DNA from: Streptomyces sp. BA2 | GTDB lineage: Bacteria; Actinomycetota; Actinomycetes; Streptomycetales; Streptomycetaceae | Direction: 5' to 3' | NCBI RefSeq assembly: GCF_009769735.1 | Contig: NZ_WSRO01000002.1 | Location: forward strand, 1 to 64,000 | Length of the DNA stretch: 64,000 nt | Position numbers and translations under genes: made by a program | Shown here: positions 1 to 64,000 of the stretch, in pieces | How the letters are laid out: the number at the start of each line of letters is the position of its first letter | Numbering within the stretch: the first letter of the stretch is position 1 | The notes under the pieces: generated by a model | The model's input: the letters and a program-made list of their open reading frames with translations, nothing else | The model's database searches: none | What the model was told of the DNA's origin: nothing

Positions 1-324
1 CCCCGCACACAGGAAGAGGCAACTCCATGACAGCAAGGGACTGCTTACGCTAGGCATTCCACGACAGTCGACAGTCAACTCATGGCAGCCGACACGAACA
101 CTGATATCCGCACACCGACCCGCGTAGAAGCACGGCCTGGAAGATCAGACCCACTGCTGACCAACCACTGCCACCCCACCACCCACCCACACGGAGCCGG
201 GTACCGCATCCCCCGAGCCGCACAGCCCGGATGATGCTGCGCGACGCGAAGGCGCTCCAGCCGTAGAAGCCAGCCTGATCGATGTGCGCTTTCGAGCCCT
301 CTGGGGTTGTCGGGTTCTGGCGTA
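1..324. other. No gene supported
   Basis: I see no convincing gene here. Reading frames on both strands lack ribosome-binding sites, recognisable domains and the strong third-position G/C bias of the neighbours. The stretch may hold the downstream region of the minus-strand gene that ends at 325. Confidence 0.4.
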
Positions 325-1161
325 CTACAGTCGTCGGTTTACGCGTCGCACGTTGGCTAGCCGGTTTTGTTCCGCGAGTTCCAGGGTTCGACTCATGGCT
401 TCGGTGAGTTCTTTCCTTCTGGGTGATACTTCGGTGTCCCAGAATTCTTGCCGTTCGGTTTCGTTCATTGGCGCTTCGCGTATCCTGCGGGCCAGGTCTC
501 CGCATGTCCCGCTCAGCCATCCGACCTTTTCGGCCAGGCTCAGCCCACCGAAAGGGCGGACCGCGTGGAAGAGGCCGTGCATATCGAGCCCGATTCGTGC
601 GAGGGCGTCGGTGTCAGCGTTCTGCAGGAAGGCTGTGCGGAATTCGTCTAGTGAGGCGTGGACTTTCTCGAAGGCGGCGCTGCGCTTCTCGCGTTTCCAG
701 CGTTCGATTTCCACTTGGTCCTGGGCTCTGGCGACCTCGAGTGCGGACCGGTGGCTGGCGGCTGCCTGGGCCATTGCACTGCGGTGAGCGGCTGCCGCCT
801 GGGCGGCCTGGAGTTCGAGGGCGGTTTGATGGTTGGCGGCCGCCTGGGCCATAGCGCTCTCGTGTGCGGCTTCGGCTTGGGCGGCTTGGAGTTGGAGCGC
901 TGCCTGGTGGTTGGCGGCTGCTTGGGCCATGGCGGCTTGGTGTGCGGCGGCGGCTTGCTCGAGGGCGGTTTCCCGGGCGGCGCGGTGGCTGGCCTCGGCC
1001 TGCGCCAGCGCCGCCTGGTGGGCGGCTTCGGCTGTCTCGCGGGCGGCACGGTTGAGGGCGTGGGTCTGCTGCAGGGCGGTGCGCTTTTGCCAGTGCGCGA
1101 TGAGCACGCTCACGGGGATGCCCGCGAGAGCGACCAGAGCCGCTATGCCTGTGAGGTCCAT
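325..1161 (-). CDS. Alanine-rich coiled-coil protein with one N-terminal membrane segment
   Basis: A 278-residue protein of unknown function. Residues about 3-22 (start MDLTGIAALVAL) form one hydrophobic helix followed by a basic turn (HWQKR), so it is probably anchored in the membrane with the rest in the cytoplasm. Residues about 30-170 are an Ala/Gln/His-rich helix with a repeat of roughly 26 residues (units around AANHQAALQLQAAQ), which predicts a long coiled coil. The last 100 residues are less repetitive and read as a small helical domain ending in RLANVRRVNRRL. An ATG eight codons upstream (1185) is possible; the 1161 start puts the membrane helix at the N-terminus. It stands alone next to a decayed gene. 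Confidence 0.6.
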   Translation of the reverse strand: MDLTGIAALVALAGIPVSVLIAHWQKRTALQQTHALNRAARETAEAAHQAALAQAEASHRAARETALEQAAAAHQAAMAQAAANHQAALQLQAAQAEAAHESAMAQAAANHQTALELQAAQAAAAHRSAMAQAAASHRSALEVARAQDQVEIERWKREKRSAAFEKVHASLDEFRTAFLQNADTDALARIGLDMHGLFHAVRPFGGLSLAEKVGWLSGTCGDLARRIREAPMNETERQEFWDTEVSPRRKELTEAMSRTLELAEQNRLANVRRVNRRL

Positions 1162-1251
1162 GGCAATGCATGATGCCCCGACCACAAACCCGGCACCTCC
1201 CCCGCCACGCCCCCTACCCCCACCAGCGCACCGCAGGCCGCATCCGATCCC

Positions 1252-1590
1252 CGGCCCGGCAGCGGAAGCCCGAGGTGTGGGCGGCTTTGGCCGACGGGCA
1301 GCGCGAGCGCCTGGAGGCCGTCGGCCTCACCCGCTCGTTGCGGCCGGTGGAGACGGACGTGCCCGCGCAACCGTCCACGGCACCCGCGAGCGCCTTCTAG
1401 AGGGGCGTTACGGCCCTGTGGCGCAGCAGTACGAGGGCCCACACGGGCTCTGTGACGGTCCCCAGGGGCCACGTAGAGGCGTTGCCGGACGGGTCCGGAG
1501 GTGAAGCTCGGGGTGTCCCTGTCCAACAGCAAGAGCCGCCGGGCCAAGCTGACCGTCGACAAGCTCGCCGCGCTCGCCGGGCAGCCTTCG
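1252..1590 (+). pseudogene. Helicase-associated-domain protein remnant
   Basis: The plus strand keeps pieces of a Streptomyces helicase-associated-repeat protein. One frame reads RKPEVWAALADGQRERL, then a TAG stop at 1398-1400, then TVPRGHVEALPDG from about 1452. The next conserved piece (VKLGVSLSNSKSRRAKL, from 1501) is in another frame. Two such motifs in a row, one stop and one frameshift mark a dead gene. In intact relatives this repeat lies at the C-terminus of DEAD/DEAH helicase-like proteins; no helicase core is present here. Confidence 0.6.
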
Positions 1591-1765
1591 ACCCCCACCA
1601 GGTGCGGACACCTACGGACCGATGGAGAAACGGTCACGGCGGCAAAGCGGTCGTCGGCCCACCCCGCGGTGCTGACCTCATAGGCTCCAGCGTTCGCGAC
1701 GCAGGAGGCTCCCAACCACTGGGGGCTGAGTGCCGGGGAGGCTCTAGCCGTGAAGTACATGTCAG

Positions 1766-1984
1766 CTAGTCGCCCTGTGGGAGGAGGAGTTGGAAGCGGC
1801 ACCCTCTGGCGGCGGACTGCGCCCCGGCCTGCTCAGCCGACATCTTGATCGCGTCTTCCGCAACATCGGCGTGCCGAAGAGAGATCTCGTGGGTATCGGT
1901 GCTGAAATGGACTTCATAGGCTGCTGTCGTGACAGCCTCGTCCGGCCCCCGACCCGTGATCGGGCTGGCTGGTGAAAGCGGCAC
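1766..1984 (-). CDS. Small hypothetical protein (weak)
   Basis: A 72-residue frame with a protein-like central part (residues about 22-48, YEVHFSTDTHEISLRHADVA) but only moderate third-position GC and no recognised family. It could be a small orphan gene or a chance frame in the debris after the helicase remnant. Confidence 0.25.
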   Translation of the reverse strand: MPLSPASPITGRGPDEAVTTAAYEVHFSTDTHEISLRHADVAEDAIKMSAEQAGAQSAARGCRFQLLLPQGD

Positions 1985-2093
1985 CGCAGCATCCGGTAGG
2001 AATATTCAGTTGCCGCATCGTGCGGAACTTCGTCTGTTCTCGCAGTGTGAGGCGGAACGGTTCACGGGCCCAAGCCGCCGGTTAGGACACCGC

Positions 2094-2243
2094 GATGCAC
2101 AGGGACCACGCCCGCAAGAAGGATGCCCGCGCCCACGCGCAGCAGAGCGGGAAATCGTACGCCGCCGCCCTGTCCACGCAGCACTCGACGCGGGGCCAGC
2201 TATACCGGGGAAGACCCCATGGCCGCGGCTCTGGGAGCCGCTG
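2094..2243 (+). CDS. Short basic leader protein
   Basis: A 49-residue frame too short for usual cut-offs. It starts MHRDHARKKDARAHAQQ and continues SGKSYAAAL, a pattern that I recall at the N-terminus of many Streptomyces accessory proteins. It overlaps the start of the gene at 2219 by 25 bases in a different frame. It may be a small gene translated with the next one, or the original N-terminus of that gene separated by a frameshift. Confidence 0.4.
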
Positions 2244-3028
2244 ACCGTCCTGGCCTGGGGCTCGACGTGTGTACGACCGAACAGCGTCGGCTGCGTGTCT
2301 TGCTGGCACTGGGTCTGTTCAACGCCGGGCTGTTACAACACACCGTGCCCGGAAGTTGGGCTGTGCGGGGACTAGCCAGTTACGACCCCGTACCCTCCCC
2401 ACGGCCTGGACACCTCGCCATCGTGGTGAACGCGGCTTTCAACGCCGTCCGCTACCTCGTTCCGCGCGTCCGCGAGGGCGGGGGCGCGATGTGTCGGCTT
2501 CCGGGGCTGCGCCTTGAAGCTCAGGTCGGGGATACCTTCCTGCTGCGCCACCTTCCCACCGGCGCACAGATGTCTGTCACCGAGGAAGCGACAACCCAGC
2601 TCCTTGCCGGCGAACCCACACCCCGCGCCCGCCACCTGCAGGGCCCCGAGGTGCCGATGAGCGAGAGCGAGAAGGAGGCTCTCACCGAGATTCCGCCCCT
2701 GACCGAGGCAGCCGAGGTCCTGCTGGCAGGACTGCTGGTGCGGCTCAACCTGCGTGACGCCCAGGGCGCATGGGCGCTGCACGCCTGGGACACACACCCC
2801 TTGGATCGCCCCATGCCACAGCGCCCCTCGTGTGATCGGCGCTTGTGGGGCTATAGGCCACGGTGGGAGCTCGAATGGGCAAGTGACTTCCCCGCCGGGG
2901 ATGATGTCGTGACCGCGCTTACTCACCCGCAAACCGGTATCCCCGCAGCCAAGGCAACGCGAGTGCCCCGCGGCTGGGACATCCACCTCGATGACGCCAC
3001 GCTCGCACTTCGGCCACGGTCCTGGTGA
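2219..3028 (+). CDS. Hypothetical protein
   Basis: A 269-residue soluble protein of no recognised family. The ATG at 2219 follows GGGGAAG at a good distance; an upstream ATG at 2123 would add a Pro/Arg-rich stretch that overlaps the short frame at 2094 and looks non-coding. The body is helix-rich with several Trp (residues about 190-260) and no membrane segments. Third-position GC supports coding throughout. It converges on the minus-strand fragment ending near 3010, and the two 3' ends overlap slightly, which suggests a rearrangement point. Confidence 0.55.
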   Translation: MAAALGAADRPGLGLDVCTTEQRRLRVLLALGLFNAGLLQHTVPGSWAVRGLASYDPVPSPRPGHLAIVVNAAFNAVRYLVPRVREGGGAMCRLPGLRLEAQVGDTFLLRHLPTGAQMSVTEEATTQLLAGEPTPRARHLQGPEVPMSESEKEALTEIPPLTEAAEVLLAGLLVRLNLRDAQGAWALHAWDTHPLDRPMPQRPSCDRRLWGYRPRWELEWASDFPAGDDVVTALTHPQTGIPAAKATRVPRGWDIHLDDATLALRPRSW

Positions 3029-3496
3029 TCTGGCGCTCACCACCAGGTACGGGGCGATCATCAGCACCTTGAAGCCCCCCGCCCCGGAGCGTGTGCCGAG
3101 CGCTCCGGCGACCATCTTGTGGCTCCCTGTGCCGGTGAACTGGGTTTGGGGGAAGGGCCCTTGCAGCCAGGCGTGCCCGTGGCGGCGCATGAGCGTGTCG
3201 AGGAGGTTGCCCGGAAGAGCCTGAGCAGCTGTGTCGTGCCCGGCGCGCACGCAGGTTGCTGCCTCCAGAGAGAAGTGCACGTCGTCGGACAGCGCCGGGT
3301 GATCAACATGCGTCAGGCTTTCCTCGACATCGTCGACAACGTCGGAGCGCCGGTCGATGAGGAGGCGATGACGCTGCCTGGTCGTCTTCAGCATCATGAG
3401 GTCTTCGATGAGCTCAACGCGAGGCGCCCATGCCAGGCACACACCGTCCTTCACACTGATCCGCGGCCAGGACGTGACCATCGATCCGCGGCCCAC
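3010..3496 (-). pseudogene. Hypothetical protein, probably 3'-truncated
   Basis: The minus strand from 3496 to about 3010 has a frame with strong codon bias (LLDTLMRRHGHAWLQGPF, then HKMVAGALG and FKVLMIAPYLVV). The frame stays open beyond 3010 only as the antisense of the plus-strand gene that ends at 3028, so the natural C-terminus seems to be lost. I do not recognise the family. The start is unclear: GTG at 3496 or ATG at 3481. Confidence 0.4.
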
Positions 3497-3680
3497 CGGA
3501 GTGGCTCCTCAGGGCCGCCGACCGCTCGGCTGCCACAGCAGCGGGAGACAACACACCGAGAGCTCGACGGCCCAGCACTGCGCTGGCGTGGCCACCTGCC
3601 AGGTTCCCGTTCAGAACCTGAGACAGCTGACTGGAGCCGGGCGTGGTCTGGCTCCAGTCCGAGGGCCGCAGTCAGCCGGT

Positions 3681-3962
3681 TCAGGGCGCCGCTGGCCGCA
3701 GGGCGGCGTGCAGTGTGTTCATCTTGGCTTGCGAGGCCGTTGAGACGACCGTTTGACTGGTGGCGCGGAGCAGCAGTTTCTCGGTATCGAAGGCCCAGGG
3801 GCGGCGGAGGCCGGGCCGCGTGAAGGAGGCGAGGGGCGACGCGTAGTGGGGGCGCATCGTCGCTGCCGTGCCCTTCTCGCGCAGCATGGGTCGGACCGCC
3901 GGGGGAAGGGGACGACACACGAACTCGCCGTGCTTTTGGTCCTTCGGCTCTGAGTCTGCCAT
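3681..3962 (-). CDS. Small hypothetical protein
   Basis: A 93-residue frame with very high third-position GC (starts MADSEPKDQKHGEF). No domain is recognised and there is no signal peptide or membrane segment. The start at 3962 has AGAGGA about ten bases upstream; 3992 is an alternative. Sitting between two broken genes it may itself be a fragment, but the codon bias is clear. Confidence 0.42.
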   Translation of the reverse strand: MADSEPKDQKHGEFVCRPLPPAVRPMLREKGTAATMRPHYASPLASFTRPGLRRPWAFDTEKLLLRATSQTVVSTASQAKMNTLHAALRPAAP

Positions 3963-4129
3963 GTCGGCAAGCGTCCTCTGCGCCACTGACATCCGTCAGC
4001 GTCTTAGCTTGTTCCCATGCCTTTCCGATGCACGCCCCGGCCCTCCCTTCGGCGACCCCTACCGGCACACCCCTGTCGCTTCGCCCCCCGGCGTCGCTGC
4101 AGGCCCTCAGAAGACGACGCCTGTGATCG

Positions 4130-4790
4130 TCATACCCGGGCGCGGACGCCGTCTGTGGTGCTGTAGAAGGTCTGAGTGATCCACATGTCCCGGCCGTCTG
4201 TGGCCGCTTTGGCGGCGAAATAGGAGCACTGATACCCGGACATCTGGCCGAGCGGGACCTTCGTGACCCGGGGCAGTGTGTCGCAACGCAGGTCCGTGCC
4301 TGCCTCGCGATTATTGCCCCAGAAGTAGGTGAGGGCGCCCTCCCGGGTGAGCAGACCGGTGCTGGGCTGGGCTTCGTATCCATCGCCCATGCCGCCGAAC
4401 CCCGGCTTACCCGTGAACTTCACCGGCCAGGTCACCTCGATGCCCTCATAGATGAGTGCAGGTGATCCTGGCGCCTGTCACCGGCCGGACGAAATCCTTG
4501 TCGCATCGGGCGCTGGTCTCGCCCGGAGCACCGGCCATCTTCACCGTGCGCGTGCGCAGTTCGTACTTGACGTGCTCGATGAACGGAGCATCCGGATCCG
4601 GCTCCGGAACGCTGTTGCTTTTCCTCTCCGGCGTCGCCTCCGGCGACTCGATGGGCTTGCCCACCGGCGAGCCGATGACCGAAGGCTCAGCCGCACCGCC
4701 GTTCTTCCCGTCGTCGGCGCTGCTGCAACTCGTCAGCAGGAGGCAGGAAACGGCGGCGGCAGCTATCCGTGATCCCCGTGCATAGTGCAT
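4130..4790 (-). pseudogene. Lipoprotein gene with one frameshift
   Basis: The gene starts at the ATG at 4790 (MHYARGSRIAAAAVSCLLL) with a lipobox LLTSC at residues about 18-22, so the product would be exported and lipid-anchored at Cys22. A Pro/Glu/Ser-rich linker follows, then a small folded domain with paired cysteines (ETSARCDKDF, ARITCTHL). The frame stops at 4446-4448, but with one base removed it continues as YEGIEVTWPVKFTGKPG down to the stop at 4130. The second half has the Cys pattern DLRCDTLP and GYQCSYF expected of the same domain. It is therefore one gene of about 219 codons broken by a single-base change, or a sequencing error. Confidence 0.65.
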
Positions 4791-4967
4791 GACCAGCACA
4801 GTAGCCGCCAGTAACGGCCCGCCCACGGCGAGGTCGTTGCGCGGAGAAACCCCCATAACGATCAGACTTACCGCTCGTGCGGGTGACACGAACACCTTCA
4901 ACGGCCCGGCGACAAGCGCCGACTCGCTACGAAGACCACGACCAGTTCGTGCTCTTCGAGGAGACCC

Positions 4968-5375
4968 GTGCCCGCCATCACCCGCACCGCCGTCCTGCTC
5001 ACCGCCGCCGTCGCCCTGGCCATCCCGGCCGCCACCGCGCACGCCACACCCGCTGGCAGCCCCGATACGGCACCACGAGTCGGTGAAACCGTCACGAAGC
5101 CGCTCATGGCCGCGCTCAAGGCCCTGCCCGTGAGGGAGGAGGACCGCACCGGCTACCAGCGGACCTCGTTCAAGCACTGGGTGGATGCCGACAAGGAAGG
5201 CTGCAGCACGCGCGCCGAGGTCCTCAAGGCCGAAGCGCTCACCGCCCCAAAGCAGAGCGCCAAGTGCAAGCTGAGCGGAGGCCGCTGGTTCTCGGAGTAT
5301 GACGACCGGTACGTCGAAGGCCCCTCCGGGCTCGACATCGACCACCGGGTTCCGCTTGCGGAATCCTGGGACTCC
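4968..5375 (+). pseudogene. Secreted HNH nuclease, 5' half (split by mobile element)
   Basis: The first 136 codons of a secreted HNH-family endonuclease (GmrSD C-terminal/DUF1524 type). Residues 1-26 are a Sec signal peptide (MPAITRTAVLLTAAVALAIP, cleavage near AHA). The conserved region GYQRTSFKHW, then GRWFSEYD, leads to the catalytic motif LDIDHRVPLAESWDS. Intact relatives are about 210-230 residues; here the frame runs two codons into inserted DNA and stops at 5379-5381. The missing C-terminal half is at 10546-10830 in the same orientation, and the joined sequence DSGAKQWSTAERQ is what the family predicts. A product truncated just after DH would lack the last HNH-fold residues. Confidence 0.85.
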
Positions 5376-5387
5376 AAGTAGGCGGAG
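5372..5387. other. Left junction site of mobile element (attL-like)
   Basis: At the left edge of the insertion CTCC (5372-5375, host gene) and GGAG (5384-5387, element) flank eight bases. The right edge has the same CTCC-N8-GGAG layout. Short inverted arms around a central spacer are what a tyrosine recombinase would bind, but this role is inferred. Confidence 0.5.
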
Positions 5388-5549
5388 TTGCTTCTCCTGC
5401 ATCGACATCGCACTAAGGACGTCGCGTCCATGACCTGGTCAAAGTCGGCGGGCGCGTAGCTCGTTCAGGCGAAGTCGAGGCATCTGGCCTCGGAGGTTCC
5501 AGCACCAACGCCACGATGATGCATCGAGCGCAACATCGTGGGAGTGGCC

Positions 5550-6677
5550 GTGAGAGCTGTTGATGTGCCGGGCACGTTCCGGCTGGTCGTCCCGGGAAAC
5601 GTGCAAGCTCTGGACCCGGCACCGGCGATGTTCGATGCGATGCTGCAGGGGTGGGAGCAACAGCAGCGGGCGCGGCTGCTGGCACGTAAGACGATCGAGG
5701 ACCGGCTGAGCCTGGTGCGGCGGTTCGCGCTGTTCGCGGCGACGTATCCGTGGGAGTGGACGCCTGAGGATGTGGAGGCGTACTTCTCGCATCGGCTGTC
5801 AGGTCCGGCTCCGCTGGCCCACTCCACAGTCCGCGGCCAGCAGGGTGATCTGCAGATGTTCTGCGCCTTCATCACCGATGGCCGCTACGGCTGGGCGTCT
5901 GCCTGCGAGGAGGCCTTCGGCCAGTTCCCAGTGCAGGTATGCCATGACTGGAACACTGCCGATCACGTCGCTGAGTTCGAGGGGAGTCCCGAGCGCCGGG
6001 CCTTGACCTATGACGAGCTGCAGGCTCTCTTCGACGCCGCCGACGACCGGGTCGAACAGGCCAGGAAACGCCGCCGCAAGGGCGTGCTGGCGGCCTGGCG
6101 CGACGCGGTCATGATCAAGCAGGTGTATGCGTATGGAACCCGGCGCCGCGAGACATCCAAGCTGGACCTGCCAGACCTGCGACGCAATCCCAGAGCCAAG
6201 TCCTACGGCCGGTTCGGTGCACTGGAGGTCCGGTTCGGCAAGGCGTCACGGGGCAGTCCGCCGAAGCGGCGGACGGTGCTGACGGTCCCGGAGGTCGACT
6301 GGGTCGTCCCGGTCCTCGAGGAGTGGGTGGACGTGGTTCGCTCCGGCTTCTCGCCGGGCCGGCATCCGGCACTGTGGGTCTCCGAACGCCGCGGCCGGCT
6401 CGGGGTGCGGCGCCTGGACGAGGTCTTCACGCTCATCCGGGAACATGCCGGGCTGCCGCCGGAACTGGAACTGCACTGCCTGCGGCACACGTACATCACG
6501 CACTTGATCGAGTTCGGGTATCCGGAACGGTTCGTCCAGGAGCAGGTCGGTCACGCCTATGCCTCTACAACGGCGTTGTACACGTGGGTGTCGGACGAGT
6601 ACCGCAACCGTCTGATGGAGGCGTCGTTGCGGCGACGGATGGAGCGAGCGGGTGGAAAGGAGTTGAGGTCGCGGTGA
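5550..6677 (+). CDS. Tyrosine recombinase (TnpA-like)
   Basis: A phage-integrase-family recombinase of 375 residues. An N-terminal SAM-like core-binding domain (about 25-140) precedes the catalytic domain (about 150-360). Visible catalytic residues are the first Arg in YGTRRRE, a Lys near FGKAS, the H-x-x-R box in HCLRHTYITH, the His in VGHAYAST and the nucleophilic Tyr in TALYTWVS. It would cut and rejoin element ends with the target as a DNA-protein intermediate. Start chosen at GTG 5550 with GGAG five bases upstream; GTG 5538 is also in frame but lacks such a site. The stop overlaps the next ATG (TGATG), so translation is coupled. Confidence 0.9.
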   Translation: MRAVDVPGTFRLVVPGNVQALDPAPAMFDAMLQGWEQQQRARLLARKTIEDRLSLVRRFALFAATYPWEWTPEDVEAYFSHRLSGPAPLAHSTVRGQQGDLQMFCAFITDGRYGWASACEEAFGQFPVQVCHDWNTADHVAEFEGSPERRALTYDELQALFDAADDRVEQARKRRRKGVLAAWRDAVMIKQVYAYGTRRRETSKLDLPDLRRNPRAKSYGRFGALEVRFGKASRGSPPKRRTVLTVPEVDWVVPVLEEWVDVVRSGFSPGRHPALWVSERRGRLGVRRLDEVFTLIREHAGLPPELELHCLRHTYITHLIEFGYPERFVQEQVGHAYASTTALYTWVSDEYRNRLMEASLRRRMERAGGKELRSR

Positions 6678-7009
6678 TGAAGCGGATGGGATTTGACTGG
6701 AATCTGCGTCGGCTGATGGCCGATCACGACATGTATCAGACCACGGACCTGGTGCCGCTGTTGGCCGAGTACGGGGTGCACCTGTCGCGGGAGCAGGTGT
6801 TCCGTCTGGTCACTCAGCCCCCGCAGCGCCTGTCGATGGAGACGCTGGCTGCCCTGTGCGGGATTCTGGGCTGCTCGCCGGCGGATCTGATCACGGTGCG
6901 GGAGGTCCGCAGGCAGGTCGCGAAGCCGACGGCTTCGGGTGAGGTCGATGGGCCGGCCGTGGTCCCGCCGGCCCGGAAGGTGCGGGTTCGTCGCCCTGAG
7001 GACGTGTGA
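6677..7009 (+). CDS. Small HTH (XRE-type) protein of the element
   Basis: A 110-residue protein with a Cro/CI-type helix-turn-helix at about 12-75 (LAEYGVHLSREQVFRLV, then LAALCGILGCSPADLI). The C-terminal 35 residues are basic and probably flexible (PPARKVRVRRPEDV). Placed between two recombinase-like genes and overlapping both, it is more likely a DNA-binding partner of recombination, or a repressor of the operon, than a global regulator. Tn554 encodes a small TnpC of similar size, but I cannot claim homology. Confidence 0.8.
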   Translation: MKRMGFDWNLRRLMADHDMYQTTDLVPLLAEYGVHLSREQVFRLVTQPPQRLSMETLAALCGILGCSPADLITVREVRRQVAKPTASGEVDGPAVVPPARKVRVRRPEDV

Positions 7010-8979
7010 GCGGCCAACCGCCACCGGCCTGGGAGGAACTGGCCGATCGGATCACCGCCTTCCTTCCCGGCCTGTCCGCCCAGCACGCGGAGCGGATCGT
7101 TGCCGAGCTGACCCCCTCTGCCCGTGGCAGGATCCGCGCGCATCTGACCCGACATCCGGACGCCCTGGTCAGCGGCGCGTCCGACGCGCCGCGTTCGGTG
7201 CAGGCACTGATCACCGTCCTCTTGAAGGCCGGGCTTGCCGGGGTGAGGCAGCCGGCCTGCCTGCGCTGCAGACGCGTGCGCATGCTGCGGCGGGCCGTCC
7301 CCGGCGGGCGGGTCTGCCGCGGATGTGAAGGCATCCTCGCCAAGCAGGACAATGTCGGACCATGCGCCGTATGCGGCGAGTCCCGCCCCCGGCCCTGCCA
7401 CCAGACGTGCGAGCGCTGCCGACGCGCCCAGTTGGCGGTCGGCAGGTCGTGTTCGGCCTGCGGCAGGCCAGCGGCCACCGACCCGTGCAGCAGCTGCCGA
7501 CCGCGTCCGCTGGAACGGTGCGCACTGTGCACCACACACGCACCGGTCTGTGCGCGCTGGCCGCTCGGGGCGGTGTGCCTGCCGTGCTACCGCCAGTCGC
7601 GCACCCACCCCGGCACGTGCCCGAGCTGCGACAGGCAGCGCGTTCTGATCGCCCGCCAAGACGGCCGCCGGGTCTGCGGTCCCTGCGCCGGCCACACCGA
7701 CCGCTACGCCTGTCCCCGGTGTGCGAACCCGCGCTCCTACATGGTCCGCGGGCTGTGCGACCGGTGCACCCTCCACGACGACCTCGCGGCACTCTTCGAA
7801 ACGGCACCCGCCCAACCGGATGGCCAGTACGCACGCATGCACGCCGCTCTGACCGGCTGCGAACAGCCGCGCACCGCGCTCAACTGGATTCGCAACTCGC
7901 ACTCTGCCCGCCTCCTGGCCGATCTCATCGCCACCGGACGCCCACTGACTCACGAGGATCTGGACGCCGCCGCTGGCTCCTGCGGCCGCGGCGGCGCTCA
8001 GAGCGTCGACTACCTCCGAAGCGTCCTGGTCAGCTATCAGGCCCTGCCTGAACGCACCGAGCTGCCCGCCCGTATCGAACGCCACCTGGCGCAGGTCACC
8101 GACCGCCACCCCGAGCACGCCCTGCTGCTGCGTTCCTACGTCCGCTGGTCGCTCCTGCCCCGCGCGCGCCGCGCTGACCAGCGGTCGACAGGCTCCAAGC
8201 ACCGGATCCGCTGGGCCTACACCCGGATCAACCTCGCAGCCGCCTTCCTGACCGCCATGGCCAAGCGCGGACTCACCCTCCACGACGTCACCCAGGGCGA
8301 TGTCGACTGGTGGCTCGCAGGGAACTCCAGCACCCGCTTCGAGGTCCGTGACTTTGTCGTCTGGTCCCACCGCCGCGGACACAGCCGCCTTCTTTACGTC
8401 CCGCACCGCGGCAAGGCTGACCCCGTTGGTCTCAACGAGGACTCCCATTGGGAAATCCTCCAGCAGTGCCTGACCGACAACGCTCTGCCCCTCGAAGTGC
8501 GCGTCGCTGGTGCCATCTTGAACCTCTTCGGGCAGCACCTCACGCGCATCGCCGCGCTGCCCACCGACGCCCTGTCTACGATGGACGGCCACCCTGTCCT
8601 CGTTCTTGATCGCACCCCTATCCGCCTCCCCGCCCCGCTCGCGGTCCTCCTCACGGAACTGATCCGTCGGCCGGTGGCTGGTTGGGCCGCGAACTCGACC
8701 CGCCGGTGGCTCTTCCCTGGGCCTCGGCCCGGCGAGCACATCTCCGCCAGCGTCCTCGCGCGCCGCCTCACGGCTCGCCAGATCCCGGTCCGCCAGACCC
8801 GCACGACCGCACTGATCGAACTCGACCAGGACCTGCCGCCCGCCGTCCTCGCACCCATGCTCGGCCTGCATGTCATCACCGCCCAGCAATGGCGCCACCG
8901 CGCCGCCAACGACTGGACCGCCCATCTCGAAGCCCGGCTGACAGATCCGCATGCTGGCAAGATGAGCGCCCATGAATGA
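7006..8979 (+). CDS. Zinc-knuckle protein with degenerate tyrosine-recombinase domain (TnpB-like)
   Basis: A 657-residue protein starting at GTG 7006, overlapping the previous stop by four bases. Residues about 80-270 hold about a dozen CxxC pairs (CRGCEG, CAVCGE, CSACGRP, CALCTTH, CPSCDRQ, CPRCANP), predicting a row of zinc ribbons for nucleic-acid binding. The C-terminal part has the layout of a phage-integrase domain: LTRIAAL at the first Arg box and RQTRTTALIEL then LGLHVITAQQW at the last boxes. Trp stands where the nucleophilic Tyr is expected and the H-x-x-R box is altered, so it may be a structural partner of the active recombinase. Size resembles Tn554 TnpB (about 630 residues). Confidence 0.82.
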   Translation: MSGQPPPAWEELADRITAFLPGLSAQHAERIVAELTPSARGRIRAHLTRHPDALVSGASDAPRSVQALITVLLKAGLAGVRQPACLRCRRVRMLRRAVPGGRVCRGCEGILAKQDNVGPCAVCGESRPRPCHQTCERCRRAQLAVGRSCSACGRPAATDPCSSCRPRPLERCALCTTHAPVCARWPLGAVCLPCYRQSRTHPGTCPSCDRQRVLIARQDGRRVCGPCAGHTDRYACPRCANPRSYMVRGLCDRCTLHDDLAALFETAPAQPDGQYARMHAALTGCEQPRTALNWIRNSHSARLLADLIATGRPLTHEDLDAAAGSCGRGGAQSVDYLRSVLVSYQALPERTELPARIERHLAQVTDRHPEHALLLRSYVRWSLLPRARRADQRSTGSKHRIRWAYTRINLAAAFLTAMAKRGLTLHDVTQGDVDWWLAGNSSTRFEVRDFVVWSHRRGHSRLLYVPHRGKADPVGLNEDSHWEILQQCLTDNALPLEVRVAGAILNLFGQHLTRIAALPTDALSTMDGHPVLVLDRTPIRLPAPLAVLLTELIRRPVAGWAANSTRRWLFPGPRPGEHISASVLARRLTARQIPVRQTRTTALIELDQDLPPAVLAPMLGLHVITAQQWRHRAANDWTAHLEARLTDPHAGKMSAHE

Positions 8980-9427
8980 TCAAGAAGCCGTTGAAACACA
9001 CGCTCTCCGTGTGGTCACCGAGCTCTATCCCCATGACCTGGGCGCCATACTCGGAGGCTCCGCCGCTCAGGGGCGGGCCACCGCGACCAGCGATCTGGAT
9101 GTGGCCGTGCTCCTTCCCGACTCGGACATCAGTCGGCGGGAAGTGATCCGTCACCAGGGCCGCATCGTCGAGCTGTTCCTCAACACCCTGGGGGACATAC
9201 CGGAGTTCTTCGCCTGGGACCGAGCCCGGCGCCGCGGGACCGTCCTGTTCGTCTACGACCAGGGTCTGCCCCTGGCAGACCCGGTCCTGGGCAAAGCACT
9301 GCTGGATGGGCACCAGGCCGTAGCCGAACACGCCGTCCCCCGACTGTTGACCACTGCGGTGAATCAGGTGCTCGACCTGCTGGGCGGACCACTGCTTGAG
9401 GGTTTCTCCCACCCCTGGCGAGCCTGA
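8972..9427 (+). CDS. Nucleotidyltransferase-domain protein (short)
   Basis: A 151-residue protein with a minimal nucleotidyltransferase fold: GGSAAQGRATATSDLD at about 28-43 is the GSxxxG...SDxD signature, followed by strands VAVLLPDS and RIVELFL. These enzymes move an NMP to a small molecule or protein; DNA polymerase beta-like antitoxins (MNT) and aminoglycoside adenylyltransferases belong here. The protein lacks the usual C-terminal helical domain, and its last 20 codons overlap the 3' end of the convergent GNAT gene, so it may be truncated. Its ATG overlaps the stop of the recombinase-like gene by eight bases, which ties it to the element's operon. Confidence 0.7.
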   Translation: MNDQEAVETHALRVVTELYPHDLGAILGGSAAQGRATATSDLDVAVLLPDSDISRREVIRHQGRIVELFLNTLGDIPEFFAWDRARRRGTVLFVYDQGLPLADPVLGKALLDGHQAVAEHAVPRLLTTAVNQVLDLLGGPLLEGFSHPWRA

Positions 9428-10305
9428 GTTGCTCCTGATGCGCCCCAGGAGAAGTCGTATCCGGCCCAGTCCGTAACCGGGACATATCCGATTCGCTGGT
9501 AGAGGGCGTTGCTGGCACGGTTGGCAGGGTCCGCGAACAGCACGACGTCCGTCGCTCCTGCGGCCAGCGCGGCTCGGCTCACCTCGACCGTCACGGCACC
9601 CGCGTAGCCGCACCCCCGAAGGTGCGCCGGGGTGTACACCGGGTCCACTCGGACCATGCCTGCAACTATCACCGTCGTGGCGGCCATGGAGACGGGTGTA
9701 CCGTCCGGTGTCTGCCAGAACGTGAAGTGCCTGTCCGCGAAGCGCGAGCAGGCCCAGGAGTCGATGTCCACAGCGGGGATCTCTCCGACTGTTTCGACGA
9801 ACTCAGCTACCCAGCAGACGAGTTGCTCATGGTCCTGATCGCCCACAGCGCGACTGCGGCCCTTGGGAAGCGGCTCAGGCGGGGTGATCGTGCCGAGACG
9901 GTAGAGACGGTTCCGTTGGCTGAGTGTCGGTACCGCGCCTGTGCGTCGCTGCCATGCCTCGGCGAAAGCGGTAGCGGTGCAGTGGTCCGCGCTGACACCG
10001 GGGACGGGGCGGCCGAGGTCAGCCAGGCGAGCGGCGAGCAGGTCGGCCTGCTCGCCCGTGGTGGATGTGAGACTCAGGGGACCGGACGGAGTGCGCTGGT
10101 AGAAGGTGGCACAGATCTCGCCCCCGAGCTCCAACTGGCCGAATACAGAGGCACCGGCGCCGCGCTCAGCCTCCCTGTCCGTTAGCAGCTTCTCCGTCAC
10201 CGTCAGGGGCATGGTGTGCAGGGCAGGTCGGGAGCGCAGGAAACCTCCAGATCGGGCGAGGAAGTCGTCGACGCCTTCGGTGAGGTGCCAGTCATCGGGG
10301 CGCAT
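9364..10305 (-). CDS. GNAT family N-acetyltransferase
   Basis: A 313-residue protein. The C-terminal half (about 150-290) is a GNAT acetyltransferase: VRVDPVYTPAHLRGCGYAG is the acetyl-CoA pyrophosphate loop, and NRASNALYQRIGYVPV is the last strand-helix-strand. The N-terminal half resembles the degenerate GNAT-like lobe of two-lobed actinobacterial members. Natural relatives end near YDF; the final 25 residues (from WGASGATQ) look like read-through, so the 3' end has probably been joined to new DNA where it converges with the nucleotidyltransferase gene. The substrate cannot be told from sequence. Confidence 0.8.
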   Translation of the reverse strand: MRPDDWHLTEGVDDFLARSGGFLRSRPALHTMPLTVTEKLLTDREAERGAGASVFGQLELGGEICATFYQRTPSGPLSLTSTTGEQADLLAARLADLGRPVPGVSADHCTATAFAEAWQRRTGAVPTLSQRNRLYRLGTITPPEPLPKGRSRAVGDQDHEQLVCWVAEFVETVGEIPAVDIDSWACSRFADRHFTFWQTPDGTPVSMAATTVIVAGMVRVDPVYTPAHLRGCGYAGAVTVEVSRAALAAGATDVVLFADPANRASNALYQRIGYVPVTDWAGYDFSWGASGATQARQGWEKPSSSGPPSRSST

Positions 10306-10533
10306 AGTTCATGGTCTCTGACGTACTCGACGCTGGGGAGCACTTGCCCGGACCAGATCGGCACCTGCCGAGGGTGATCGGCATTAGATCCGAGCCAGAG
10401 CCAGTGCCCTTCGACGTGGGCAGAGGTCCCGCTGCCCACCGCAGCATCAAGTAGTAGGCCCTCGATGGCCCCACCGTGGGTCGCCCGGCCTGAGAGACAG
10501 ACACTCCGGAATATCGCGCATGTGGAATGACGC

Positions 10534-10549
10534 CTCCCGCCAGTCGGAG
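10534..10549. other. Right junction site of mobile element (attR-like)
   Basis: CTCC (10534-10537, element) and GGAG (10546-10549, host gene) flank the spacer CGCCAGTC, matching the left junction in layout but not in spacer sequence. Joining the two element ends would give CTCCCGCC...GGCGGAG, a near-palindrome. Confidence 0.5.
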
Positions 10550-10830
10550 CTAAACAATGGAGCACGGCCGAGCGCCAGGCCTATGCCAACGACCTCGGCG
10601 ACGACCGGGCACTGATCGCCGTCACGGCAAAGTCCAACCGCAGCAAGTCCGACCAGGACCCCTCCACCTGGATGCCGCCGGCCGAAGGCAACCGGTGCGA
10701 CTACGTCAGCCAGTGGGTCGCTATCAAGACCCGCTGGAAGCTCGCCATTGACCCCAGCGAAGAAGCCGCCCTCGCCGAGAACGCCACCCGCTGCCCCAAC
10801 ATGCCCATCACGGTGCAACTCGCACGGTAG
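10546..10830 (+). pseudogene. Secreted HNH nuclease, 3' half
   Basis: In frame from 10546 the sequence reads GAKQWSTAERQAYANDLGD, then ALIAVTAKSNRSKSDQDP, STWMPP, and YVSQWVAIKTRWKLAID, ending with a stop at 10828-10830. This is the C-terminal half of the HNH nuclease begun at 4968, including the N-x-x-K/D part of the fold (NRSKSDQDP) that completes the metal site. It has no start codon or ribosome-binding site of its own. Rejoining the halves gives 230 codons, the normal family length. Confidence 0.85.
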
Positions 10831-11083
10831 CCCCGGCGTACATGCTGCCGCCCGGACAGACGGTGCCGCCCGTTGACGCCGGGGCGGCACCGTCGACTTC
10901 GTCAAGCATGGAAGGCGCCTCACACTGCGCGTCCAGCAGCGCCAAGCGATCAGAGGACGAATACTCCGTCCAGAAACCGTGGCGTGGCGGCTTCGTAAAG
11001 CCGCGCCGACAGGACTGGCCTGACTCGCATCAAACCGCCCGCAACCCGCGTGAGTACCCCCGAGAACAGGGCACACCAGCCTC
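10831..11083. other. Intergenic region downstream of the split nuclease
   Basis: No convincing gene. The short frames present have no ribosome-binding site or recognisable domain. Confidence 0.35.
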
Positions 11084-11323
11084 TTAACCTGCGACTTCAA
11101 GTTGGCGGAGGCTCAGTGACTGCTGGTTGCGCCCTGATGAGGCGGTCCGGATCACGGCCTGTGGGGGGTCCTCCGGAACTTGACGCTTGGTCAGCAAGAG
11201 TGCAATCGGCTTGCCCCCGGGGGCTACACGGAAGAATCGCCCGTCAGGGCCTCTGGGCTCCATCCCCTCTCCCCCGATGACAGGCAACCGCATCCGCTCC
11301 TGAGTAGACGAGATCACATCCAC
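11084..11323 (-). CDS. Small hypothetical protein (weak)
   Basis: A 79-residue frame with moderate codon bias and a protein-like middle (GRFFRVAPGGKPIALLLT). An internal ATG at 11293 is an alternative start. No family is recognised. It could also be a fragment. Confidence 0.3.
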   Translation of the reverse strand: MDVISSTQERMRLPVIGGEGMEPRGPDGRFFRVAPGGKPIALLLTKRQVPEDPPQAVIRTASSGRNQQSLSLRQLEVAG

Positions 11324-11425
11324 GTAGCTGAAGACCTGATGGGACCCCCGGATCTCTGCGAGCAGGCGGGGCCGATGCGCGCTGAACCACTTCGCGGACC
11401 CTCACATTCCTGGTTCACTCTGGAT

Positions 11426-12127
11426 ATGGGGGAAACAGTGACAGGGCCCTTCTGGACATCCGGTACCTTTTGGGGGGCGGCGGGTGTCATCGTTGCCATG
11501 GTGAGTGGCGTTGCCGCAGTGTGGGCCACCCTTCAATCTGCACATCCGAAGCGCCAGCTAGTTTACGACTATGAGGTGACGTCGATTGTCACGCGAAATC
11601 ACACGCTGGCCAACACCCTCGAATTGCGACGCAACGGTGAACTTCTCATAAATCCCCACGTGGTGCGTATCGATATCAGGAATACCGGACGGCGAGACAT
11701 TCCGAGCGCCGCATTCGATAGCGAGATGCCGGTATGTTTCAATCTCGGGGCGCAGATCCTTGAGGTCCTAGACGTCCATTCCCACTCGGCTGAGGCGCAG
11801 CCCCCTCGGTATGAGATTGTCGGGCAGGAGGTTCACATCAGGCCCGGCCGAATCGGCAGAGGGACGGGAGCGAGCTATACGCTCCTCGCGGACGGACTAC
11901 CCGCGCTCACTCTCACGAACTCCCTGATCGATATCGAGGTCAAACGCGGAACTGCACACCGGTGGGAGCGCCGCGCAGAAAGTATTGGCGAGTGGCTGGA
12001 AGACCTCCCCACTCCCATAGCCTTCTTCGGTGCGTGTTTATTTATCGGGCTGATTATCTACGGCCTCAGCTACCTCTTCGGGGGCACGGGGGGAATTGAT
12101 TTCCGGTTCAACTTCGAAAAGGTCTGA
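11426..12127 (+). CDS. Membrane protein with N- and C-terminal transmembrane helices
   Basis: A 233-residue protein. One membrane helix lies at about 15-33 (GVIVAMVSGVAAVWATL) and another at about 205-225 (IAFFGACLFIGLIIYGLSYLF). The 170 residues between them form a beta-rich domain (YDYEVTSIVTRN, RIDIRNTGRRDIPSAAF) with an immunoglobulin-like look. Similar small two-helix proteins occur widely in Streptomyces without known function. The start at 11426 follows a purine-rich stretch; the longer frame from 11180 includes non-coding sequence. A fragment on the other strand begins right after its stop. Confidence 0.75.
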   Translation: MGETVTGPFWTSGTFWGAAGVIVAMVSGVAAVWATLQSAHPKRQLVYDYEVTSIVTRNHTLANTLELRRNGELLINPHVVRIDIRNTGRRDIPSAAFDSEMPVCFNLGAQILEVLDVHSHSAEAQPPRYEIVGQEVHIRPGRIGRGTGASYTLLADGLPALTLTNSLIDIEVKRGTAHRWERRAESIGEWLEDLPTPIAFFGACLFIGLIIYGLSYLFGGTGGIDFRFNFEKV

Positions 12128-12129
12128 CC

Positions 12130-12396
12130 CGGCGCAGAGACTTCGACGAAGGTCACCTTGACGAATCGGATCGGGTCGGCGAACCGCTGTCCTGGCACCT
12201 GGACTTCGGCCTGAAGATCACCAACGGGCCGGACCCACCACGCGTGATCCACATCGGCCTGAACGAATAGCGTCCGGCCCGACCTGAGCAGAGTACGCAG
12301 CGGTGCGTACTCCTCCCGTCTGACGATCCAGGTCCATTCGATCGCATCGTCCTTATCGCCCGCCAGCCGACCACCATCGGGATTGATGGACCCCAC
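12130..12396 (-). pseudogene. Phage-tail-like protein fragment
   Basis: An open minus-strand stretch with strong codon bias reads WTWIVRREEYAPLRTLL, SGRTLFVQADVDHAWWVRP and PIRFVKVTFVEV. This strand pattern resembles the small tail-tube or distal-tail domains of actinophage proteins, but the match is by impression only. Both ends are cut off: upstream by DDE transposase remains, downstream by the gene ending at 12127. Confidence 0.3.
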
Positions 12397-12424
12397 CGGC
12401 CGCTCCAGACCGCGAACATCGAGT

Positions 12425-12856
12425 TCAGGTCGCGGCTGGCAAACTCGGGCCAGAGTGTGCGGGCTGGCCGAACCCGTGCGCGTGGGTGAGACAGACGATG
12501 AGGAGGGGGCGCCTGTTCGTGGCCGTGCGGGCCGGGTTCTCCCGCTTCAGCGCGGCCGCCAGGTCCAGCACCTCCACCGGCGTGCGGGGGATGGCCTTGC
12601 GCGGCTCGGGGACCAGCGCAGCGAACCCGCCGCGGCGGTAGTCCCTGGCCCACCGGTCGATCGTGCCCCGCGACACCTTCACCTGCCGGCCGAACGGGTC
12701 GGTGTGCTCTCGTTCTGCCAACTCCCGTGCCAGACGCCCGCGTTGGCGGGTCGTCAGGGCCGGATCGAGCAGGTCCTGGATCAGGGAATAGCGGAACAGC
12801 CCGACCTGCCGGGCCTTCTCCTCCCGACGGCGGTCTTCATCCTCGCTCGACACCAT
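12425..12856 (-). pseudogene. DDE transposase, N-terminal part only
   Basis: From the ATG at 12856 (with GAGGTGAG upstream) the protein reads MVSSEDEDRRREEKARQ, then FRYSLIQDLLDPALTTRQRG and VSRGTIDRWARDYRRGGFAA, a double helix-turn-helix of the Mu/IS481-like integrase-core transposases. Coding similarity stops at about LKRENPARTA (residue 113); the rest is unrelated and the DDE catalytic core is absent. It lies 104 bases downstream of the DUF6431 gene on the same strand, the usual partner order for this element type in Streptomyces. Confidence 0.65.
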
Positions 12857-12960
12857 GCGCGGACTCACCTCGCATCTCAATCGGCGTCCGCCTCCTCGCG
12901 GACGGACACGATCAAGACTCCCGGCGCCTCCCATCGCCGCCCAGGGGCGGCCCGTGTTGA

Positions 12961-13545
12961 TCAACTAGCGGAAGGCATGCAGGTCAGGACACGGCCGTCT
13001 ATCGCCCGGCCCGCGAACTCCCACCGCGACACCGTGTTCATGCTGGCCCACTTCATCGCGGCCGCCCGATGGGCGGCCGCGATGGCCGAGACGGCATCGG
13101 ACAGCGGGCCCTCGGACGGATCGGGCATCACCGGATCGTCGGCGAGCGCGACCAGGGCGACGGTGAAGTACCGGCGAACGTCCTCGGACTGCCCCCGGAA
13201 TCGGCGGATCCAGCCGCGGACGGTGCCCTCAGCCCGGCCCAGATGGGCGGCGACCTGGCGGTGCCCCAGCCCCAGAGCCGCTATCTCCAGTCCGGACCCG
13301 ATCACCCGGGCCGCGTCCGCCCGCCGAGGCCAGATGGCCTCCGGCAGCAGCATGTGCGTGACACCGCAGCCCGAACAGCGTGACCGGCGAGGCCGTACGA
13401 ACAGCCGGGCCCCGAGATCGCCGCGTACTTCCCGCGGCCGGCCGTGCCCCCACGGCGCAAGAGACACCTGGCACGACGGACAGGCCAACTCGCCCGCCCG
13501 CAGCTGGCATTCCACACGTACGACATCGGAATCGACGATGAGCAC
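12961..13545 (-). CDS. DUF6431-like zinc-binding HTH protein
   Basis: A 194-residue protein starting at GTG 13545 (GGAGG just upstream); a frame from 13617 is longer but lacks a site. It begins VLIVDSDVVRVECQLRAG, has CPSC near 24-27 and CSGC near 60-63 (two zinc-binding pairs), then a helix-turn-helix (ALGLGHRQVAAHLGRAEGTV, about 95-115) and a C-terminal helical part. DUF6431 genes regularly precede DDE transposase genes, so it is probably a DNA-binding accessory to transposition. The gene looks intact, but its transposase is truncated. Confidence 0.65.
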   Translation of the reverse strand: MLIVDSDVVRVECQLRAGELACPSCQVSLAPWGHGRPREVRGDLGARLFVRPRRSRCSGCGVTHMLLPEAIWPRRADAARVIGSGLEIAALGLGHRQVAAHLGRAEGTVRGWIRRFRGQSEDVRRYFTVALVALADDPVMPDPSEGPLSDAVSAIAAAHRAAAMKWASMNTVSRWEFAGRAIDGRVLTCMPSAS

Positions 13546-13623
13546 CCCACACCTCCGCTTCGTGCACATCGCGTCGTCGTTCACGAAGCAAGGCCAGACT
13601 GCCCAGCAAGTCAACACTCATGT

Positions 13624-14039
13624 TCACCGCGAGTGTCGCGAACCCCCACCTACATGCTCATACAGAGAGTCGTTCAACATCATGTGGCCGATGGTGGTGA
13701 GCAGTTCATGGTCGACGTGCTTGATGTCGGCGAAGTAGCGGTGGCGAGCGGCGTAGGAGAAGACCAGGGCGGAGATGCCCTCTTCGATGGCGATGGCGCG
13801 GCCGCCGTCCTCGGCCTCGTCGGCGTCGGGGCTGGACTTGCGTTTGCAGCCCAGGAGGAATCGGGTGACGGGTGACCAGCCCAGGACGGCCGCGTGGGCG
13901 AGGTGGAAGGCGTCAGGGAAGCGGTAGTCGTCCTCGACGCGGGAGGCGCTGGTGAGCGGGTCACCAGCTGTCCGCGTACAAGTGATCTTGCCAGGGCCAC
14001 ATTCTGGTGTACGCCGACACCCCGCTGCCGAGCCCGACC
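13624..14039 (-). pseudogene. 5'-truncated conserved protein, MazG-like fragment
   Basis: On the minus strand one frame reads VEDDYRFPDAFHLAHAAVLG, then WSPVTRFLLGCKRKSS, DEAEDGGRAIAIEEGISALV and HRYFADIKHVDHELL. This matches my memory of actinobacterial MazG-like pyrophosphohydrolase-type proteins with E-x-x-E(D/G) metal ligands. The upstream end runs into a degenerate repeat with a stop codon near 14040 and has no start; the downstream end changes after about residue 120 of the fragment. Confidence 0.45.
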
Positions 14040-14130
14040 GCTAGCCCGACTCCGAGGCCGCTTCGGAGCCCGGCGGTGAGTCCGACCGCAAGCCCGCTCC
14101 CGAGTCCGGCGGGGAGTCCGGCTGCAAAGT
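14030..14130. repeat. Degenerate short tandem repeat
   Basis: A run of imperfect 16-18-base units around the pattern CCCGAGTCCGGCGG and its variants (CCGACTCCGAGGC, AGTCCGACCGC). It lies exactly where the upstream part of the MazG-like fragment is lost. Confidence 0.45.
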
Positions 14131-14997
14131 TGCCGAGGTAGGTGGGCAGCGCCTGCGGGAGCCGAGCAGTCCCGGGCGCGCGCCGTGGTCACCGACCCGC
14201 TCTCCGCCCAGCGGGCCGCCGACGCGGCCGACCGGAGCGCTCACGCGCCCGTACGAGCCGAAGCACCCGCAAAAGCCGGCTGCCACTCTGCGGGCCCGGG
14301 TCCTCGGCGGCTCAACACCCTGTTCCCGCTGGTGCCAACGGCCGTGCTCACCCGTCGTGGGCCGAGCCTGAGAAGCGCGAGCATCCGGCGCCCCCACGGC
14401 TCCCCCCTCCCCTCTAGCACTCCAGCACTCCGCAGCCTCCCCAAGCGCCCGCCGGCGACAACCGCATCGGGCGCAGGGCCAACGCGGCCCTGGCCTCCGG
14501 TGCCGCGGCACTCGCCATACCCTCGGCTCCCGTCCCCCGTCAGGAGCTCCACCCACCCACCACGCCAGAGCCGCTGCCCCACCTGGCCGAACAGGCACAG
14601 CACACGGCCCGCACCTCCGGGCCCTCCGCGCAGGCGGCCCCTCCGTGGATGCCTACGACCTAGTCTCGTGTGGGAGATCGCGTCACTTCCTCCAGCCGAG
14701 CAGGCCCGTACCGCGGTGGCGCTCGAGAAGTGAGGCCGCGCTTCCCAGGCCGGACACACCCTGCGCCTGGCAGCCGGCCTCCCGCGCGCATCGGTCACAC
14801 CGAACTCACCGGCGGACTGTTCGCATCCGGCCAGTCCGACATAGGCGCTGAGCTGCTGAGAGCGGTCCTGCCCACACGGCAGCAGACAGACTCCGTCCCA
14901 GTCGTCCACGCCGGACCGGCGCTGACGGGCCACATGGTCGCGGCCGCACAGGAGGTCCCCGCCGGCTGCCACCGAAGCCTGCTCTTCATGCTGCGTC
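14131..14997. other. Degraded coding DNA, unassigned
   Basis: Several plus-strand stretches keep coding bias but no intact gene: about 14454-14660 (NRIGRRANAALASGAAALA, stopping at 14660) and about 14790-15023 (ARIGHTELTGGLFASGQ, ending at 15023). They lie in different frames and match nothing I recognise. Best read as remains of one or two genes. Confidence 0.35.
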
Positions 14998-15207
14998 TCA
15001 ACGGCGGGCGCGCCGACACCTGACGGAACAAAAGAGCGCAGCAAGGATGTGCCCCACGAGGGCACCGAGCGCGACGAAAATCCAGCCGTGCCAGCCGAGC
15101 AACATGCCCAGCGGCAGCGCGAGCCTGACGTCCCCGAAGCCGGAAGGCGACGGGTTCCCAGAATCTCGCGGTATGGATGTGCTGAACCCACGGGGCATGC
15201 GGCCCAA
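14998..15207 (-). pseudogene. Prepilin peptidase (A24) fragment
   Basis: The minus strand keeps the hallmark of A24 prepilin/type IV leader peptidases: SGFGDVRLALPLGMLLGWHG followed by hydrophobic IFVALGALVGHILAAL. The aspartate of G-F-G-D is one of the two catalytic Asp residues of this membrane protease family. Only about 60 codons remain of a protein normally over 200 residues. Confidence 0.5.
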
Positions 15208-15388
15208 TTATGGCTGCTGACACGTGGGTATGCACTGCTTACCGGAGATGGCTGAGCGGGCCTCGCCTGTCTTCCGGGGCCATCCGAGGTATCCGATGCT
15301 GCTGTTGGTCGATCTCACCGATCGCGTTGAGGACTTGACCGCCTCACCGGGCCGCTGACTCCCTCAAGCCGCCCATGGCCTCTCGCGG

Positions 15389-16375
15389 TCACTGGGCGTC
15401 TGGCTCTTCGGGCGAGGCCGAGGGTGAGCGCCACGCTTCGCCGTTGGGGAAGATCCATTGGCGGGTGGTCGGCTGCCATCGGGCGGGGACCATGATGGTG
15501 GGTATGCCGGGGTTGGGGTGAATGAGTGCTTCCCATGTGTCGTCGTCCCACACGATGACGACTTCGTCGGTGCCGAACGCGCTGATGTCTACCTCAAGCA
15601 GCATGAGTGCAGCGGCGGTTCGGCGATCTGGCTTGTCCTTCAGAGGCAGTATGAAGGACACGTTCAAGCCGTCAGGGCGTAGCGCGATGGCGTAGTCCGG
15701 CGCTTGGCGATTGAAGCCTCTTCCTCCTTCGAGGGCCCTGTTCGTCCCCTCTTCTCGCTCCCTGAGGAATTTCCCGACGGCCTTGCGGAGTGCAGTCTGG
15801 GACACTCCACTTATGGCCCCGCCGTATCCGGCCATGATCGCTTGGATGAAGGGGCCGAGTGTGAGCGTGATCAGCACGGTCTCCCAGACACCCGCCATAG
15901 GGCGGGATTCGCCCGGCTTGTAGTACGCAGGCGCTGTGACGGTCGCGTCGACCAATTCCGGGTGCACCGTACGGAGCTTGATGAGCTCGTCCGGGGTTGG
16001 TTCGAGGGTGTCGCTTGTGCCTCCAGTCAGGCGCCCCTGACGGAGAACCCGACGGTCCCAGCTCTCAAACATGGGGAGGCGGCTTTCGTGCCATTCACTG
16101 TTGAAGTCCGGGTGCTGACGGTATCGGCCAGCGAGCATGAGCATAGTGCGCCGGGCACTCGCCAAAGCAAGGCGCTCCAGCGCAGTTCCATCCGAAGCGA
16201 TTTGCGGCTGCGCTTCGCCAAGGACGTAGATGGCCTCGACCGCTTCGAAGATCCCGCGCCTATGCCAGAGATCCGCGAGCTCATCCCCCGCGCTCGCTGA
16301 GCGATCGTCCTCAAGGTGCGCTTCGGCCTCGTCGAAGCGAGCTTTCAGGAAGGCGATGATCGGCAGATCAGTCAT
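15389..16375 (-). CDS. DUF6221-like protein with C-terminal membrane-associated region
   Basis: A 328-residue protein starting at ATG 16375. Residues 1-100 (MTDLPIIAFLKARFDEAE, LASARRTMLMLAGRY, then HPDFNSEW) resemble the DUF6221 family, normally a small stand-alone helical protein. The rest differs: a hydrophobic segment at about 155-180 (WETVLITLTLGPFIQAIM) and a beta-rich C-terminal domain (DEVVIVWDDDTWEALIHP). It may be a natural fusion. A longer open frame that runs upstream to 17536 belongs to the ISL3 transposase and is joined only by chance. Confidence 0.6.
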   Translation of the reverse strand: MTDLPIIAFLKARFDEAEAHLEDDRSASAGDELADLWHRRGIFEAVEAIYVLGEAQPQIASDGTALERLALASARRTMLMLAGRYRQHPDFNSEWHESRLPMFESWDRRVLRQGRLTGGTSDTLEPTPDELIKLRTVHPELVDATVTAPAYYKPGESRPMAGVWETVLITLTLGPFIQAIMAGYGGAISGVSQTALRKAVGKFLREREEGTNRALEGGRGFNRQAPDYAIALRPDGLNVSFILPLKDKPDRRTAAALMLLEVDISAFGTDEVVIVWDDDTWEALIHPNPGIPTIMVPARWQPTTRQWIFPNGEAWRSPSASPEEPDAQ

Positions 16376-16538
16376 GCCCGGCAGCGTAGTTAGGAACTGG
16401 CGGCAAGGACACGGCCGAGCAGCAGCCACTGATCCTGCGACCGGGTGCACGTGATGGTCCGGCCTCGTCAGCAACGCTGACGGGCGTTCTCCATCTCGGT
16501 GGCGAGGGTCCGCAGGTTGGCTTTGTTGGCGAGTTACG

Positions 16539-16579
16539 GGCTCTGGCACAGATCTTGGGCTCTGTCGCTGATTTGGGGG
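16539..16579. repeat. ISL3 left inverted repeat
   Basis: Begins GGCTCTGGCACAGATCTTGG, continues GGCTCTGTCGCTGA and ends in a G run. It matches the right repeat with one A/T difference. GGCTCTG occurs twice inside each repeat. Confidence 0.8.
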
Positions 16580-16592
16580 GATGGCTGGTTGA

Positions 16593-18186
16593 TCACGGCG
16601 ACAGCAGGATGCGGCGCCGCAGAAGGTCGAAGTTGGCCCGGCCGTACATCTGTCTCTTGAGCAGCTTGATACGGGTGACATTGCCCTCGACTGCGCCCGA
16701 GGTGTAGGTGGTGGTGAGGGCCGCGAGGATGGCTGCGCGGTCGCGCCGCATACCGTTGGCCAAGGTACGGAGTTCGCGTTGTCCGTCGAGGTGGACGTCG
16801 GCGAGCCGAAGGCGAGGTGTTCGTTGCGGCGTTCGCGCAGGATGACGGCAAGCCGGCGGGCGTACTCGGTGGTCATGGCCAGCGCCGGAGTGCGGGCGCA
16901 TAGGTCGTCCAGGCCCTTGCGTTCGGTGTCCGTGAGCTGCTCGGGCCTGCGCATGATCCAGGCGGTGACACGACGGACGGTCAGTCGAGGCAGCGGGGTG
17001 TCCGTTGGGATCGCTCCTGTCCGGTAGGCCCGGAGGTGTCGTTGGACGGCGCCAGTGCCTCCGCGGTAGCCCAGTTGCTGGATCTCTCGGGTGAGGGGGG
17101 AGGCATTGGTGCAGCCCTCCAGCCAGCGGTGATGCAGATAGAGGCGGTAGTCGTCGATCATGCTGGGGCGGTGGGTGGCCGCGATGAGAAGTTCATCGAC
17201 GTCAGCGGCCTCGGCGAAACGAACCACGGTGCCGCGGCTGAGGCGGAGTTCGCGAGCGATCGCGCGCAGGCTGTCGCCGCGCTGAATCCGCTCGTGGAGC
17301 TGCTGATACCGCTCGCGGGTCCGCGACACCAGAGGGCGCGGCCGACCATGGATGTCGACTTCAGCAGGCGATGTCCCACCAGCGGGTGCCGCATCGGCTG
17401 CCGTCGCCAAGGGTTCGCGTAGCTCAGCACGATGCCGGCCGACAATGCGCTCCACGGCCTCGGCCAGGTTGTGGAGCACGTGCCACATATCGGCCACCTG
17501 CTCTTGCTTCCGGTGCTCCGGCGCAGGCTCCGTCACGGAAGGACCCGGCGCGATCGCGGCAGATCATCTTCACTTCCGGGTGGCGCCTGAGCCAGGACGC
17601 GAAGGTGTCGGCGGTCCGGTTGGCGAGCACGTCGACGGGACGGTGGGTGGTCATGTCGACCAGGACGGCCGCGTACTTCCACCTGCGGCGCAGGGCGAAC
17701 TCGTCGACGCCCAGGACTTGGACGGGACCATGCTCCGGCTCAGGCAAGGCCCTGATCAACCGGAGCATCGTGTCCTTGCACGTCACCATGAGCATCCGGT
17801 CGGCCAGCCGAGCACCAGGCCGACCGCCCAGGAACAACGCGATGTCTGTGAGTAGCACCGTCAGGGCATCGGCCCGCCGCGCATAGCGGCGGGTCAGCGC
17901 CGGTATCTGCTCGGCGAACGTCCGATGCGAGATGCAGTGTTCTCGCAGGTGAACCGACGGGCCCGCAACCTGATTTGTAGGCGCCGCCCGGCAACAGGAG
18001 GGCCCGCGAGACGCCGCTCGTAATAGCAGTGCACCCGGGACGATCTCCAGCCGCACTCCGGACAGACAGCCCCATGCCCCTGGCCCGAGCGGCCACGAGC
18101 ACTTCGTCCTCGGTGAGCGTCAACCGCTCGGCCTCCACAGCCGCACCGGGAAAGAGAAGATCAGCAACGCTCACGACCCCGTCCAT
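16593..18186 (-). pseudogene. ISL3 transposase, multiple frameshifts
   Basis: Reading right to left: start MDGVVSVADLLFPGAAVEAE at 18186; a broken zinc-finger region near 18050-17950; then CSHRTF-like [19 protein letters not shown]; the DDE region [19 protein letters not shown] and TWL-type helices to [11 protein letters not shown]; a frame change near 17530 into [20 protein letters not shown] (second catalytic part); and another near 16800 into TTYTSGAVEGNVTRIKLLKR with the final catalytic Glu, ending at 16593. At least three frameshifts make it inactive, though all catalytic segments remain. Confidence 0.8.
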
Positions 18187-18222
18187 ACCCAGGTGATGCC
18201 CAAGCCGTGGTCGCAGTCACTG

Positions 18223-18263
18223 CCCCCAAAACAGCGACAGAGCCCAAGATCTGTGCCAGAGCC
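18223..18263. repeat. ISL3 right inverted repeat
   Basis: Reverse complement of the left repeat with one mismatch; it ends CAAGATCTGTGCCAGAGCC. No matching 8-bp duplication follows. Confidence 0.8.
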
Positions 18264-18340
18264 TCGTTTTCACCTACGCAGCCAGTGAGGGCCTGACGGG
18301 ACCGACGGGACCGACGGGACCGATACCGAGTCTTCTCCTT

Positions 18341-18388
18341 CCAGCACTGTGGGCCCTCTGAAAGTTGTCAGAGGGCCCACAGTGCTGG
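18341..18388. terminator. Perfect 21-bp inverted repeat hairpin
   Basis: CCAGCACTGTGGGCCCTCTGA (split: stem 18341-18361) pairs perfectly with 18368-18388 across a six-base loop AAGTTG. Such a GC-rich hairpin would stop transcription from either side. It is preceded by three direct GACCGACGG copies (18299-18325). There is no T run, as is common for Streptomyces terminators. Confidence 0.55.
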
Positions 18389-18734
18389 ACAGCCGGCTGC
18401 AGCTGGCGCGGACGGCCTACGAACGCACGACCAGGTGAAGGAACCCCGCCAGCCCAATCGCGACCGTCACGCCGGCTTCCAGCCCCTCTACGCGGCCGAC
18501 TGCCGCCCCGCCGATCACGCTCGCCAGCAGGATGACTACCCACCGCAGCGGCATCCCTTCGCTGCTGGAGCCGTTTTCTCCTGCACTCACGCTGCTGTCC
18601 TCTCCCCGAAACGCTATCGGCGTGACCCCGAACTACCTGTTCAGGAGGCACCCTTGTGCTTCCAAGCCTTCTGGATGCGGCCGCCAAACACTAGGCTTCG
18701 GCGACGACAACACGGCCGGGGGGTTATCACTATC

Positions 18735-19560
18735 GTGGACGACGAGCCCACTGAAGCAATGTCCATCACCGGAGACCGAACTTCGGGGTGGATTTACTCC
18801 TTCGCCAACGGCTCAGAGGCTGTTGATGTCACCTACTCCGACATCCCAGGCCCCTGGATCTACTCCGCCGAAGGACGGATGGTGGCCGGGAAGCCAGCCA
18901 TCACCAGGCTGGCGATCGCTCCGCGAGACCCGGAGAAGCCTGAGGCCATCACCCCGGGAGACCGTCCGGCGAGCGCCGACAGGAACCATCCTCGGCCGGG
19001 TCAAGAGCACCCTACGGACCACGTGGAACAACAAGATCGCCGACGCCTTCGCCCAAGCCCGCATCCAGTCGGTGAAGGTCGGCCGATCCTGGCCTGCGGA
19101 ACACTTCGTGCAGGTCGCATGGTTCGCCGTCGATGCGGAACTGACGGACCGAGCCCCTCGGCAGGTTATCCAGGACACATGGGGAGTCAGCGGGATCACC
19201 GCCAGCCGTTGGCTCGCCCGCGCCCGGGAACTCGGTTACCTGCCGGACTACCCGCTCACGCCGGTTAAGGGCCGCCCGCACGGATACGACTACGTTGTGG
19301 CAACGCAGATCCTCGAGGAGCAGATCGTCCAGAAGGTATTCCGCGAGGGGTTTACCCGCGCCTCTAACCCGGCCACGGTGAGGAGTGAACTTGGGGAAGT
19401 CCTACACCGCACGATCTTCGACGACTCGAAGGAAGCTAGGCGGCTCCGGACTGAGCTCTTCGCCGCGAGCTTGACGCAACTGACGGAGGGCAGCCCTGAC
19501 GAGCAGGTCCGAGCGGCAGCGCAGCACCTCCGCGACCGGATCGCTCAGGCTCCCCGCTAG
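18735..19560 (+). pseudogene. Putative DNA-binding protein with one frameshift
   Basis: The 5' part from GTG 18735 (or ATG 18759) reads MSITGDRTSGWIYSFANGSE, VTYSDIPGPWIYS, ITRLAIAPRDPEKPEAITP. After a GGG run near 18957 the frame must shift by one base to continue ETVRRAPTGTILGRVK, then VAWFAVDAELTDRAPRQVIQ, WGVSGITASRWLARARELG (winged-helix-like) and an acidic helical tail to 19560. Both halves have strong codon bias and join naturally (EAITP-ETVRRAP), so it is one gene of about 275 codons. The helix-turn-helix-like middle suggests a regulator of a kind common in Streptomyces accessory regions; no exact family. Confidence 0.6.
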
Positions 19561-19624
19561 CTCCTTCCAGCCGGCCGTCCCCGCCATCTGGTCCTCCGCC
19601 TCGCGAGGACGGCCTTGGCTTCTC

Positions 19625-20869
19625 TCAGGCGCCCGGACGAATCCTGTTCTGCGTGAGGCGGTTAATGACCTGAGTGGGAAGACACCCGTGTTCCGTCATC
19701 ACCGACCGAACGTGCTGTCGCAGCGTCTGCTCTGCCTGGATTCCTACCGCGCTGGTAAGTAGATCGCTCCAAACGATGGAGACGTCACCGGCGATCTGTT
19801 CGATGGTCTCGGTCGAGGCAAGGTAGACGTTTGCGTTCGCGGCCGGGGCGTGCTGCGGATCGACGGTGAGGCGGTCCGACACGATAACTGCCGGACTACC
19901 GGCAGGTGGGTGATCCATGGAATGATCCGCCGCCAACTGATCGAGCTGCGTGTTCGCCTGACGGATGTCATGGAGCGGCAATAGGCCGTCGGCGTGTTGT
20001 TCGGACTTAGCCTCGACAGTCATCCAGATCGCGGTGCCCCAGACCCAAGCTGAGTCACATCGCCCCTGCCCCTTAGGCTTGGATGCCTCAGCGCCAAGGA
20101 ACGATCCAAGAGAGGTAAGCCCTCCCTCGTAGACCGTCGATTCGTCCGGTGCCAGCGCCTCACGCATCTTCTTCAGGTCATCGTTCACGCGATTTGGGCG
20201 AAGCTGCCCCCGCAGACGCGCGACAATCGCGCTCACGGCAACCACGTCCATGCTCGCGAGCGAAAGCTCCTCGGTCCCAGGAAGCTGAGGCATTTCTTTG
20301 AGCCAGGTGCCCCGCACTTCCGACGCGGCGGCCGCCTGGCGTACGAGCTCCCTCGCCCGCGCGCGCTGGGTCTCGTCCTCCGATCCGAGATGCAGCCAGA
20401 CCCCCGAGAGATACAGCAGGAGACCGCGATAGCCGCGGGTGCTCTGACCGCCGGCACCAACCTGTCTCGCCGCCTCCTGCAGCTGCTCGCTCGCAGCGAT
20501 CCATTCGCCTCGGAAGGCCAGGTGCCATGCCTTGACCTCAGAAGCGGCTGAGGATCCAAGCGCCTCCGCACCCGCCGCCTCGACCTTCACGGCGTCCTGC
20601 CGGAACTCGGCCACGAGCGGCTCGCCATCTTCCCGCCAGGCGGCGTCGTGTTCGAGGAACATCTCAATGTTCTCGATGACCTCGTCAGGATCGGTACCGC
20701 GGCTGTTCTGCCACCCGAACTCGACCTCGGCCTGCAACTCAGGCTCAAGAGCCTCACGGTTCTCCGGCCGGCTGAAGTACCTCGTGATGTCTGACCCGAG
20801 CACCACAACGACGGCGTAGTCGTTGGGTCCTCGTGTGCACCGTCCCGCTCCTTGGACGATGCGCGTCCT
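19625..20869 (-). pseudogene. Superfamily II helicase, C-terminal part
   Basis: The reading frame begins abruptly at the edge of the repeat array: RIVQGAGRCTRGPNDYAVVV is helicase motif VI (Q-x-x-G-R-x-x-R) of a DEAD/DEAH superfamily II enzyme, followed by LGSDITRYFSRPENREAL and a 370-residue C-terminal helical region without known motifs. The ATP-binding motifs I-V that should lie upstream are absent, and the other side of the array does not contain them. An internal start at 20806 could give a 393-residue product lacking helicase activity. The insertion of the 265-bp units at TAA 20869-20871 fits the break. Confidence 0.7.
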
Positions 20870-20871
20870 AA

Positions 20872-21136
20872 GAGGTCGTTTTCAGCTGGTTTGCGCCGCC
20901 TCATGTATCTCTTAACTCGTCCTGGGTCTCACGCGTGTCGATTTCCGGCACGCCTCCGCTAGACGGAGAGGGCATCAGCGCACGTCTTGGGATGAGACAG
21001 GCTTTGCAGGATGAGACCGGCAAGTCGGGCCTCACAGGCGGCCCATGGAGCACCTTCACCCTTGCTGCCCCTCAAGTCGCGCCCCGTCACAGGTACATGT
21101 TGGGATCAAATAGGCTTCATAGGTTAAAACGACCTC
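20872..21136 (+). mobile_element. MITE-like unit, copy 1
   Basis: A 265-bp unit starting GAGGTCGTTTTCAG and ending AAAACGACCTC, an 11-bp terminal inverted repeat shared with the IS5 element at 21408. TAA lies on each side (20869-20871 and 21137-21139). Copies 1 and 2 appear identical; the short open frame inside is too small and unlike any protein. Confidence 0.75.
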
Positions 21137-21139
21137 TAA

Positions 21140-21404
21140 GAGGTCGTTTTCAGCTGGTTTGCGCCGCCTCATGTATCTCTTAACTCGTCCTGGGTCTCAC
21201 GCGTGTCGATTTCCGGCACGCCTCCGCTAGACGGAGAGGGCATCAGCGCACGTCTTGGGATGAGACAGGCTTTGCAGGATGAGACCGGCAAGTCGGGCCT
21301 CACAGGCGGCCCATGGAGCACCTTCACCCTTGCTGCCCCTCAAGTCGCGCCCCGTCACAGGTACATGTTGGGATCAAATAGGCTTCATAGGTTAAAACGA
21401 CCTC
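21140..21404 (+). mobile_element. MITE-like unit, copy 2 (direct)
   Basis: Identical by eye to copy 1, offset by exactly 268 bases (265 plus TAA). It is followed by TAA and the IS5-family element. Confidence 0.75.
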
Positions 21405-21407
21405 TAA

Positions 21408-22530
21408 GAGGTCGTTTTCATCTGCAGTGCGCTGTTATCTCTAGTTTTGCGTCCACTGGTGATCTGGTGCTGGTGAGTCTGCAGTGAGGGCCGTGGCTGG
21501 CGAGGCGGACGGTGTGATGGCTGGGGCGAGAGCCTGCTTCCGCCTGTCTCATTCCAGGACGCCCGCTTCTGTTCCGTGCTTCCACGAGGCCGGACGCACG
21601 CCTGGGCGCACGCCCTCGATCGGCGGTACGTCCAGGTCATGACCAGCCGTCGTCCCTATCCGAGTGATCTGTCCGATGCCCGTTGGGAGTTGATCGAGCC
21701 GGTGCTGTCCGCTTGGCGCTTTGAACGCCGCGGCCGGGCCCTGGACTTCGGACGGCCGCCGCGGCACGACCTGCGCGAGATCATGAACGCGATCTTGTAT
21801 GTCGACCGCACCGGCTGTCAGTGGGCCTATCTCCCGCACGACTTCCCGCCGCATCAGACGATCTACGGCTACTTCGCGAAATGGCAGACCGACGGCATCT
21901 TCGCCCAGCTCAACGGGCTGCTGCGGGAGTTGGTGCGCCAGCAGGAAGGCCGCGACAAGCACCCGTCGGCCTGCGTGATCGACGCGCAGAGCGTTAAGAC
22001 CTCCACCTCCGTACCCGTCAGGACGCAGGGCATCGATGCGGGCAAGAAGATCGTGGGGCGCAAGCGCAGCATCATCACCGACACGCTCGGCCTGCTGCTG
22101 GCGGTGCTGGTCACCGCGGCCGGCGTCCAGGACTCCACGGCCGGCACCCAGCTCCTCAGCCAGGCCGCTGCCGTCCACCCCGGCCTGCGCAAGGTCTGGG
22201 TCGACGGCGGCTACCGCAAACACTTCATCGACCACGCCGCCACCCTCGGCATAGACCTCGAAATCGTCCAACGCACCCCCGGGACCAGGGGATTCACCCC
22301 GATCCCCAAGCGGTGGACGGTCGAGCGGACCTACGGCTGGCTCATGCTGCACCGCCGCCTGGCCCGCGACTACGAGACCCTCCCGCACCGTTCCGAAGCC
22401 ATGATCCACCTCGCCATGACCGACCTCATGGCCCGCCGACTCACCGGTGAGGGCACCGTCTCCTGGCGTGACCCGACATCACCGGATCAAAACCACATCA
22501 CGGGATGAAACACCGGGAGAAAACGACCTC
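21408..22530 (+). mobile_element. IS5-family insertion sequence
   Basis: A 1,123-bp element with ends GAGGTCGTTTTCATCTG and, inverted, GAGGTCGTTTTCTCCCG, flanked by TAA on both sides, consistent with a 3-bp target duplication of an IS427-like group. It carries one intact transposase gene. Its ends match those of the 265-bp units, so its transposase could move them. Confidence 0.82.
21639..22508 (+). CDS. IS5-family transposase
   Basis: A 289-residue DDE transposase. The start MTSRRPYPSDLSDARWELIE is typical for actinobacterial IS5 proteins; an in-frame ATG at 21576 is less likely. The N-terminal DUF4096-like domain (about 1-85, LYVDRTGCQWAYLPHDFPP) precedes the RNase H-like core: VIDAQSVKTS (first Asp), VWVDGGYRKHF (second Asp) and WTVERTYGWLMLHRRLARDY (Glu). 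All three acidic residues and the Y-x2-R-x3-E-x6-K-type box are visible, so the enzyme looks functional. It probably mobilised the flanking 265-bp units. Confidence 0.9.
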   Translation: MTSRRPYPSDLSDARWELIEPVLSAWRFERRGRALDFGRPPRHDLREIMNAILYVDRTGCQWAYLPHDFPPHQTIYGYFAKWQTDGIFAQLNGLLRELVRQQEGRDKHPSACVIDAQSVKTSTSVPVRTQGIDAGKKIVGRKRSIITDTLGLLLAVLVTAAGVQDSTAGTQLLSQAAAVHPGLRKVWVDGGYRKHFIDHAATLGIDLEIVQRTPGTRGFTPIPKRWTVERTYGWLMLHRRLARDYETLPHRSEAMIHLAMTDLMARRLTGEGTVSWRDPTSPDQNHITG

Positions 22531-22533
22531 TAA

Positions 22534-22798
22534 GAGGTCGTTTTAACCTATGAAGCCTATTTGATCCCAACATGTACCTGTGACGGGGCGCGACTTGAGG
22601 GGCAGCAAGGGTGAAGGTGCTCCATGGGCCGCCTGTGAGGCCCGACTTGCCGGTCTCATCCTGCAAAGCCTGTCTCATCCCAAGACGTGCGCTGATGCCC
22701 TCTCCGTCTAGCGGAGGCGTGCCGGAAATCGACACGCGTGAGACCCAGGACGAGTTAAGAGATACATGAGGCGGCGCAAACCAGCTGAAAACGACCTC
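22534..22798 (-). mobile_element. MITE-like unit, copy 3 (inverted)
   Basis: The same 265-bp unit in opposite orientation, bounded by TAA at 22531-22533 and 22799-22801. With copies 1 and 2 it encloses the IS5 element as a composite array. Confidence 0.75.
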
Positions 22799-22804
22799 TA
22801 AGAC

Positions 22805-22842
22805 GGTGCTGGGCACACACGGGCCTGTGTGTGCCCAGCACC
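22805..22842 (-). terminator. Hairpin terminator of the membrane-protein gene
   Basis: GGTGCTGGGCACACAC (22805-22820) pairs perfectly with GTGTGTGCCCAGCACC (22827-22842) around GGGCCT. It lies 14 bases past the stop of the minus-strand gene at 22857, a normal terminator position, and directly abuts the repeat array. Confidence 0.6.
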
Positions 22843-22856
22843 GGTGGTGTGGGAGG

Positions 22857-23255
22857 TCAGATGAATGCGACTGCGGCGGCCCCGCCGAGCGCAGCCAGCA
22901 CGAATGCCAGTGTCTCCTGCCAGCCCTTGAGTGGCTTCTTGTCGCCGTGTGTGCTGAGCAGCATGACGGAATTGGCGGCGTAGCCCGGTACCAGGACACC
23001 GAGAACGCCGAGCAAGCTCAGAGTGCCGATGCTCCACTCGAAGTCGATACCGCTGAACACGGCTTTGGCGACCAGGGCCAGTGCGGCGACGGAGTACACC
23101 AGGCCGGGGCCGAGCCTGATGTCGTCACGCTTCCGCGGCGCCGCTTCGCCCTTCGCGTGGTGGCGCCAGTGCCGCCGTTCGGTGCCGAAGCGGGCGAGCA
23201 GCATGATGATGATCTCCGCGGCCAGAACGGCAACAGAGAGGTGTTCCAGGGTCAC
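22857..23255 (-). CDS. Small integral membrane protein
   Basis: A 132-residue protein with four hydrophobic helices: about 6-24 (LSVAVLAAEIIIMLLARF), 52-70, 74-96 and 113-132, separated by a basic loop (RRHWRHHAKGEAAPRKRDD). No family is recognised. It begins 19 bases after the stop of the secreted-protein gene upstream, so both are probably one transcript, ending at the hairpin. A small membrane protein directly after an exported protein fits an immunity or export partner; this is inference only. Confidence 0.72.
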   Translation of the reverse strand: MTLEHLSVAVLAAEIIIMLLARFGTERRHWRHHAKGEAAPRKRDDIRLGPGLVYSVAALALVAKAVFSGIDFEWSIGTLSLLGVLGVLVPGYAANSVMLLSTHGDKKPLKGWQETLAFVLAALGGAAAVAFI

Positions 23256-23274
23256 TTGTCCACCTCAGACAGTG

Positions 23275-24039
23275 TCAGGTGCAGGCCTTCTGAATGGCGC
23301 TGATGCCGATGAACGCCTTTACGGCCTCCCGCTCCTTTGAACCTACGTGCTTGCCCTTCATGAAGCGCCAGAGGATCGTGGCTGTCTTCTTGGCGCCGTA
23401 GCTCTTGAACAGCTTGACGGCACGGGCCACCTTGACGCCCGAGCCGGCGGGGACGAAGGAGATGAGCACCCCTGCCACAGCCGCGGAGCAACCGACGATG
23501 AACTTGGTCTGGTCCCACCAGCCGAAGGCAACTGCGGGAGCCTTCTCACCGCTCTCGGCGGCCAGGTTCTGGAGAGTGGCGTAGCGGACCTTCTCGTTGG
23601 CCAGAACGGGCAGCATGGCGGCTTGAGCGTCGGCGTCGCCGGGGTAGGCGGCCTCGGCGGTCTGCTGGGCGGTGGGTGATGTGGGCAGCGCCGCAAGGCG
23701 CTCGCGCAGGCCGTTGGCGTCGGTGGTGCGGGTGAGCGAGATCTCCAATGCGTTGGCAAACTGGCTCTCGCTGATACCGAGTTCGGCTATGCCGTCGGCC
23801 AGGGCCTTGCCCTGCTCCAACTCATCGGCGGTGAAGCCGTCTTGGTCGTTCCGCCCGGCCGCATCGGAGTCCTCGGCGCCTGCCGCGGCGGCGGTCATAG
23901 ACGTGGCGGCGGGGGTGCGAGGAATGGCCTCAGCCGCCTGCGCTCCGGTGCTGGTGGCGAAGACCGCACCGGCCGTGAGCGCAGAGACGAGTACGGCGGT
24001 GCGCGTGAGCACGGTGCGATTGATCGTTCTGTTGGACAT
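23275..24039 (-). CDS. Secreted protein with hydrophobic, cationic C-terminal domain
   Basis: A 254-residue protein starting at ATG 24039 (MSNRTINRTVLTRTAVLVSA). Residues 1-35 are a signal peptide with likely cleavage after AQA. The middle (about 55-160) is acidic and helical (DGFTADELEQGKALADGIAE). The C-terminal 85 residues change character: WWDQTKFIVGCSAAVAGVLI is a hydrophobic segment, followed by a Lys/Arg-rich helix (KLFKSYGAKKTATILWRF) and a terminal Cys-Thr. An acidic leader followed by an amphipathic or hydrophobic cationic domain recalls membrane-active bacteriocins, but no sequence family matches. A longer frame begins at 24087. Confidence 0.72.
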   Translation of the reverse strand: MSNRTINRTVLTRTAVLVSALTAGAVFATSTGAQAAEAIPRTPAATSMTAAAAGAEDSDAAGRNDQDGFTADELEQGKALADGIAELGISESQFANALEISLTRTTDANGLRERLAALPTSPTAQQTAEAAYPGDADAQAAMLPVLANEKVRYATLQNLAAESGEKAPAVAFGWWDQTKFIVGCSAAVAGVLISFVPAGSGVKVARAVKLFKSYGAKKTATILWRFMKGKHVGSKEREAVKAFIGISAIQKACT

Positions 24040-24087
24040 ATGCCCGAAGTTCCCCATTCTGAGCAGTTTTTGGGTACGGCAGAACAA

Positions 24088-24523
24088 CCCCCACTCCTGT
24101 ATGAGCGGAAAGGGGGACCTGTACCCGGATGGTCGAGGATCACCTCATCACGGAATGATCATGATAGCTATGACGAAAGGCACACTTCCGCCTCAGCGGT
24201 TCCTCAACTGCACAGATGGTCAACAAACGTCACGAAAGCCTCTGGCAGACCCCGCACCCACCGCCGGCCCGATCGCGGAACGCCCAAGCTCGGGCCGGTC
24301 ACTCGAAACGAACCGCACCTATCGACGTTCACTTCCCATGTAACTGGCCATCGCCTACCAAGGCGCACTCCACCTCGCCGCGATCCTCATCTGGGCCCGG
24401 CGATAGGCGGGTTTGCGTTCGGGTGTGGCTCTTCCTGAGTGAGCAACGGGGAAGCGAAGCGAGTATCTGTTTCAGCAGCAGGCCGGGCACGCGTTAACGT
24501 GTGAGGAGATCAGAGGAGGGGCT
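24088..24523. other. Intergenic region upstream of the secreted-protein gene
   Basis: No gene is supported. The AT-richer part around 24140-24200 (GGAATGATCATGATAGC) is the likely promoter zone of the minus-strand pair; no clear -35/-10 can be assigned. Confidence 0.3.
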
Positions 24524-24850
24524 GTGGCATTGGGGAGGAAGGGCTCGCGCCGCATTGTCGTGGACGGGGAGACCTATCGGTGGCGGCTGCGCCGCAGGCC
24601 CACATACAGCCAGGCACTGTGCTGGTCACCCTGCACTTACGCCGTCGGACACGCCGACCGCCCGGGAACAACACTGGTGGTCACCACCGGCCAACCGCAC
24701 TTCAGTAACTGGATCGGCAGAACCGGCGCCCCGATTCGTCCCTCCGACGTAGCGGATCACATTCGCACCGCGCTCGCGCGAGGCTGGGCCCCGGATCGCC
24801 CCGGCTCCCCCTTCGAGCTGGACCTCTCCCACGGGTTCGCCTCTTCCTGA
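24524..24850 (+). CDS. Conserved hypothetical protein
   Basis: A 108-residue soluble protein starting at GTG 24524 with GAGGGG upstream. It reads MALGRKGSRRIVVDGETYRW, then RRRPTYSQALCWSPCTYAVG and ADHIRTALARGWAPDRPGSP, a pattern I recall as a widespread small protein of Streptomyces accessory regions (often with immunity-like genes), function unknown. No signal peptide or membrane helix. Confidence 0.65.
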   Translation: MALGRKGSRRIVVDGETYRWRLRRRPTYSQALCWSPCTYAVGHADRPGTTLVVTTGQPHFSNWIGRTGAPIRPSDVADHIRTALARGWAPDRPGSPFELDLSHGFASS

Positions 24851-24862
24851 AGGAAGTGACTG

Positions 24863-26182
24863 TCAGGCCGTGAGGGCATAACTGCCCTGGTCACAGACTG
24901 GGTAGAGGCGTTGATGCTCCCGGGCGAGATGATGCTTCCAGTAGGCGTCGAGGTCGCCGTTGGCTGCGACAGCACGGAGCTTGAGGACGGCTTCGGCGCC
25001 GTCGAGACCCCAGCGGGCCCCGCTGATATCGAGGCGGTCGGCGACGAGGTGGCGTGCGGCTCCTTCGATGATCCCGGTGGCGATGGGCCAGCCGGCCTTG
25101 AGGGCCTGGTCGTAGTGGAGGAACTCGCTGTTCGTACGCAGGTAGCGGACGCACACGTCGACGCCGCGGTGTTGCTCACCGTTCAGATCGGCGTGGTCGG
25201 CCTGGTCCTGGATGGCGTCGGCGACCTCGGCGGCATGACCTGCGAGAACAGCGAGGGCGTGGGTGGCAACCCAGCTCTCGGTGGTCTTGTCGCCCGTGCG
25301 GTGGAAGCACCAGGCCGCCGCCCAGATCTTCTCCAGGACGTGGATGATGTCGATGACGATGCGGACGTCGACATGGTGCAGGCGGGCTTCGGCCTGGACC
25401 AGCTCGAGTTGGTGGCGGGCGCCGTCGACCAGGACCACCCACCTGCGACGATGATGGGGGTCGCGGGCTTCGGCGTGATCGAAGACCTGCCTGACGACAT
25501 GCTCCGCATCGTGACGGACCGAACCGCACAGCCACTTGCCCCGGGCGATGGGGCCCGGCCGCGGGGTGTAGCCGGCGGCCCGTCCGCCGGGCGGGGTGAT
25601 CACGTCGTGCGGTCGACGTGGTGCGGGGTCGGCGTCGTAGACCGCGCCGAGCGTGGCCATGCGTTTGCGGGCACTCTTCTCCCCGATGGCCAGCCGGGTG
25701 CGGAAGGTGTTCTCCCGGCGGGCAGCGGCCTGCCGGGTAGCCTCCCGCAAAGCCTCCGGCCTCATCACGATCCCCTTGCCGTCCACCGACAGCACCAACA
25801 CCGTGGAGACGGTGCATGGTTGAACGATCCGCGCATCGTAGAAGGCATCGATGTCCTGGGCGGCCTCGACGAGCAGGTGGGCGAGCTGGCGCTTGCCGAG
25901 GACCGGGCCGCACCGGCGGCAGATCGTCTCCGCGGCGGCGTCGTAAGACATCCGGGTCGCGGCCTGGACCGCGAGGCGGGCGAGGCCGTGCGAGTGCCGC
26001 CCTCTGGGCAGCGACAGGTCCTCGTCGGCCGGGTGCACGTTGGCCGCCTCCAGGCGCCGCCACGCGCAGCGGGACACCCTGACCGTTCCGAACACCGTGG
26101 CCAGCAGCCGCCCATGACCGGTCTCCAGCCGCGAGCGGAGCAGCCCGTCGGCGCCGACTATGCACGGCCGTCGCCTCGCCAC
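24863..26182 (-). CDS. ISKra4-family transposase, N-terminally shortened
   Basis: A 439-residue protein covering most of an ISKra4 transposase: VFGTVRVSRCAWRRLEAANV, HPADEDLSLPRGRHSHGLAR, the DDE region VLVLSVDGKGIVMRPEALRE, WVVLVDGARHQLELVQAE, then IIHVLEKIWAAAWCFHRTGD and GIIEGAARHLVADRLDISGA with the last acidic residue. The catalytic core looks whole. The usual first 60-70 residues (a helical region with DLLRQLFQDHLDLR) are missing, and the frame upstream of GTG 26182 is open but has no start. It is probably a truncated copy; no terminal repeats were identified. Confidence 0.8.
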   Translation of the reverse strand: MARRRPCIVGADGLLRSRLETGHGRLLATVFGTVRVSRCAWRRLEAANVHPADEDLSLPRGRHSHGLARLAVQAATRMSYDAAAETICRRCGPVLGKRQLAHLLVEAAQDIDAFYDARIVQPCTVSTVLVLSVDGKGIVMRPEALREATRQAAARRENTFRTRLAIGEKSARKRMATLGAVYDADPAPRRPHDVITPPGGRAAGYTPRPGPIARGKWLCGSVRHDAEHVVRQVFDHAEARDPHHRRRWVVLVDGARHQLELVQAEARLHHVDVRIVIDIIHVLEKIWAAAWCFHRTGDKTTESWVATHALAVLAGHAAEVADAIQDQADHADLNGEQHRGVDVCVRYLRTNSEFLHYDQALKAGWPIATGIIEGAARHLVADRLDISGARWGLDGAEAVLKLRAVAANGDLDAYWKHHLAREHQRLYPVCDQGSYALTA

Positions 26183-26331
26183 AGCTTCTTGTTCGTGTTG
26201 CTCCCGCAGGGGGTCCGGCTCGTTTCGAGTGACTGGCTGAGGGTTGGTCGACCTGCTCGTTTGTGTGCGCGGTCTGGTGGCGGGTGCTGGTTCGCTTCTA
26301 CCTTCTTGGGTAGGTGCGAGGGGGTGTGGTG

Positions 26332-26856
26332 ATGGTGTCCCTAATCGAGGAGTTGGAGCGCCGCGAGACTGCGATCCGTGAGCGTGTGTGCGAACTGCGT
26401 GCTGAGGTAGCGGAGTTGAGTGATCAGCTGGGGGCGTTCGAGGAGATGCTCTCGCAGGTGGAGATTGCCCGGATGGTGGTGCGGGAGGTCCTGGACGACG
26501 TGGCCGCCGATCAGCAGGCGCCGCGGGAGGACGCCGGACCGCAGGAGGCGGGGGTGGGCTCGCCGATCGGGGTGGTGACGGTGCCGCCGTGGGAGCCGGG
26601 CATGGGGGTGTCGGTGCTGTCGGAGGGATATCGGGATGTCGTGGGTGTGCTGCGGGCTGCGGGGAGGCCGATGCGGTCGAAAGCTGTGTCGGTGGCGATC
26701 GGGTGGGGCGAGGGCGCCTCGAAGGTGGAGTCGGTGCGGGCGAAGCTGAAGCGTCTGGCTCGGCGGGGCTGGCTCACCGAGGACAGTCCGGGCCTGTTCG
26801 CCCTGACGGAACATGCCGAGGACATCGGGCAGCACGGCCCGGGCTCTGGCGGATGA
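26332..26856 (+). CDS. ISKra4-associated coiled-coil/winged-helix protein
   Basis: A 174-residue protein from ATG 26332 (GAGGGGG upstream). Residues 1-70 are a coiled coil (MVSLIEELERRETAIRERV, AEVAELSDQLGAFEEML). Residues 100-165 look like a winged helix (VVGVLRAAGRPMRSKAVSVA, VRAKLKRLARRGWLTED). Genes of this type precede ISKra4 transposase genes in Streptomyces, and here the N-terminus of such a transposase follows 57 bases later. It may help bind element ends. Confidence 0.6.
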   Translation: MVSLIEELERRETAIRERVCELRAEVAELSDQLGAFEEMLSQVEIARMVVREVLDDVAADQQAPREDAGPQEAGVGSPIGVVTVPPWEPGMGVSVLSEGYRDVVGVLRAAGRPMRSKAVSVAIGWGEGASKVESVRAKLKRLARRGWLTEDSPGLFALTEHAEDIGQHGPGSGG

Positions 26857-26913
26857 GAACCCTTCTTCCTACGGTCGTAGGTACCACCCAAAACGTCCGT
26901 AGGAAGAAGAGCA

Positions 26914-27132
26914 GTGGAACCGTACGACATGCCGTCGAGTTCTGACTCGTTTGAGGCAGCGACGAATTTATTCAGGGCGCTCGTGACGGATCTGGCCTCG
27001 CCCGAGGCGGGCGGGCTGGCCCATCACGAGTTGGAGGACCTTCTCGAAGAGCGGGGCCGTGACCTGCTGCGACAGCTGTTCCAGGATCATCTGGACCTGC
27101 GGGAGGGTGCGGCTCTGTTTGAGGGACGGTGA
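26914..27132 (+). pseudogene. ISKra4 transposase, N-terminal fragment
   Basis: The frame contains HHELEDLLEERGRDLLRQLF and QDHLDLREGAALFEGR, the N-terminal helical segment of ISKra4 transposases, and then stops at 27132 where the reverse-strand C-terminal fragment begins. Start is GTG 26914 or ATG 26929. It is the 3' partner of the accessory gene at 26332; the rest of the transposase has been lost. Confidence 0.7.
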
Positions 27133-27520
27133 TCACGCCGCGAGTGCGAGGCTGGCGCGGTAGCGGATGGCGTGAACCCGCAGGTGCTCGCGCTGCGCGT
27201 GATACTTCCAGTACTCCTCGAAGTCGCCGTTGCTGATCACCGTGCGGAGCCTGAGGACGGCCTCGTCCCCGGCCAGGCCCCAGCAGGCACCGGTGATGTC
27301 CATCCGGTCCTTCACCAGGTGCCGGCACGCCCCCTCGATCACGCCTGTCGCGATCGGCCGGCCCTCCGCCAGCGCGATGTCATAGCCGAGGTAGGGGAGT
27401 TTGGCCCGCAGGTAGCCGCCCGCCTTGTCCACCCCCAAGCGCCGCCGGCCCGCCAGTTCCGCCGCGTCCGCGTGCGCTTCGAGGGCGTCGGCGACCTGCC
27501 GGGCAGGTGCGCAGGCTGCT
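27133..27520 (-). pseudogene. ISKra4 transposase, C-terminal fragment
   Basis: The minus strand encodes the last 125 or so residues of an ISKra4 transposase (KAGGYLRAKLPYLGYDIALA, GVIEGACRHLVKDRMDITGA, EEYWKYHAQREHLRVHAIRY). It is clearly different from the copy ending at 24863, so it comes from a separate element. Upstream of about 27520 the frame stays open into unrelated sequence. It meets the N-terminal fragment at 27132/27133 tail to tail. Confidence 0.72.
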
Positions 27521-27841
27521 GATACGTCAACCTGACCGCCTCCGATGACCGTACGGATACCGAAGACGCGATCGTGGAGAGGGCCCCACCGGTCGACCAC
27601 GTGGTGCAGGAACTTTCGATACCTGCGGGCCCAGACGTCGCTGGGCTGGCTGTGGACATCTGAGCGGGTTCTGGTCCACTTGGTGTGGGCGCGTACACAG
27701 CGTGACTGTCGATCTCCTGGTAATGGCTGAGATAGCCCGAAAATCGCCCGGCCGGTGTGCCGTGTGGTCGATAGTGCTGCGCCGTGAACGAAGTACGGCC
27801 GCAAATCGAAGAGTTGCTGTTCTCCTCGCTGGAGAACGTAG
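27521..27841. other. Unassigned DNA between fragments
   Basis: A minus-strand frame has coding-like bias around 27560-27680 (WARRYRKFLHHVVDRWGPLH) but no recognised family and no start or end of its own. Probably another gene fragment. Confidence 0.3.
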
Positions 27842-28393
27842 TTGGTGGAGTCAGTCGAGACGACCGACATGGCCGTCGTCGGCCCCAGCTCACTCCTTGC
27901 CCCCATCGCTGTCTGGCGCAAGAACCTAGGCCAGACCATCGCCCCCGAGACGGCCTCCCTGCTGGCGCGCAGCCTGCGCACGCTCGTCGTCCGCGTACGG
28001 GCGCAGAACACGACCGCCACTGCAATCGCCCGCCACCTGGCCGGGCACCCACGCGTCAGCACGGTGCACTACCCCGGACTGGCCACCGGAGCCAAAGCCC
28101 GCCTCGTCGCCACACAAATGCGCGGGCACGGCGGGATGCTCAGCTTCACAGTGGACGGCCCGGGCGCGGACGCCACCGCCGCCGTCGACCGGCTTCAACT
28201 CTTCAGCATCGCACCCAGTCTGGGCGGCGTAGAGAGTCTGGCCACCCAGCCGGTCACCACCACCCACCACGGCCTCAACCCGCAAGAGCGGACCCGGCGC
28301 GGCATCACGGACAGCATGATCCGTCTCTCCGTCGGTCTGGAAGACAGCGAAGACCTTGTCGCCGACCTCGACCAGGCACTGAGCAAGATCTGA
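27842..28393 (+). pseudogene. Cys/Met-metabolism PLP enzyme, C-terminal part
   Basis: The frame encodes the C-terminal half of a cystathionine gamma-synthase/methionine gamma-lyase-like enzyme: VWRKNLGQTIAPETASLLAR, SLRTLVVRVRAQNTTATAIA, HPRVSTVHYPGL, MLSFTVDGPG, FSIAPSLGGVESLATQPVTT and RLSVGLEDSEDLVADLDQAL. These are the conserved blocks after the PLP lysine. The N-terminal half, including the PLP-binding Lys, is missing; similarity starts right at the edge of unassigned debris. There is no fitting start codon. Confidence 0.75.
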
Positions 28394-28421
28394 CCAACCG
28401 CCCGAACGCGCCTGCGCCGCC

Positions 28422-29030
28422 TCAGCGTTGACCGGATGCAGGCAGCGCCGCCTGGATGACCCCGTGCACGGCTTGGCTGATGCGGCCAGCCGCCTGATCG
28501 GGGTCGGGCTGCCCAGTATCCAGCCAGCCGATCACGGCCTCGGTCGTGAAGGCGGGGATGACGCGCGCCGCCCAGTCCAGCCACGGCCCCGCAGGTAGGC
28601 GCTGGGCGAGATTGCGCCGCGCGACCTCGGCCGAGGCGGCGTTGAGGGTGTCGACGAGTTCGCGGAACTCCGGCTCCCGGGCGGCGTGGTGGAACAGCAG
28701 CCGGAACCCGTCAGGGTCGGCTGACGCGGCGCGGAGCAAGGCGGGGATCGAGTCCTCGTCGAAGTCGTCGCTGCCCACGCTCTGGGCCAGCCGACCGCAG
28801 GCGCGGTCCAGGACCGCCCGGTACAGGTCCGCCTTCGACTCGAAGTGACGGTAGAGCAGCACCTTGGTGATCCCGGCCTCCTCGGCTACCTCGTCCAGGC
28901 CGGTCGCGACGTATCCGGTGCGCGCGAACGCCCGTGAGGCAGCACCAAGGATCTGCTCCCGCCGCTCGGCCCGCCGCATCCGCGTGACCGGCACCGGGCC
29001 GCCGCCGGAGGAGGTTCGCTGTGCTGCCAT
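28422..29030 (-). CDS. TetR/AcrR-family regulator
   Basis: A 202-residue repressor. The N-terminal helix-turn-helix is clear at about 20-65 (RREQILGAASRAFARTGYVA, LDEVAEEAGITKVLLYRHFE). The C-terminal ligand domain is helical, with no direct clue to the ligand. It is divergent from the P450 gene with 110 bases between, in which AGTATACA occurs twice, so it probably represses the P450 operon and itself. An internal ATG at 28979 (MRRAERREQIL) is an alternative start. Confidence 0.9.
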   Translation of the reverse strand: MAAQRTSSGGGPVPVTRMRRAERREQILGAASRAFARTGYVATGLDEVAEEAGITKVLLYRHFESKADLYRAVLDRACGRLAQSVGSDDFDEDSIPALLRAASADPDGFRLLFHHAAREPEFRELVDTLNAASAEVARRNLAQRLPAGPWLDWAARVIPAFTTEAVIGWLDTGQPDPDQAAGRISQAVHGVIQAALPASGQR

Positions 29031-29080
29031 CGGTCCGCTCGTCCGCCTTCCTCGCTGCCGCCACCACTTATTGACTCGGA

Positions 29081-29116
29081 AGTATACAAGTGCTTTTGTT
29101 TAAGTGAGAGTATACA
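29081..29116. promoter_or_regulatory. Likely TetR operator between regulator and P450
   Basis: AGTATACA occurs at 29081-29088 and 29109-29116, each centred on the palindrome GTATAC, 28 bases apart. This AT-rich stretch is the only one in the intergenic region and would hold both divergent promoters. Confidence 0.5.
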
Positions 29117-29140
29117 GGCTGCAGTAAATAAGGAGTGCCG

Positions 29141-30310
29141 GTGACCACCCAACTGCCTTTCCCGCAAACCGTCCCCCTGCAGGTTCCGCTGCTGCTGCGG
29201 GCGCTTTCGGCACAGGGCGCCATCCACAGGATCCGCACTCAGGTCGGCGATGACGCCTGGCTCATCACCGGATACGACGAGGTGCGCCAACTCCTCGACG
29301 ACGACCGGCTCGGCCGCTCCCACCCCGAGCCCCAGACCGCCGCGCGCTCCGGCGAATCCGCGCTGTTCGGCGGCCCGCTGGGCAACTACGACACCGAGAA
29401 GGCCGACCACACCCGGATGCGCCGCCTGCTCCAGCCGCACTTCACACCCGGCCGCATTCGCGCCCTCCGCAATCGAGTGGAAGCCCTCACCGGCACCCTC
29501 CTCGACGACCTCGCCGGGCAGGCCCAGCCCTGCGACCTGAACAGCGCCCTCGCCCTGCCCCTGCCGATCCTGGTCATCTGCGAGCTGCTCGGTGTGCCCT
29601 ATGAAGACCGCACCCGGTTCCGCACCTGGACCCAGGCCGCCGCCGACATCCACGACCGAACCCGCTCCGAGCAAGGGATCGGTGAACTCTTCGCCTACGG
29701 CCAAGAGCTGGTGGCCCGCAAGCGACACACCCCCGGCCCCGATGTCATCTCACGCCTGTGTGCGACCGACGGCCTCGGTGACGACGAGATCGCCATGCTG
29801 TCCATGGCGCTGCTCTTCGCCGGCCACGAGACCTCCGTCGTCCAACTCGGCCTGGGTGCCCTGCTCCTGCTCACCCACCCCGACCAGTGGCAGGCCCTGC
29901 GCGGCAACCCCGCCCTGATAGCCGACGCTGTCGAGGAGATCCTGCGCGCTCCCGGCAAGGGCGGCGGAGGCATTCCCCGCTACGCCCATACCAACATCGA
30001 CATCGACGGCGTCACCATCAAGGCCGGCGACCTGGTCATGCTGGACAACGGCGCGGCCAACCACGACGCCGCCGCCTTTCCCGACCCCGACAGCTTCGAC
30101 ATCGCCAGGCGCGCGGCCGGGCACCTCACCTTCGGGCAGGGCGCCCGCTACTGCATCGGCGCCCCACTGGCCCGTATGGAGCTGCAGGTCGCATTCGGCC
30201 AGCTCATCTCACGCTTCCCGGCCATGCGGCTGGCCGTACCGATCGAGGAACTGCGGATGCGCAGCGATGTGTTGACCGGCGGTCTGGTCGAACTTCCAGT
30301 GAGCTGGTGA
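29141..30310 (+). CDS. Cytochrome P450
   Basis: A 389-residue soluble bacterial P450 using molecular oxygen and ferredoxin electrons. Visible motifs: I-helix LLFAGHETSV (A/G-x-E-T), the E-x-x-R pair in VEEILRAPG, and the heme loop FGQGARYCIGAPLAR with the thiolate Cys. GTG 29141 is preferred because AAGGAG lies six bases upstream; GTG 29135 would be too close. It overlaps the following methyltransferase start by four bases (GTGA), so the two formed one operon under the divergent TetR regulator. The substrate is unknown; hydroxylation followed by methylation was the likely original chemistry. No ferredoxin gene is adjacent. Confidence 0.92.
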   Translation: MTTQLPFPQTVPLQVPLLLRALSAQGAIHRIRTQVGDDAWLITGYDEVRQLLDDDRLGRSHPEPQTAARSGESALFGGPLGNYDTEKADHTRMRRLLQPHFTPGRIRALRNRVEALTGTLLDDLAGQAQPCDLNSALALPLPILVICELLGVPYEDRTRFRTWTQAAADIHDRTRSEQGIGELFAYGQELVARKRHTPGPDVISRLCATDGLGDDEIAMLSMALLFAGHETSVVQLGLGALLLLTHPDQWQALRGNPALIADAVEEILRAPGKGGGGIPRYAHTNIDIDGVTIKAGDLVMLDNGAANHDAAAFPDPDSFDIARRAAGHLTFGQGARYCIGAPLARMELQVAFGQLISRFPAMRLAVPIEELRMRSDVLTGGLVELPVSW

Positions 30311-30561
30311 CCGCCGTGCCCCGGCCCGCCTTCGCCCGGCTCTACCCGCACATGAACAAGGCCATGGAACGAGGAGGCATGGCCGTACGCCGCCAAGCCC
30401 TGCTCGCCGGCCTCACCGGCGAGGTCATCGAGATCGGCGCGGGCGACGGAGCGAACTTCGCCCACTACCCGCCCACAGTCACCCGTGTCCTCGCCGTAGA
30501 ACCCGAACCCCGCCTGCGCGCACTCGCGCAGGCGGCCGCGTCCGAGGCCCCCGTGCAGGTC
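30307..30561 (+). pseudogene. Class I SAM methyltransferase, N-terminal fragment
   Basis: Starting at GTG 30307 the protein reads FARLYPHMNKAMERGG, then the SAM motif LTGEVIEIGAGDGANFAHYP and VTRVLAVEPEPRLRALAQAA, a UbiE/phospholipid-methyltransferase-like fold. Similarity ends at about residue 85, exactly where a minus-strand gene ends (30560). Intact relatives have about 200 residues. The missing part holds the substrate-binding region, so it is inactive. Confidence 0.72.
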
Positions 30562-31154
30562 AGCGCTCGCGACCGAGGCCGGGCAGGAAGCGGCCGGTGC
30601 GGGCGGCGTAGCGCTGGTAGTCGTTGCCGTGGATGCTCTGCAGGTACGGCTCCTCGATGCGCCGGACCTGGATCTCGATGCCGAGCGCCATGACGGCCAG
30701 CCCCAGGACGGCGATGGCGTTGGGAACGGCTAGGGCCAGCGAGGCGATCACTACGGTCAGCGCGGCGTAGATCGGATTGCGTACCAGGCGGAACGGGCCG
30801 GTGGTGACCAGGGGGGTGTTCCGTGGGGTCGACGGTGGTACGCCAGGAGGCGCCCATGGCGAGTTGGGCGGCGAACACGGCGGCAATGCCGGCTGCTGCC
30901 AGGACCAGGCCGGTAAGCCTTGCGGCTGGCTCCTCCAGCCAGGGCAGCAGGGGCAGGCCGAGCAAATCGGCGACCGGGGCCGCCGCACCGGTGAGGAATC
31001 CGCCTGCCGCACCGGCCAGCCGCGCACCCCAGTCCCGTGCCCCGCTGGGCGGGCGTACCCCGCTGTCTCCGGTCCGCCGCTGCTGCACAGCAGCACACAC
31101 CCCGCCGACGAGCAGCAGGACCAGCACGAAGAGGGTCAGCGCCGCGACGGTCAT
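30560..31154 (-). pseudogene. Isoprenylcysteine carboxyl methyltransferase-like membrane protein, frameshifted
   Basis: From ATG 31154 (MTVAALTLFVLVLLLVGGV) the frame gives membrane helices up to WRTTVDPTEHPP; there a run of six G residues (near 30815) breaks it. One base change restores TPLVTTGPFRLVRNPIYAAL, the N-P-x-Y signature of ICMT/PEMT methyltransferases, followed by VMALGIEIQVRRIEEPYLQS and DYQRYAARTGRFLPGLG to the stop at 30560. About 198 codons in all, four or five membrane helices. It would methylate a lipid-soluble substrate. The homopolymer position leaves open a sequencing error. Confidence 0.68.
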
Positions 31155-31214
31155 CGCGCTCACCCCCGGTCCGGGTCGTGCTTGCGGGCCGCACCGAGCA
31201 GGTAGTCGCCGCTG

Positions 31215-31592
31215 ATGCGGGTGTATGCACCCACCGACACCCTCGCCCGCCTCAACGACACACTCACCGCGGGCCAGGGGGTCTCTGGCCCGGCAGCCCG
31301 CCGTGTCATCCGCGCCGCTGCCCGCGCCCCGCGGTTCGAGGGCAGCATCATCAACGCCACCAGCGCCCGCCGACTGCTCGCCAACCAGGACGCCGTGCTC
31401 TACGACAACCCGCAAGCCCTGCTGCTGTGCCACTACAAAAGGGAGCAGGCCCTGTGCCACCGTGCCGGAATCCGGGACGCCCCGCAGCTCGATCGTTGCG
31501 TATCGGGTTGCGGCAATATCGTGCGCACCGACCACCAGGCCACGGCTCTGCACGAGCGTGCCGCCGCTCTCGACCAGCAGGCCGCCCCGTCT
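31215..31592 (+). pseudogene. Integrase C-terminal fragment
   Basis: The frame reads DTLARLNDTLTAGQGVSGPA, FEGSIINATSARRLLANQDA, YKREQALCHRAGIRDAPQLD and CVSGCGNIVRTDHQATALHE. The spaced Cys residues in this order resemble the C-terminal zinc-type tail of Streptomyces site-specific integrase-like proteins. No catalytic domain is present. After about 31592 the frame is unrelated. Confidence 0.45.
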
Positions 31593-31783
31593 CCGACGGC
31601 GTCGACGACGTCCCGGCCCAGGCCGATGTGTTCGTCGCTGCCGAAGACGCCGGAACGCGTGGCCGCATCCACCAGATTCTGCGCGACCGCCCCTACATCG
31701 ATCCGCACCTGCCGGGGGCCGGGACGGGCACCGGGAGCTCGGTTACGGCGGGTCGTTGGATGGACGGAGTCCATCCACTGCGG

Positions 31784-33475
31784 TCAGCCCAGGTGTCCCC
31801 AGTCCAGGCGGTCGGCGAGCCCCGCAGCGGTGAAAGCGGCCTGCAGGGCGTCTCGGCCCTCGGTGATGTGGGCCCAGCTGTCGTAGTGGACGGGGACCAC
31901 CCGGCGGGCGCCGAGTATGCGAGTGGCTTCGGCGGCCGTAGCGCTGTCGAGGACGAGGGGTGCGCCGTCGAATAGACCTTCGAAGCGGGGTGCGCCGGCG
32001 AACAGGACGGCCGTGTCCACCGGCCCGAAACGGTCGGCCGTCTCCCTGGCGGCGTCGAGGGAGGCGTTGTCGCCGCTGACGTAGACCGTGGGTAGTCCGT
32101 CACCGGTCAGGACGAAGCCGACGACCTGCCCGCTGAACGCCTCGACCGCCTCGCGCGGGCCGGGGCCGTGGACGGCGGGGACACCGGTGACGGTGACCGT
32201 GCCGCCGCCGGGACGGTCCAGCTCGACCGACTCCCAGTCGGCCAGCCCCCTGGCCTTGTCTCCGAGATGCTTGCCGCCATCAGGAGTGGTGAGGGTCAGT
32301 GGCACGTCGGCGAGCAGGTCGCGGCCGGAACGGTCGAGGTGGTCGGGGTGCTCGTGGGACAGCAGGACCACGTCGACGAGACCGAGTTCGGCGGGGCTGC
32401 CGGCGGAGGGGGCGGTCTTGGTCAGGACCGCGCCGCCCGGCGCCGGGTAGTTGCCGGGGGCGTCGAAGGTGGGGTCGGTGAGAAAGCGCAGGCCGCCGTA
32501 CTCGAAGAGGGCGGTCGGGCCGCCGAAGACGCGGACGGGGAATTGGTCACGGGGCGTCTCGGCAGGAGTCACGGACGAAGGAGCGTGGAAGTAGTGGCCC
32601 CTGTTGAGATCTTCCAGGAGGCCGGGGTGGGTCGGCCGCCAGTCCAGCAGTTCCCGGGTCAGGGTGCTCGACGCCGAGACGTCGAGGCCGAGGAAGGGGC
32701 CCAGCCAGGTGAAGTGCTCGGGCGCGGCCTCGGGGGTCACGGAGGTGACCGGCACGTCCAGGTGGCGGCCGATCACCTCCGCGATGTCGCGGATCGGGAT
32801 GCCCTCCTCTGCAACGCCGTGAAGCACCGATCCGGCGGGGGCCTTCTCGACGGCCAGGCGGAACAGCCGTGCGGCGTCGAGGCGGTGGACGGCCGGCCAG
32901 AGGTTGGCGCCGTCGCCGATGTGACCGGAGACGCCCTTGGCCCGCGCGATGGCGACCAGGGCCGCCACGAAGCCGTGTTCTCCTTCGCCGTGGCAGGTCG
33001 GTGACACTCGTACCACGGATGAGCGCACACCGCGCGAGGCGAGTGCGAGTACCGCTTGTTCGGTGGCCATTCGGATCGACAGCGGTGAGCCGTCGATCGT
33101 GGGCATGTCCCGCTCGGTCACCAGACGTCCCGGCTTGAAGCCGGCCAGGCCGGAGGCGACGACGAAGGGGCGGTCGGTGCCGGCCAGCGTGTCGGCGAAG
33201 GCATCGACGGCGCGGCGGTCGGCCTCGGCGGCGCCCTGGTAGTCGCCGGTGAAGCCGATGTCGTGCTTGAAGGCGAGGTGGATGACCGCGTCCGACGCAG
33301 CGGCCGCGTCCCGCAGGACGTCGAGGTCGTCGAGGGTGCCGCGGACGGCCTGTCCTCCGGCGGCGGTCAGGGCGGCGGCGGAGGCGCCGGACCGGGCGAG
33401 CCCGACGACCTGGTGCCCCGCGTCGATAAGTTCGGGAACGACGGCGGAGCCGATCCAGCCGGACGCGCCGGTCAC
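31784..33475 (-). CDS. SDR-type epimerase fused to MBL-fold hydrolase
   Basis: A 563-residue two-domain protein. Residues 1-290 are an atypical extended SDR: VTGASGWIGSAVVPELID is the NAD(P) loop, with RRAVDAFADTLAG and a substrate lobe; the Y-x-x-x-K pair is not evident (SIRMATEQAV at its place). Residues 315-560 are an UlaG-like metallo-beta-lactamase fold: LLSHEHPDHLD (metal ligands), VPAVHGPGP, YVSGDNASLD and VVPVHYDSWAHIT. The C-terminal domain is closely similar to the separate protein at 37474. The expected ATG before RIFVTG is not present; GTG 33475 is the first usable start. It is divergent from a TetR gene with operator-like repeats between. Confidence 0.82.
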   Translation of the reverse strand: MTGASGWIGSAVVPELIDAGHQVVGLARSGASAAALTAAGGQAVRGTLDDLDVLRDAAAASDAVIHLAFKHDIGFTGDYQGAAEADRRAVDAFADTLAGTDRPFVVASGLAGFKPGRLVTERDMPTIDGSPLSIRMATEQAVLALASRGVRSSVVRVSPTCHGEGEHGFVAALVAIARAKGVSGHIGDGANLWPAVHRLDAARLFRLAVEKAPAGSVLHGVAEEGIPIRDIAEVIGRHLDVPVTSVTPEAAPEHFTWLGPFLGLDVSASSTLTRELLDWRPTHPGLLEDLNRGHYFHAPSSVTPAETPRDQFPVRVFGGPTALFEYGGLRFLTDPTFDAPGNYPAPGGAVLTKTAPSAGSPAELGLVDVVLLSHEHPDHLDRSGRDLLADVPLTLTTPDGGKHLGDKARGLADWESVELDRPGGGTVTVTGVPAVHGPGPREAVEAFSGQVVGFVLTGDGLPTVYVSGDNASLDAARETADRFGPVDTAVLFAGAPRFEGLFDGAPLVLDSATAAEATRILGARRVVPVHYDSWAHITEGRDALQAAFTAAGLADRLDWGHLG

Positions 33476-33503
33476 AAAGATGCGCCTGGGGATTCCAAAC
33501 CGT

Positions 33504-33545
33504 TGATGTCAGTGCCTGTCATCGACAGTAACACCTGATGTCAGT
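33504..33545. promoter_or_regulatory. Operator-like repeats between fusion gene and TetR
   Basis: TGATGTCAGT occurs at 33504-33513 and 33536-33545, and the perfect inverted repeat CTGTC-ATC-GACAG lies between at 33516-33528. Together they cover the whole divergent promoter region, a typical TetR autoregulatory arrangement. Confidence 0.55.
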
Positions 33546-33570
33546 CACTGCCATCGCGTACACTCTGCGC

Positions 33571-34137
33571 ATGGGTAGATGGGAGCCAAACGCGCGCGAA
33601 CGCCTGGCGAAAGCGGCGTTGGAGCTCTACAGCGAGCGTGGCTACGACCAGACCACCGTGGCGGAGATCGCCAAACGGGCCGGGCTCACGGAGCGGACCT
33701 TCTTCCGGCACTTCGCCGACAAGCGCGAGGTGCTGTTCGACGGCTCCGACATCCTGAAGGAGCTGTTTGCGAGCGCAGTTGCCGAAGCTCCGAAGTCCGC
33801 AGCGCCCATCGACGTGGTAGCGGCCGGCCTTGAAGCGGTCTGCACCGCGTTCGTCGACCGTCGCGAGCACTTCCGCCAGCGGCAAGCCGTCATAGTGGCC
33901 AACGCGGAACTCAAGGAACGTGAGCTGATCAAGCTCGCCTCGATGTCAGCCGCGCTCGCCGACGCCCTGCACGAACGTGGTGTTGCGAAGCCGGCCGCGA
34001 GCCTGACCGCCGAGGCTGGGATCGCCGTCTTCAAGGTTGGCTTCGAGCGCTGGATCGCGGCGAGCGAGGAGCGCGCGATGTCGCAGTTGATCCGGGAATC
34101 GCTGGACGAGCTCAAGGCCGTGACTGCGGGCAACTAA
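33571..34137 (+). CDS. TetR/AcrR-family regulator
   Basis: A 188-residue protein starting MGRWEPNARERLAKAALELY. The helix-turn-helix is at about 25-50 (TTVAEIAKRAGLTERTFFRH). The C-terminal part matches the MftR-like group (helix-rich, KAVTAGN end). ATG 33571 is preferred over 33538 because the earlier one lies inside the operator repeats. Divergent from the SDR-MBL fusion, which it likely controls. Confidence 0.9.
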   Translation: MGRWEPNARERLAKAALELYSERGYDQTTVAEIAKRAGLTERTFFRHFADKREVLFDGSDILKELFASAVAEAPKSAAPIDVVAAGLEAVCTAFVDRREHFRQRQAVIVANAELKERELIKLASMSAALADALHERGVAKPAASLTAEAGIAVFKVGFERWIAASEERAMSQLIRESLDELKAVTAGN

Positions 34138-34429
34138 GGCGGACCGGCAGTGATGCTGGAGAAGGAGCCTTCGCCCCCTTCCCCACGTAGCGTGTTGAAC
34201 AGACCTGATCCGGCCGCGGGAGGTACCCGGTATGCCTGCGGTTTGCACTGACGCCACCTCTGGCAGCCCGCGACACTGCCGAATCCGGCTGGCTACCAGA
34301 GCGCAGGGTCTCTGATTGAGCCTGCACCCAAGTGGTGATGAAGAGCAGGGTTGGGGATCTTCGGCACAGCGTCGCTGAACACCCATCCCATGGTTTTCCA
34401 CCTGTCGTCGCGAAACGGAGTACCCACCG
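34138..34429. other. Intergenic region before the rhamnosidase gene
   Basis: No gene is supported. It may hold the promoter of the rhamnosidase gene, or the remains of its missing 5' part, but I see no coding similarity. Confidence 0.3.
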
Positions 34430-36679
34430 GTGCTGGACCACGCTTCGATGATCACTGCTGGTGGCGATCGAGCCGCCGCGGTCGTACTTACCCGGACCGT
34501 CACCCTGGAGCGGCCCCGCTCACAGGTGGCCGCGGCGTTCCTGCGGGCGACCGCGCACGGGGTGTACGAGGCGCGCATCGACGGCCGCCCCGTCTCGGAT
34601 TCGGTGCTGAACCCGGGCTGGACGTCCTATGCATGGCGGCTGGAGGTTCAGGAGTTCGACGTGAGCGGTCTCCTGCGCGGCGAAGAGGGTGAAGGCGGCG
34701 ACGAGGTTGCCGTGGAGGTGCTGCTCGGGAACGGGTGGTGGCGTGGTGATCTGGGTTTCTGGGCGGCCCGCTCCAACTACGGGAACGAGATCGGCTTCGT
34801 CGGCGAGTTGGAGATCAGCTTCGCGGACGGGCATGTCCAGTCGGTGGTGAGTGATGCCTCCTGGTCGGCGCGGGCCAGCGAGGTGACGTCTAACAGCTTG
34901 TACGACGGGGAGCGGATCGACGCGCGCCTGCGCGGCAGGGGCGATGCGCTCCCGGTGCGGGAGGTGGCCTTCGACCGTGCCCCGCTCGTCGCCCAGGTGG
35001 GTCCGCCGGCGAAGCGGCAGGAGGTGCTGCGCTCCCAACGGATCTGGACCTCGCCGCAGGGGCGGACACTGGTCGACTTCGGCCAGAACCTGGTCGGCTG
35101 GATCCGTCTCCGGGCCGTCGGGCCGGCCGGCACGGAGGTCGTCGTGCGGCATGCCGAGGTCCTGGAGGACGGCGAGCTGTGCACCCGGCCGCTGCAGACG
35201 GCCCGGGCCACCGACACGTTCGTGCTGTCCGGGGGCAAGGACGTCTTCGAGCCGACGCTCACGTTCCACGGTTTCCGGTACGCGGAGGTGACCGGATACC
35301 CGCGCCGGCTGAGCGCGGACGACCTGGAAGCCGTTGTGGTGCACTCGCAGATGACACGCGTGGGTGACTTCGAGTGCTCCAGCGATCTGGTCAACCGGCT
35401 CGCCTCGAACTCGGTGTGGGGGCAGAAGGGCAACTTCCTGCATGTGCCGACCGACTGCCCGCAGCGGGACGAGCGGCTGGGCTGGACAGCCGACATCGCC
35501 GTCTATGCCCAGACCGCGTCCGTGCAGTTCGACACGGCCGACTTCCTGCACCGATGGCTCCTGGACCTGGCCGAGGAGACCCACCGCTCAGGCGCGGCCG
35601 GCGTCCCGCACGTCGTCCCCGACGCGTTCAAGCTGGCCGCGGCGCCGGACCCGGGAATGTTCGAGATCTGGGACAGCCCCACCGCCGTGTGGGGCGACGC
35701 CGCGGTGTGGGTCCCGCAGGCTTTGTGGGAGGAGTACGGGGACCGCGAGCGGCTGGCGGCGCACTATCCGGGCATGGTGCTGCACCTGAAGTCGATACTT
35801 CCGCGGCTGTCGGAGAACGGTCTGTGGGATCAGGGTTTCCAGTTCGGTGACTGGCTCGACCCGGACTCCTCCCCGCACGAGCCGTGGGCGGCCAAGGCCG
35901 ACCCCGGGGTGGTGGCCACCGCCTGTCTGTACCGCTCGGCGATGTTCGCCGCCGAGACGGCCCGCCTCCTCGGCAAGAACGCCGACGCCGCACGCTGGAC
36001 AGAGCTGGCCGAGCGCACCCGGGCCGCGTTTGGGGAGCACTACGTCGCCGAGGATGGCCGGATCCGCTCGGACTGCGCGACCGTGTACGCGCTGGCGGTC
36101 TGCTTCGGCTTGCTCGACGAGAGCACCCGGGCGGCCGCGGGCAAACGGCTCGCCGAACTGGTCCGCACGCACGAGTACCGGGTGACCACGGGATTCGCGG
36201 GCACGCCCTTCATCACCTGGGCGCTGTCGGAGACCGGGCACGTGGAGGACGCCTACCGTCTGCTGCTGGAGGAGCGGTGCCCGTCCTGGCTCTACCCGGT
36301 CACGATGGGCGCGACCACGATCTGGGAGCGCTGGGACTCCATGCTCCCCGACGGCTCGGTCAACCCCGGTGAGATGACCAGCTTCAACCACTACGCCCTG
36401 GGGGCCGTAGTGGACTGGCTCTACAAGGTGGTGGCCGGGATCCGGCCGGCCGAACCGGGCTATGCGCGCATCCGCCTCGCCCCGACACCAGGGCCCGGCC
36501 TGGACTGGGCCGGGGCCCGTCTGGAGACGCCACGCGGCCGGGTCGAATCCCACTGGCGCCGCCAGGGCGCTCAGATCGAGGTCCGTGTCCTGGTTCCCGA
36601 CGAGGTCGTAGCCGACGTGGTCCTCCCCGACGGCACCGAGACAACCGTCACCGGCGGTGAGCACACCTTCCTCAGCTGA
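34430..36679 (+). CDS. Alpha-L-rhamnosidase (GH78), N-terminally short
   Basis: A 749-residue inverting glycoside hydrolase that removes terminal alpha-L-rhamnose. A beta-sandwich (about 20-170, VYEARIDGRPVSDSVLNPGW), a second sandwich (VDFGQNLVGWIRLRAVGPAG), the (alpha/alpha)6 catalytic barrel (about 310-650) and a C-terminal sandwich follow in order. The catalytic acids are visible in DCPQRDERLGWTAD and TTIWERWDS. Family members usually have an additional 120-160-residue N-terminal Ig-like domain; here the gene begins just after it, so it may be naturally short or truncated. No signal peptide, so intracellular. No sugar transporter is adjacent. Confidence 0.86.
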   Translation: MLDHASMITAGGDRAAAVVLTRTVTLERPRSQVAAAFLRATAHGVYEARIDGRPVSDSVLNPGWTSYAWRLEVQEFDVSGLLRGEEGEGGDEVAVEVLLGNGWWRGDLGFWAARSNYGNEIGFVGELEISFADGHVQSVVSDASWSARASEVTSNSLYDGERIDARLRGRGDALPVREVAFDRAPLVAQVGPPAKRQEVLRSQRIWTSPQGRTLVDFGQNLVGWIRLRAVGPAGTEVVVRHAEVLEDGELCTRPLQTARATDTFVLSGGKDVFEPTLTFHGFRYAEVTGYPRRLSADDLEAVVVHSQMTRVGDFECSSDLVNRLASNSVWGQKGNFLHVPTDCPQRDERLGWTADIAVYAQTASVQFDTADFLHRWLLDLAEETHRSGAAGVPHVVPDAFKLAAAPDPGMFEIWDSPTAVWGDAAVWVPQALWEEYGDRERLAAHYPGMVLHLKSILPRLSENGLWDQGFQFGDWLDPDSSPHEPWAAKADPGVVATACLYRSAMFAAETARLLGKNADAARWTELAERTRAAFGEHYVAEDGRIRSDCATVYALAVCFGLLDESTRAAAGKRLAELVRTHEYRVTTGFAGTPFITWALSETGHVEDAYRLLLEERCPSWLYPVTMGATTIWERWDSMLPDGSVNPGEMTSFNHYALGAVVDWLYKVVAGIRPAEPGYARIRLAPTPGPGLDWAGARLETPRGRVESHWRRQGAQIEVRVLVPDEVVADVVLPDGTETTVTGGEHTFLS

Positions 36680-36769
36680 CCTGCAGTCCCGCGTCAGTGA
36701 CAACCATCGGCGCGGGGCGCGTCCTTGCCGAGCGGCTGCTGGTCCGGTGCCCGTCCCCTGGCCACGGTG

Positions 36770-37366
36770 TCACGCGCGGCCGGAGCGGCGGGCCCGGGCG
36801 GCACGGGCGCGGTCGCCGCACCGGGTGGAGCACCAGTGGCGGCGGCCGTGGCGGAGCAGGTACCGGTTGCAGGGCGTGGACGCGCAAGCAGTGAGCCGCT
36901 CGGCGTCCGGACCGGTCAGGAGGTCGGCGGCGTCGGCGGCGAGCGCCGCCAGGGCGTGGTCGACGAGCTCCGAGGTGGGATTGGACATGGCGCGGTAGGG
37001 GCCGCTCTTGTCGTCCCAAGCCAGCAACGGGGCGGTGGGCACGCGGGTCAGCGTGTCGTTGATCGCGGCGACCGCGGAGGGCAGCGCGGGCAGCCCCGCG
37101 ACACGGGACGCGAACAGCGCCCGGACCTGCTCACGCAGGGAACGCAGCTGCGCGGCGCACATCTCGAGCATGCCCGCATCGACCGGCGTGAGGCCCTGCT
37201 GCGTCAGCCACTGATCGGCCCCGGCGGGCGTGCCGAGCTGGTCGACGTATTGCCCGCCCGGCAGCGCGACGGCGCTGTTGACCAGGGCAATCGACGGGTG
37301 CTGTTCGGCCCCCGGAGCGGGCGGCAGCCCGGACTCGGTAACGATGCTCTCTTCCATATCCCTCAT
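36770..37366 (-). CDS. CGNR zinc-finger regulator (ABATE domain)
   Basis: A 198-residue protein. The N-terminal ABATE-type stress-response domain contains WLTQQGLTPVDAGMLEMCAA and AAINDTLTRVP; the C-terminal zinc finger is CASTPCNRYLLRHGRRHWC followed by STRCGDRARAARARR, a CGNR-like finger with C-G-D-R in place of C-G-N-R. These are putative transcription factors. It is divergent from the MBL hydrolase at 37474 with a perfect palindrome between. ATG 37366 or 37357 is likely; the frame also opens at 37384, which would enter the palindrome. Confidence 0.82.
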   Translation of the reverse strand: MRDMEESIVTESGLPPAPGAEQHPSIALVNSAVALPGGQYVDQLGTPAGADQWLTQQGLTPVDAGMLEMCAAQLRSLREQVRALFASRVAGLPALPSAVAAINDTLTRVPTAPLLAWDDKSGPYRAMSNPTSELVDHALAALAADAADLLTGPDAERLTACASTPCNRYLLRHGRRHWCSTRCGDRARAARARRSGRA

Positions 37367-37382
37367 GGTACGACCCCGACGC

Positions 37383-37399
37383 AACCGTGAGTCACGGTT
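37383..37399. promoter_or_regulatory. 17-bp perfect palindrome, likely CGNR operator
   Basis: AACCGTGA-G-TCACGGTT is a perfect palindrome directly before the regulator's start. A half-site TCACGGTT recurs at 37438-37445, 47 bases away, next to the hydrolase start. This arrangement suggests cooperative autoregulation. Confidence 0.6.
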
Positions 37400-37473
37400 G
37401 GGTTTGCCTCTATCCGTGACGTGTGCCTACAGTCGAGTCACGGTTCAATCATTTCGCATCCGTGAGGTTACTT

Positions 37474-38256
37474 GTGTCTGCTTCCCCTGCGTCCACGCAG
37501 TTCCCCGTCCGCGTCTTCGGCGGACCCACGGCCCTGTTCGAGTACGGCGGCCTGCGCTTTCTGACCGACCCGACCTTCGACGCCCCCTGCACCTACCCCG
37601 CGCCTCCCGGCGCCCCGGCCCTGAAAAAGACGGCCCACTCCACCGGCACCCCCGACGACCTGGGCCCCGTCGACGTGGTCCTGCTCTCCCACGACGAGCA
37701 CGACGACAACCTCGACAACGCCGGCCGCGCCCTGCTCGCCGACATCCCGCTGACCCTGACCACCACCGGCGGCGGCGAACGCCTCGGCGACAAGGCGACG
37801 GGGCTTGCCGACTGGGAGTCCATCGAGCTGGAGCGCCCCGGCGGCGGCACGCTCACGGTGACCGCCGTGCCCGCCATCCACGGGCCCGGCACCCGCGAGG
37901 AAGTCGAACCGATCGCCGGACAGGTCGTCGGCTTCGTCCTGACCGGCGAGGGCCTGCCCACCGTCTACGTCAGCGGCGACAACGCCTCCCTGGACGCCGT
38001 GAAGGAGATCGCCGCACGCTTCGCACCCATCGACACCGCGATCCTCTTCGCCGGCGCCCCGCGCTTCGCGGAGATCTTCGACGGGGGCCTGATCGTCCTG
38101 GACAGCGCCCAGGCCGCCGAGGCCACCCAGATCCTCGGTGCCCGCCGCGTGGTGCCCGTCCACTTCGACAGCTGGTCCCACTTCACCGAGGGCCGAGACG
38201 AACTGCAGGCCGCCTTCGGTGCTGCGGGCCTCGCCGACCGTCTGCAGCTGAACTGA
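37474..38256 (+). CDS. MBL-fold metallo-hydrolase (UlaG-like)
   Basis: A 260-residue metal-dependent hydrolase. GTG 37474 is preferred (GAGG seven bases upstream); an upstream start at 37423 lies in the regulatory region. Motifs: VFGGPTALFEYGGLRFLTDP, LLSHDEHDDNLD (the H-x-x-H-x-D-N-L-D form of this subgroup), VPAIHGPGT, YVSGDNASLDAV and RVVPVHFDSWSHFT. It is a close paralogue of the C-terminal domain of the fusion protein at 31784, although there the first motif is H-E-H-P-D-H. Substrate unknown. Confidence 0.88.
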   Translation: MSASPASTQFPVRVFGGPTALFEYGGLRFLTDPTFDAPCTYPAPPGAPALKKTAHSTGTPDDLGPVDVVLLSHDEHDDNLDNAGRALLADIPLTLTTTGGGERLGDKATGLADWESIELERPGGGTLTVTAVPAIHGPGTREEVEPIAGQVVGFVLTGEGLPTVYVSGDNASLDAVKEIAARFAPIDTAILFAGAPRFAEIFDGGLIVLDSAQAAEATQILGARRVVPVHFDSWSHFTEGRDELQAAFGAAGLADRLQLN

Positions 38257-38439
38257 GCGGACCCATCACAGCCTGCCCGCGGGGGCCCGGCAGGTCCGCC
38301 GCCCCCGCGGGCCCCGTGGCTGCGCCCGCTCCCACCGACGGCCGAGCGCCTCCCGCCCGCCCCGAGACAGCCGCCCCCTTCCATTGGTCCTCAGTTACGC
38401 CACAGGCTCGCCTGGGGGCCCGTCCCTCCTGGATCCGTC

Positions 38440-39735
38440 ATGGCCCACCGCACGACCACCCCGAAGCCCCCCTCCCCTCAAACCAACGCTCAGGGCAGCG
38501 GCCCGCCGAGCGCCCGCACACAACAGCGCATCCTCACCGTCCTGTTCGCCTCCCAGGTCCTGAGCGGACTCGGGCTCGCCGCGGGCACCACCGTCGCAGC
38601 GCTGCTCGTGCAGGACATGCTCCACTCCACCGCCCTGGCCGGACTGAGCAGCGGCCTGCTCACCGCGGGCTCCGCACTGGCCGCCATCGCCGTCGGCCGC
38701 CTCTCCCAGGCCCGCGGCCGCCGCCCCGGGCTGGCCGCCGGATACCTCGTCGGCGCACTCGGCGCCGTCGGCGTCACCACCGCCGCCGCCAACGACAGCC
38801 CGGCCCTGCTCTTCGTCGCCCTGTTCCTCTACGGCGCCGGCACCGCCGTCAACCTCCAGGCCCGCTACGCCGGCGCCGACCTCGCCGCACCGGCCCACCG
38901 CGCCCGCTCCATCTCCACCGTCGTGGTCGCCACCACCGTCGGCGGCGTGGCCGGCCCCGCCCTGGCCGGCCCCACCGGCCACCTGGCACAAGCCCTCGGC
39001 CTGCCCAGCCTCACCGGACTCTTCGTCGTCGCCGCCGCGGCCTTCACCCTGGCCGCCCTCACTCTGCTGATCTGGCTGCGCCCCGACCCCCTCCTGCTCG
39101 CCCGCACCGTGCACGCCGACACCAGCACCGACTCGGCGCAGCCCACCAGCGCGACCGCGGCATCTGTACCCGGCACCCCGCGACGCGAGCCGAGTCTGCC
39201 ACTGGGCGTTCTGGTCCTGGTTCTCACGCAGGCCGTCATGGTGGCCGTCATGACGATGACCCCGGTCCACATGCACGCCCACGGCCACGGCACCGCCGCC
39301 TCCGGTCTCGTCATCGCCCTGCACGTCGGCGCCATGTACCTGCCCTCACCGCTGACCGGCCGACTCGTCGACCGCTTCGGCTCCGCAACCATCGCCGTCT
39401 GGGCCGCCCTCACGCTCTTGGCCGCCGGCGTTCTCGCGGCCACCGCCCCCGACGACTCCGTCGCCCTGCTCGCCCTCGCCCTCATCCTGCTCGGCCTGGG
39501 CTGGAACTTCGGCCTGGTCAGCGGCACCGCCATCGTCACCGACGCCGCCCCCGTGGCCACCCGCGCCAAGACCCAGGGACTCGTCGACGTCGCCGTAGCC
39601 ATCGCAGGCGCCGCCGGCGGCATGATCTCCGGCCTCGTCGTCGCGGCCGCCAGCTACTCAGCCCTGGCCATCACCGGAGCAGTCATCGCCCTCGCTCTGC
39701 TGCCCGTCATCATCGCCACCGCCCGCAAGCGCTGA
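38440..39735 (+). CDS. MFS transporter
   Basis: A 431-residue major facilitator protein with about twelve membrane helices. The loop after helix 2 has VGRLSQARGRRPGLAAGYLV (the G-x-x-x-D/R-R-x-G-R/K motif) and the equivalent in the second half is TGRLVDRFGSATIAVWAALT. A His-rich stretch HMHAHGHGTAA precedes helix 8. Likely a drug or metabolite exporter in the inner membrane. It follows the MBL hydrolase by 180 bases and may be transcribed with it. Confidence 0.9.
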   Translation: MAHRTTTPKPPSPQTNAQGSGPPSARTQQRILTVLFASQVLSGLGLAAGTTVAALLVQDMLHSTALAGLSSGLLTAGSALAAIAVGRLSQARGRRPGLAAGYLVGALGAVGVTTAAANDSPALLFVALFLYGAGTAVNLQARYAGADLAAPAHRARSISTVVVATTVGGVAGPALAGPTGHLAQALGLPSLTGLFVVAAAAFTLAALTLLIWLRPDPLLLARTVHADTSTDSAQPTSATAASVPGTPRREPSLPLGVLVLVLTQAVMVAVMTMTPVHMHAHGHGTAASGLVIALHVGAMYLPSPLTGRLVDRFGSATIAVWAALTLLAAGVLAATAPDDSVALLALALILLGLGWNFGLVSGTAIVTDAAPVATRAKTQGLVDVAVAIAGAAGGMISGLVVAAASYSALAITGAVIALALLPVIIATARKR

Positions 39736-40129
39736 CCGCACACCGCATTTCGCCATCACCTACGTGGTGCTCGGCCTCGTGGCGAGCGGGGTCTGGCGGT
39801 GGCGCCAGGACATGCTGATGGACTGGCCGCTCACGCAGTTCGGCGAGGGCGTGACGCCCTGGCTCGTCTCCGTCTGGGCGGACGGTCCGGCACGCTACTG
39901 GGTCTGGCCACAGGGCTGGCCGTCGATCTGTGGGCCACGCTCCCCCTCTCCGCCCGCAACGCCCAGGAGCTGCCCTCCAGGACACCGAGCACGCAGCTTC
40001 CAGTGCCTGATCCTGGTACGACAGGAGTACGCGCACCCCTCACGACATCCAAAGGGGTACGCCGACACGCCGGCGACAAGGAAGACCCTGGAAGCCCAAC
40101 ACGTCGAACTTGACAGGGAACAGACCCGG
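39736..40129. other. Unassigned DNA with coding-like frames
   Basis: A plus-strand frame begins ITYVVLGLVASGVWRWRQDM and continues WLVSVWADG to about 39910 with coding bias but no start near a ribosome-binding site and no recognised family; similarity to protein is lost after that. Probably a gene fragment. Confidence 0.3.
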
Positions 40130-40273
40130 TCGGTGTAGAGCTTGGTCGTCAACTGGCCGCCGCAGCAGCCCGCACCAGAACGTGTGGTGCTCGTGCCGGT
40201 GACGAAACGCGTCCAGCTCGATCGCCTCCAACGGCAGCATCAGCGGCTCCTCCGAGTCCGCGCTGCCCAGCAT
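40130..40273 (-). pseudogene. Fragment of a CoiA-like protein
   Basis: The minus strand reads LMLPLEAIELDAFRHRHEHH and TFWCGLL, then after a small deletion, in another frame, CCGGQLTTKLYTDRVC. I recall this C-G-G-Q-L-T-T-K-L-Y block from a large Streptomyces protein group annotated as competence CoiA-like. Only about 45 codons remain. Confidence 0.35.
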
Positions 40274-40526
40274 GCAGTCTGAATCTGCCGCCTGTCACGA
40301 TGCACGAAGCCCCCCATTGACTTCAACTCAGTCTGTCATCAGTGGAATTTGCGCTCCAGACCACAATGCGGTCCCTGCACCGAAGCGCCGTGGCCGAAGC
40401 GCCGCTGTGCTACGCAGCATGGCCGCCGCCTGCCCCGTCGCCACCCGCGGCACGGCCCAGACCGGTGTCCTGGCGCCAGTGGCGCAGACGGCGTCGGCGC
40501 AGCAAGCGGTGGGCGTCGTCTGTGGG

Positions 40527-40757
40527 CTACTCGTCTTCGTCGTCGGTCGGCTCGGTGATCCACTCCGGCGGCGCGAGGGCTTGGTTGTTGTAGCACCAGC
40601 GTTCGATGACATGGTCGCGGAAGAGTGCCTCGGCCAGATCGGCGTGTTCGACCTGTCCGATGCCGACTGGCGAACGGCTGCAGGCGCGGGCGCGGGCCCC
40701 GGGGGGGCGCTCGCTCCGGCCCGCGTGCACACCCGTTCGACGACGCGGTCGCCGCAA
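40527..40757 (-). pseudogene. C-terminal fragment of a small hypothetical protein
   Basis: The last 40 residues of a 76-codon frame look real (ADLAEALFRDHVIERWCYNN, LAPPEWITEPTDDEDE) while the first half is Arg-rich and unlike it. Family unknown. Confidence 0.28.
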
Positions 40758-40773
40758 CGGCGGTCACGGGTGG

Positions 40774-41349
40774 CTAACGGCTGCGTCTTCTGCGGCTGGT
40801 GCCAGGCTTCGGCACGGTCTCCAAGTCGGCCTTCGCTTGCCGGAAGAACACAGTGCGGGCCTCCCGCGCCTCCAGCGCTCCCCTGTTCCACGCAGCCCAC
40901 TCCGGGTTGGCCGACTCGTAGCGGGCACGGGAGTGCAGCCCGGAACTGAGCACCATCAGACGCTGCAGCACATCCTCAACCTGCTCTTCCAGGGGCGGTG
41001 TGGCGACCAGCGTGGCCCGCTCGGCTGCGTCCGCCGCTTCCGCCAACGGTCCGTTGGCCCGCGCGACCACCACTTCCTGCATCCGTTCCGCCAGCCCGAC
41101 TTCCCCTACGTTCTCAACGGCCAGGTCCAACTCCGCCCCCCGCTCCTCCTGCAGGTCCTCCATCGCGCTCATCGCCGCGCCCCAGGAGTGCAGGAAGTCC
41201 AGGTAGGCCTGCAGGCGTTGGCCGCGAAGCCACTGCCCATGCTCGACCTGGGCCTGGTCGCTGACCTGCCGTCGACCGACGAACAGGCCCAGCAGGACTC
41301 CGGCGATGCCCAGCAGACCAGCCGTCACGGCAGCAGCGACCACCCCCAC
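40774..41349 (-). CDS. Single-helix membrane protein with cytoplasmic helical domain
   Basis: A 191-residue protein. Residues 3-25 (VVAAAVTAGLLGIAGVLLGL) form one membrane helix; the remainder is helical and charged (QVEHGQWLRGQRLQAYLDFL, EEQVEDVLQRLMVLSSGLHS) and ends with a basic tail (KPGTSRRRRSR). Proteins of this plan are common in Streptomyces, without known function. No neighbour in the same operon is clear. Confidence 0.72.
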   Translation of the reverse strand: MGVVAAAVTAGLLGIAGVLLGLFVGRRQVSDQAQVEHGQWLRGQRLQAYLDFLHSWGAAMSAMEDLQEERGAELDLAVENVGEVGLAERMQEVVVARANGPLAEAADAAERATLVATPPLEEQVEDVLQRLMVLSSGLHSRARYESANPEWAAWNRGALEAREARTVFFRQAKADLETVPKPGTSRRRRSR

Positions 41350-41707
41350 GGCTCGTTCATCCCGTCAGCCTTCCCGATCCAGCCCGCCGTTGACACGGAT
41401 GTACGCAGCAGGGTGACGGAGACCCCGCCTCACCCAGTACGACGTGAGCCGGAGGGCTTGATGGTGTTGAGGGTTGCGGTGATCTCATAGGCGATGGCGG
41501 TGGCCGTCTCGCCGGCCGCAGCGTGCACGGTGATCCGGGCGAGGTGTGCGGCAGCGTACTCGCCTTCTGGCCGCCGTTGAACTTGGCGGGCTCTGGCCAA
41601 GGCTTCGGCTGTGTCGGCCCGAGCCGAACAGCACGAGCCGGCGCACCGCGCATCGACGCCGCACCGCTGACGCGGCCGTCCGAGACTGGCACGAGCGCTC
41701 TGGGCGT
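41350..41707. other. Region without supported gene
   Basis: A minus-strand frame near 41440-41600 (ALARARQVQRRPEGEYAAAH, LARITVHAAAGETATAIAYE) has coding bias and may be a fragment of a tetratricopeptide-like or regulatory protein; I cannot define its ends. Confidence 0.3.
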
Positions 41708-41899
41708 TCAGACGAACAGTGCTGCGAGGGCCGCGGTCACGGCGGCGGCGAGGGTAATGACCGCGGTGAAGGTGGTGGCGGCCCGGGTGAGGGCGGTGGG
41801 GTAGGTGGCGCCGTCCATGCGGGCGAGTTTGCCCGCGCCGGCGGCGGCCAGTAGCGCGATGACGATCACGAGTGCGGTGGTGAGAAGGACGACGGCCAC
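41708..41899 (-). CDS. Small membrane protein, two helices
   Basis: A 63-residue protein from GTG 41899 (GGGAG just upstream): VAVVLLTTALVIVIALLAAA and TTFTAVITLAAAVTAALAAL are two membrane helices joined by a short loop KLARMDGATYPTALTRA. It is divergent from the large HTH-NTPase gene at 42025. An upstream start at 42001 would add an unlikely hydrophilic leader. Confidence 0.58.
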   Translation of the reverse strand: MAVVLLTTALVIVIALLAAAGAGKLARMDGATYPTALTRAATTFTAVITLAAAVTAALAALFV

Positions 41900-42024
41900 G
41901 ATGGACTCCCGGTAGGCGGTGGGGCGTTGACGTGGTCGAAGGTCGTGGAACCTGCGTTCTCCGGGGTTCGCCTGGACGAGAATGAACACCGGCGAACACA
42001 TCCGGGCCCCGGGAGGGGAGGTAC

Positions 42025-44913
42025 ATGGACGAGCAGAACGGCCACGGCCCGCAACTCACCGAGCTGCGCGCGAGACTGGCCGACGGGCTGGTCCGGGCCC
42101 GGCTGAACCAGACCGTGCTGGCCCGGCGGGCGGGGTTGGGGCGGACCACTGTCTCGGAGGCGCTCTCGCCCCAGAAGCCCGTGCCGTCCGCGGAGACGGT
42201 GGCGGCACTGGCCCGCGCGCTGCAGCTGCCTGTGGAAGAACTGCTGGCGTTGCAGCGCGCCGTGGTGCGGGAAGCGGGCACGGTCACCCCGGAGGGGCCG
42301 GGCCGCCCCATCGGCGAGTGGTCGCCGCACGATCTGGAGGTCCACCGGGCCGGACCCGGCCCGGCGGCCTCAGGCTCCGGCATGTCTGCAGAGCGGGCTT
42401 GGCCCGCCTATGTGCCCCGCGCGCATGACCGGGTGCTGGACCAAGCGGTCCGCGACACCATGGCCGGCCGCAGCCGGATCATGGTGCTGGTGGGCGCCTC
42501 CTCGACGGGCAAGACACGGGCGTGCTGGGAGGCCGCCCAGCCCCTTGCCGATCAGGGGTGGCGGTTGTGGCATCCCTTCGACCCGACCCGGGCGCAGGCC
42601 GCGTTGGATCAGCTGCACCGCGTCGGGCCCCGCACGGTGGTGTGGCTGAACGAGGCCCAGCACTACCTCGGCGACCGGGCAGTAGGTGAGCAGATCGCGG
42701 CGGCCGTGCACCATCTGCTGGTCAGCCGGCAGCGCGGGCCCGTGCTGGTGCTGGGCACGCTCTGGCCCGAGTACGCCAGCCAGTACACGGCTCTGCCCAC
42801 ACCGACCGAGCCGGATCTCCACAGCCGAGTACGAGAACTACTCGCTGGCCACCTCCTGGCAGTACCCGACGCTTTCGACGCCCAGGCCCTGACTGCGGCT
42901 AAGGCCCTTGCCGAGGGTGGAGATCCGCTGCTGGCCGACGCCCTCACCCGTGCAAAGATCGACGGCCGGATCACCCAGGACCTGGCCGGCGCTCCCGAAC
43001 TCCTCAACCGCTACCAGCACGCTAGCCCGGCCGCCAAGGCAGTGCTGCAGGCCGCGATGGACGCGCGCCGCCTCGGTGTCGGCTTGCACCTCCCGCAGGC
43101 CTTCCTCACCGATGCTGCCACCGACTACCTCAGCCAGAGCGACTACGACCAGCTCACCGACGATTGGGCGGAACAGGCCTACGCCGAACTCGACAAGCCT
43201 GTGCACGGCAAACAGGCTCCCTTACGACACACCACCCCCCGCCCCCTGCGACGTCCCCCCGCCCCTGCCTCTGCCGCCACAACGGGCGCAGAGGCGGTGA
43301 GGGGACCACAGTTCCGGCTCGCCGACTACCTCGAGCAACACGGTCGCACGAGCCGCCGTCACCTGTGCCCACCTGCATCTTTCTGGCATGCTGCTCTCAC
43401 CCATCTCGCTCACCCTGATGATCTGAACCGAGTCGCGGATGAAGCTGAGGAACGCCTGCGGCTGCAGTGGGCTCATCACTTGCGCCATCAAGCCGCCGCA
43501 CACGGAAGCCCCGTGGCCCTGGCCTTACTAGCGGTGTTGCGTGCGGAGGCCGGGGACCTGGACGGCGCCGAAGCCCTAGCCCGCCAGGCCGCCGACCTCG
43601 GCGACACCCACGCCTTGCATCAGTTGGCGATGATGCGGGAGAAGGCCGGGGACCCGGACGGCGCCGAAGCCCTGCTTCGCCAGGCCGCCGACCACGGCGA
43701 CACCGACGCCCTGCACCAACTGGCGGTGATACGGGAAGAAGCCGGAGACCCGGACGGCGCCGAAGCCCTGCTTCGCCAGGCCGCCGACCACGGCGACACC
43801 GACGCCCTGCACCAACTGGCGGTGATACGGGAGAAAGCCGGAGACCCGGACGGCGCCGAAGCCCTGCTTCGCCAGGCCGCCGACCACGGCGACACCGACG
43901 CCCTGCACCAACTGGCGGTGATACGGGAAGAAGCCGGAGACCCGGACGGCGCCGAAGCCCTGCTTCGCCAGGCCGCCGACCACGGCGACACCGACGCCCT
44001 GCACCAACTGGCGGTGATACGGGAGAAAGCCGGAGACCCGGACGATGCCGAAGCTTTAGTCCAGCAGGCCGCCGACCACGGCGACACCGACGCCCTGCAC
44101 CAACTGGCGGTGACGCGCGAACTCGCCGGGGACCGCAACGGCGCCGAAGCCCTACTTCGCCAAGCTGCCGACCACGGCGACACCGACGCCCTGCACCAAC
44201 TGGCTGAGATGCGGGAAGAAGCCGGGGACCGGGACGGTGCCGAAGCCTTAATCCAGCAGGCCGCCGACCACGGCGACACCATCGCTCTGCACCAACTGGC
44301 GGTGACGCGCGAACTCGCCGGGGACCGCAACGGCGCCGAAGCCCTGGCCCGGAAGACCGTCATCTACGGTGACGCCATCGCCCTGTGTCGGCTGTCGGTG
44401 ATGCGGGAGTCTGCCGGGGACCGGGCAAGCGCGGAAATCCTGGCCCGGCAGGCCGCCGACCACGGCGACACCGACGCCTTGCGTCAGTTGGCGGTGATGC
44501 GGGAAGAAGTCGGGGGCCGAGATAGTGCTGAAGCCCTGAGCCAGCAGGCAGCCGACCACGGCGACACTCTCGCCCTGAGCCAGCTGTCGGTGATGCGTGA
44601 GGAAGCCGGGGACCGGGCAAGCGCGGAAATCCTGGCCCGGCAGGCCGCCGACCACGGCGACACCGACGTCCTGCGTCGCCTGGCGGAGATGCGGGAAGCC
44701 GCCGGGGACCGGGCGAACGCGACAACCCTGGCCCGGCAAGCTGCCGACTACGGCGGAGCTTCTGTCGAATACGAACACGCGGCCTGGGCATCGATGCTCC
44801 GCGCGCGATGGCCGCACGGTATGGACCCGGATGGCACTCCGACGCCCCTTTGGCAACCGACGGTGGATATTCCGCACAGCCCACTCACACCATCAAACGG
44901 TTCATCACCGTAG
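42025..44913 (+). CDS. HTH / P-loop NTPase / tandem-repeat protein (STAND-like)
   Basis: A 962-residue regulator-like protein. An XRE helix-turn-helix (about 10-75: LNQTVLARRAGLGRTTVSEA) is followed by a P-loop NTPase (about 130-400) with Walker A VLVGASSTGKTRACWEA and a Walker-B-like TVVWLNEAQHYL. From about residue 500 to 920 it carries at least a dozen 32-residue helical repeats with consensus AGDPDGAEALLRQAADHGDT-DALHQLAVIRE, a Sel1/TPR-like solenoid. The layout matches signal-transducing STAND ATPases, in which the repeats sense a ligand and the NTPase controls oligomerisation; in Streptomyces such proteins are usually uncharacterised. Start ATG 42025 has GGGAGG upstream. Confidence 0.88.
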   Translation: MDEQNGHGPQLTELRARLADGLVRARLNQTVLARRAGLGRTTVSEALSPQKPVPSAETVAALARALQLPVEELLALQRAVVREAGTVTPEGPGRPIGEWSPHDLEVHRAGPGPAASGSGMSAERAWPAYVPRAHDRVLDQAVRDTMAGRSRIMVLVGASSTGKTRACWEAAQPLADQGWRLWHPFDPTRAQAALDQLHRVGPRTVVWLNEAQHYLGDRAVGEQIAAAVHHLLVSRQRGPVLVLGTLWPEYASQYTALPTPTEPDLHSRVRELLAGHLLAVPDAFDAQALTAAKALAEGGDPLLADALTRAKIDGRITQDLAGAPELLNRYQHASPAAKAVLQAAMDARRLGVGLHLPQAFLTDAATDYLSQSDYDQLTDDWAEQAYAELDKPVHGKQAPLRHTTPRPLRRPPAPASAATTGAEAVRGPQFRLADYLEQHGRTSRRHLCPPASFWHAALTHLAHPDDLNRVADEAEERLRLQWAHHLRHQAAAHGSPVALALLAVLRAEAGDLDGAEALARQAADLGDTHALHQLAMMREKAGDPDGAEALLRQAADHGDTDALHQLAVIREEAGDPDGAEALLRQAADHGDTDALHQLAVIREKAGDPDGAEALLRQAADHGDTDALHQLAVIREEAGDPDGAEALLRQAADHGDTDALHQLAVIREKAGDPDDAEALVQQAADHGDTDALHQLAVTRELAGDRNGAEALLRQAADHGDTDALHQLAEMREEAGDRDGAEALIQQAADHGDTIALHQLAVTRELAGDRNGAEALARKTVIYGDAIALCRLSVMRESAGDRASAEILARQAADHGDTDALRQLAVMREEVGGRDSAEALSQQAADHGDTLALSQLSVMREEAGDRASAEILARQAADHGDTDVLRRLAEMREAAGDRANATTLARQAADYGGASVEYEHAAWASMLRARWPHGMDPDGTPTPLWQPTVDIPHSPLTPSNGSSP
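43651..44034 (+). repeat. Four near-identical 96-bp coding repeats
   Basis: Units begin at 43651, 43747, 43843 and 43939 (each GACCCGGACGGCGCC), differing mainly by alternating GAAGAAGCC and GAGAAAGCC at the unit end, so the true period of recent duplication is 192 bp. Less similar 96-bp units extend on both sides to about 43550 and 44770. Confidence 0.85.
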
Positions 44914-45113
44914 GCATGCTGTGTCACTGCGTGGTTCGTTGGTCCGCCACACGGTCACGGCGCGCATGGAGCTTCGAGCAGCCCCGCAACGACCTCGATG
45001 TTCCGTACAGCGAACGCTCATAGCTCACATGTCCGCGTCTGGAACGCTCCCTGGCGCCGCGTAGTTACTCAGCGGACAATCTGTGCAACATTCTGCTGTC
45101 CGAGGGGGTCGGA

Positions 45114-45770
45114 ATGGGTGTTCTGTGGCCGCTGGAACCGGCAACGGGAGCCAAGCACCGGTTGTACAAGCACTACTTCGACGCCTGGTGGCCGATCCTT
45201 CTCCAGCCCAGTCCCCGCTCCGGCGGCAGCTGGCCGAAGGTCACGTTCCTGGACGCGTTCGCGGGCCCAGGCCGCTACGAGGCGGGCGAAGAAGGATCCC
45301 CCGGTCTTCAACCTGCGGGGGCTCCTGCACCATAACCACCTGGACCGAATGGGCCTATCCCGGGACCGGGCGCAGCTGATCTTCATCGAGAAGGACCGCG
45401 CCACCTACGAGCACCTGGTCAAAGAGCTGTATGAGAACTTCGGCCCGCTGGATCAGCTGCCCGTGCGGGTGGAAGTGCGCTGCGGTGAGGCAGGCCGGGA
45501 CAGCGAACGGCTGCTGACTGAACTGCAAGCCTGGGGACACCCGATCCTGGGGGTCTTCGACAGCTGGGGCAACGTCAACACTCCCCTATCCGTGATGGCC
45601 CGTATCGCGGCAAACCCGGCCAGCGAGGTCATCGTTACCTTTGGGCCGAACTGGTTCAGCGGACGCAAGGAACTCAACGAAGACATCGTCGACGGCGTAT
45701 TCGGCGGTCGGGAGCACTGGACGCATGTAGCCGCAGCCCGTGACAGCGAAGAAATGACTCCTCTGCCTCG
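45114..45770 (+). pseudogene. TcmP-like (three-Cys-motif partner) protein, frameshifted and truncated
   Basis: From ATG 45114 (CGAGGGGG upstream) the frame reads YKHYFDAWWPILLQPSP and VTFLDAFAGPGRYEAGEEGS, then breaks in a run of five C near 45300. One base removed, it continues PVFNLRGLLHHNHLDRMGLS, LIFIEKDRATYEHLVKEL, ILGVFDSWGNVNTPLSVMAR and VTFGPNWFSGRKELNEDIVD to about 45770. This is the N-terminal two thirds of TcmP-type proteins, a methyltransferase-like family (D-A-F-A-G-P-G loop) often encoded with phage-related Gp37/68 proteins. The C-terminal third is absent, so the gene is dead even if the frameshift is an error. Confidence 0.65.
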
Positions 45771-45919
45771 CCCGACGCAGAACCGACGTCCTCTTCGCGA
45801 TGCTCCGCGACGGGACCTTCTACCAACCCCAACCCGCCCCAACCCCTTGACCAAAGTCATAGGGGCATCCTCCTCCCGCCTCGTCCCGCCACTTGTGCTA
45901 CCGGCACGAACGGAGAGAA

Positions 45920-46203
45920 ATGTCGAGCTCCCGCCGACTCGCCCTGGCCGCCGCACTCGCAGCCGCCTTGTGCAGTGCCCCCACTGCAGCACCCGCAGCC
46001 TCCCTCACTGCTGGCCAACCATCCCTGAAGACCCATGCCTTCACCAACAAGACGACGGCGACACCTTCGTGCCAATTGACGTGAAGGTTTCACAGCCCAC
46101 CGACGAGCGAATGTGGCGCCTTGGTCCCATGAACTCGTCCTGGTGGGGCGGACCGGCCAGAGACTGCATTTCCGGCAACAACATCGGAGGCGAATATTGC
46201 TGA
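45920..46203 (+). pseudogene. Small secreted protein, probably frameshifted
   Basis: ATG 45920 (GGAGAGAA upstream) starts a signal peptide MSSSRRLALAAALAAALCSA ending APAAS. The frame stops at 46084, while another frame from about 46035 continues with sensible sequence (GDTFVPIDVKVSQPTDERMW, then SWWGGPARDCISGNN) to 46203. I read this as one exported protein of about 94 residues with one base change near 46035; a 54-residue product is the alternative. Confidence 0.4.
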
Positions 46204-46290
46204 GTTCGTTGGCGTTCGGCGATCCGGTTGAGATCGGCGCCGAGGAGCGCTAGAGCGTGTCCCTTTGATCGGCTGGTCAGTTGATCGGGT

Positions 46291-46701
46291 GTGTCTGTCC
46301 GATTAGTGATCACTGATGCGCTGTGGGCGCAGGTGCGACTCGGGGTGGCGGCCGGGCTCGGCATCGGGGCGGTCGCGGCGATCATCCGCGTGTCCGGGAG
46401 CGAGCTGCTGATCCCGACGATCGTGTTGCTGTTCGGGCAGGACATCAAGACCGCGGGAAGCCTCTCGCTGCTGGTATCGCTGCCGACGATGTTGATGGCC
46501 TTCGCCCGTTACAGCCAGGACGGCAGCTTTGTGGTACTGGGCACCAACCGCCGCTTCGCCCTGGTCATGGTCGCGGGCTCGATCGCCGGGGCGGTGCTGG
46601 GCGGGCTGCTGCTGCTAGGCGTGTTCGCGGACCTGGTGCTCATCCCCGTACTGGCTGTGGTCCTGCTCGATTCCGCTGCCAGACTGGCCCGTCACGACTG
46701 A
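46291..46701 (+). pseudogene. TauE/SafE (TSUP) permease, C-terminal half
   Basis: The frame encodes the second half of a sulfite-exporter TauE/SafE family permease: SGSELLIPTIVLLFGQDIKT, GSLSLLVSLPTMLMAFARYS and four membrane helices to 46701. The N-terminal half is missing; its place is taken by VRLVITDALWAQVR, which resembles the start of an IS5-family transposase, preceded at about 46252 by GAGCGTGTCCCTTTGATC, like an IS end. The product, if made, would be a half transporter. Confidence 0.68.
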
Positions 46702-46734
46702 TGGTTCCGCGGTGAACAGGGCGAATCGACCCTA

Positions 46735-47090
46735 AATCCTGGCCGCCAGGAGCAGCCCGGCGGCGCTGCCGGTCTCGGTGATGAGACCATCCCGCACGGC
46801 ATCCGCCGCGTTGCCGAGCTCCATCCGTGCACCGTCATGCCGATCTCTGTGTCGTCTCGATGAACGACCCCGGATCGCAGGTCGGTGGCGAGGAAGAGGT
46901 GAGTTCTCGCGGCGGTCGCGCCGGGGAGCGGGTCGATCACGCCCGAGGAGGCGCAGATCGCGGGCGAGGAGCCCGGTCTCCTCCTCCAGCTCGCGTATCG
47001 CCGCTTCGCACGGCTCCTGGCCTCCGACTCCCCCGCCGGGAAGGTGAGGGACGCGCTTCTCCTGTAGGCAGAAGTCGTCCACCAGTGTCG
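46735..47090 (-). pseudogene. Nudix hydrolase, frameshifted
   Basis: Reading right to left: VDDFCLQEKRVPHLPGGGV, then GQEPCEAAIRELEEETGLLA (Nudix box with one residue fewer than usual before R-E-L), a frame change to VIDPLPGATAARTHLFLATD, and a second change near 46830 back to GNAADAVRDGLITETGSAAG ending at 46735. The 5' end is cut by an IS5 transposase fragment. Two frame changes make it inactive. Confidence 0.6.
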
Positions 47091-47119
47091 CAGCCGCAAC
47101 GGCGGATGCGTCCGCAGCG

Positions 47120-47280
47120 CGAGGGGCAGGTCCCGAAACCGCTCGGGCAGCCGTCGTGAACCTCCAGATCACGCCCTCGAACTGCTGCCGCAGCCGCTCG
47201 GGGTACGGGCCGTACCTGCCGATCGGCAGGTACGGCCCGACGAACTCCCATTCATCGTCTGTCAGTTGCGCCCGCGTCAT
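47120..47280 (-). pseudogene. IS5-family transposase, N-terminal fragment
   Basis: ATG 47280 starts MTRAQLTDDEWEFVGPYLPI, then GRYGPYPERLRQQFEGVIWR, the DUF4096-like N-terminal domain of IS5 transposases. After about 50 codons it runs into the Nudix remnant. It contains the 34-bp palindrome at 47206-47239. Confidence 0.6.
47206..47239. repeat. 34-bp perfect palindrome
   Basis: GGGCCGTACCTGCCGA and its complement meet without a loop. It encodes the P-Y-L-P-I-G-R-Y-G stretch of the transposase fragment, which largely explains it. Confidence 0.6.
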
Positions 47281-47405
47281 GAACGACGATCTACCAGATC
47301 GCGTCACGCGAGACGGGCGAGTCCCACAGATTGATGTCCTGTGCCATCGAACTTTGAGTGAGTGTCATCGAAGTGTGGCGGTACTTGTGACTGACACCGC
47401 CCGTC

Positions 47406-48026
47406 TCAGGTCAGTACGCGATAAGTCACGTGTGTAACCGAGTTCGCTGCTCGCGACTCCACCTGCTCAAGATTCAGTGACGGCACTCCGTCGAACAGCC
47501 GTGTGCCGGCGCCGAGCGTGAACGGCACAATGTGTAGCCGCAGCTCGTCGATCAAGCCTGCGGCTAGGTACTGGTTGATGGTGGTCGCGCCCCCGTGGAT
47601 CGACACGTTGCGGTCCCCGGCCGCCTCGCGAGCCTGCCGCAGTGCGGATTCGATGCCGTCGGTGACAAAGTGGAACGTGGTGCCGCCGTCCATCGGTTGC
47701 GGGTCGCGCGGGTGGTGGGTGAGGACGAAGACCGGCGCGTGGTACGGCGGATTGTCGCCCCACCAGCCCTTCCACTGCCGATCCCACGCGCCGCGTACGG
47801 GGCCAAACATGTTGCGCCCCATGATGAAGGCGCCGGCTGCCGTCAGCCGGTCGAGTTCGACCTGCCGCCGCTCCGGGGTTTCGAACATCCATGCGTGCAG
47901 CCTGTCGCCCCAGCCATCACCGGCGTCGTCGCCGAACGGGCGCTGCTCGGCCTGGTTGAGCCCGGCCGAGTACCCGTCGACGGAGATCGAGAGGTCGCAG
48001 GTCACCCTGCCCAAACGTTTGGTCAC
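47406..48026 (-). CDS. Dihydrofolate-reductase-like (RibD C-terminal) protein
   Basis: A 206-residue protein of the RibD C-terminal/DHFR-like oxidoreductase family. It begins LGRVTCDLSISVDGYSAGLN and has FIMGRNMFGPVRGAW (nucleotide-binding), VFVLTHHPRDPQPMDGGTTF, VSIHGGATTINQYLAAGLID (the glycine-rich NADPH loop) and ELRLHIVPFTLGAGTRLFDG. Stand-alone members are common in actinobacteria; the substrate is not known. It looks intact and lies alone. Confidence 0.9.
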   Translation of the reverse strand: MTKRLGRVTCDLSISVDGYSAGLNQAEQRPFGDDAGDGWGDRLHAWMFETPERRQVELDRLTAAGAFIMGRNMFGPVRGAWDRQWKGWWGDNPPYHAPVFVLTHHPRDPQPMDGGTTFHFVTDGIESALRQAREAAGDRNVSIHGGATTINQYLAAGLIDELRLHIVPFTLGAGTRLFDGVPSLNLEQVESRAANSVTHVTYRVLT

Positions 48027-48349
48027 TGTGCCGTCCTCCTGGTGGCGACCTTCCGTCGCCTTCGCGGTGAGTCGCCTGATCCGTTCACTACTTGGGTAGA
48101 CCGTTCCGGGCCCGCGAACTCATCGCGCGGCCGTTTCGCTGTTCTCGGCGCCACTCAGCTGGCCCCGACCCTTGACGCTGTGCTCAAACTTCGACGACAC
48201 GGGAGCCTGACCCAAGGCCGGGTACTAGCGTATTTCCGCTGGCGGCAAGGGGTGTTGGCGTCGAGTCGGAACGCAGGCGACGAAGTGGCGTTGGTCAGGT
48301 AGTCCGCCAAGACTGCTGATCATCGAGGCGCTCCGTTGCCCGCACGTCA
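48027..48349. other. Intergenic region
   Basis: No gene is supported. It contains the upstream region of the reductase-like gene and the left flank of the IS4 remnant; I could not identify an IS4 terminal repeat. Confidence 0.35.
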
Positions 48350-49478
48350 TTGTCCCCTGCCGCCCGGCCTGACCACCGTCTCACGCGAGTTCACCGTGGC
48401 CTCAGCCGGTTCACTCCCGGGCATCTGGGCGAGTTGACCCAGGTCATACCATTCGACCTCGTTGATGTACTCCTGGACGAAACCCGCTGTGTTCAGCTCC
48501 GTTTGCGAGACCTTCCTTCTCGGGTCGGGGTCTACTTCCTGTTCGCGATGTGCCTGTTCCCCGAGGTCGGCTACCGGCTGGTCTGGGGCAAGCTGACCGC
48601 GGCCCTGACCGGCGCCGGGCTCGAGGTCGCGGCGCCGACCGCGAAGGCCCTGCGCGATCTGCGCCGCCGCGTCGGCACCGAACCGATGCGGCACTTGTTT
48701 CGAGGTCCTGGCCGGTCCGCTCGCCGTGCCAGCAACCACCGGAGTACGGTTCGGGCCGTTCCGGATGGTTTCCTTCGACGGCTGCGGTTCAATCAAGATC
48801 CCCGACAGTGAACGGAATGTCGAGTGGTTCGGGCCCGGCAGCCGCGGCGGGTATCCGATGCTGGAACTGATGCCCCTGGTAGAAACTGGCATCCGCTCCC
48901 TGATCGGTGCCGTGTTCGGCCCCACCAGCGACGGCGAGACCGCCTACGCGAGGCAACTGCGGCACCATCTGAGCCCGGAGATGCTGGTCTTGTGGGACAA
49001 GGGCTTCGACGCCAACGCCTTCCTCGCCGCCGTGACCGACACTGGCGCCAAGTTCCTGGGCCGGCTGCGCGCCAACCGCCGCACCCCGATCCTGACCTGC
49101 CTACGCGACGGCTCCTACCTCCCCGTCATCGGGACCGTCCCGGTGCGCGTCGTAGAAGCTCAGATCTCCGTGCCCTGCGGCGATTCCTCGTTCACCGGCT
49201 CCTACTGGCTGGCCACGACGCTGGCCAACGCCCTCCGCTCGGGCGACCCTGGCAGCGTCGAGCGGAAGATGTGGGCTGTGCTCGCCCTCTATCAAGCATT
49301 GCGGACGGTGATGATTGGAGGCCGCCGGTCCCGGCCCGGCACCGACCCGGACCGCTGCGGCTTCACCATCGCCGTCCAGACCGCCCGTGACCTCGTCGTC
49401 CAGGCCGCCGACATCATCACACCCGTCGGCACCACCGCCAACATCGTAGGCGCCAAAGGCAACCGCGTCCTCGGCGGG
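48350..49478 (+). pseudogene. IS4-family transposase, frameshifted with internal deletion
   Basis: The 5' part reads FTPGHLGELTQVIPFDLVDV, GVYFLFAMCLFPEVGYRLVW and VGTEPMRHLF. Near 48715 the frame changes and continues VRFGPFRMVSFDGCGSIKIP (first Asp), MLVLWDKGFDANAFLAAVTD (second Asp), then YWLATTLANALRSGDPGSVE. The segment with Y-H-E-R-W-E that carries the catalytic Glu is missing at that point (about 25 residues), and the rest follows directly (MWAVLALYQALRTVM, RPGTDPDRCGFTIAV). Frameshift plus loss of the third catalytic residue make it inactive. Its 3' end abuts the DinB gene. Confidence 0.8.
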
Positions 49479-49481
49479 ACG

Positions 49482-50009
49482 TCATCGTTGGCCGGTGGTG
49501 CTGGATCCGTCGAGTGCTTCCCGGATGATGTCGGCATGCCCGGCGTGCTGGGCCGTCTCCCGGATCAAGTGCAGCAGGATCCGGCGAGCGGGCCAGTAGA
49601 TGGTCTCCGGCGGGGACCATGGAGTCCTGGGCAGAGGGACGTTCCGCTCGAGGTCCGCAAAGGCAGCCACGGCCCCTTCGGTCGCCCGCGCCGCCGTCGC
49701 ATACTGCTCCAGCAGTGCGGCGATGGTCTCGTCCTCTGCCATCTGGTACTGCCCCATGTCGAGCATGCCCTCTGGCAGTTCGCCGTCCGCCTTGACCATG
49801 ATCTGTGTCCACACTCGCTCGCCGCCGGCGAGGTGCTTGACGATCCCACCCAGGGTCAGTTCGCTCACCGTCGTGCGCCGTGCGGCCTCAGCGTCCGTGA
49901 TCCCGCGGATCGTGATAAGCAGCAGCTCCCGCTGCTCCGCCAGTGCCTACAACAGTTCGCCTCGCTCACCTGGAAGAAGCGAGACTTGGTTCTCCAGTGA
50001 CGTTGTCAT
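49482..50009 (-). pseudogene. DinB-family protein with early amber codon
   Basis: From ATG 50009 the protein starts MTTSLENQVSLLPGERGELL and meets TAG at 49949-49947, then continues in the same frame ALAEQRELLLITIRGITDAE and TVSELTLGGIVKHLAGGERV, the usual start of actinobacterial mini-DinB (DUF664) proteins. The rest is a four-helix bundle with YWPARRILLHLIRETAQHAG containing the conserved H-x-x-R...H-x-G-H metal ligands. GTG 49868 could restart translation, giving a 128-residue protein lacking the first helix. These proteins are putative thiol-dependent metalloenzymes. Confidence 0.75.
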
Positions 50010-50168
50010 GGGCTGACCGTAGAAGGGATATAGGTCAGTTGGTGTCCTCGATCCAGCGCTCTGCGCGGCAGATACGGTGCAGCCACAGGGAGCCCAACTC
50101 TCTCTTCACACAATGCCGTTGGACTGCCTCGTCTGATGCGCGCAGCCCAGCCGCCGGGAATCGATCAG

Positions 50169-50996
50169 TCAGACGTTCAGGACGCCGTCGAGGATGGTGA
50201 CCGCGTGGCCGGTGAGGTGGACGCGGTCACCATGCACGGCGGTCCTCACCATCCCGGTGCGCGCGGATAGCTGCAGGCCGGTGAGCTCGTTTCGACCGAT
50301 CCGCTCCGACCAGTAGGGGGCCAGAGCGGTGTGGGCGCTACCCGTGACCGGATCCTCGAGGATGCCCTCGGCAGGTGAGAAGAAGCGGGAGACGAAATCG
50401 TAGTCCAGACCGGGACTGGGTGCCGGGGCTGTGATGATGACGCCGCGCAGGCCCTCACGGCGGGTCACGTCGGCCATCGCGTCGAGGTCGGGGGCCACGG
50501 CCCGGACGGCGGCCTCGTCGGGCAGCACAGTCAGCAGATCGCCGAGCGCACCGGTGCGGAAGACCGCCTCAGGCTTCACTCCCAGGGCTTCCAACAGGCC
50601 TGCCGGTACGGGACTTTCCGTGCAGGGCGCGGCCGGGAAGTCCAGGGTGATGCTGCCGTCCTCGTGCGCATGCGCGGTGAGGATGCCGCTGAACCGGCTG
50701 CGGAAACGCAACGCGCCGACAAGCCCACGCTCCCGCCGCAGCGTGTGTGCCGTGGCCAATGTGGCATGGCCGCACAGGTTGGTCTCCACCAGAGGGGCGA
50801 ACCAGCGGATCTCCCAGTCGGCGCCGTCGCCGTCCGGGAGCCGCCGCGCGAAGGCGGTCTCCGAGTAGTTCATCTCGGCGGCAACTCGCTGCATCCAGGC
50901 GTCCTCAGGCCAGTCTTCAGTGTCGAGCAGGCATACACCCGCGGGGTTGCCGGCAAAGGGGCGGTCGGTGAAGGCGTCTACAACGTGGATCTGCAT
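50169..50996 (-). CDS. PhzF-family isomerase-like protein
   Basis: A 275-residue protein of the PhzF/diaminopimelate-epimerase fold. MQIHVVDAFTDRPFAGNPAG is the hallmark N-terminus, EMNYSETAFARRL holds the catalytic Glu of the family, NLCGHATLATAHTL and EDPVTGSAHTALAPYWSERI are the two anion-binding loops. It probably isomerises a small metabolite; phenazine genes are absent, so no phenazine role is implied. The start at 50996 is the family start; a longer frame upstream is resolvase debris. Confidence 0.9.
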   Translation of the reverse strand: MQIHVVDAFTDRPFAGNPAGVCLLDTEDWPEDAWMQRVAAEMNYSETAFARRLPDGDGADWEIRWFAPLVETNLCGHATLATAHTLRRERGLVGALRFRSRFSGILTAHAHEDGSITLDFPAAPCTESPVPAGLLEALGVKPEAVFRTGALGDLLTVLPDEAAVRAVAPDLDAMADVTRREGLRGVIITAPAPSPGLDYDFVSRFFSPAEGILEDPVTGSAHTALAPYWSERIGRNELTGLQLSARTGMVRTAVHGDRVHLTGHAVTILDGVLNV

Positions 50997-51149
50997 TCCG
51001 CGACCGTATCGATGCCAATCACAGCTACGCGCAGGCCAATTTGAGGAAAGTGGACTCATTACCTGTCCGGAGTCACCATCCGCACACCGATCCGCGCCGC
51101 GAAGACCGAGGCCAGACCGATCAGTTGGGGCGCGGTACTGCCACGCTCG

Positions 51150-51270
51150 CCTGCGACCACCGACCCCTTGGAAGCCATCATCGGTGGTCGCCACGATCAG
51201 TTCACGCTGGAGCTCGGCGAGCAAGGCAGCATTCCAAACATCACGCGGTCCTCATGGTGGAGGGGATGAT
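51150..51270 (-). pseudogene. Serine recombinase (resolvase) fragment
   Basis: The minus strand keeps VMFGML and, after a frame change, LLAELQRELIVATTDDGFQ, the resolvase/invertase motif at the end of the catalytic domain (A-E-x-x-R-E-L-I). About 35 codons remain. Confidence 0.42.
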
Positions 51271-51340
51271 GCCGTACTCAATGCCGTGCAGGCCGGTGCC
51301 GCGCTCGCGCATCCCGCATGAGCGGTATGCACACCCACGG

Positions 51341-52285
51341 CTATACCGTTCTGGCCATCGTGAGCGGCTGCTCGCTGATCTTCATTGCCGTCGGCATCCC
51401 ACCCCCTACAGGAGCATCCTCAAGCTGCGTCAGTTCCTCCGTGGTCAGCTTGAGGTCCGCGGCCTGAGCCGAGTCGGTGATGGAAGCCGGGCGGCTGGCT
51501 CCCGGCACCGGGATCACTGCAGGGGAGCGGGCGAGCAGCCAGGCCAGGGCGATCTGCTGCGGGCTGACGCCGCGTTTGGCCGAGATGCGGTGGAAGGCAG
51601 TGCCCGCCGAGGTGGGGCAGGAGAGGCCATCGAGGGAGCTGCGCCGGATGCCGCCGAGCGGACTCCAGGGCAAGAACGCCAGACCCAGCTGGTTGCTCAG
51701 CCGCAGTTCGGGCTCGCTGTCGCGGACAGCCGGCGAGTACTGGTTCTGCACGCAGACGAGTTTGTCGCCCAGGATCTGATGCGCCTGGCAGATCTGGGCG
51801 GTGGTGACGTTGGAGATGCCGGCGGCGCGGATCGTGCCGGCGTCGAGCAGCTCGCGCAGTGCGCCGACAGACTCCGCCCAGGGCACGGCCGGGTCCGGCT
51901 TGTGCAGCTGGTACAGGCCGATCGCGTCGACGCCCAGGCGTTTGGCGGAGGCCTCGGCGGCTTGCTTGAGGTGGGTGGGGGCGGCGGTGACGGTCCAGCT
52001 GCCGTCGCCGGGGCGGCCGCGGCCGCCCTTGGTGGCCACCAGGACGCCGGAGGTGTCGCCGCGGTAGCGGGACAGGGCGCGGGCGATCAGAAGCTCGTTG
52101 TGGCCCACCTCGTCGGCGTGCCAGTGGTAGCTGTCGGCGGTGTCGATGAGCGTGACGCCGGCATCGAGGGCGGCGTGGACGGTGGCGATGGCCCGCGCCT
52201 CGTCCGGGCGGTGCTCGATGGACAGCGGCATGGCCCCCAGACCGATGGCGCTGACGGCGGTGTCTGCGATGGTGCGGTACTCCAT
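51341..52285 (-). CDS. Aldo/keto reductase
   Basis: A 314-residue NADPH-dependent reductase with a (beta/alpha)8 barrel. The catalytic tetrad is visible: Asp and Tyr in LIDTADSYHWHADEVG, Lys in VLVATKGGRGRPG and His in LYQLHKPDPAVPW. NADP contacts are in FLPWSPLGGIRRSSL and AVIPVPGASRPASI. It resembles oxidoreductases of the Tas/YajO group. It is 14 bases downstream of the epimerase gene on the same strand, so both are one operon, divergent from the LysR gene. Confidence 0.92.
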   Translation of the reverse strand: MEYRTIADTAVSAIGLGAMPLSIEHRPDEARAIATVHAALDAGVTLIDTADSYHWHADEVGHNELLIARALSRYRGDTSGVLVATKGGRGRPGDGSWTVTAAPTHLKQAAEASAKRLGVDAIGLYQLHKPDPAVPWAESVGALRELLDAGTIRAAGISNVTTAQICQAHQILGDKLVCVQNQYSPAVRDSEPELRLSNQLGLAFLPWSPLGGIRRSSLDGLSCPTSAGTAFHRISAKRGVSPQQIALAWLLARSPAVIPVPGASRPASITDSAQAADLKLTTEELTQLEDAPVGGGMPTAMKISEQPLTMARTV

Positions 52286-52299
52286 GGTGACTTTGCACC

Positions 52300-53238
52300 T
52301 CAGGTGGTGGGCGACGGCTCGGTGGTGAAGGCTTCGGCGATGGCACCGGGCAGCCAGTCGGTGGTGCGGGAGAAGGAAAAGCCCAGCTCCCACCCGCGGG
52401 CGTTGCTCATCGCGTAGTGGCGGTCGACGGAGAACGGCGAAGCCTCCTCGCCCGCCCGAACGGTCCGGTAATGGGGCTCCCGACCGGCCTGCGTGGCGAT
52501 GATCGCGGCGAGGCCGTGCACGTCGAGCGAGCCGTCGGAACAGGCGTTGACCGGACCGGTGAAGCCGACTGTGCTCGCCCACATCAGCAGGTCCGCCAGC
52601 TCCTCGTAGTGGATGAAGACCGTGGGCAGTGCCTTCGCGTGCACAGTGATCTCCCTGCCCCGGGCGATGCACTCGGCGTAGTGCGCGAGCCGGCCGGTGA
52701 ACTCCTGCGCGCCGCCGCCCAGCACGTGGGCGCTGCGCACGGAGGCGAACTCGAAGCTTCCGGAACGGGTGAAGACCGCCTCCGCCTGGCGCTTGCCCTC
52801 GGCGTAGTGCGCCTCCAGATACGCCTCGTCGTGCCAAGGAAGGTCCGTGGCCACCAGCCAGGTGGCCGGGTCCACGACCTCCTCCGGCACCGGCGTTCCT
52901 GCCGGCACAGCCGGCAGCGCGGCGGTCGCGGGGTCGTAGACCTCGATCGTGGAGGTCATGACGTATCGCCGGGTGCGGCCGGCAAAGGCGCGGGCGACGA
53001 TGGCGGCCTGAACCGGGGTGTAGCAGACCTGGTCCACTACGACGTCGAAGGTGCGCGAGCCGAGCGCCGCCGTCAGGGCGGCCTCGTCGTTCCGGTCGGC
53101 GACGAGGTGTTCGACGCCTACGGGTGGCGGGGTCGAGCCGCGGTTGAGCACGGTGACTCGGTAGCCCGCGGCCAGCAGACGCTTCACCAGGAGCTTCCCG
53201 AAGTACCGGCTTCCGCCGATGACGCAGATCCTTTGCAT
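52300..53238 (-). CDS. NAD-dependent epimerase/dehydratase-family protein
   Basis: A 312-residue extended SDR. MQRICVIGGSRYFGKLLVKR is the Rossmann loop (G-G-S-x-x-F-G), RNDEAALTAALGSRTFDVVV follows, and YVMTSTIEVYDPATAALP contains the central strand. YAEGKRQAEAVF supplies the Y-x-x-x-K-like pair. Related proteins act on nucleotide sugars or are isoflavone-reductase-like. It is the first gene of a two-gene operon with the aldo/keto reductase, 70 bases from the divergent LysR regulator. Confidence 0.9.
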   Translation of the reverse strand: MQRICVIGGSRYFGKLLVKRLLAAGYRVTVLNRGSTPPPVGVEHLVADRNDEAALTAALGSRTFDVVVDQVCYTPVQAAIVARAFAGRTRRYVMTSTIEVYDPATAALPAVPAGTPVPEEVVDPATWLVATDLPWHDEAYLEAHYAEGKRQAEAVFTRSGSFEFASVRSAHVLGGGAQEFTGRLAHYAECIARGREITVHAKALPTVFIHYEELADLLMWASTVGFTGPVNACSDGSLDVHGLAAIIATQAGREPHYRTVRAGEEASPFSVDRHYAMSNARGWELGFSFSRTTDWLPGAIAEAFTTEPSPTT

Positions 53239-53308
53239 GCCCCCACCCTGGCGACCTATCGTCACCAGTAGAAGCCCTGACTTACTGGATGCGTATGAAG
53301 GAAAACTG

Positions 53309-54220
53309 TTGATCGATGTGCAGCGACTCCGCGTTCTGCGGGCGGTTGCGGAACGCGGCAGCTTCAACCAGGCGGCCACGGCTCTCCGCCTCACGCCCTC
53401 GGCCGTCTCCCAGCACGTGGCAGCCCTGGAGCGCAGCCTCGGCGCCAAGGTCGTCGCCCGCAGCACCCGCGGCGTCACCCTGACGCAGGCCGGTCAGATC
53501 ATGGTGGGCGCCGCCGAATCCGTCGCCGCAGAGCTCGAACACGCACAACAACAGGTCGCCCAACTCAGCACCGGGCGTACCCAACTCACCGTCGCCACGT
53601 TCACCAGCGGTGGCAGGCTCCTGCTGCCCGCCGCTCTCCCCCGGCTCATGGCAGCCCACCCACGCACTGTGCTCCACATCAGGGAAGGCGAACCCGAGGA
53701 CACCCTGCCGCTCGTCCGCCAGGGGGCCGTGGACCTCGCCCTCGCCTACCACTTCGACGGCCCGCTGCCCATCGGGCCGGGCCCCAGCTCCAGCCTGCAG
53801 TGGACGCCACTCCTGGAGGACCCCCTGCACGTCGTCCTGCCGCAAGGGCACCGCCTCGACAACCGCGACGCGCTCGAACTCGCCGAGCTGGCAGCCGAAA
53901 CCTGGGTTCTCGGCTGCCTGAAAACCGAGGCGTACCTGCGCCGCTACGCCGAGCGCGCGGGCTTCGATCCGGAAGTGCGCGGCACCACCACCGACTACTT
54001 CTTCGCCCGCTCTCTCGTCGCCGCAGGCATCGGCATTTCGTTGATCCCTTCCATCGCGCTCGCCCCGGAGATCCCGGGCCTGTGCACTGTCCCGATCAAG
54101 TCGCCGGGCCCGATCCGCCACATCGGTGTCGCCGCCATCAGCCGTAGCGACCAGCCCCACGTCACGACGCTCGTCCAGGCCCTTCGCGAGCAGGCAGTGC
54201 AGCAACACCAGGGGCGTTGA
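53309..54220 (+). CDS. LysR-family regulator
   Basis: A 303-residue LysR regulator. The winged helix is at about 3-62 (AERGSFNQAATALRLTPSAV, SQHVAALERSLGAKVVARST), followed by the linker helix and a periplasmic-binding-type effector domain (about 92-295). TTG 53309 is the likely start, with AAGGA seven bases upstream; other in-frame starts are in the intergenic region. Divergent from the epimerase/reductase operon, which it probably controls in response to a small ligand. Confidence 0.9.
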   Translation: MIDVQRLRVLRAVAERGSFNQAATALRLTPSAVSQHVAALERSLGAKVVARSTRGVTLTQAGQIMVGAAESVAAELEHAQQQVAQLSTGRTQLTVATFTSGGRLLLPAALPRLMAAHPRTVLHIREGEPEDTLPLVRQGAVDLALAYHFDGPLPIGPGPSSSLQWTPLLEDPLHVVLPQGHRLDNRDALELAELAAETWVLGCLKTEAYLRRYAERAGFDPEVRGTTTDYFFARSLVAAGIGISLIPSIALAPEIPGLCTVPIKSPGPIRHIGVAAISRSDQPHVTTLVQALREQAVQQHQGR

Positions 54221-54348
54221 GTGACGTGGGCAGGCGTGCTGGCACACGGCGACGCTGACGCGCTGTGGTCGCGTTCCGCACCGCACCGGCCTCGGACTGG
54301 CAGCTTTTGATGGGCCTGTAGCCGGGGTCGAGCGGGCGGCCACGAGGG

Positions 54349-54966
54349 TCAGCGTTCGGCGCGGGGGGTGCTCTTTCGGTTGTGGGAAGCGCGGGCCTTG
54401 GCGCGATTGCCGCAGAGCTCCATGGAGCACCAAGTGCGGCGCCGGTTGCGGGAATGGTCGTAGTAGGCCCATCGGCAGCTCGGCTCACGGCACGCCTTGA
54501 GGCGGGGCCACGTTCCGTCGGCCACGGCGTTCGCGACGGCGATCAGAAGGGTGGCCACCGCGGCGTCGATCGGGTCGCTGGTGGCGGGAGAGAGCCGCGG
54601 CGGCTGACGGCTCACGTCGAGTGTCAACGGGATGTGTGCGGTAAGTGCGGCCAGGGCGGTTCGGGCGGCTGGGTCGAGGCCGTCGGGCCTGGGGCTGGCG
54701 ACCGTTTCGGTGTTGTTGGCGGCGATCAGTGCCCGCAGGCCCTCGCGCACGGACGCCGCGCGGGCGTGCTGGGCATCGGTCACAGCTGCCTGCCGGGGGA
54801 TCAGCCCGCGGTCGTGGAGCCACTGGGAGAGCTGCTGCGGTGCTGCGATCACATCGCCGTCGGCGCGGCGGGTGTTGATGAACTCTTCGATCCAGCGCAG
54901 CGGCCCGGGCGCTGTACCGGCGGAGTCGTTGTCCGGGCGCGACCCGGTGACCGGCTTCGACGTCAT
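54349..54966 (-). CDS. CGNR zinc-finger regulator
   Basis: A 205-residue protein. The N-terminal ABATE domain has FINTRRADGDVIAAPQQLSQ and LRALIAANNTE; the C-terminal finger is CREPSCRWAYYDHSRNRRR then TWCSMELCGNRAKARASHNR, with the canonical C-G-N-R. It is divergent from the VOC-SRPBCC pair. It is only distantly similar to the CGNR protein at 36770, so the two are not a recent duplication. Confidence 0.87.
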   Translation of the reverse strand: MTSKPVTGSRPDNDSAGTAPGPLRWIEEFINTRRADGDVIAAPQQLSQWLHDRGLIPRQAAVTDAQHARAASVREGLRALIAANNTETVASPRPDGLDPAARTALAALTAHIPLTLDVSRQPPRLSPATSDPIDAAVATLLIAVANAVADGTWPRLKACREPSCRWAYYDHSRNRRRTWCSMELCGNRAKARASHNRKSTPRAER

Positions 54967-54995
54967 GACGCCATTCTAACCATCTATTGACAGTC

Positions 54996-55030
54996 ACTGG
55001 TTACCTAACTAGCGTATCGCCTTCACCAGT
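54996..55030. promoter_or_regulatory. Inverted repeat between CGNR gene and VOC gene
   Basis: ACTGGT (54996-55001) and ACCAGT (55025-55030) form an inverted repeat with 23 bases between, in the AT-richer intergenic region. Possible binding site for the CGNR regulator. Confidence 0.42.
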
Positions 55031-55048
55031 TAGATCGAAGGGGTGAGC

Positions 55049-55390
55049 ATGAGCATCAGCATCGGGAACGTCTGCATCGACACCACCGGCCTGGCGGGGG
55101 CCTCCGTCTTCTGGCAGGCGGTGACCGGGTACGAGATCGCATCGTCCGACGGCGCCACCACTTATCTGCAGGACCCGGCCAAGAGCGCGGTGGGACTGTC
55201 CCTCCAGCGGGTGCCGGAACCGCGCGTGGGCAAGAACCGGACGCATGTGAACCTGTCGACCGACGACCTCGCCTGCCAGGTCGACCGGATCAGCGAGCTC
55301 GGCGCGACCGTGGTGCGGCGATTCGACGAGGACGGTTGGGTGGTGCTGGCCGACCCCGCCGGCAATCAGTTCTGCGTGATCGCCGCATAA
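55049..55390 (+). CDS. VOC-family (glyoxalase/bleomycin-resistance-like) protein
   Basis: A 113-residue single VOC domain, start ATG 55049 with GAAGGGG upstream. It reads IGNVCIDTTGLAGASVFWQA, SLQRVPEPRVGKNRTHVNLS and DGWVVLADPAGNQFCVI. The metal-site His of typical members is in THVNL; the other ligands vary. It may bind or modify a small toxic compound. It forms an operon with the SRPBCC gene 45 bases downstream. The intergenic stretch repeats CGCATAACCGC. Confidence 0.86.
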   Translation: MSISIGNVCIDTTGLAGASVFWQAVTGYEIASSDGATTYLQDPAKSAVGLSLQRVPEPRVGKNRTHVNLSTDDLACQVDRISELGATVVRRFDEDGWVVLADPAGNQFCVIAA

Positions 55391-55435
55391 CCGCCGCATA
55401 ACCGCCGCACCGACGAGAAACAGGGAGAACCAGCG

Positions 55436-55876
55436 ATGGCCTCAGTGATCAGAGAAGTCTCCATCGATGCACCGGCGGAGCGCTGCTGGGCCCTGCTCGG
55501 CGACTTCGCCACCGGTCCACAGCGCTTCGCGCCCGGCTACGTCATCGGCAGTCGACTCACCGAGCCCGGTGAGCGACTTGTCACCTTCGCCACCGGCGAC
55601 GTGGTGCGAGAACGCCTCATCGCTCTCGATGACCAAGCCCGCCGAATCGTCTGGGCCTGGACCGGCGACGCCATCCAGCCCCTTCACAACAACTCCTCCA
55701 TGCAAGTCTTCGCGCACGGCCCCGACCGCAGCCGACTGGTATGGATACACGACGTACTGCCGGACGAACTCGTCACCGGCCTCGCCTCCGCGATGGACGG
55801 CGGCCTCCCGATCATCAAACAAACCCTGGAGGCACACGCCAACCAAGCGCTGGACAACGAGCCTTGCCCAACCTGA
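55436..55876 (+). CDS. SRPBCC-family ligand-binding protein
   Basis: A 146-residue START-like protein of the polyketide-cyclase/dehydrase group. IREVSIDAPAERCWALLGDF is the typical first strand and helix; IVWAWTGDAIQPLHNNSSMQ and RLVWIHDVLP are central strands, and a long C-terminal helix follows. Such proteins bind a hydrophobic ligand in a deep pocket. GGAGAACC precedes the start. Same operon as the VOC gene and probably under the divergent CGNR regulator. Confidence 0.86.
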   Translation: MASVIREVSIDAPAERCWALLGDFATGPQRFAPGYVIGSRLTEPGERLVTFATGDVVRERLIALDDQARRIVWAWTGDAIQPLHNNSSMQVFAHGPDRSRLVWIHDVLPDELVTGLASAMDGGLPIIKQTLEAHANQALDNEPCPT

Positions 55877-56114
55877 CCGTAATGACCGCCAGCTGGACGC
55901 CAGCGCGACACCAGGCGCTCCCTGGCAGACACTGATGGCGCCCGAGTACTGAGCATCAAATCGACGGGGTCTACGCCTTCGGGCCACAACGGCGAGCCGA
56001 CGGCTGCACATGCCCCCTGCTGGCCGCAGCAGTAATCCAGGCGCCGAGATCTGCTGCGGCGTGGGGCAATAGGTGGCCGGGAAACTCGACGTCACCCGAA
56101 TCGGAGCGTGAACA
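55877..56114. other. Intergenic region
   Basis: No gene is supported; probable promoter of the winged-helix gene that follows. Confidence 0.4.
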
Positions 56115-57212
56115 ATGGCCGGTATGCCTTCGATCTCCCGCCGTGCCCTCAACAGGACGTTACTCCAGCGCCAGTTGTTGTCGGACCGCAGCGTTCGCCC
56201 CGCCCTGGAGGTACTGCGGCACCTCGTCGCCGTGCAGAGCCAGGAGCCCAACTGGCCATACGTCGGCCTCTGGACGCGCATGGAGAATTTCAAGCAAGAC
56301 GAGCTGACCTCGCTGCTGAACGATCGGCGAGCGGTCCGTTCGACTGTGCTGCGCGGTACGCAACACCTGGTGGCCACCGACGACTTCGGCTGGCTGCGGC
56401 CCACCGTCCAGCCAGTGCTGGAGCGCACCTTGCGTGCCGCGTACTACGCGAAGGAGACGGCCGACCTGGACGTCGGTGAACTCGCGTCTTTGGGACGGGA
56501 GATCGTCGGTGACCGGACCCTGTTACGGCGTGAGCTGAGCCGCACGCTCGCCGAACGTTGCCCCGGCCACAAGGGCGCCGTACTGGCGGGCGCGGTAGAG
56601 CTGCAAGTCCCCCTGGTGCATCCGACTCCCGGCGGCACCTGGGGCACATGGGGAACCCGGGGCGCGATGCCGGTAGCCCTGGCCGAGGCTTGGACCGGGA
56701 GGTCCATGGAACCTGCGTCCGTCGAGACGCTGATCGACCGCTACCTGGCGACCTTCGGCCCCGCGAGCATCAAGGACATGCAGGCGTGGTCCGGACTGAC
56801 GCGCCTGCGCGAGGTGGTCGTCACCATGGGCGCCCGGCTGCGGGTGCTCCACGACGAGCAGGGCTCCGAGCTCTTCGACCTGGCGGACGCCTCCTACGCC
56901 CACGCCGACAGTGTGGCCCCGGTGCGACTCCTTCCGGCCTACGACAACCTCCTCCTCGGCCACGCAGACCGGACGCGGGTCATCGGCGACGAGGACCGAA
57001 AGCTGGTCATGCCCGGGCAGGGACAGGTCCTGCCCACCTTCCTCGTCGACGGATTCGTCCGTGGTACCTGGGCCCTGGAGGAACGCCGACTGTGGATCTC
57101 GCCCTTCCGGGCACTATCGAGGACAGACAGCGCCGCCGTGGCCGAGGAAGCCGCACGACTACTGCCCTTCCTCGTCGAGGACACCACCGGTTACGACATC
57201 ACCGTGCGCTGA
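56115..57212 (+). CDS. AlkZ-like winged-helix DNA-binding protein
   Basis: A 365-residue protein of the HTH_42/AlkZ (YcaQ) family. It reads SISRRALNRTLLQRQLLSD, LRHLVAVQSQEPNWPYVGLW with the Q-x-Q motif used by AlkZ for base excision, then RAVRSTVLRGTQHLVATDDF, DIRYLATFGPASIKDMQAW-type LIDRYLATFGPASIKDMQAW and RLLPAYDNLLLGHADRTRVI. AlkZ glycosylases unhook DNA crosslinks made by natural products such as azinomycin; most relatives are untested. It is complete and stands alone. Confidence 0.88.
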   Translation: MAGMPSISRRALNRTLLQRQLLSDRSVRPALEVLRHLVAVQSQEPNWPYVGLWTRMENFKQDELTSLLNDRRAVRSTVLRGTQHLVATDDFGWLRPTVQPVLERTLRAAYYAKETADLDVGELASLGREIVGDRTLLRRELSRTLAERCPGHKGAVLAGAVELQVPLVHPTPGGTWGTWGTRGAMPVALAEAWTGRSMEPASVETLIDRYLATFGPASIKDMQAWSGLTRLREVVVTMGARLRVLHDEQGSELFDLADASYAHADSVAPVRLLPAYDNLLLGHADRTRVIGDEDRKLVMPGQGQVLPTFLVDGFVRGTWALEERRLWISPFRALSRTDSAAVAEEAARLLPFLVEDTTGYDITVR

Positions 57213-57566
57213 TGGCCTCACTCGCCCTGTCCAAATGTGCCGCAAGCCCGCGTTGATCAGAGGCGCTGCCGAACTTACAGCCAGGTGCGGCGAGTTCCGT
57301 ACCATGCCGCGCAGCCGCGATCACGATGGTGCGCGGGATACCTACTCGGCGGCGACCGCGTTTCACCAGGTCAGCGAATTCCGTCGGTTGGCCGCCCTGC
57401 AACCCCGAAACAGCCACAACATGACCAGCCCGGCCTTGACGAAGGGCAATAGGGCCACCCCCGACAGGCTGTCAGGTCCTTACTCGCGAGGGCGCGTTCT
57501 CACCGCTGGGTGCTCCTCGAGCCAGTCCGACAGCTTGTGAGCGAAGCCGAGGACGTCCGGCCGGGG
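57213..57566. other. Intergenic region
   Basis: No gene is supported. Frames on both strands are short and lack ribosome-binding sites. Confidence 0.4.
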
Positions 57567-58253
57567 TCAGCTCTCCCGTACCGCCCGGCGGTCGGTAAGA
57601 GCCCGCGCCTTGGCATTTTCGATGTGCTGCCGCATCCTCTTCGACGCGCCCTCCGCGTCTCCCGCGGCCATCATGTCGAGTACTGCGGAGTGTTCGCGCG
57701 CCGGGGACTCGGCCTCGGAGGCGCCGAGTTCGGTGAAGAGACGGAAACGCTGGACATGGCCGCCGAGGGAACGGTAGGCAGTCTCCAGGAACGGGTTGTC
57801 GCACTGGGCGGCGATGCGTAGATGGAAGCGCTCGTCGGCGGCCCAGTACGGACGCACCGAGGCCGCAGGGGGCGCCGTCGCACACCGTTTCAGCTCCTGG
57901 ATGCTCTCCTTGAGCTCGTCCAGAAACTCCGGTGTGGTGCGCCGGGCCGCCTCGTGGACCATCGCCGGTTCCAGGACGAGCCGCGCGTCCATCAGTTTGA
58001 TCAGTTCGCGCTCGGTGAAGAGCGGTGCGACGCGATACCCCTTGAGTGCTTCCCTGCGCACCAGACCGGTGTGCTCCAGGCGTGCGAGGGCCTCGCGAAG
58101 CGGGGTCTGGCTGACATTCAGCTCCCGGGACAGGGCTCCGATGTTCACGGACTGCCCCGGTGACCACAGACCGTCCATGAACTGGCCGAGGAGTACCTCA
58201 TACATCTTGTCGGCCAGGGGTTGCCGGGCGGGCGGACGCGTCATAGCCATCAT
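57567..58253 (-). CDS. GntR-family regulator (FadR/FCD type)
   Basis: A 228-residue repressor. The winged helix lies at about 10-75 (LGQFMDGLWSPGQSVNIGAL, LNVSQTPLREALARLEHTGL) and the all-helical FCD ligand domain at about 85-215 with its metal-binding residues (DARLVLEPAMVHEAARR, ADERFHLRIAAQCDNPFLE, REHSAVLDMMAAGD). FCD regulators bind carboxylic acids such as sugar acids. It is divergent from the catabolic operon at 58365 with a palindrome between, so it very likely represses it until the substrate is present. Confidence 0.92.
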   Translation of the reverse strand: MMAMTRPPARQPLADKMYEVLLGQFMDGLWSPGQSVNIGALSRELNVSQTPLREALARLEHTGLVRREALKGYRVAPLFTERELIKLMDARLVLEPAMVHEAARRTTPEFLDELKESIQELKRCATAPPAASVRPYWAADERFHLRIAAQCDNPFLETAYRSLGGHVQRFRLFTELGASEAESPAREHSAVLDMMAAGDAEGASKRMRQHIENAKARALTDRRAVRES

Positions 58254-58312
58254 GCCTCCTTCAGTGCCCGACCCTAGCGCAGCCGCTCCTCACTTTTGAT
58301 CACAGCCAAATC

Positions 58313-58343
58313 CTATACTATTTTGCTTAGCGCTATAGTATAG
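58313..58343. promoter_or_regulatory. GntR operator candidate
   Basis: CTATACTA (58313-58320) and TAGTATAG (58336-58343) form an inverted repeat with 15 bases between, in an AT-rich island that stands out in this GC-rich DNA. It lies 22 bases before the operon's first start and would overlap its promoter. Confidence 0.6.
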
Positions 58344-58364
58344 CGACAACTCGAAGGGGACCCG

Positions 58365-59372
58365 ATGCATGTCAGCGGCCCGCCAGTGGTGCTCGTGACC
58401 ACGGCGTATCTGGAACCAGAGGGCGAGGTCGACCGCCTGTTGCGGGAAGCCGGTTTCCGTACCGTCTTCGCGCGGCCGGTGGACCGGCGCGCCGCGGAAC
58501 GGTCGATGCCGACGGCCGTCGCCCACGCAAAAGCCTCGGGCATCGTCGCGGGCACCGACGCGTTCACCGCCGAGGCGCTCCGGGCGTCCACCGGGCTGCG
58601 GGTCGTGGCCCGGTGCGGCGCCGGTTACGACAACGTGGACGTGGCCGCCGCCACCCGGCACGGCATCGCCGTCACCCACACGCCCGGCGCCAACCGGCAG
58701 TCGGTCGCCGAACATGTCCTCGGACTGATGGTGAGCTGCGCTCGGGGCATTCCGCAGAGCGTCGCCGACGTGCGAGCAGGGGGCTGGTCCCAGCCCAGCG
58801 GACGGGAGCTGGCGGGGGCCACGCTCGGGGTGGTCGGGCTCGGCTCGATCGGGCGGGCCGTCGCACGCCTCGGTACGGCGCTCGGCATGCGGGTCGTGGG
58901 ACACGACCCGCAGCTGGATGCCGCCTTCCTCAAGGAGAGCGGGGTTGTCGCCCTGCCGCTGCACGAGGTGCTGGCCGAGGCCGACTTCGTGACGTTGCAC
59001 CTCGCACTCGACGCCTCGACCCGGCACTTGATCGACGGTGCCGCGCTGCGCCGGATGCGGCCCGGCGCGTATCTGATCAACACCGCGCGCGGCGGCATCG
59101 TCGACGAGGAGGCCCTCGCCGACGCGCTCGCCGGGGGCCTGCTCGCCGGCGCCGCACTGGATGTGACAGAGCGGGAGCCACTGCCGCCGGACTCCCGGCT
59201 GCGGGCGTTCGGCAATGTGCTGGTCACCGGTCACATCGCGGGCGCCACGGTGCAGGCCCGGTCTCGGTCCAGCCTCTTGGCGGCTCGGCAGGTGATCGAC
59301 GTCCTATCCGGACGGCCGCCCGCGCATCTCGTCAATCCTGACTGCGCGGCCGCCCGCGCCGAGGTGCGGTGA
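58365..59372 (+). CDS. D-isomer-specific 2-hydroxyacid dehydrogenase
   Basis: A 335-residue NAD-dependent dehydrogenase. The Rossmann loop GVVGLGSIGRAVARLG with the distant Asp in VVGHDP shows NAD preference; catalytic residues are Arg in INTARGGIVDEEAL, Glu in DVTEREPLP and His in VTGHIAGAT. It resembles phosphoglycerate dehydrogenase-like enzymes and would oxidise a 2-hydroxy acid as the first pathway step. Four-carbon acid sugar pathways normally use a LtnD-type enzyme of the beta-hydroxyacid dehydrogenase family, so this is a different solution. AAGGGG precedes the start. First gene of the operon; its stop overlaps the next start (GTGATG). Confidence 0.92.
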   Translation: MHVSGPPVVLVTTAYLEPEGEVDRLLREAGFRTVFARPVDRRAAERSMPTAVAHAKASGIVAGTDAFTAEALRASTGLRVVARCGAGYDNVDVAAATRHGIAVTHTPGANRQSVAEHVLGLMVSCARGIPQSVADVRAGGWSQPSGRELAGATLGVVGLGSIGRAVARLGTALGMRVVGHDPQLDAAFLKESGVVALPLHEVLAEADFVTLHLALDASTRHLIDGAALRRMRPGAYLINTARGGIVDEEALADALAGGLLAGAALDVTEREPLPPDSRLRAFGNVLVTGHIAGATVQARSRSSLLAARQVIDVLSGRPPAHLVNPDCAAARAEVR

Positions 59373-60337
59373 TGGGGGCCGTCGGGCGGCCGGGCAGTCG
59401 CGGCAAGGGGGCCCTGCCGGCCGCGGGCGCGGGTACGCAGCGGGGGGCGCTTTCAGCGCGCATGCCCTTGGCCGCGTACCCGGAAGCACAGCCGGTGGCG
59501 CCTGCGGGCAGTGTGTCGTCCGCAGTGCCCGCAGGCGCCCTTCGGGTGCCGGGCGGTCCGCCCCTGGCCGCCAACCTCAAGTGGCTCTTCACGGAGCTGC
59601 CCTTCGAGCGGCGCTTCGAGGCGGCGGCCGAGGCGGGCTTCGCCGGCGTCGAGTACGCGGCGCCCTATGCGTATTCTCCGGTGCGGCTGCGCGGGCTGCT
59701 GCGGGACGCGGGGCTGCGGCAGGTTCTCATCAACTCGCCTGCCGGGGAGCCCGGTTCACCGGAGCGGGCGGGGCTCGCCTGCCATCCGGGGCGGACCGCG
59801 GACTTCCGCGCCGGGATCGAGCGCGCTCTGATGTACGCGGCCGATCTCGGCGCAGGGCTCCTGCACGTCCTGGCGGGGGTCGTGCCGCCGGACGTGAGTG
59901 CCGAGCGCGCCTTCGCCACGTACATCACCCACCTCGCCTGGGCCGCCGACCGGGCGCACGGCACCGGCGTGCGGATCGTCATCGAGGCGCAGAACGAGCG
60001 TGACGCGCCCGGGTACTTCCTGCGCACCCAGGCCCAGGCGGCGGCGGTCGTGGAAGCGGTGGGCCACGACCGGGCGGGGCTGCTGCTCGACCTCTACCAC
60101 GCCCAGGTCACCGAGGGAGATCTCGTGCGGACCGTGCACACCTATCTGCCGTACGCCCTGCACCTGCAGATCGCCGACCCGCCCGACCGCACCGAGCCGG
60201 GCACCGGCGAGGTCCGCTGGCCGCGCGTCTTGGACGCCGTGCACGAGGCCGGGTACGCGGGCTGGGTCGGCTGCGAGTACCGGCCCGCCGACGGCACGGC
60301 GGCCGGGCTCGGCTGGGTCACGGAGGTGCGGGCATGA
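59369..60337 (+). CDS. otnI: OtnI-like TIM-barrel isomerase
   Basis: A 322-residue protein. The catalytic domain (from about residue 66) is a hydroxypyruvate-isomerase/2-oxo-tetronate-isomerase-type TIM barrel: LAANLKWLFTELPFERRFEA, ADLGAGLLHVLAGVVPPDVS, IVIEAQNERDAPGYFLRTQA (metal-ligand Glu), LLLDLYHAQVTEGDL (Asp/His) and WVGCEYRPADGTAAGLGWV (Glu). It would isomerise the 2-oxo acid made by the dehydrogenase. The first 65 residues are low-complexity Ala/Gly/Pro sequence not found in the family; the true start may be an internal ATG at 59462. Confidence 0.85.
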   Translation: MMGAVGRPGSRGKGALPAAGAGTQRGALSARMPLAAYPEAQPVAPAGSVSSAVPAGALRVPGGPPLAANLKWLFTELPFERRFEAAAEAGFAGVEYAAPYAYSPVRLRGLLRDAGLRQVLINSPAGEPGSPERAGLACHPGRTADFRAGIERALMYAADLGAGLLHVLAGVVPPDVSAERAFATYITHLAWAADRAHGTGVRIVIEAQNERDAPGYFLRTQAQAAAVVEAVGHDRAGLLLDLYHAQVTEGDLVRTVHTYLPYALHLQIADPPDRTEPGTGEVRWPRVLDAVHEAGYAGWVGCEYRPADGTAAGLGWVTEVRA

Positions 60338-61221
60338 ACACCCCCACTCCCCCGCGCCCGCCCGCCGCTCACACTCGGCCCGGCGTCGCTTCCGCACACA
60401 GCCAAACCCCCTACGCCCAGCCCGGCACGACCTGCGCGCACAACGAAACCCCCTCCGCCCAGTCCGACATGACCTCCGCACACAGCGAAGCCCCCTCAGT
60501 TCGCCTCCGTGCAGCCGCCGCTCGCGGCGGCACCGCCGCACCCGGCCCCCGCCCGGCTGCACCCCGCAACGACGCCCCTTCCACCCGCCCCCGCATCGCG
60601 CTGATCAGCGCCACACCGGCGGCGATCGGGCCCGCCGTGGACGGGCTCGCCGATGCCTTTCCCGAGGCGGAGCCCTGGAATCTGCTCGACGACGCCCTGC
60701 TCACCGACGCCGCCGCGCAGGGCGGGCTCACCCCGGCCCTCGCCGACCGGATGCGGCGGCTGATCACGCACGCCGTCGAGGGCGGCGCCCGGGGGGTGCT
60801 GCTGACGTGTTCGCTCTACGGGCCGGTGGCGGCTCGTGCGGATGTGGGTGTCCCGGTCCTGGCGGCGGATTCCGCCGCCTTCGCCGCGGCCCTGGCGGGC
60901 GGGCACCGCCGCGTGCTCGTCCTCGCCACGTTCACCGCGGCGTTGGACGATTGCCTGGAGCGCTTTCGCGCCGCGGCGCGGGCCGCCCACTCCCCCACCG
61001 AGGCCGTCGGCCGGGTGATCGCGCCGGGGGACCGCCCGGACCCGGCAGGGGCGGACGCCATTCTCCTGGCCCAGTACTCGCTTGCGCCCCGCGCCGATGA
61101 GCTTTCCGCCGCTCTCGGGCTGCCCGTGCACGCGGGCCCGCGGACCGCGGCCCGCGCCCTGCGGGCCGCAGTGGGAGACATCCCTACGGCGGGCGAGGGA
61201 GGTGCGGCGTGCTCGGAGTGA
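60334..61221 (+). CDS. Asp/Glu racemase-like protein with repetitive N-terminus
   Basis: A 295-residue protein. From about residue 85 it is an aspartate/glutamate/hydantoin racemase fold (RIALISATPAAIGPAVDGLA, GVLLTCSLYGPVA with the first Cys, VPVLAADSAAFAAALAGGHR, VLVLATFTAALDDCLERFRA). A second catalytic Cys of true racemases is not evident at its place (ILLAQYSL), so it may be an isomerase-type relative or decarboxylase. The first 80 residues are disordered with a 14-residue repeat (SAHSQTPYAQPGTT, CAHNETPSAQSDMT). In the operon between isomerase and kinase, overlapping both genes, so it should act on the same substrate. Confidence 0.82.
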   Translation: MNTPTPPRPPAAHTRPGVASAHSQTPYAQPGTTCAHNETPSAQSDMTSAHSEAPSVRLRAAAARGGTAAPGPRPAAPRNDAPSTRPRIALISATPAAIGPAVDGLADAFPEAEPWNLLDDALLTDAAAQGGLTPALADRMRRLITHAVEGGARGVLLTCSLYGPVAARADVGVPVLAADSAAFAAALAGGHRRVLVLATFTAALDDCLERFRAAARAAHSPTEAVGRVIAPGDRPDPAGADAILLAQYSLAPRADELSAALGLPVHAGPRTAARALRAAVGDIPTAGEGGAACSE

Positions 61222-62525
61222 TCGCGGACGATGTGACGGGGGCGAGCGATGTGGCGCTGGCCCTGCGGGAGAGCGGCCTACGGACCGTCCTGTACTTCGG
61301 GCTGCCGGCCGAAGGCCTGGAGCCGCCCGGCGGGCACGAGGCCGTGGTCATCGCACTCAAGAGCCGGATGGCCACCCCGGCGCGGGCCGTCGCGGATTCG
61401 CTGGAGGCGCTGCGCCGGCTGCGCGGGCACGGCGTGCGGCAGGTCTACTTCAAGTTCTGTTCCACCTTCGACTCCACCGCGGACGGCAACATCGGACCGG
61501 TCCTGGACGCGCTGGCCGACGCCCTGGACGCGCCCGCCGTGCTCTTGACGCCCAGCTCGCCGCGGCACGGCCGCACCCAGTACGAGGGCCACCTCTTCGT
61601 GCACGGCCAGCCGTTGGCCGAATCACCGATGCGGCACCACCCGGTGACGCCGATGACCGACTCGTCGCTGCCCCGGCTGCTGCGGGCACAGACGAACCGG
61701 CCGGTCGGGCTTGTGCGGTGGCAAACCGTACATGCGGGCGCCGAGGCCGTCCGCACGACGATGGTCGACGCGGCGGCCCGCGGTGTCCGCTACCTGCTGG
61801 CCGACGCCCTCGACGAGAACGACCTGCGCACCCTCGGCCGTGCCGCCGCCGGAGCCCCCCTGGTCGCCGGGGCCGCCGGACTGGCCGGCGGGCTCGCCCG
61901 CACCGCGCGGGGCCAGGCCCCCGACGCCTACGACGAGGACGAGGACGAGCCGATGTCGGCCTGGCCCGCCGCCGTCCTGTGCGGCAGCTGCTCGGCACGC
62001 ACCCTGGAGCAACTCGCTGCCTTGCGCGCCCTGGGCCGGCCCGTGCACCGGCTCGACCCTGTCGCCACCCCCGACCCGGCCGCGCTCGCCGATAACGCCC
62101 TGGACTGGTACGACGCGCTGGCGCCCGGCATGCCCCGCGGAGCACCGGTCTTCCACTCCTCCGCCCCGCCCGAGGAACTGCGCGCCACTCAACGGGAGTT
62201 GGGCGCCGAACGAGCCGCCACCGTCCTTGAAGAGGCCACCGGACGCATCGCCGCCGGACTCGTGACGCGGGGCGTACGGCGTCTGATCGCGGCCGGCGGC
62301 GAGACGTCGGGAGCGGTGATCGCCGCACTCAGGGTCACCGGTGGCTGGGTCGGCCGGGCCGCCGCGCCCGGCGTCCCGTGGATCCGCCCCACCTCCGGCC
62401 CCGGCATCGTGCTGCTGCTCAAGTCGGGAAACTTCGGCGGCCCCGACTTCCTCGCCACCGCATCGGCACCTGCCCCGCCCCCCGTGCTCCACCCCTACGG
62501 ACGCACCGAAGGAGCCCGCTCATGA
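61209..62525 (+). CDS. otnK: Four-carbon acid sugar kinase (OtnK-like)
   Basis: A 438-residue kinase of the DUF1537 family. The substrate domain begins MLGVIADDVTGASDVALAL (the invariant A-D-D-x-T-G-A motif), with ALKSRMATPARAVADSLEAL, YFKFCSTFDSTADGNIGPVL and the nucleotide-binding C-terminal domain AAGGETSGAVIAAL, GPGIVLLLKSGNFGGPDFL. OtnK uses ATP to phosphorylate 3-oxo-tetronate. GTG 61209 has GGAGG seven bases upstream and overlaps the racemase-like gene by 13 bases. The chain is complete and near normal length. Confidence 0.9.
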   Translation: MLGVIADDVTGASDVALALRESGLRTVLYFGLPAEGLEPPGGHEAVVIALKSRMATPARAVADSLEALRRLRGHGVRQVYFKFCSTFDSTADGNIGPVLDALADALDAPAVLLTPSSPRHGRTQYEGHLFVHGQPLAESPMRHHPVTPMTDSSLPRLLRAQTNRPVGLVRWQTVHAGAEAVRTTMVDAAARGVRYLLADALDENDLRTLGRAAAGAPLVAGAAGLAGGLARTARGQAPDAYDEDEDEPMSAWPAAVLCGSCSARTLEQLAALRALGRPVHRLDPVATPDPAALADNALDWYDALAPGMPRGAPVFHSSAPPEELRATQRELGAERAATVLEEATGRIAAGLVTRGVRRLIAAGGETSGAVIAALRVTGGWVGRAAAPGVPWIRPTSGPGIVLLLKSGNFGGPDFLATASAPAPPPVLHPYGRTEGARS

Positions 62526-63955
62526 ACGCCACGCCTCCCCACTCCACCACCGCCCCCACCGGCCCCATATCCGCGCCCGCCGCTCCGCCGACCGCCCCTG
62601 CCCCCGCGGAACACGCGCCAACCCCCGCATCCCTGTCCCACCCGGCCGCACGCGCCGCCGTCATCGCCACCGCCCGCGCGCTGGCCGCCCGCGGGCTCGT
62701 GCACGGCCGCACCGGCAACGTGTCGCTGCGTACCGGCGACGGCACCATCCTCATCACCCCGACCGGCGCCGATCCGGCAGCCATAGAGGCACAGGACCTG
62801 TCCGTCATCGACGCCGCGGGCACCCACCTGCACGGGCCACCGCCGTCGAAGGAGGCCTTCCTGCACGCGGCCGTGCTGCGCGCGCGCCCCGACGCACGGG
62901 CCGTCGTGCACACGCATTCCCCGCACGCCGCCGCCCTGTCCTGTCTCGAGGGCCTGGACCCGGACGACGCGCTGCCCGCGCTCACCGCCTACTTCGCCCT
63001 GCGTGTCGGCCGGCTGCCGCTGCTCCCCTACGCCGCGCCCGGAAACGTACGGCTCGCCGAACTGGCCGCGGACAAGGCCCGCACCCATGCGGCGTTGCTG
63101 CTGCGCCACCACGGCCCGGTCGTAGCGGCCCCCGGCCTGGACGCGGCCCTCGAGGCCGTCGAGGAACTGGAGCAGACGGCGCGGATCTTCCTGCTGCTCC
63201 GCGGCACGGACCACGCCCGGCTGACCGAGGCGCAGCGCGCGGACCTCACCCCGCAACCACCACGCCCGGTGGCCCTGTTCAGTGCCCTCGCCATCAAGAA
63301 GGCGCTCGACGATGTCGTTCTGGAGGCCTTCACCAGCACGAGCGGCCTCGATGTCGAAGGCGTCTACGAACCCACGAACGTACTGCTGCGCCACCTGGCC
63401 TCCGGCGCGCGCCCCGACGTCATGGTCGGCGTGACGGGCGCCCTCGAACAGCTGGCAGCCTCCGGACAGCTCGCGGCGTCCTCGCTGCGGCCGCTCGCGC
63501 GGGTGGGCATCGGGGTGGCCGTGCCGCCTGGTGCGCCCGCCGTGGATCTCTCCAGTACCGACGCGCTCGTACGGGCACTGACGTCCGCGCGCTCGGTCGC
63601 GTACTCGCGGACGGGCGCGAGCGGTGTCGCGTTCGCCGCCCTCCTGGAGCGGCTCGGCATCGCGGACGAGGTCAACTCCCGTAGCACGGTGGTCGAGAAG
63701 GGCTTCACCGCGCTCGCGGTGACGGACGGGCGCGCCGACCTGGCCGTACAGCAGCTGAGCGAACTGCGCTTCGTTCCGGGCGCCCGGATTGCGGGCCCCT
63801 TCCCCGAGGAGGTCCAGCACTACACCGAGCTTTCTGTGGCGCTGGGCGCGCATGCCCTGAGCAGTGCCGGGGCCGCGGCCCTTCTGCGGCACCTGACCGC
63901 CGCCCCCGCGCGTGCGGCGTACCGCGCGTGCGGCCTCGAAGACCCACGCCGGTGA
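62522..63955 (+). CDS. Class II aldolase fused to ModA-like binding domain
   Basis: A 477-residue protein, ATG overlapping the kinase stop (ATGA). After a 40-residue Pro/Ala leader, residues about 40-240 are a class II aldolase/adducin domain: LVHGRTGNVSLRTGDGTILI, SKEAFLHAAVLRARPDARAV, VVHTHSPHAAALSCL and LLLRHHGPVVAAPGLDAALE with the zinc His residues and the catalytic Glu of OtnC-type decarboxylating aldolases. Residues about 255-470 are a type 2 binding-protein fold like molybdate ModA: VALFSALAIKKALDDVVLEA, RPDVMVGVTGALEQLAASGQ, SVAYSRTGASGVAFAALLER and VQQLSELRFVPGARIAGPFP. No signal peptide, so both act in the cytoplasm. Confidence 0.88.
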   Translation: MNATPPHSTTAPTGPISAPAAPPTAPAPAEHAPTPASLSHPAARAAVIATARALAARGLVHGRTGNVSLRTGDGTILITPTGADPAAIEAQDLSVIDAAGTHLHGPPPSKEAFLHAAVLRARPDARAVVHTHSPHAAALSCLEGLDPDDALPALTAYFALRVGRLPLLPYAAPGNVRLAELAADKARTHAALLLRHHGPVVAAPGLDAALEAVEELEQTARIFLLLRGTDHARLTEAQRADLTPQPPRPVALFSALAIKKALDDVVLEAFTSTSGLDVEGVYEPTNVLLRHLASGARPDVMVGVTGALEQLAASGQLAASSLRPLARVGIGVAVPPGAPAVDLSSTDALVRALTSARSVAYSRTGASGVAFAALLERLGIADEVNSRSTVVEKGFTALAVTDGRADLAVQQLSELRFVPGARIAGPFPEEVQHYTELSVALGAHALSSAGAAALLRHLTAAPARAAYRACGLEDPRR

Positions 63956-64000
63956 ACGCCATCCTCGCCCTGGGGGCGTTCATCGGCGTCATCGTCGTAT
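63952..64000 (+). CDS. Start of a probable permease (partial)
   Basis: GTG 63952 overlaps the previous stop by four bases (GTGA). The 16 visible residues (MNAILALGAFIGVIVV) are fully hydrophobic, as in the first helix of GntP-type or related sugar-acid permeases. It runs off the window edge. Confidence 0.55.
   Translation, partial: MNAILALGAFIGVIVV

Follow-up and report, generated by a model that had tools for sequence, protein, structure and literature searches.

A probable site-specific tyrosine-recombinase transposon family of Streptomyces with a coding motif of secreted HNH nuclease genes as its target

Does the insert that splits a secreted HNH nuclease gene in Streptomyces sp. BA2 lie there by chance, or does it belong to an element that selects this very site, and if so, what kind of element is it? 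We analysed the first 64,000 nucleotides of contig NZ_WSRO01000002.1 (hereafter, the window), in which a reading of the letters alone (the sequence-only reading) had placed a recombinase element between positions 5376 and 10545. Comparison with two intact homologues, P0002 and P0003, bore this out. Both are 227 aa long and continuous across the junction, with 123/133 and 118/133 residues, respectively, identical to the left half and 82/94 and 84/94 to the right half (87-92% per half), and the flanks, compared with these orthologues, show no target duplication on either side of the insert. Insertion of Tn554 likewise leaves no target duplication. The open reading frame of the left half runs into the element as ..WDSK* and ends at 5381; this half alone gives no Pfam match, and GmrSD_C is matched by the right half. 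The element measures 5,170 bp (Table 1). Related copies were checked for varying borders: their contexts are unrelated, yet their borders are the same, and relatives with an intact HNH gene were found. Open reading frames and Pfam matches also agree with the gene content first proposed, namely a recombinase, an HTH protein, a recombinase-like protein, a nucleotidyltransferase and a GNAT protein. The first three are encoded by overlapping genes, and this core is conserved among copies.

Table 1. Positions of the element, its genes and its candidate cis-acting sites in the window.
Feature	Position	Strand	Basis
Target gene 5' half, secreted HNH (GmrSD_C-type) nuclease, to ..PLAESWDS	4968..5375	+	92% identity to intact P0002 across 97% of the half
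Complete element	5376..10545	+	Borders common to relatives; intact orthologues without insert
Left-end motif AAGTAGGCGGAGTTG	5376..5390	+	Aligned in 14 copies; pattern search, 150 genomes
Inner left repeat (consensus GCATCATTCCGC; degenerate in the window), in inverse orientation to the right-end repeats	5399..5411	+	Left-end alignment
Operator-like palindrome TTGCATC-nn-ATGCAA, degenerate in the window, directly upstream of tnpA	5515..5537		Pattern in copies
tnpA, tyrosine recombinase, 379 aa	5538..6677	+	PF00589, E 3.5e-17
Cro/C1-type HTH (HTH_26) protein, 110 aa	6677..7009	+	PF13443, E 3e-14
Long protein, 657 aa	7006..8979	+	Helical N-terminus; 12 CxxC motifs (residues 85-254); tyrosine-recombinase fold (366-651)
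Passenger nucleotidyltransferase-domain protein, 151 aa	8972..9427	+	PF01909, E 1.2e-6
Passenger GNAT acetyltransferase, 313 aa	9364..10305	-	PF08445, E 7.3e-5
Right-end repeat 1 (GGAATATCGC)	10508..10517	+	Right-end alignment
Right-end repeat 2 (GGAATGACGC) and terminus ..CCCGCCAGTC	10524..10545	+	Right-end alignment, pattern search
Target HNH gene 3' half (GAKQWSTAERQAYAND..)	10546..10830	+	Pfam GmrSD_C match

Insertion site and element ends

Of 17 distinct left ends, 15 lie in divergent HNH genes, always at one codon (..PLAEAWDS|G..), and the elements found there are related but carry other passengers. The remaining two (L040 and a damaged copy, L045) lie outside HNH genes, as do 4 of the 17 right-end matches. 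Because the same codon is used in other copies, we rejected the idea that the insertion is incidental; what the element targets is this HNH motif. The repeated occupation of this codon argues for a family of site-specific tyrosine-recombinase transposons directed to a conserved coding motif, and the element very probably belongs to a Streptomyces family whose insertion point in secreted GmrSD_C/HNH genes lies at the Ser-Gly codon boundary of DHxVPLAEAWDS|GA. Searches of genomes, at one per species, pointed the same way: of 150 genomes of the genus, 6, among them the window's own, contained a single occurrence of the left-end 15-mer, and all 6 lay at the HNH codon, which in one case (G158) belongs to a degenerate HNH gene; the reversed control pattern matched in 3/150. 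The right-end 18-mer differs from the window's own right end by two mismatches, so that the window escapes it and its count is a lower bound. Copies of the wider family in Rhodococcus have the left end in common, and an obvious shared target was not found among them. An apparent in-frame TGA in HNH homologues was simply the gene's own stop in the six loci read.

HNH genes are multicopy in 46 of 61 genomes, with up to 11 matches, and the family is apparently dispensable, which would make it a suitable target. The same abundance also favours a rival reading, in which one ancient insertion was passed on vertically and by homologous recombination among HNH genes. We built trees from 10 of the 15 occupied genes, 18 of 120 listed homologues and 13 genome loci; the final tree left out HNH_L078 (mostly empty), HNH_L064 (a duplicate of another row) and CARGO_L040 (a very long branch). 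The occupied genes are interspersed at several points between intact ones and require seven state changes, six of them forced, which are most simply read as repeated insertion, although the tree counts state changes rather than insertions and losses may account for some. There is some clustering of the occupied rows (a count as low came up in 23 of 500 shuffles), two of them (L007 and L042) have long branches and an unsure placement, and three copies (L009, L010 and L011) agree in target subfamily and element clade, as common descent would have it. On the other hand, occupied genes lie dispersed among intact orthologues and carry elements whose relatedness is discordant, both halves in the window resemble P0002 and P0003 and not the halves that flank the nearest elements, and recombination would have to end precisely at both element ends in genes that are often 50-60% identical. 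We consider a single ancient insertion highly improbable.

The left end is almost invariant among the copies compared, and the right end is conserved except for its last few bases. The termini are imperfectly inverted, with GGCGG close to both ends and inverted GGAATGAYGC repeats; in the window the left repeat is degenerate. Of 14 copies, 12 have the palindrome, at some 135-143 nt from the left end; it is missing from the window's copy and from L044. The right-terminal bases are GTC, GCT or rarer forms; they vary independently of the local target and match no donor codon. We thus rejected a donor Ser codon at this terminus. In the Tn554 family a donor core of 6-7 bp is brought in at the right end; the bases seen here do not show one. 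A palindromic attB (GCCGAGGCC..GGCCTCGGC in some targets) was dropped because it is missing from the window.

The nucleotidyltransferase and GNAT genes had been proposed as passengers, which holds for the window's copy, since neither found a match in 14 related loci. The smallest size is 3.6 kb, without passengers, the largest probably reaches 19.7 kb, and a 462-bp deletion derivative was also seen. Four copies carry an intact HNH gene as cargo; the HNH cargo gene of G024 is frameshifted. A defence island was rejected, the PADLOC matches to the nucleotidyltransferase being weak, and so was a phage origin, since the viral contigs held no relative and among five proteins the integrase alone had PHROGs matches.

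An active-looking recombinase and its long partner

TnpA is an active-looking tyrosine recombinase by its motif: R202, K235, H313, R316, H339 and Y348, to which we assign catalytic roles on this basis, are invariant in 7 aligned copies. The long protein gave nothing above the cut-off in a Pfam search and no relation to TnpA in an hhalign profile comparison. Its recombinase fold was recognised in an AlphaFold model, compared by VIA-align against Foldseek's chains, and by a weak match to XerD (E 0.0039). At the position of the catalytic Tyr it has Trp629, and Trp was found in 48 of 48 aligned sequences (41 of 75 matches, partial ones being excluded, together with six plasmid copies and that of the window) and in 30 of 31 of a separate set, whose remaining row is out of frame. 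The first Arg (Arg-I), conserved in such domains, is not conserved here. Because Trp replaces Tyr throughout the 48, the long protein is probably a catalytically dead recombinase fold. The sequence-only reading had named it a zinc-knuckle, recombinase-like protein: a recombinase fold is supported by the model, but the protein is probably not a second working recombinase, the catalytic Tyr and conserved first Arg being missing.

A dead recombinase fold could also mean that the long protein, like the phage repressors MrpR, YopR and SroF, is a repressor or immunity protein with no role in transposition. We think this unlikely: even the two minimal elements, L041 and L042, with their three genes and one active recombinase, keep the long gene next to tnpA and the HTH gene, and those repressors are not known to have a zinc array.

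Relation to known elements and a possible mechanism

In its site-specific insertion, lack of target duplication and imperfect inverted termini the element behaves as the Tn554-like comparison first drawn for it had supposed. It might accordingly be an ordinary Tn554-family transposon, with the long gene as TnpB and the HTH gene as a diverged TnpC, and it does pair a normal with a long recombinase-fold protein and a small one. However, the long protein is without the catalytic Tyr and bears an array of 12 CxxC motifs, the gene order is recombinase-HTH-long, and the small protein is HTH_26, with no match to DUF6262 up to E 1 in a Pfam profile search. DUF6262 is the TnpC-type family, of which the small protein may or may not be a diverged relative; at another locus (L062) a DUF6262 gene adjoins a large PF00589 recombinase. 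In the Tn554 family, according to PMC10214605, both TnpA and TnpB have the RHRY catalytic motif, and this second catalytic-motif recombinase is missing here. Famint36/41 is an actinobacterial Tn554-related class on plasmids with one short and one long recombinase, as outlined by Van Houdt in 2012 (PMC3414803), which we compared through one carrier, pREL1, with a pair presumed from size and order; pRHL2 was searched with the element's own proteins as queries. The presumed pair comprises overlapping PF00589 recombinases of 341 and 611 aa with no gene between them; the shorter is related to TnpA (29% across 209 aa), and similarity of the long protein to the 611-aa one was not detected. We judge an ordinary Tn554 transposon to be decidedly unlikely. 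Of the label 'previously unassigned', the difference from the presumed pREL1 pair stands, with the qualification that actinobacterial Tn554-related pairs were already defined in 2012; a distinct actinobacterial family is supported.

Two further groups resemble the element in part. SE (strand-biased circularizing) elements, according to PMC10214605, encode IntA, Tfp, IntB and Srap, have few insertion sites and are reported from Gammaproteobacteria only; there, as here, one partner (Tfp) has the recombinase fold without catalytic residues, but the intA-tfp-intB-srap arrangement with two active recombinases is absent from L041 and L042. Of the GmtY/GmtZ equivalogs of Gamma-mobile-trio islands, GmtZ reached 16 bits where the cut-off is 600, and GmtY was not among the matches listed. 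GInt elements (PMC5385486) likewise have recombinase genes and a small-protein gene in one operon at the left end, variable cargo and site specificity; their ginABCD operon, with three recombinase-like proteins and a GinD reported to be TnpC-like, is missing in the window and L042, where the small protein is HTH_26. The element thus appears to act like Tn554, GInt and SE elements while being without one defining feature of each. The intact HNH cargo of four copies parallels Tn552-II, which like Tn553 is placed in the Tn554 family and whose target-gene-like cargo gene has a proposed rescue role (PMC12486829).

We propose that TnpA would perform all strand cleavage through Y348, and that the long zinc-array protein, as its dead partner, may bind the ends or the target and so determine specificity or the order of strands. 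The HTH protein could use the palindrome in front of tnpA as an operator to repress the operon, serve as an accessory factor, or both. Transposition would pass through a circular intermediate, as in Tn554, SE and GInt elements, with a core mismatch tolerated; the left junction would retain the target's Ser codon and the right end supply its own terminal bases. A circle or tandem junction was found in 0 of 343 genomes, 0 viral contigs and 0 of 164 loci. It is possible, though we would sooner doubt it than assert it, that this is a separate family in which an active tyrosine recombinase is paired with a dead one, the zinc-array pseudo-recombinase recognising a conserved coding motif as target and making transposition strand-biased and copy-type; certain members would bring an intact relative of the broken gene as a replacement.

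At 3.6 kb and with sharp borders, the element offers a compact model for target choice by multi-recombinase transposons, its ends and target being delimited precisely enough to set up an assay on plasmids. With it one can ask experimentally whether the choice of target and strand is governed by a catalytically dead recombinase partner, which is a question common to Tn554, SE and GInt elements. In Streptomyces, a target that consists of a coding motif shared by a multicopy gene family would offer a natural safe harbour.

The split HNH gene

The sequence-only reading had claimed that a single HNH nuclease gene is split by the element, and this is confirmed: both halves are spanned by two intact proteins of 227 aa, P0002 and P0003. 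Both come from the protein database and are continuous across the junction. P0002 matches the window at 123 of 133 residues in the left half and 82 of 94 in the right, and P0003 at 118/133 and 84/94, respectively. The left half now ends as WDSK-stop, because the opening bases of the element, AAGTAG, give a Lys codon followed by a stop. A contig of 9.44 Mb begins with the window; the genome, of 10.04 Mb, also holds two relics, and the window's closest plasmid and HNH relatives come from Streptomyces. The sole tRNA gene called in the window by ARAGORN, tRNA-Thr(ggt) at 25106-25202, has 97 bases, which is long for a tRNA-Thr.

Split gene, insert and relics in the window and its genome (G000)
Feature	Position	Remark
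5' half of secreted HNH nuclease gene	4968-5375	GmrSD_C type
Insert between the HNH gene halves	5376-10545	
3' half of secreted HNH nuclease gene	10546-10830	GmrSD_C type
L050, 3' fragment of the long gene	G000:C2:120758-121056	91% identical over 64 aa
L097, element right end, then HNH 3' half	G000:C2:9248036	~193 kb from the contig's other end

Target site and repeated occupation

Six plasmid relatives (H1-H6), compared together with their flanks, each interrupt an HNH gene at the identical codon, and the HNH right halves were located for all six. In L008, one of the six, the true right end is 8.8 kb from the left end. A scan of genome contigs gave nine further loci (L040-L048): four (L041, L042, L043 and L044) are inserted at the same codon, the left ends of L040 and of the damaged copy L045 are in sequence other than an HNH gene, and in L046, L047 and L048 a left end was looked for and none was seen. 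Genome G019 holds another copy at the HNH codon, its probable right end 19.7 kb away. When a 15-mer of the left end was run against 150 genomes of the genus, all 6 matches fell in HNH genes at the WDS-G codon. They comprise the window, G019 and G159, with G139, G095 and the degenerate G158 as three new cases; the reversed pattern, used as control, matched in 3 genomes of the 150. The G159 match is L042, with identical coordinates and flank, and was counted once. Of the 17 distinct left ends in total, 15 adjoin the WDS-G codon of an HNH gene.

An 18-mer of the right end, with at most one mismatch, gave 17 matches in 15 genomes (control, 0), a count that is a lower bound because the right end of the window's copy escapes this pattern. 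Thirteen of these continue into an HNH 3' half, one of them out of frame and another for only ~10 codons, and four do not. Right ends L139 (G120) and L143 (G081) and left ends L040 and L045, all outside HNH genes, are secondary sites or rearranged copies.

In a tree of 43 HNH proteins, 10 occupied genes included, occupation requires 7 state changes, at least 6 of them forced by well-supported branches. Because each change could be either a gain or a loss, and because two of the occupied rows sit on long branches, the tree does not tell how many insertions took place. The window and L006 have recombinases 89% identical and target halves 58% identical, whereas L006 and L043 have targets 83% identical and recombinases 79%. 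Judged from these sequence comparisons, such discord between element and target relatedness is unexplained by descent of a single insertion.

Ends, passengers and reduced copies

The left end reads AAGTAGGCGGAGTTG, with few changes among copies. An inner repeat, GCATCATTCCGC, lies ~25 bp inside it and is degenerate in the window's copy; 12 of 14 copies also have a palindrome, TTGCATCnnATGCAA, ~135-143 bp from the left end. The right end carries two GGAATA/GGAATGACGC repeats, then CCCCGCCAG and TC or CT; CCAACT and CCACTC are rarer terminal forms. The variable terminal bases are independent of the local target: L041 ends in AGCT and L042 in AGTC, although their recombinases share 91% identity and their Ser codons do not differ. 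By analogy with Tn554-type transposition this pattern would be expected if the bases originated elsewhere; no donor codon matching them was found, so this origin is unproven.

L041 (3,616 bp) and L042 (3,618 bp) are minimal elements with the three core genes only and ~50 bp left over beyond the match to the long protein. Among the remaining copies passengers differ, and size reaches probably 19.7 kb; the window's nucleotidyltransferase and GNAT genes had no match in 14 related loci. Genome G139 carries a 462-bp, MITE-like internal-deletion copy (L132, G139:C9) in an HNH gene, with both ends intact, and the long protein had no match in that genome.

In four copies (L008, L009, L040 and G019) an intact HNH gene directly follows the core genes, and in G024 the cargo HNH gene is frameshifted. 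Since the ends of L040 are outside HNH genes or unseen, and the core genes of G024 are off its contig, placement of the cargo inside an element comes, for these two, from gene order. In all three placeable cases (L008, L009, G019) the cargo belongs to a subfamily different from that broken by its own element: the L009 cargo clusters with the G019 target, and those of L008 and G019 with the targets of L009-L011. Tn552-II bears a gene resembling its target gene, for which a rescue role has been proposed (PMC12486829); by analogy, the cargo HNH genes may have such a role.

Wider family and known relatives

The recombinase-HTH-long order was found on many actinobacterial plasmids. The long protein matched 251 plasmid records; in 91 the match covered 80% or more of the protein, and in 247 of the 251 identity at the best place was below 60%. 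Several wider members (L061, L062, L109, L110, L112) have a second tyrosine recombinase ahead of the core. Directly downstream of the L062 operon are genes for a 743-aa PF00589 recombinase and a DUF6262 protein, a pair that is perhaps a nested Tn554-like element. In L059 and L113, two related plasmid copies of the wider family, a gene with the annotation PhlD directly precedes the element.

Van Houdt 2012 (PMC3414803) defined Tn554-related recombinase pairs of actinobacteria, among them Famint36/41, which lacks TnpC. The pREL1 pair that matches Famint36/41 by size and order consists of two overlapping PF00589 proteins with no gene between; its short member is distantly related to TnpA of the element, but its long member is unlike the element's long protein. 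pREL1 also bears a relic of the element's wider family, with an HTH gene. Searches of the open-access literature, as far as its text was available, brought up no account of such an element with HNH genes as its target. The element in the window is real and well bordered, and it belongs to a family of site-specific transposons that has an unusual core and whose mechanism of mobility we infer.
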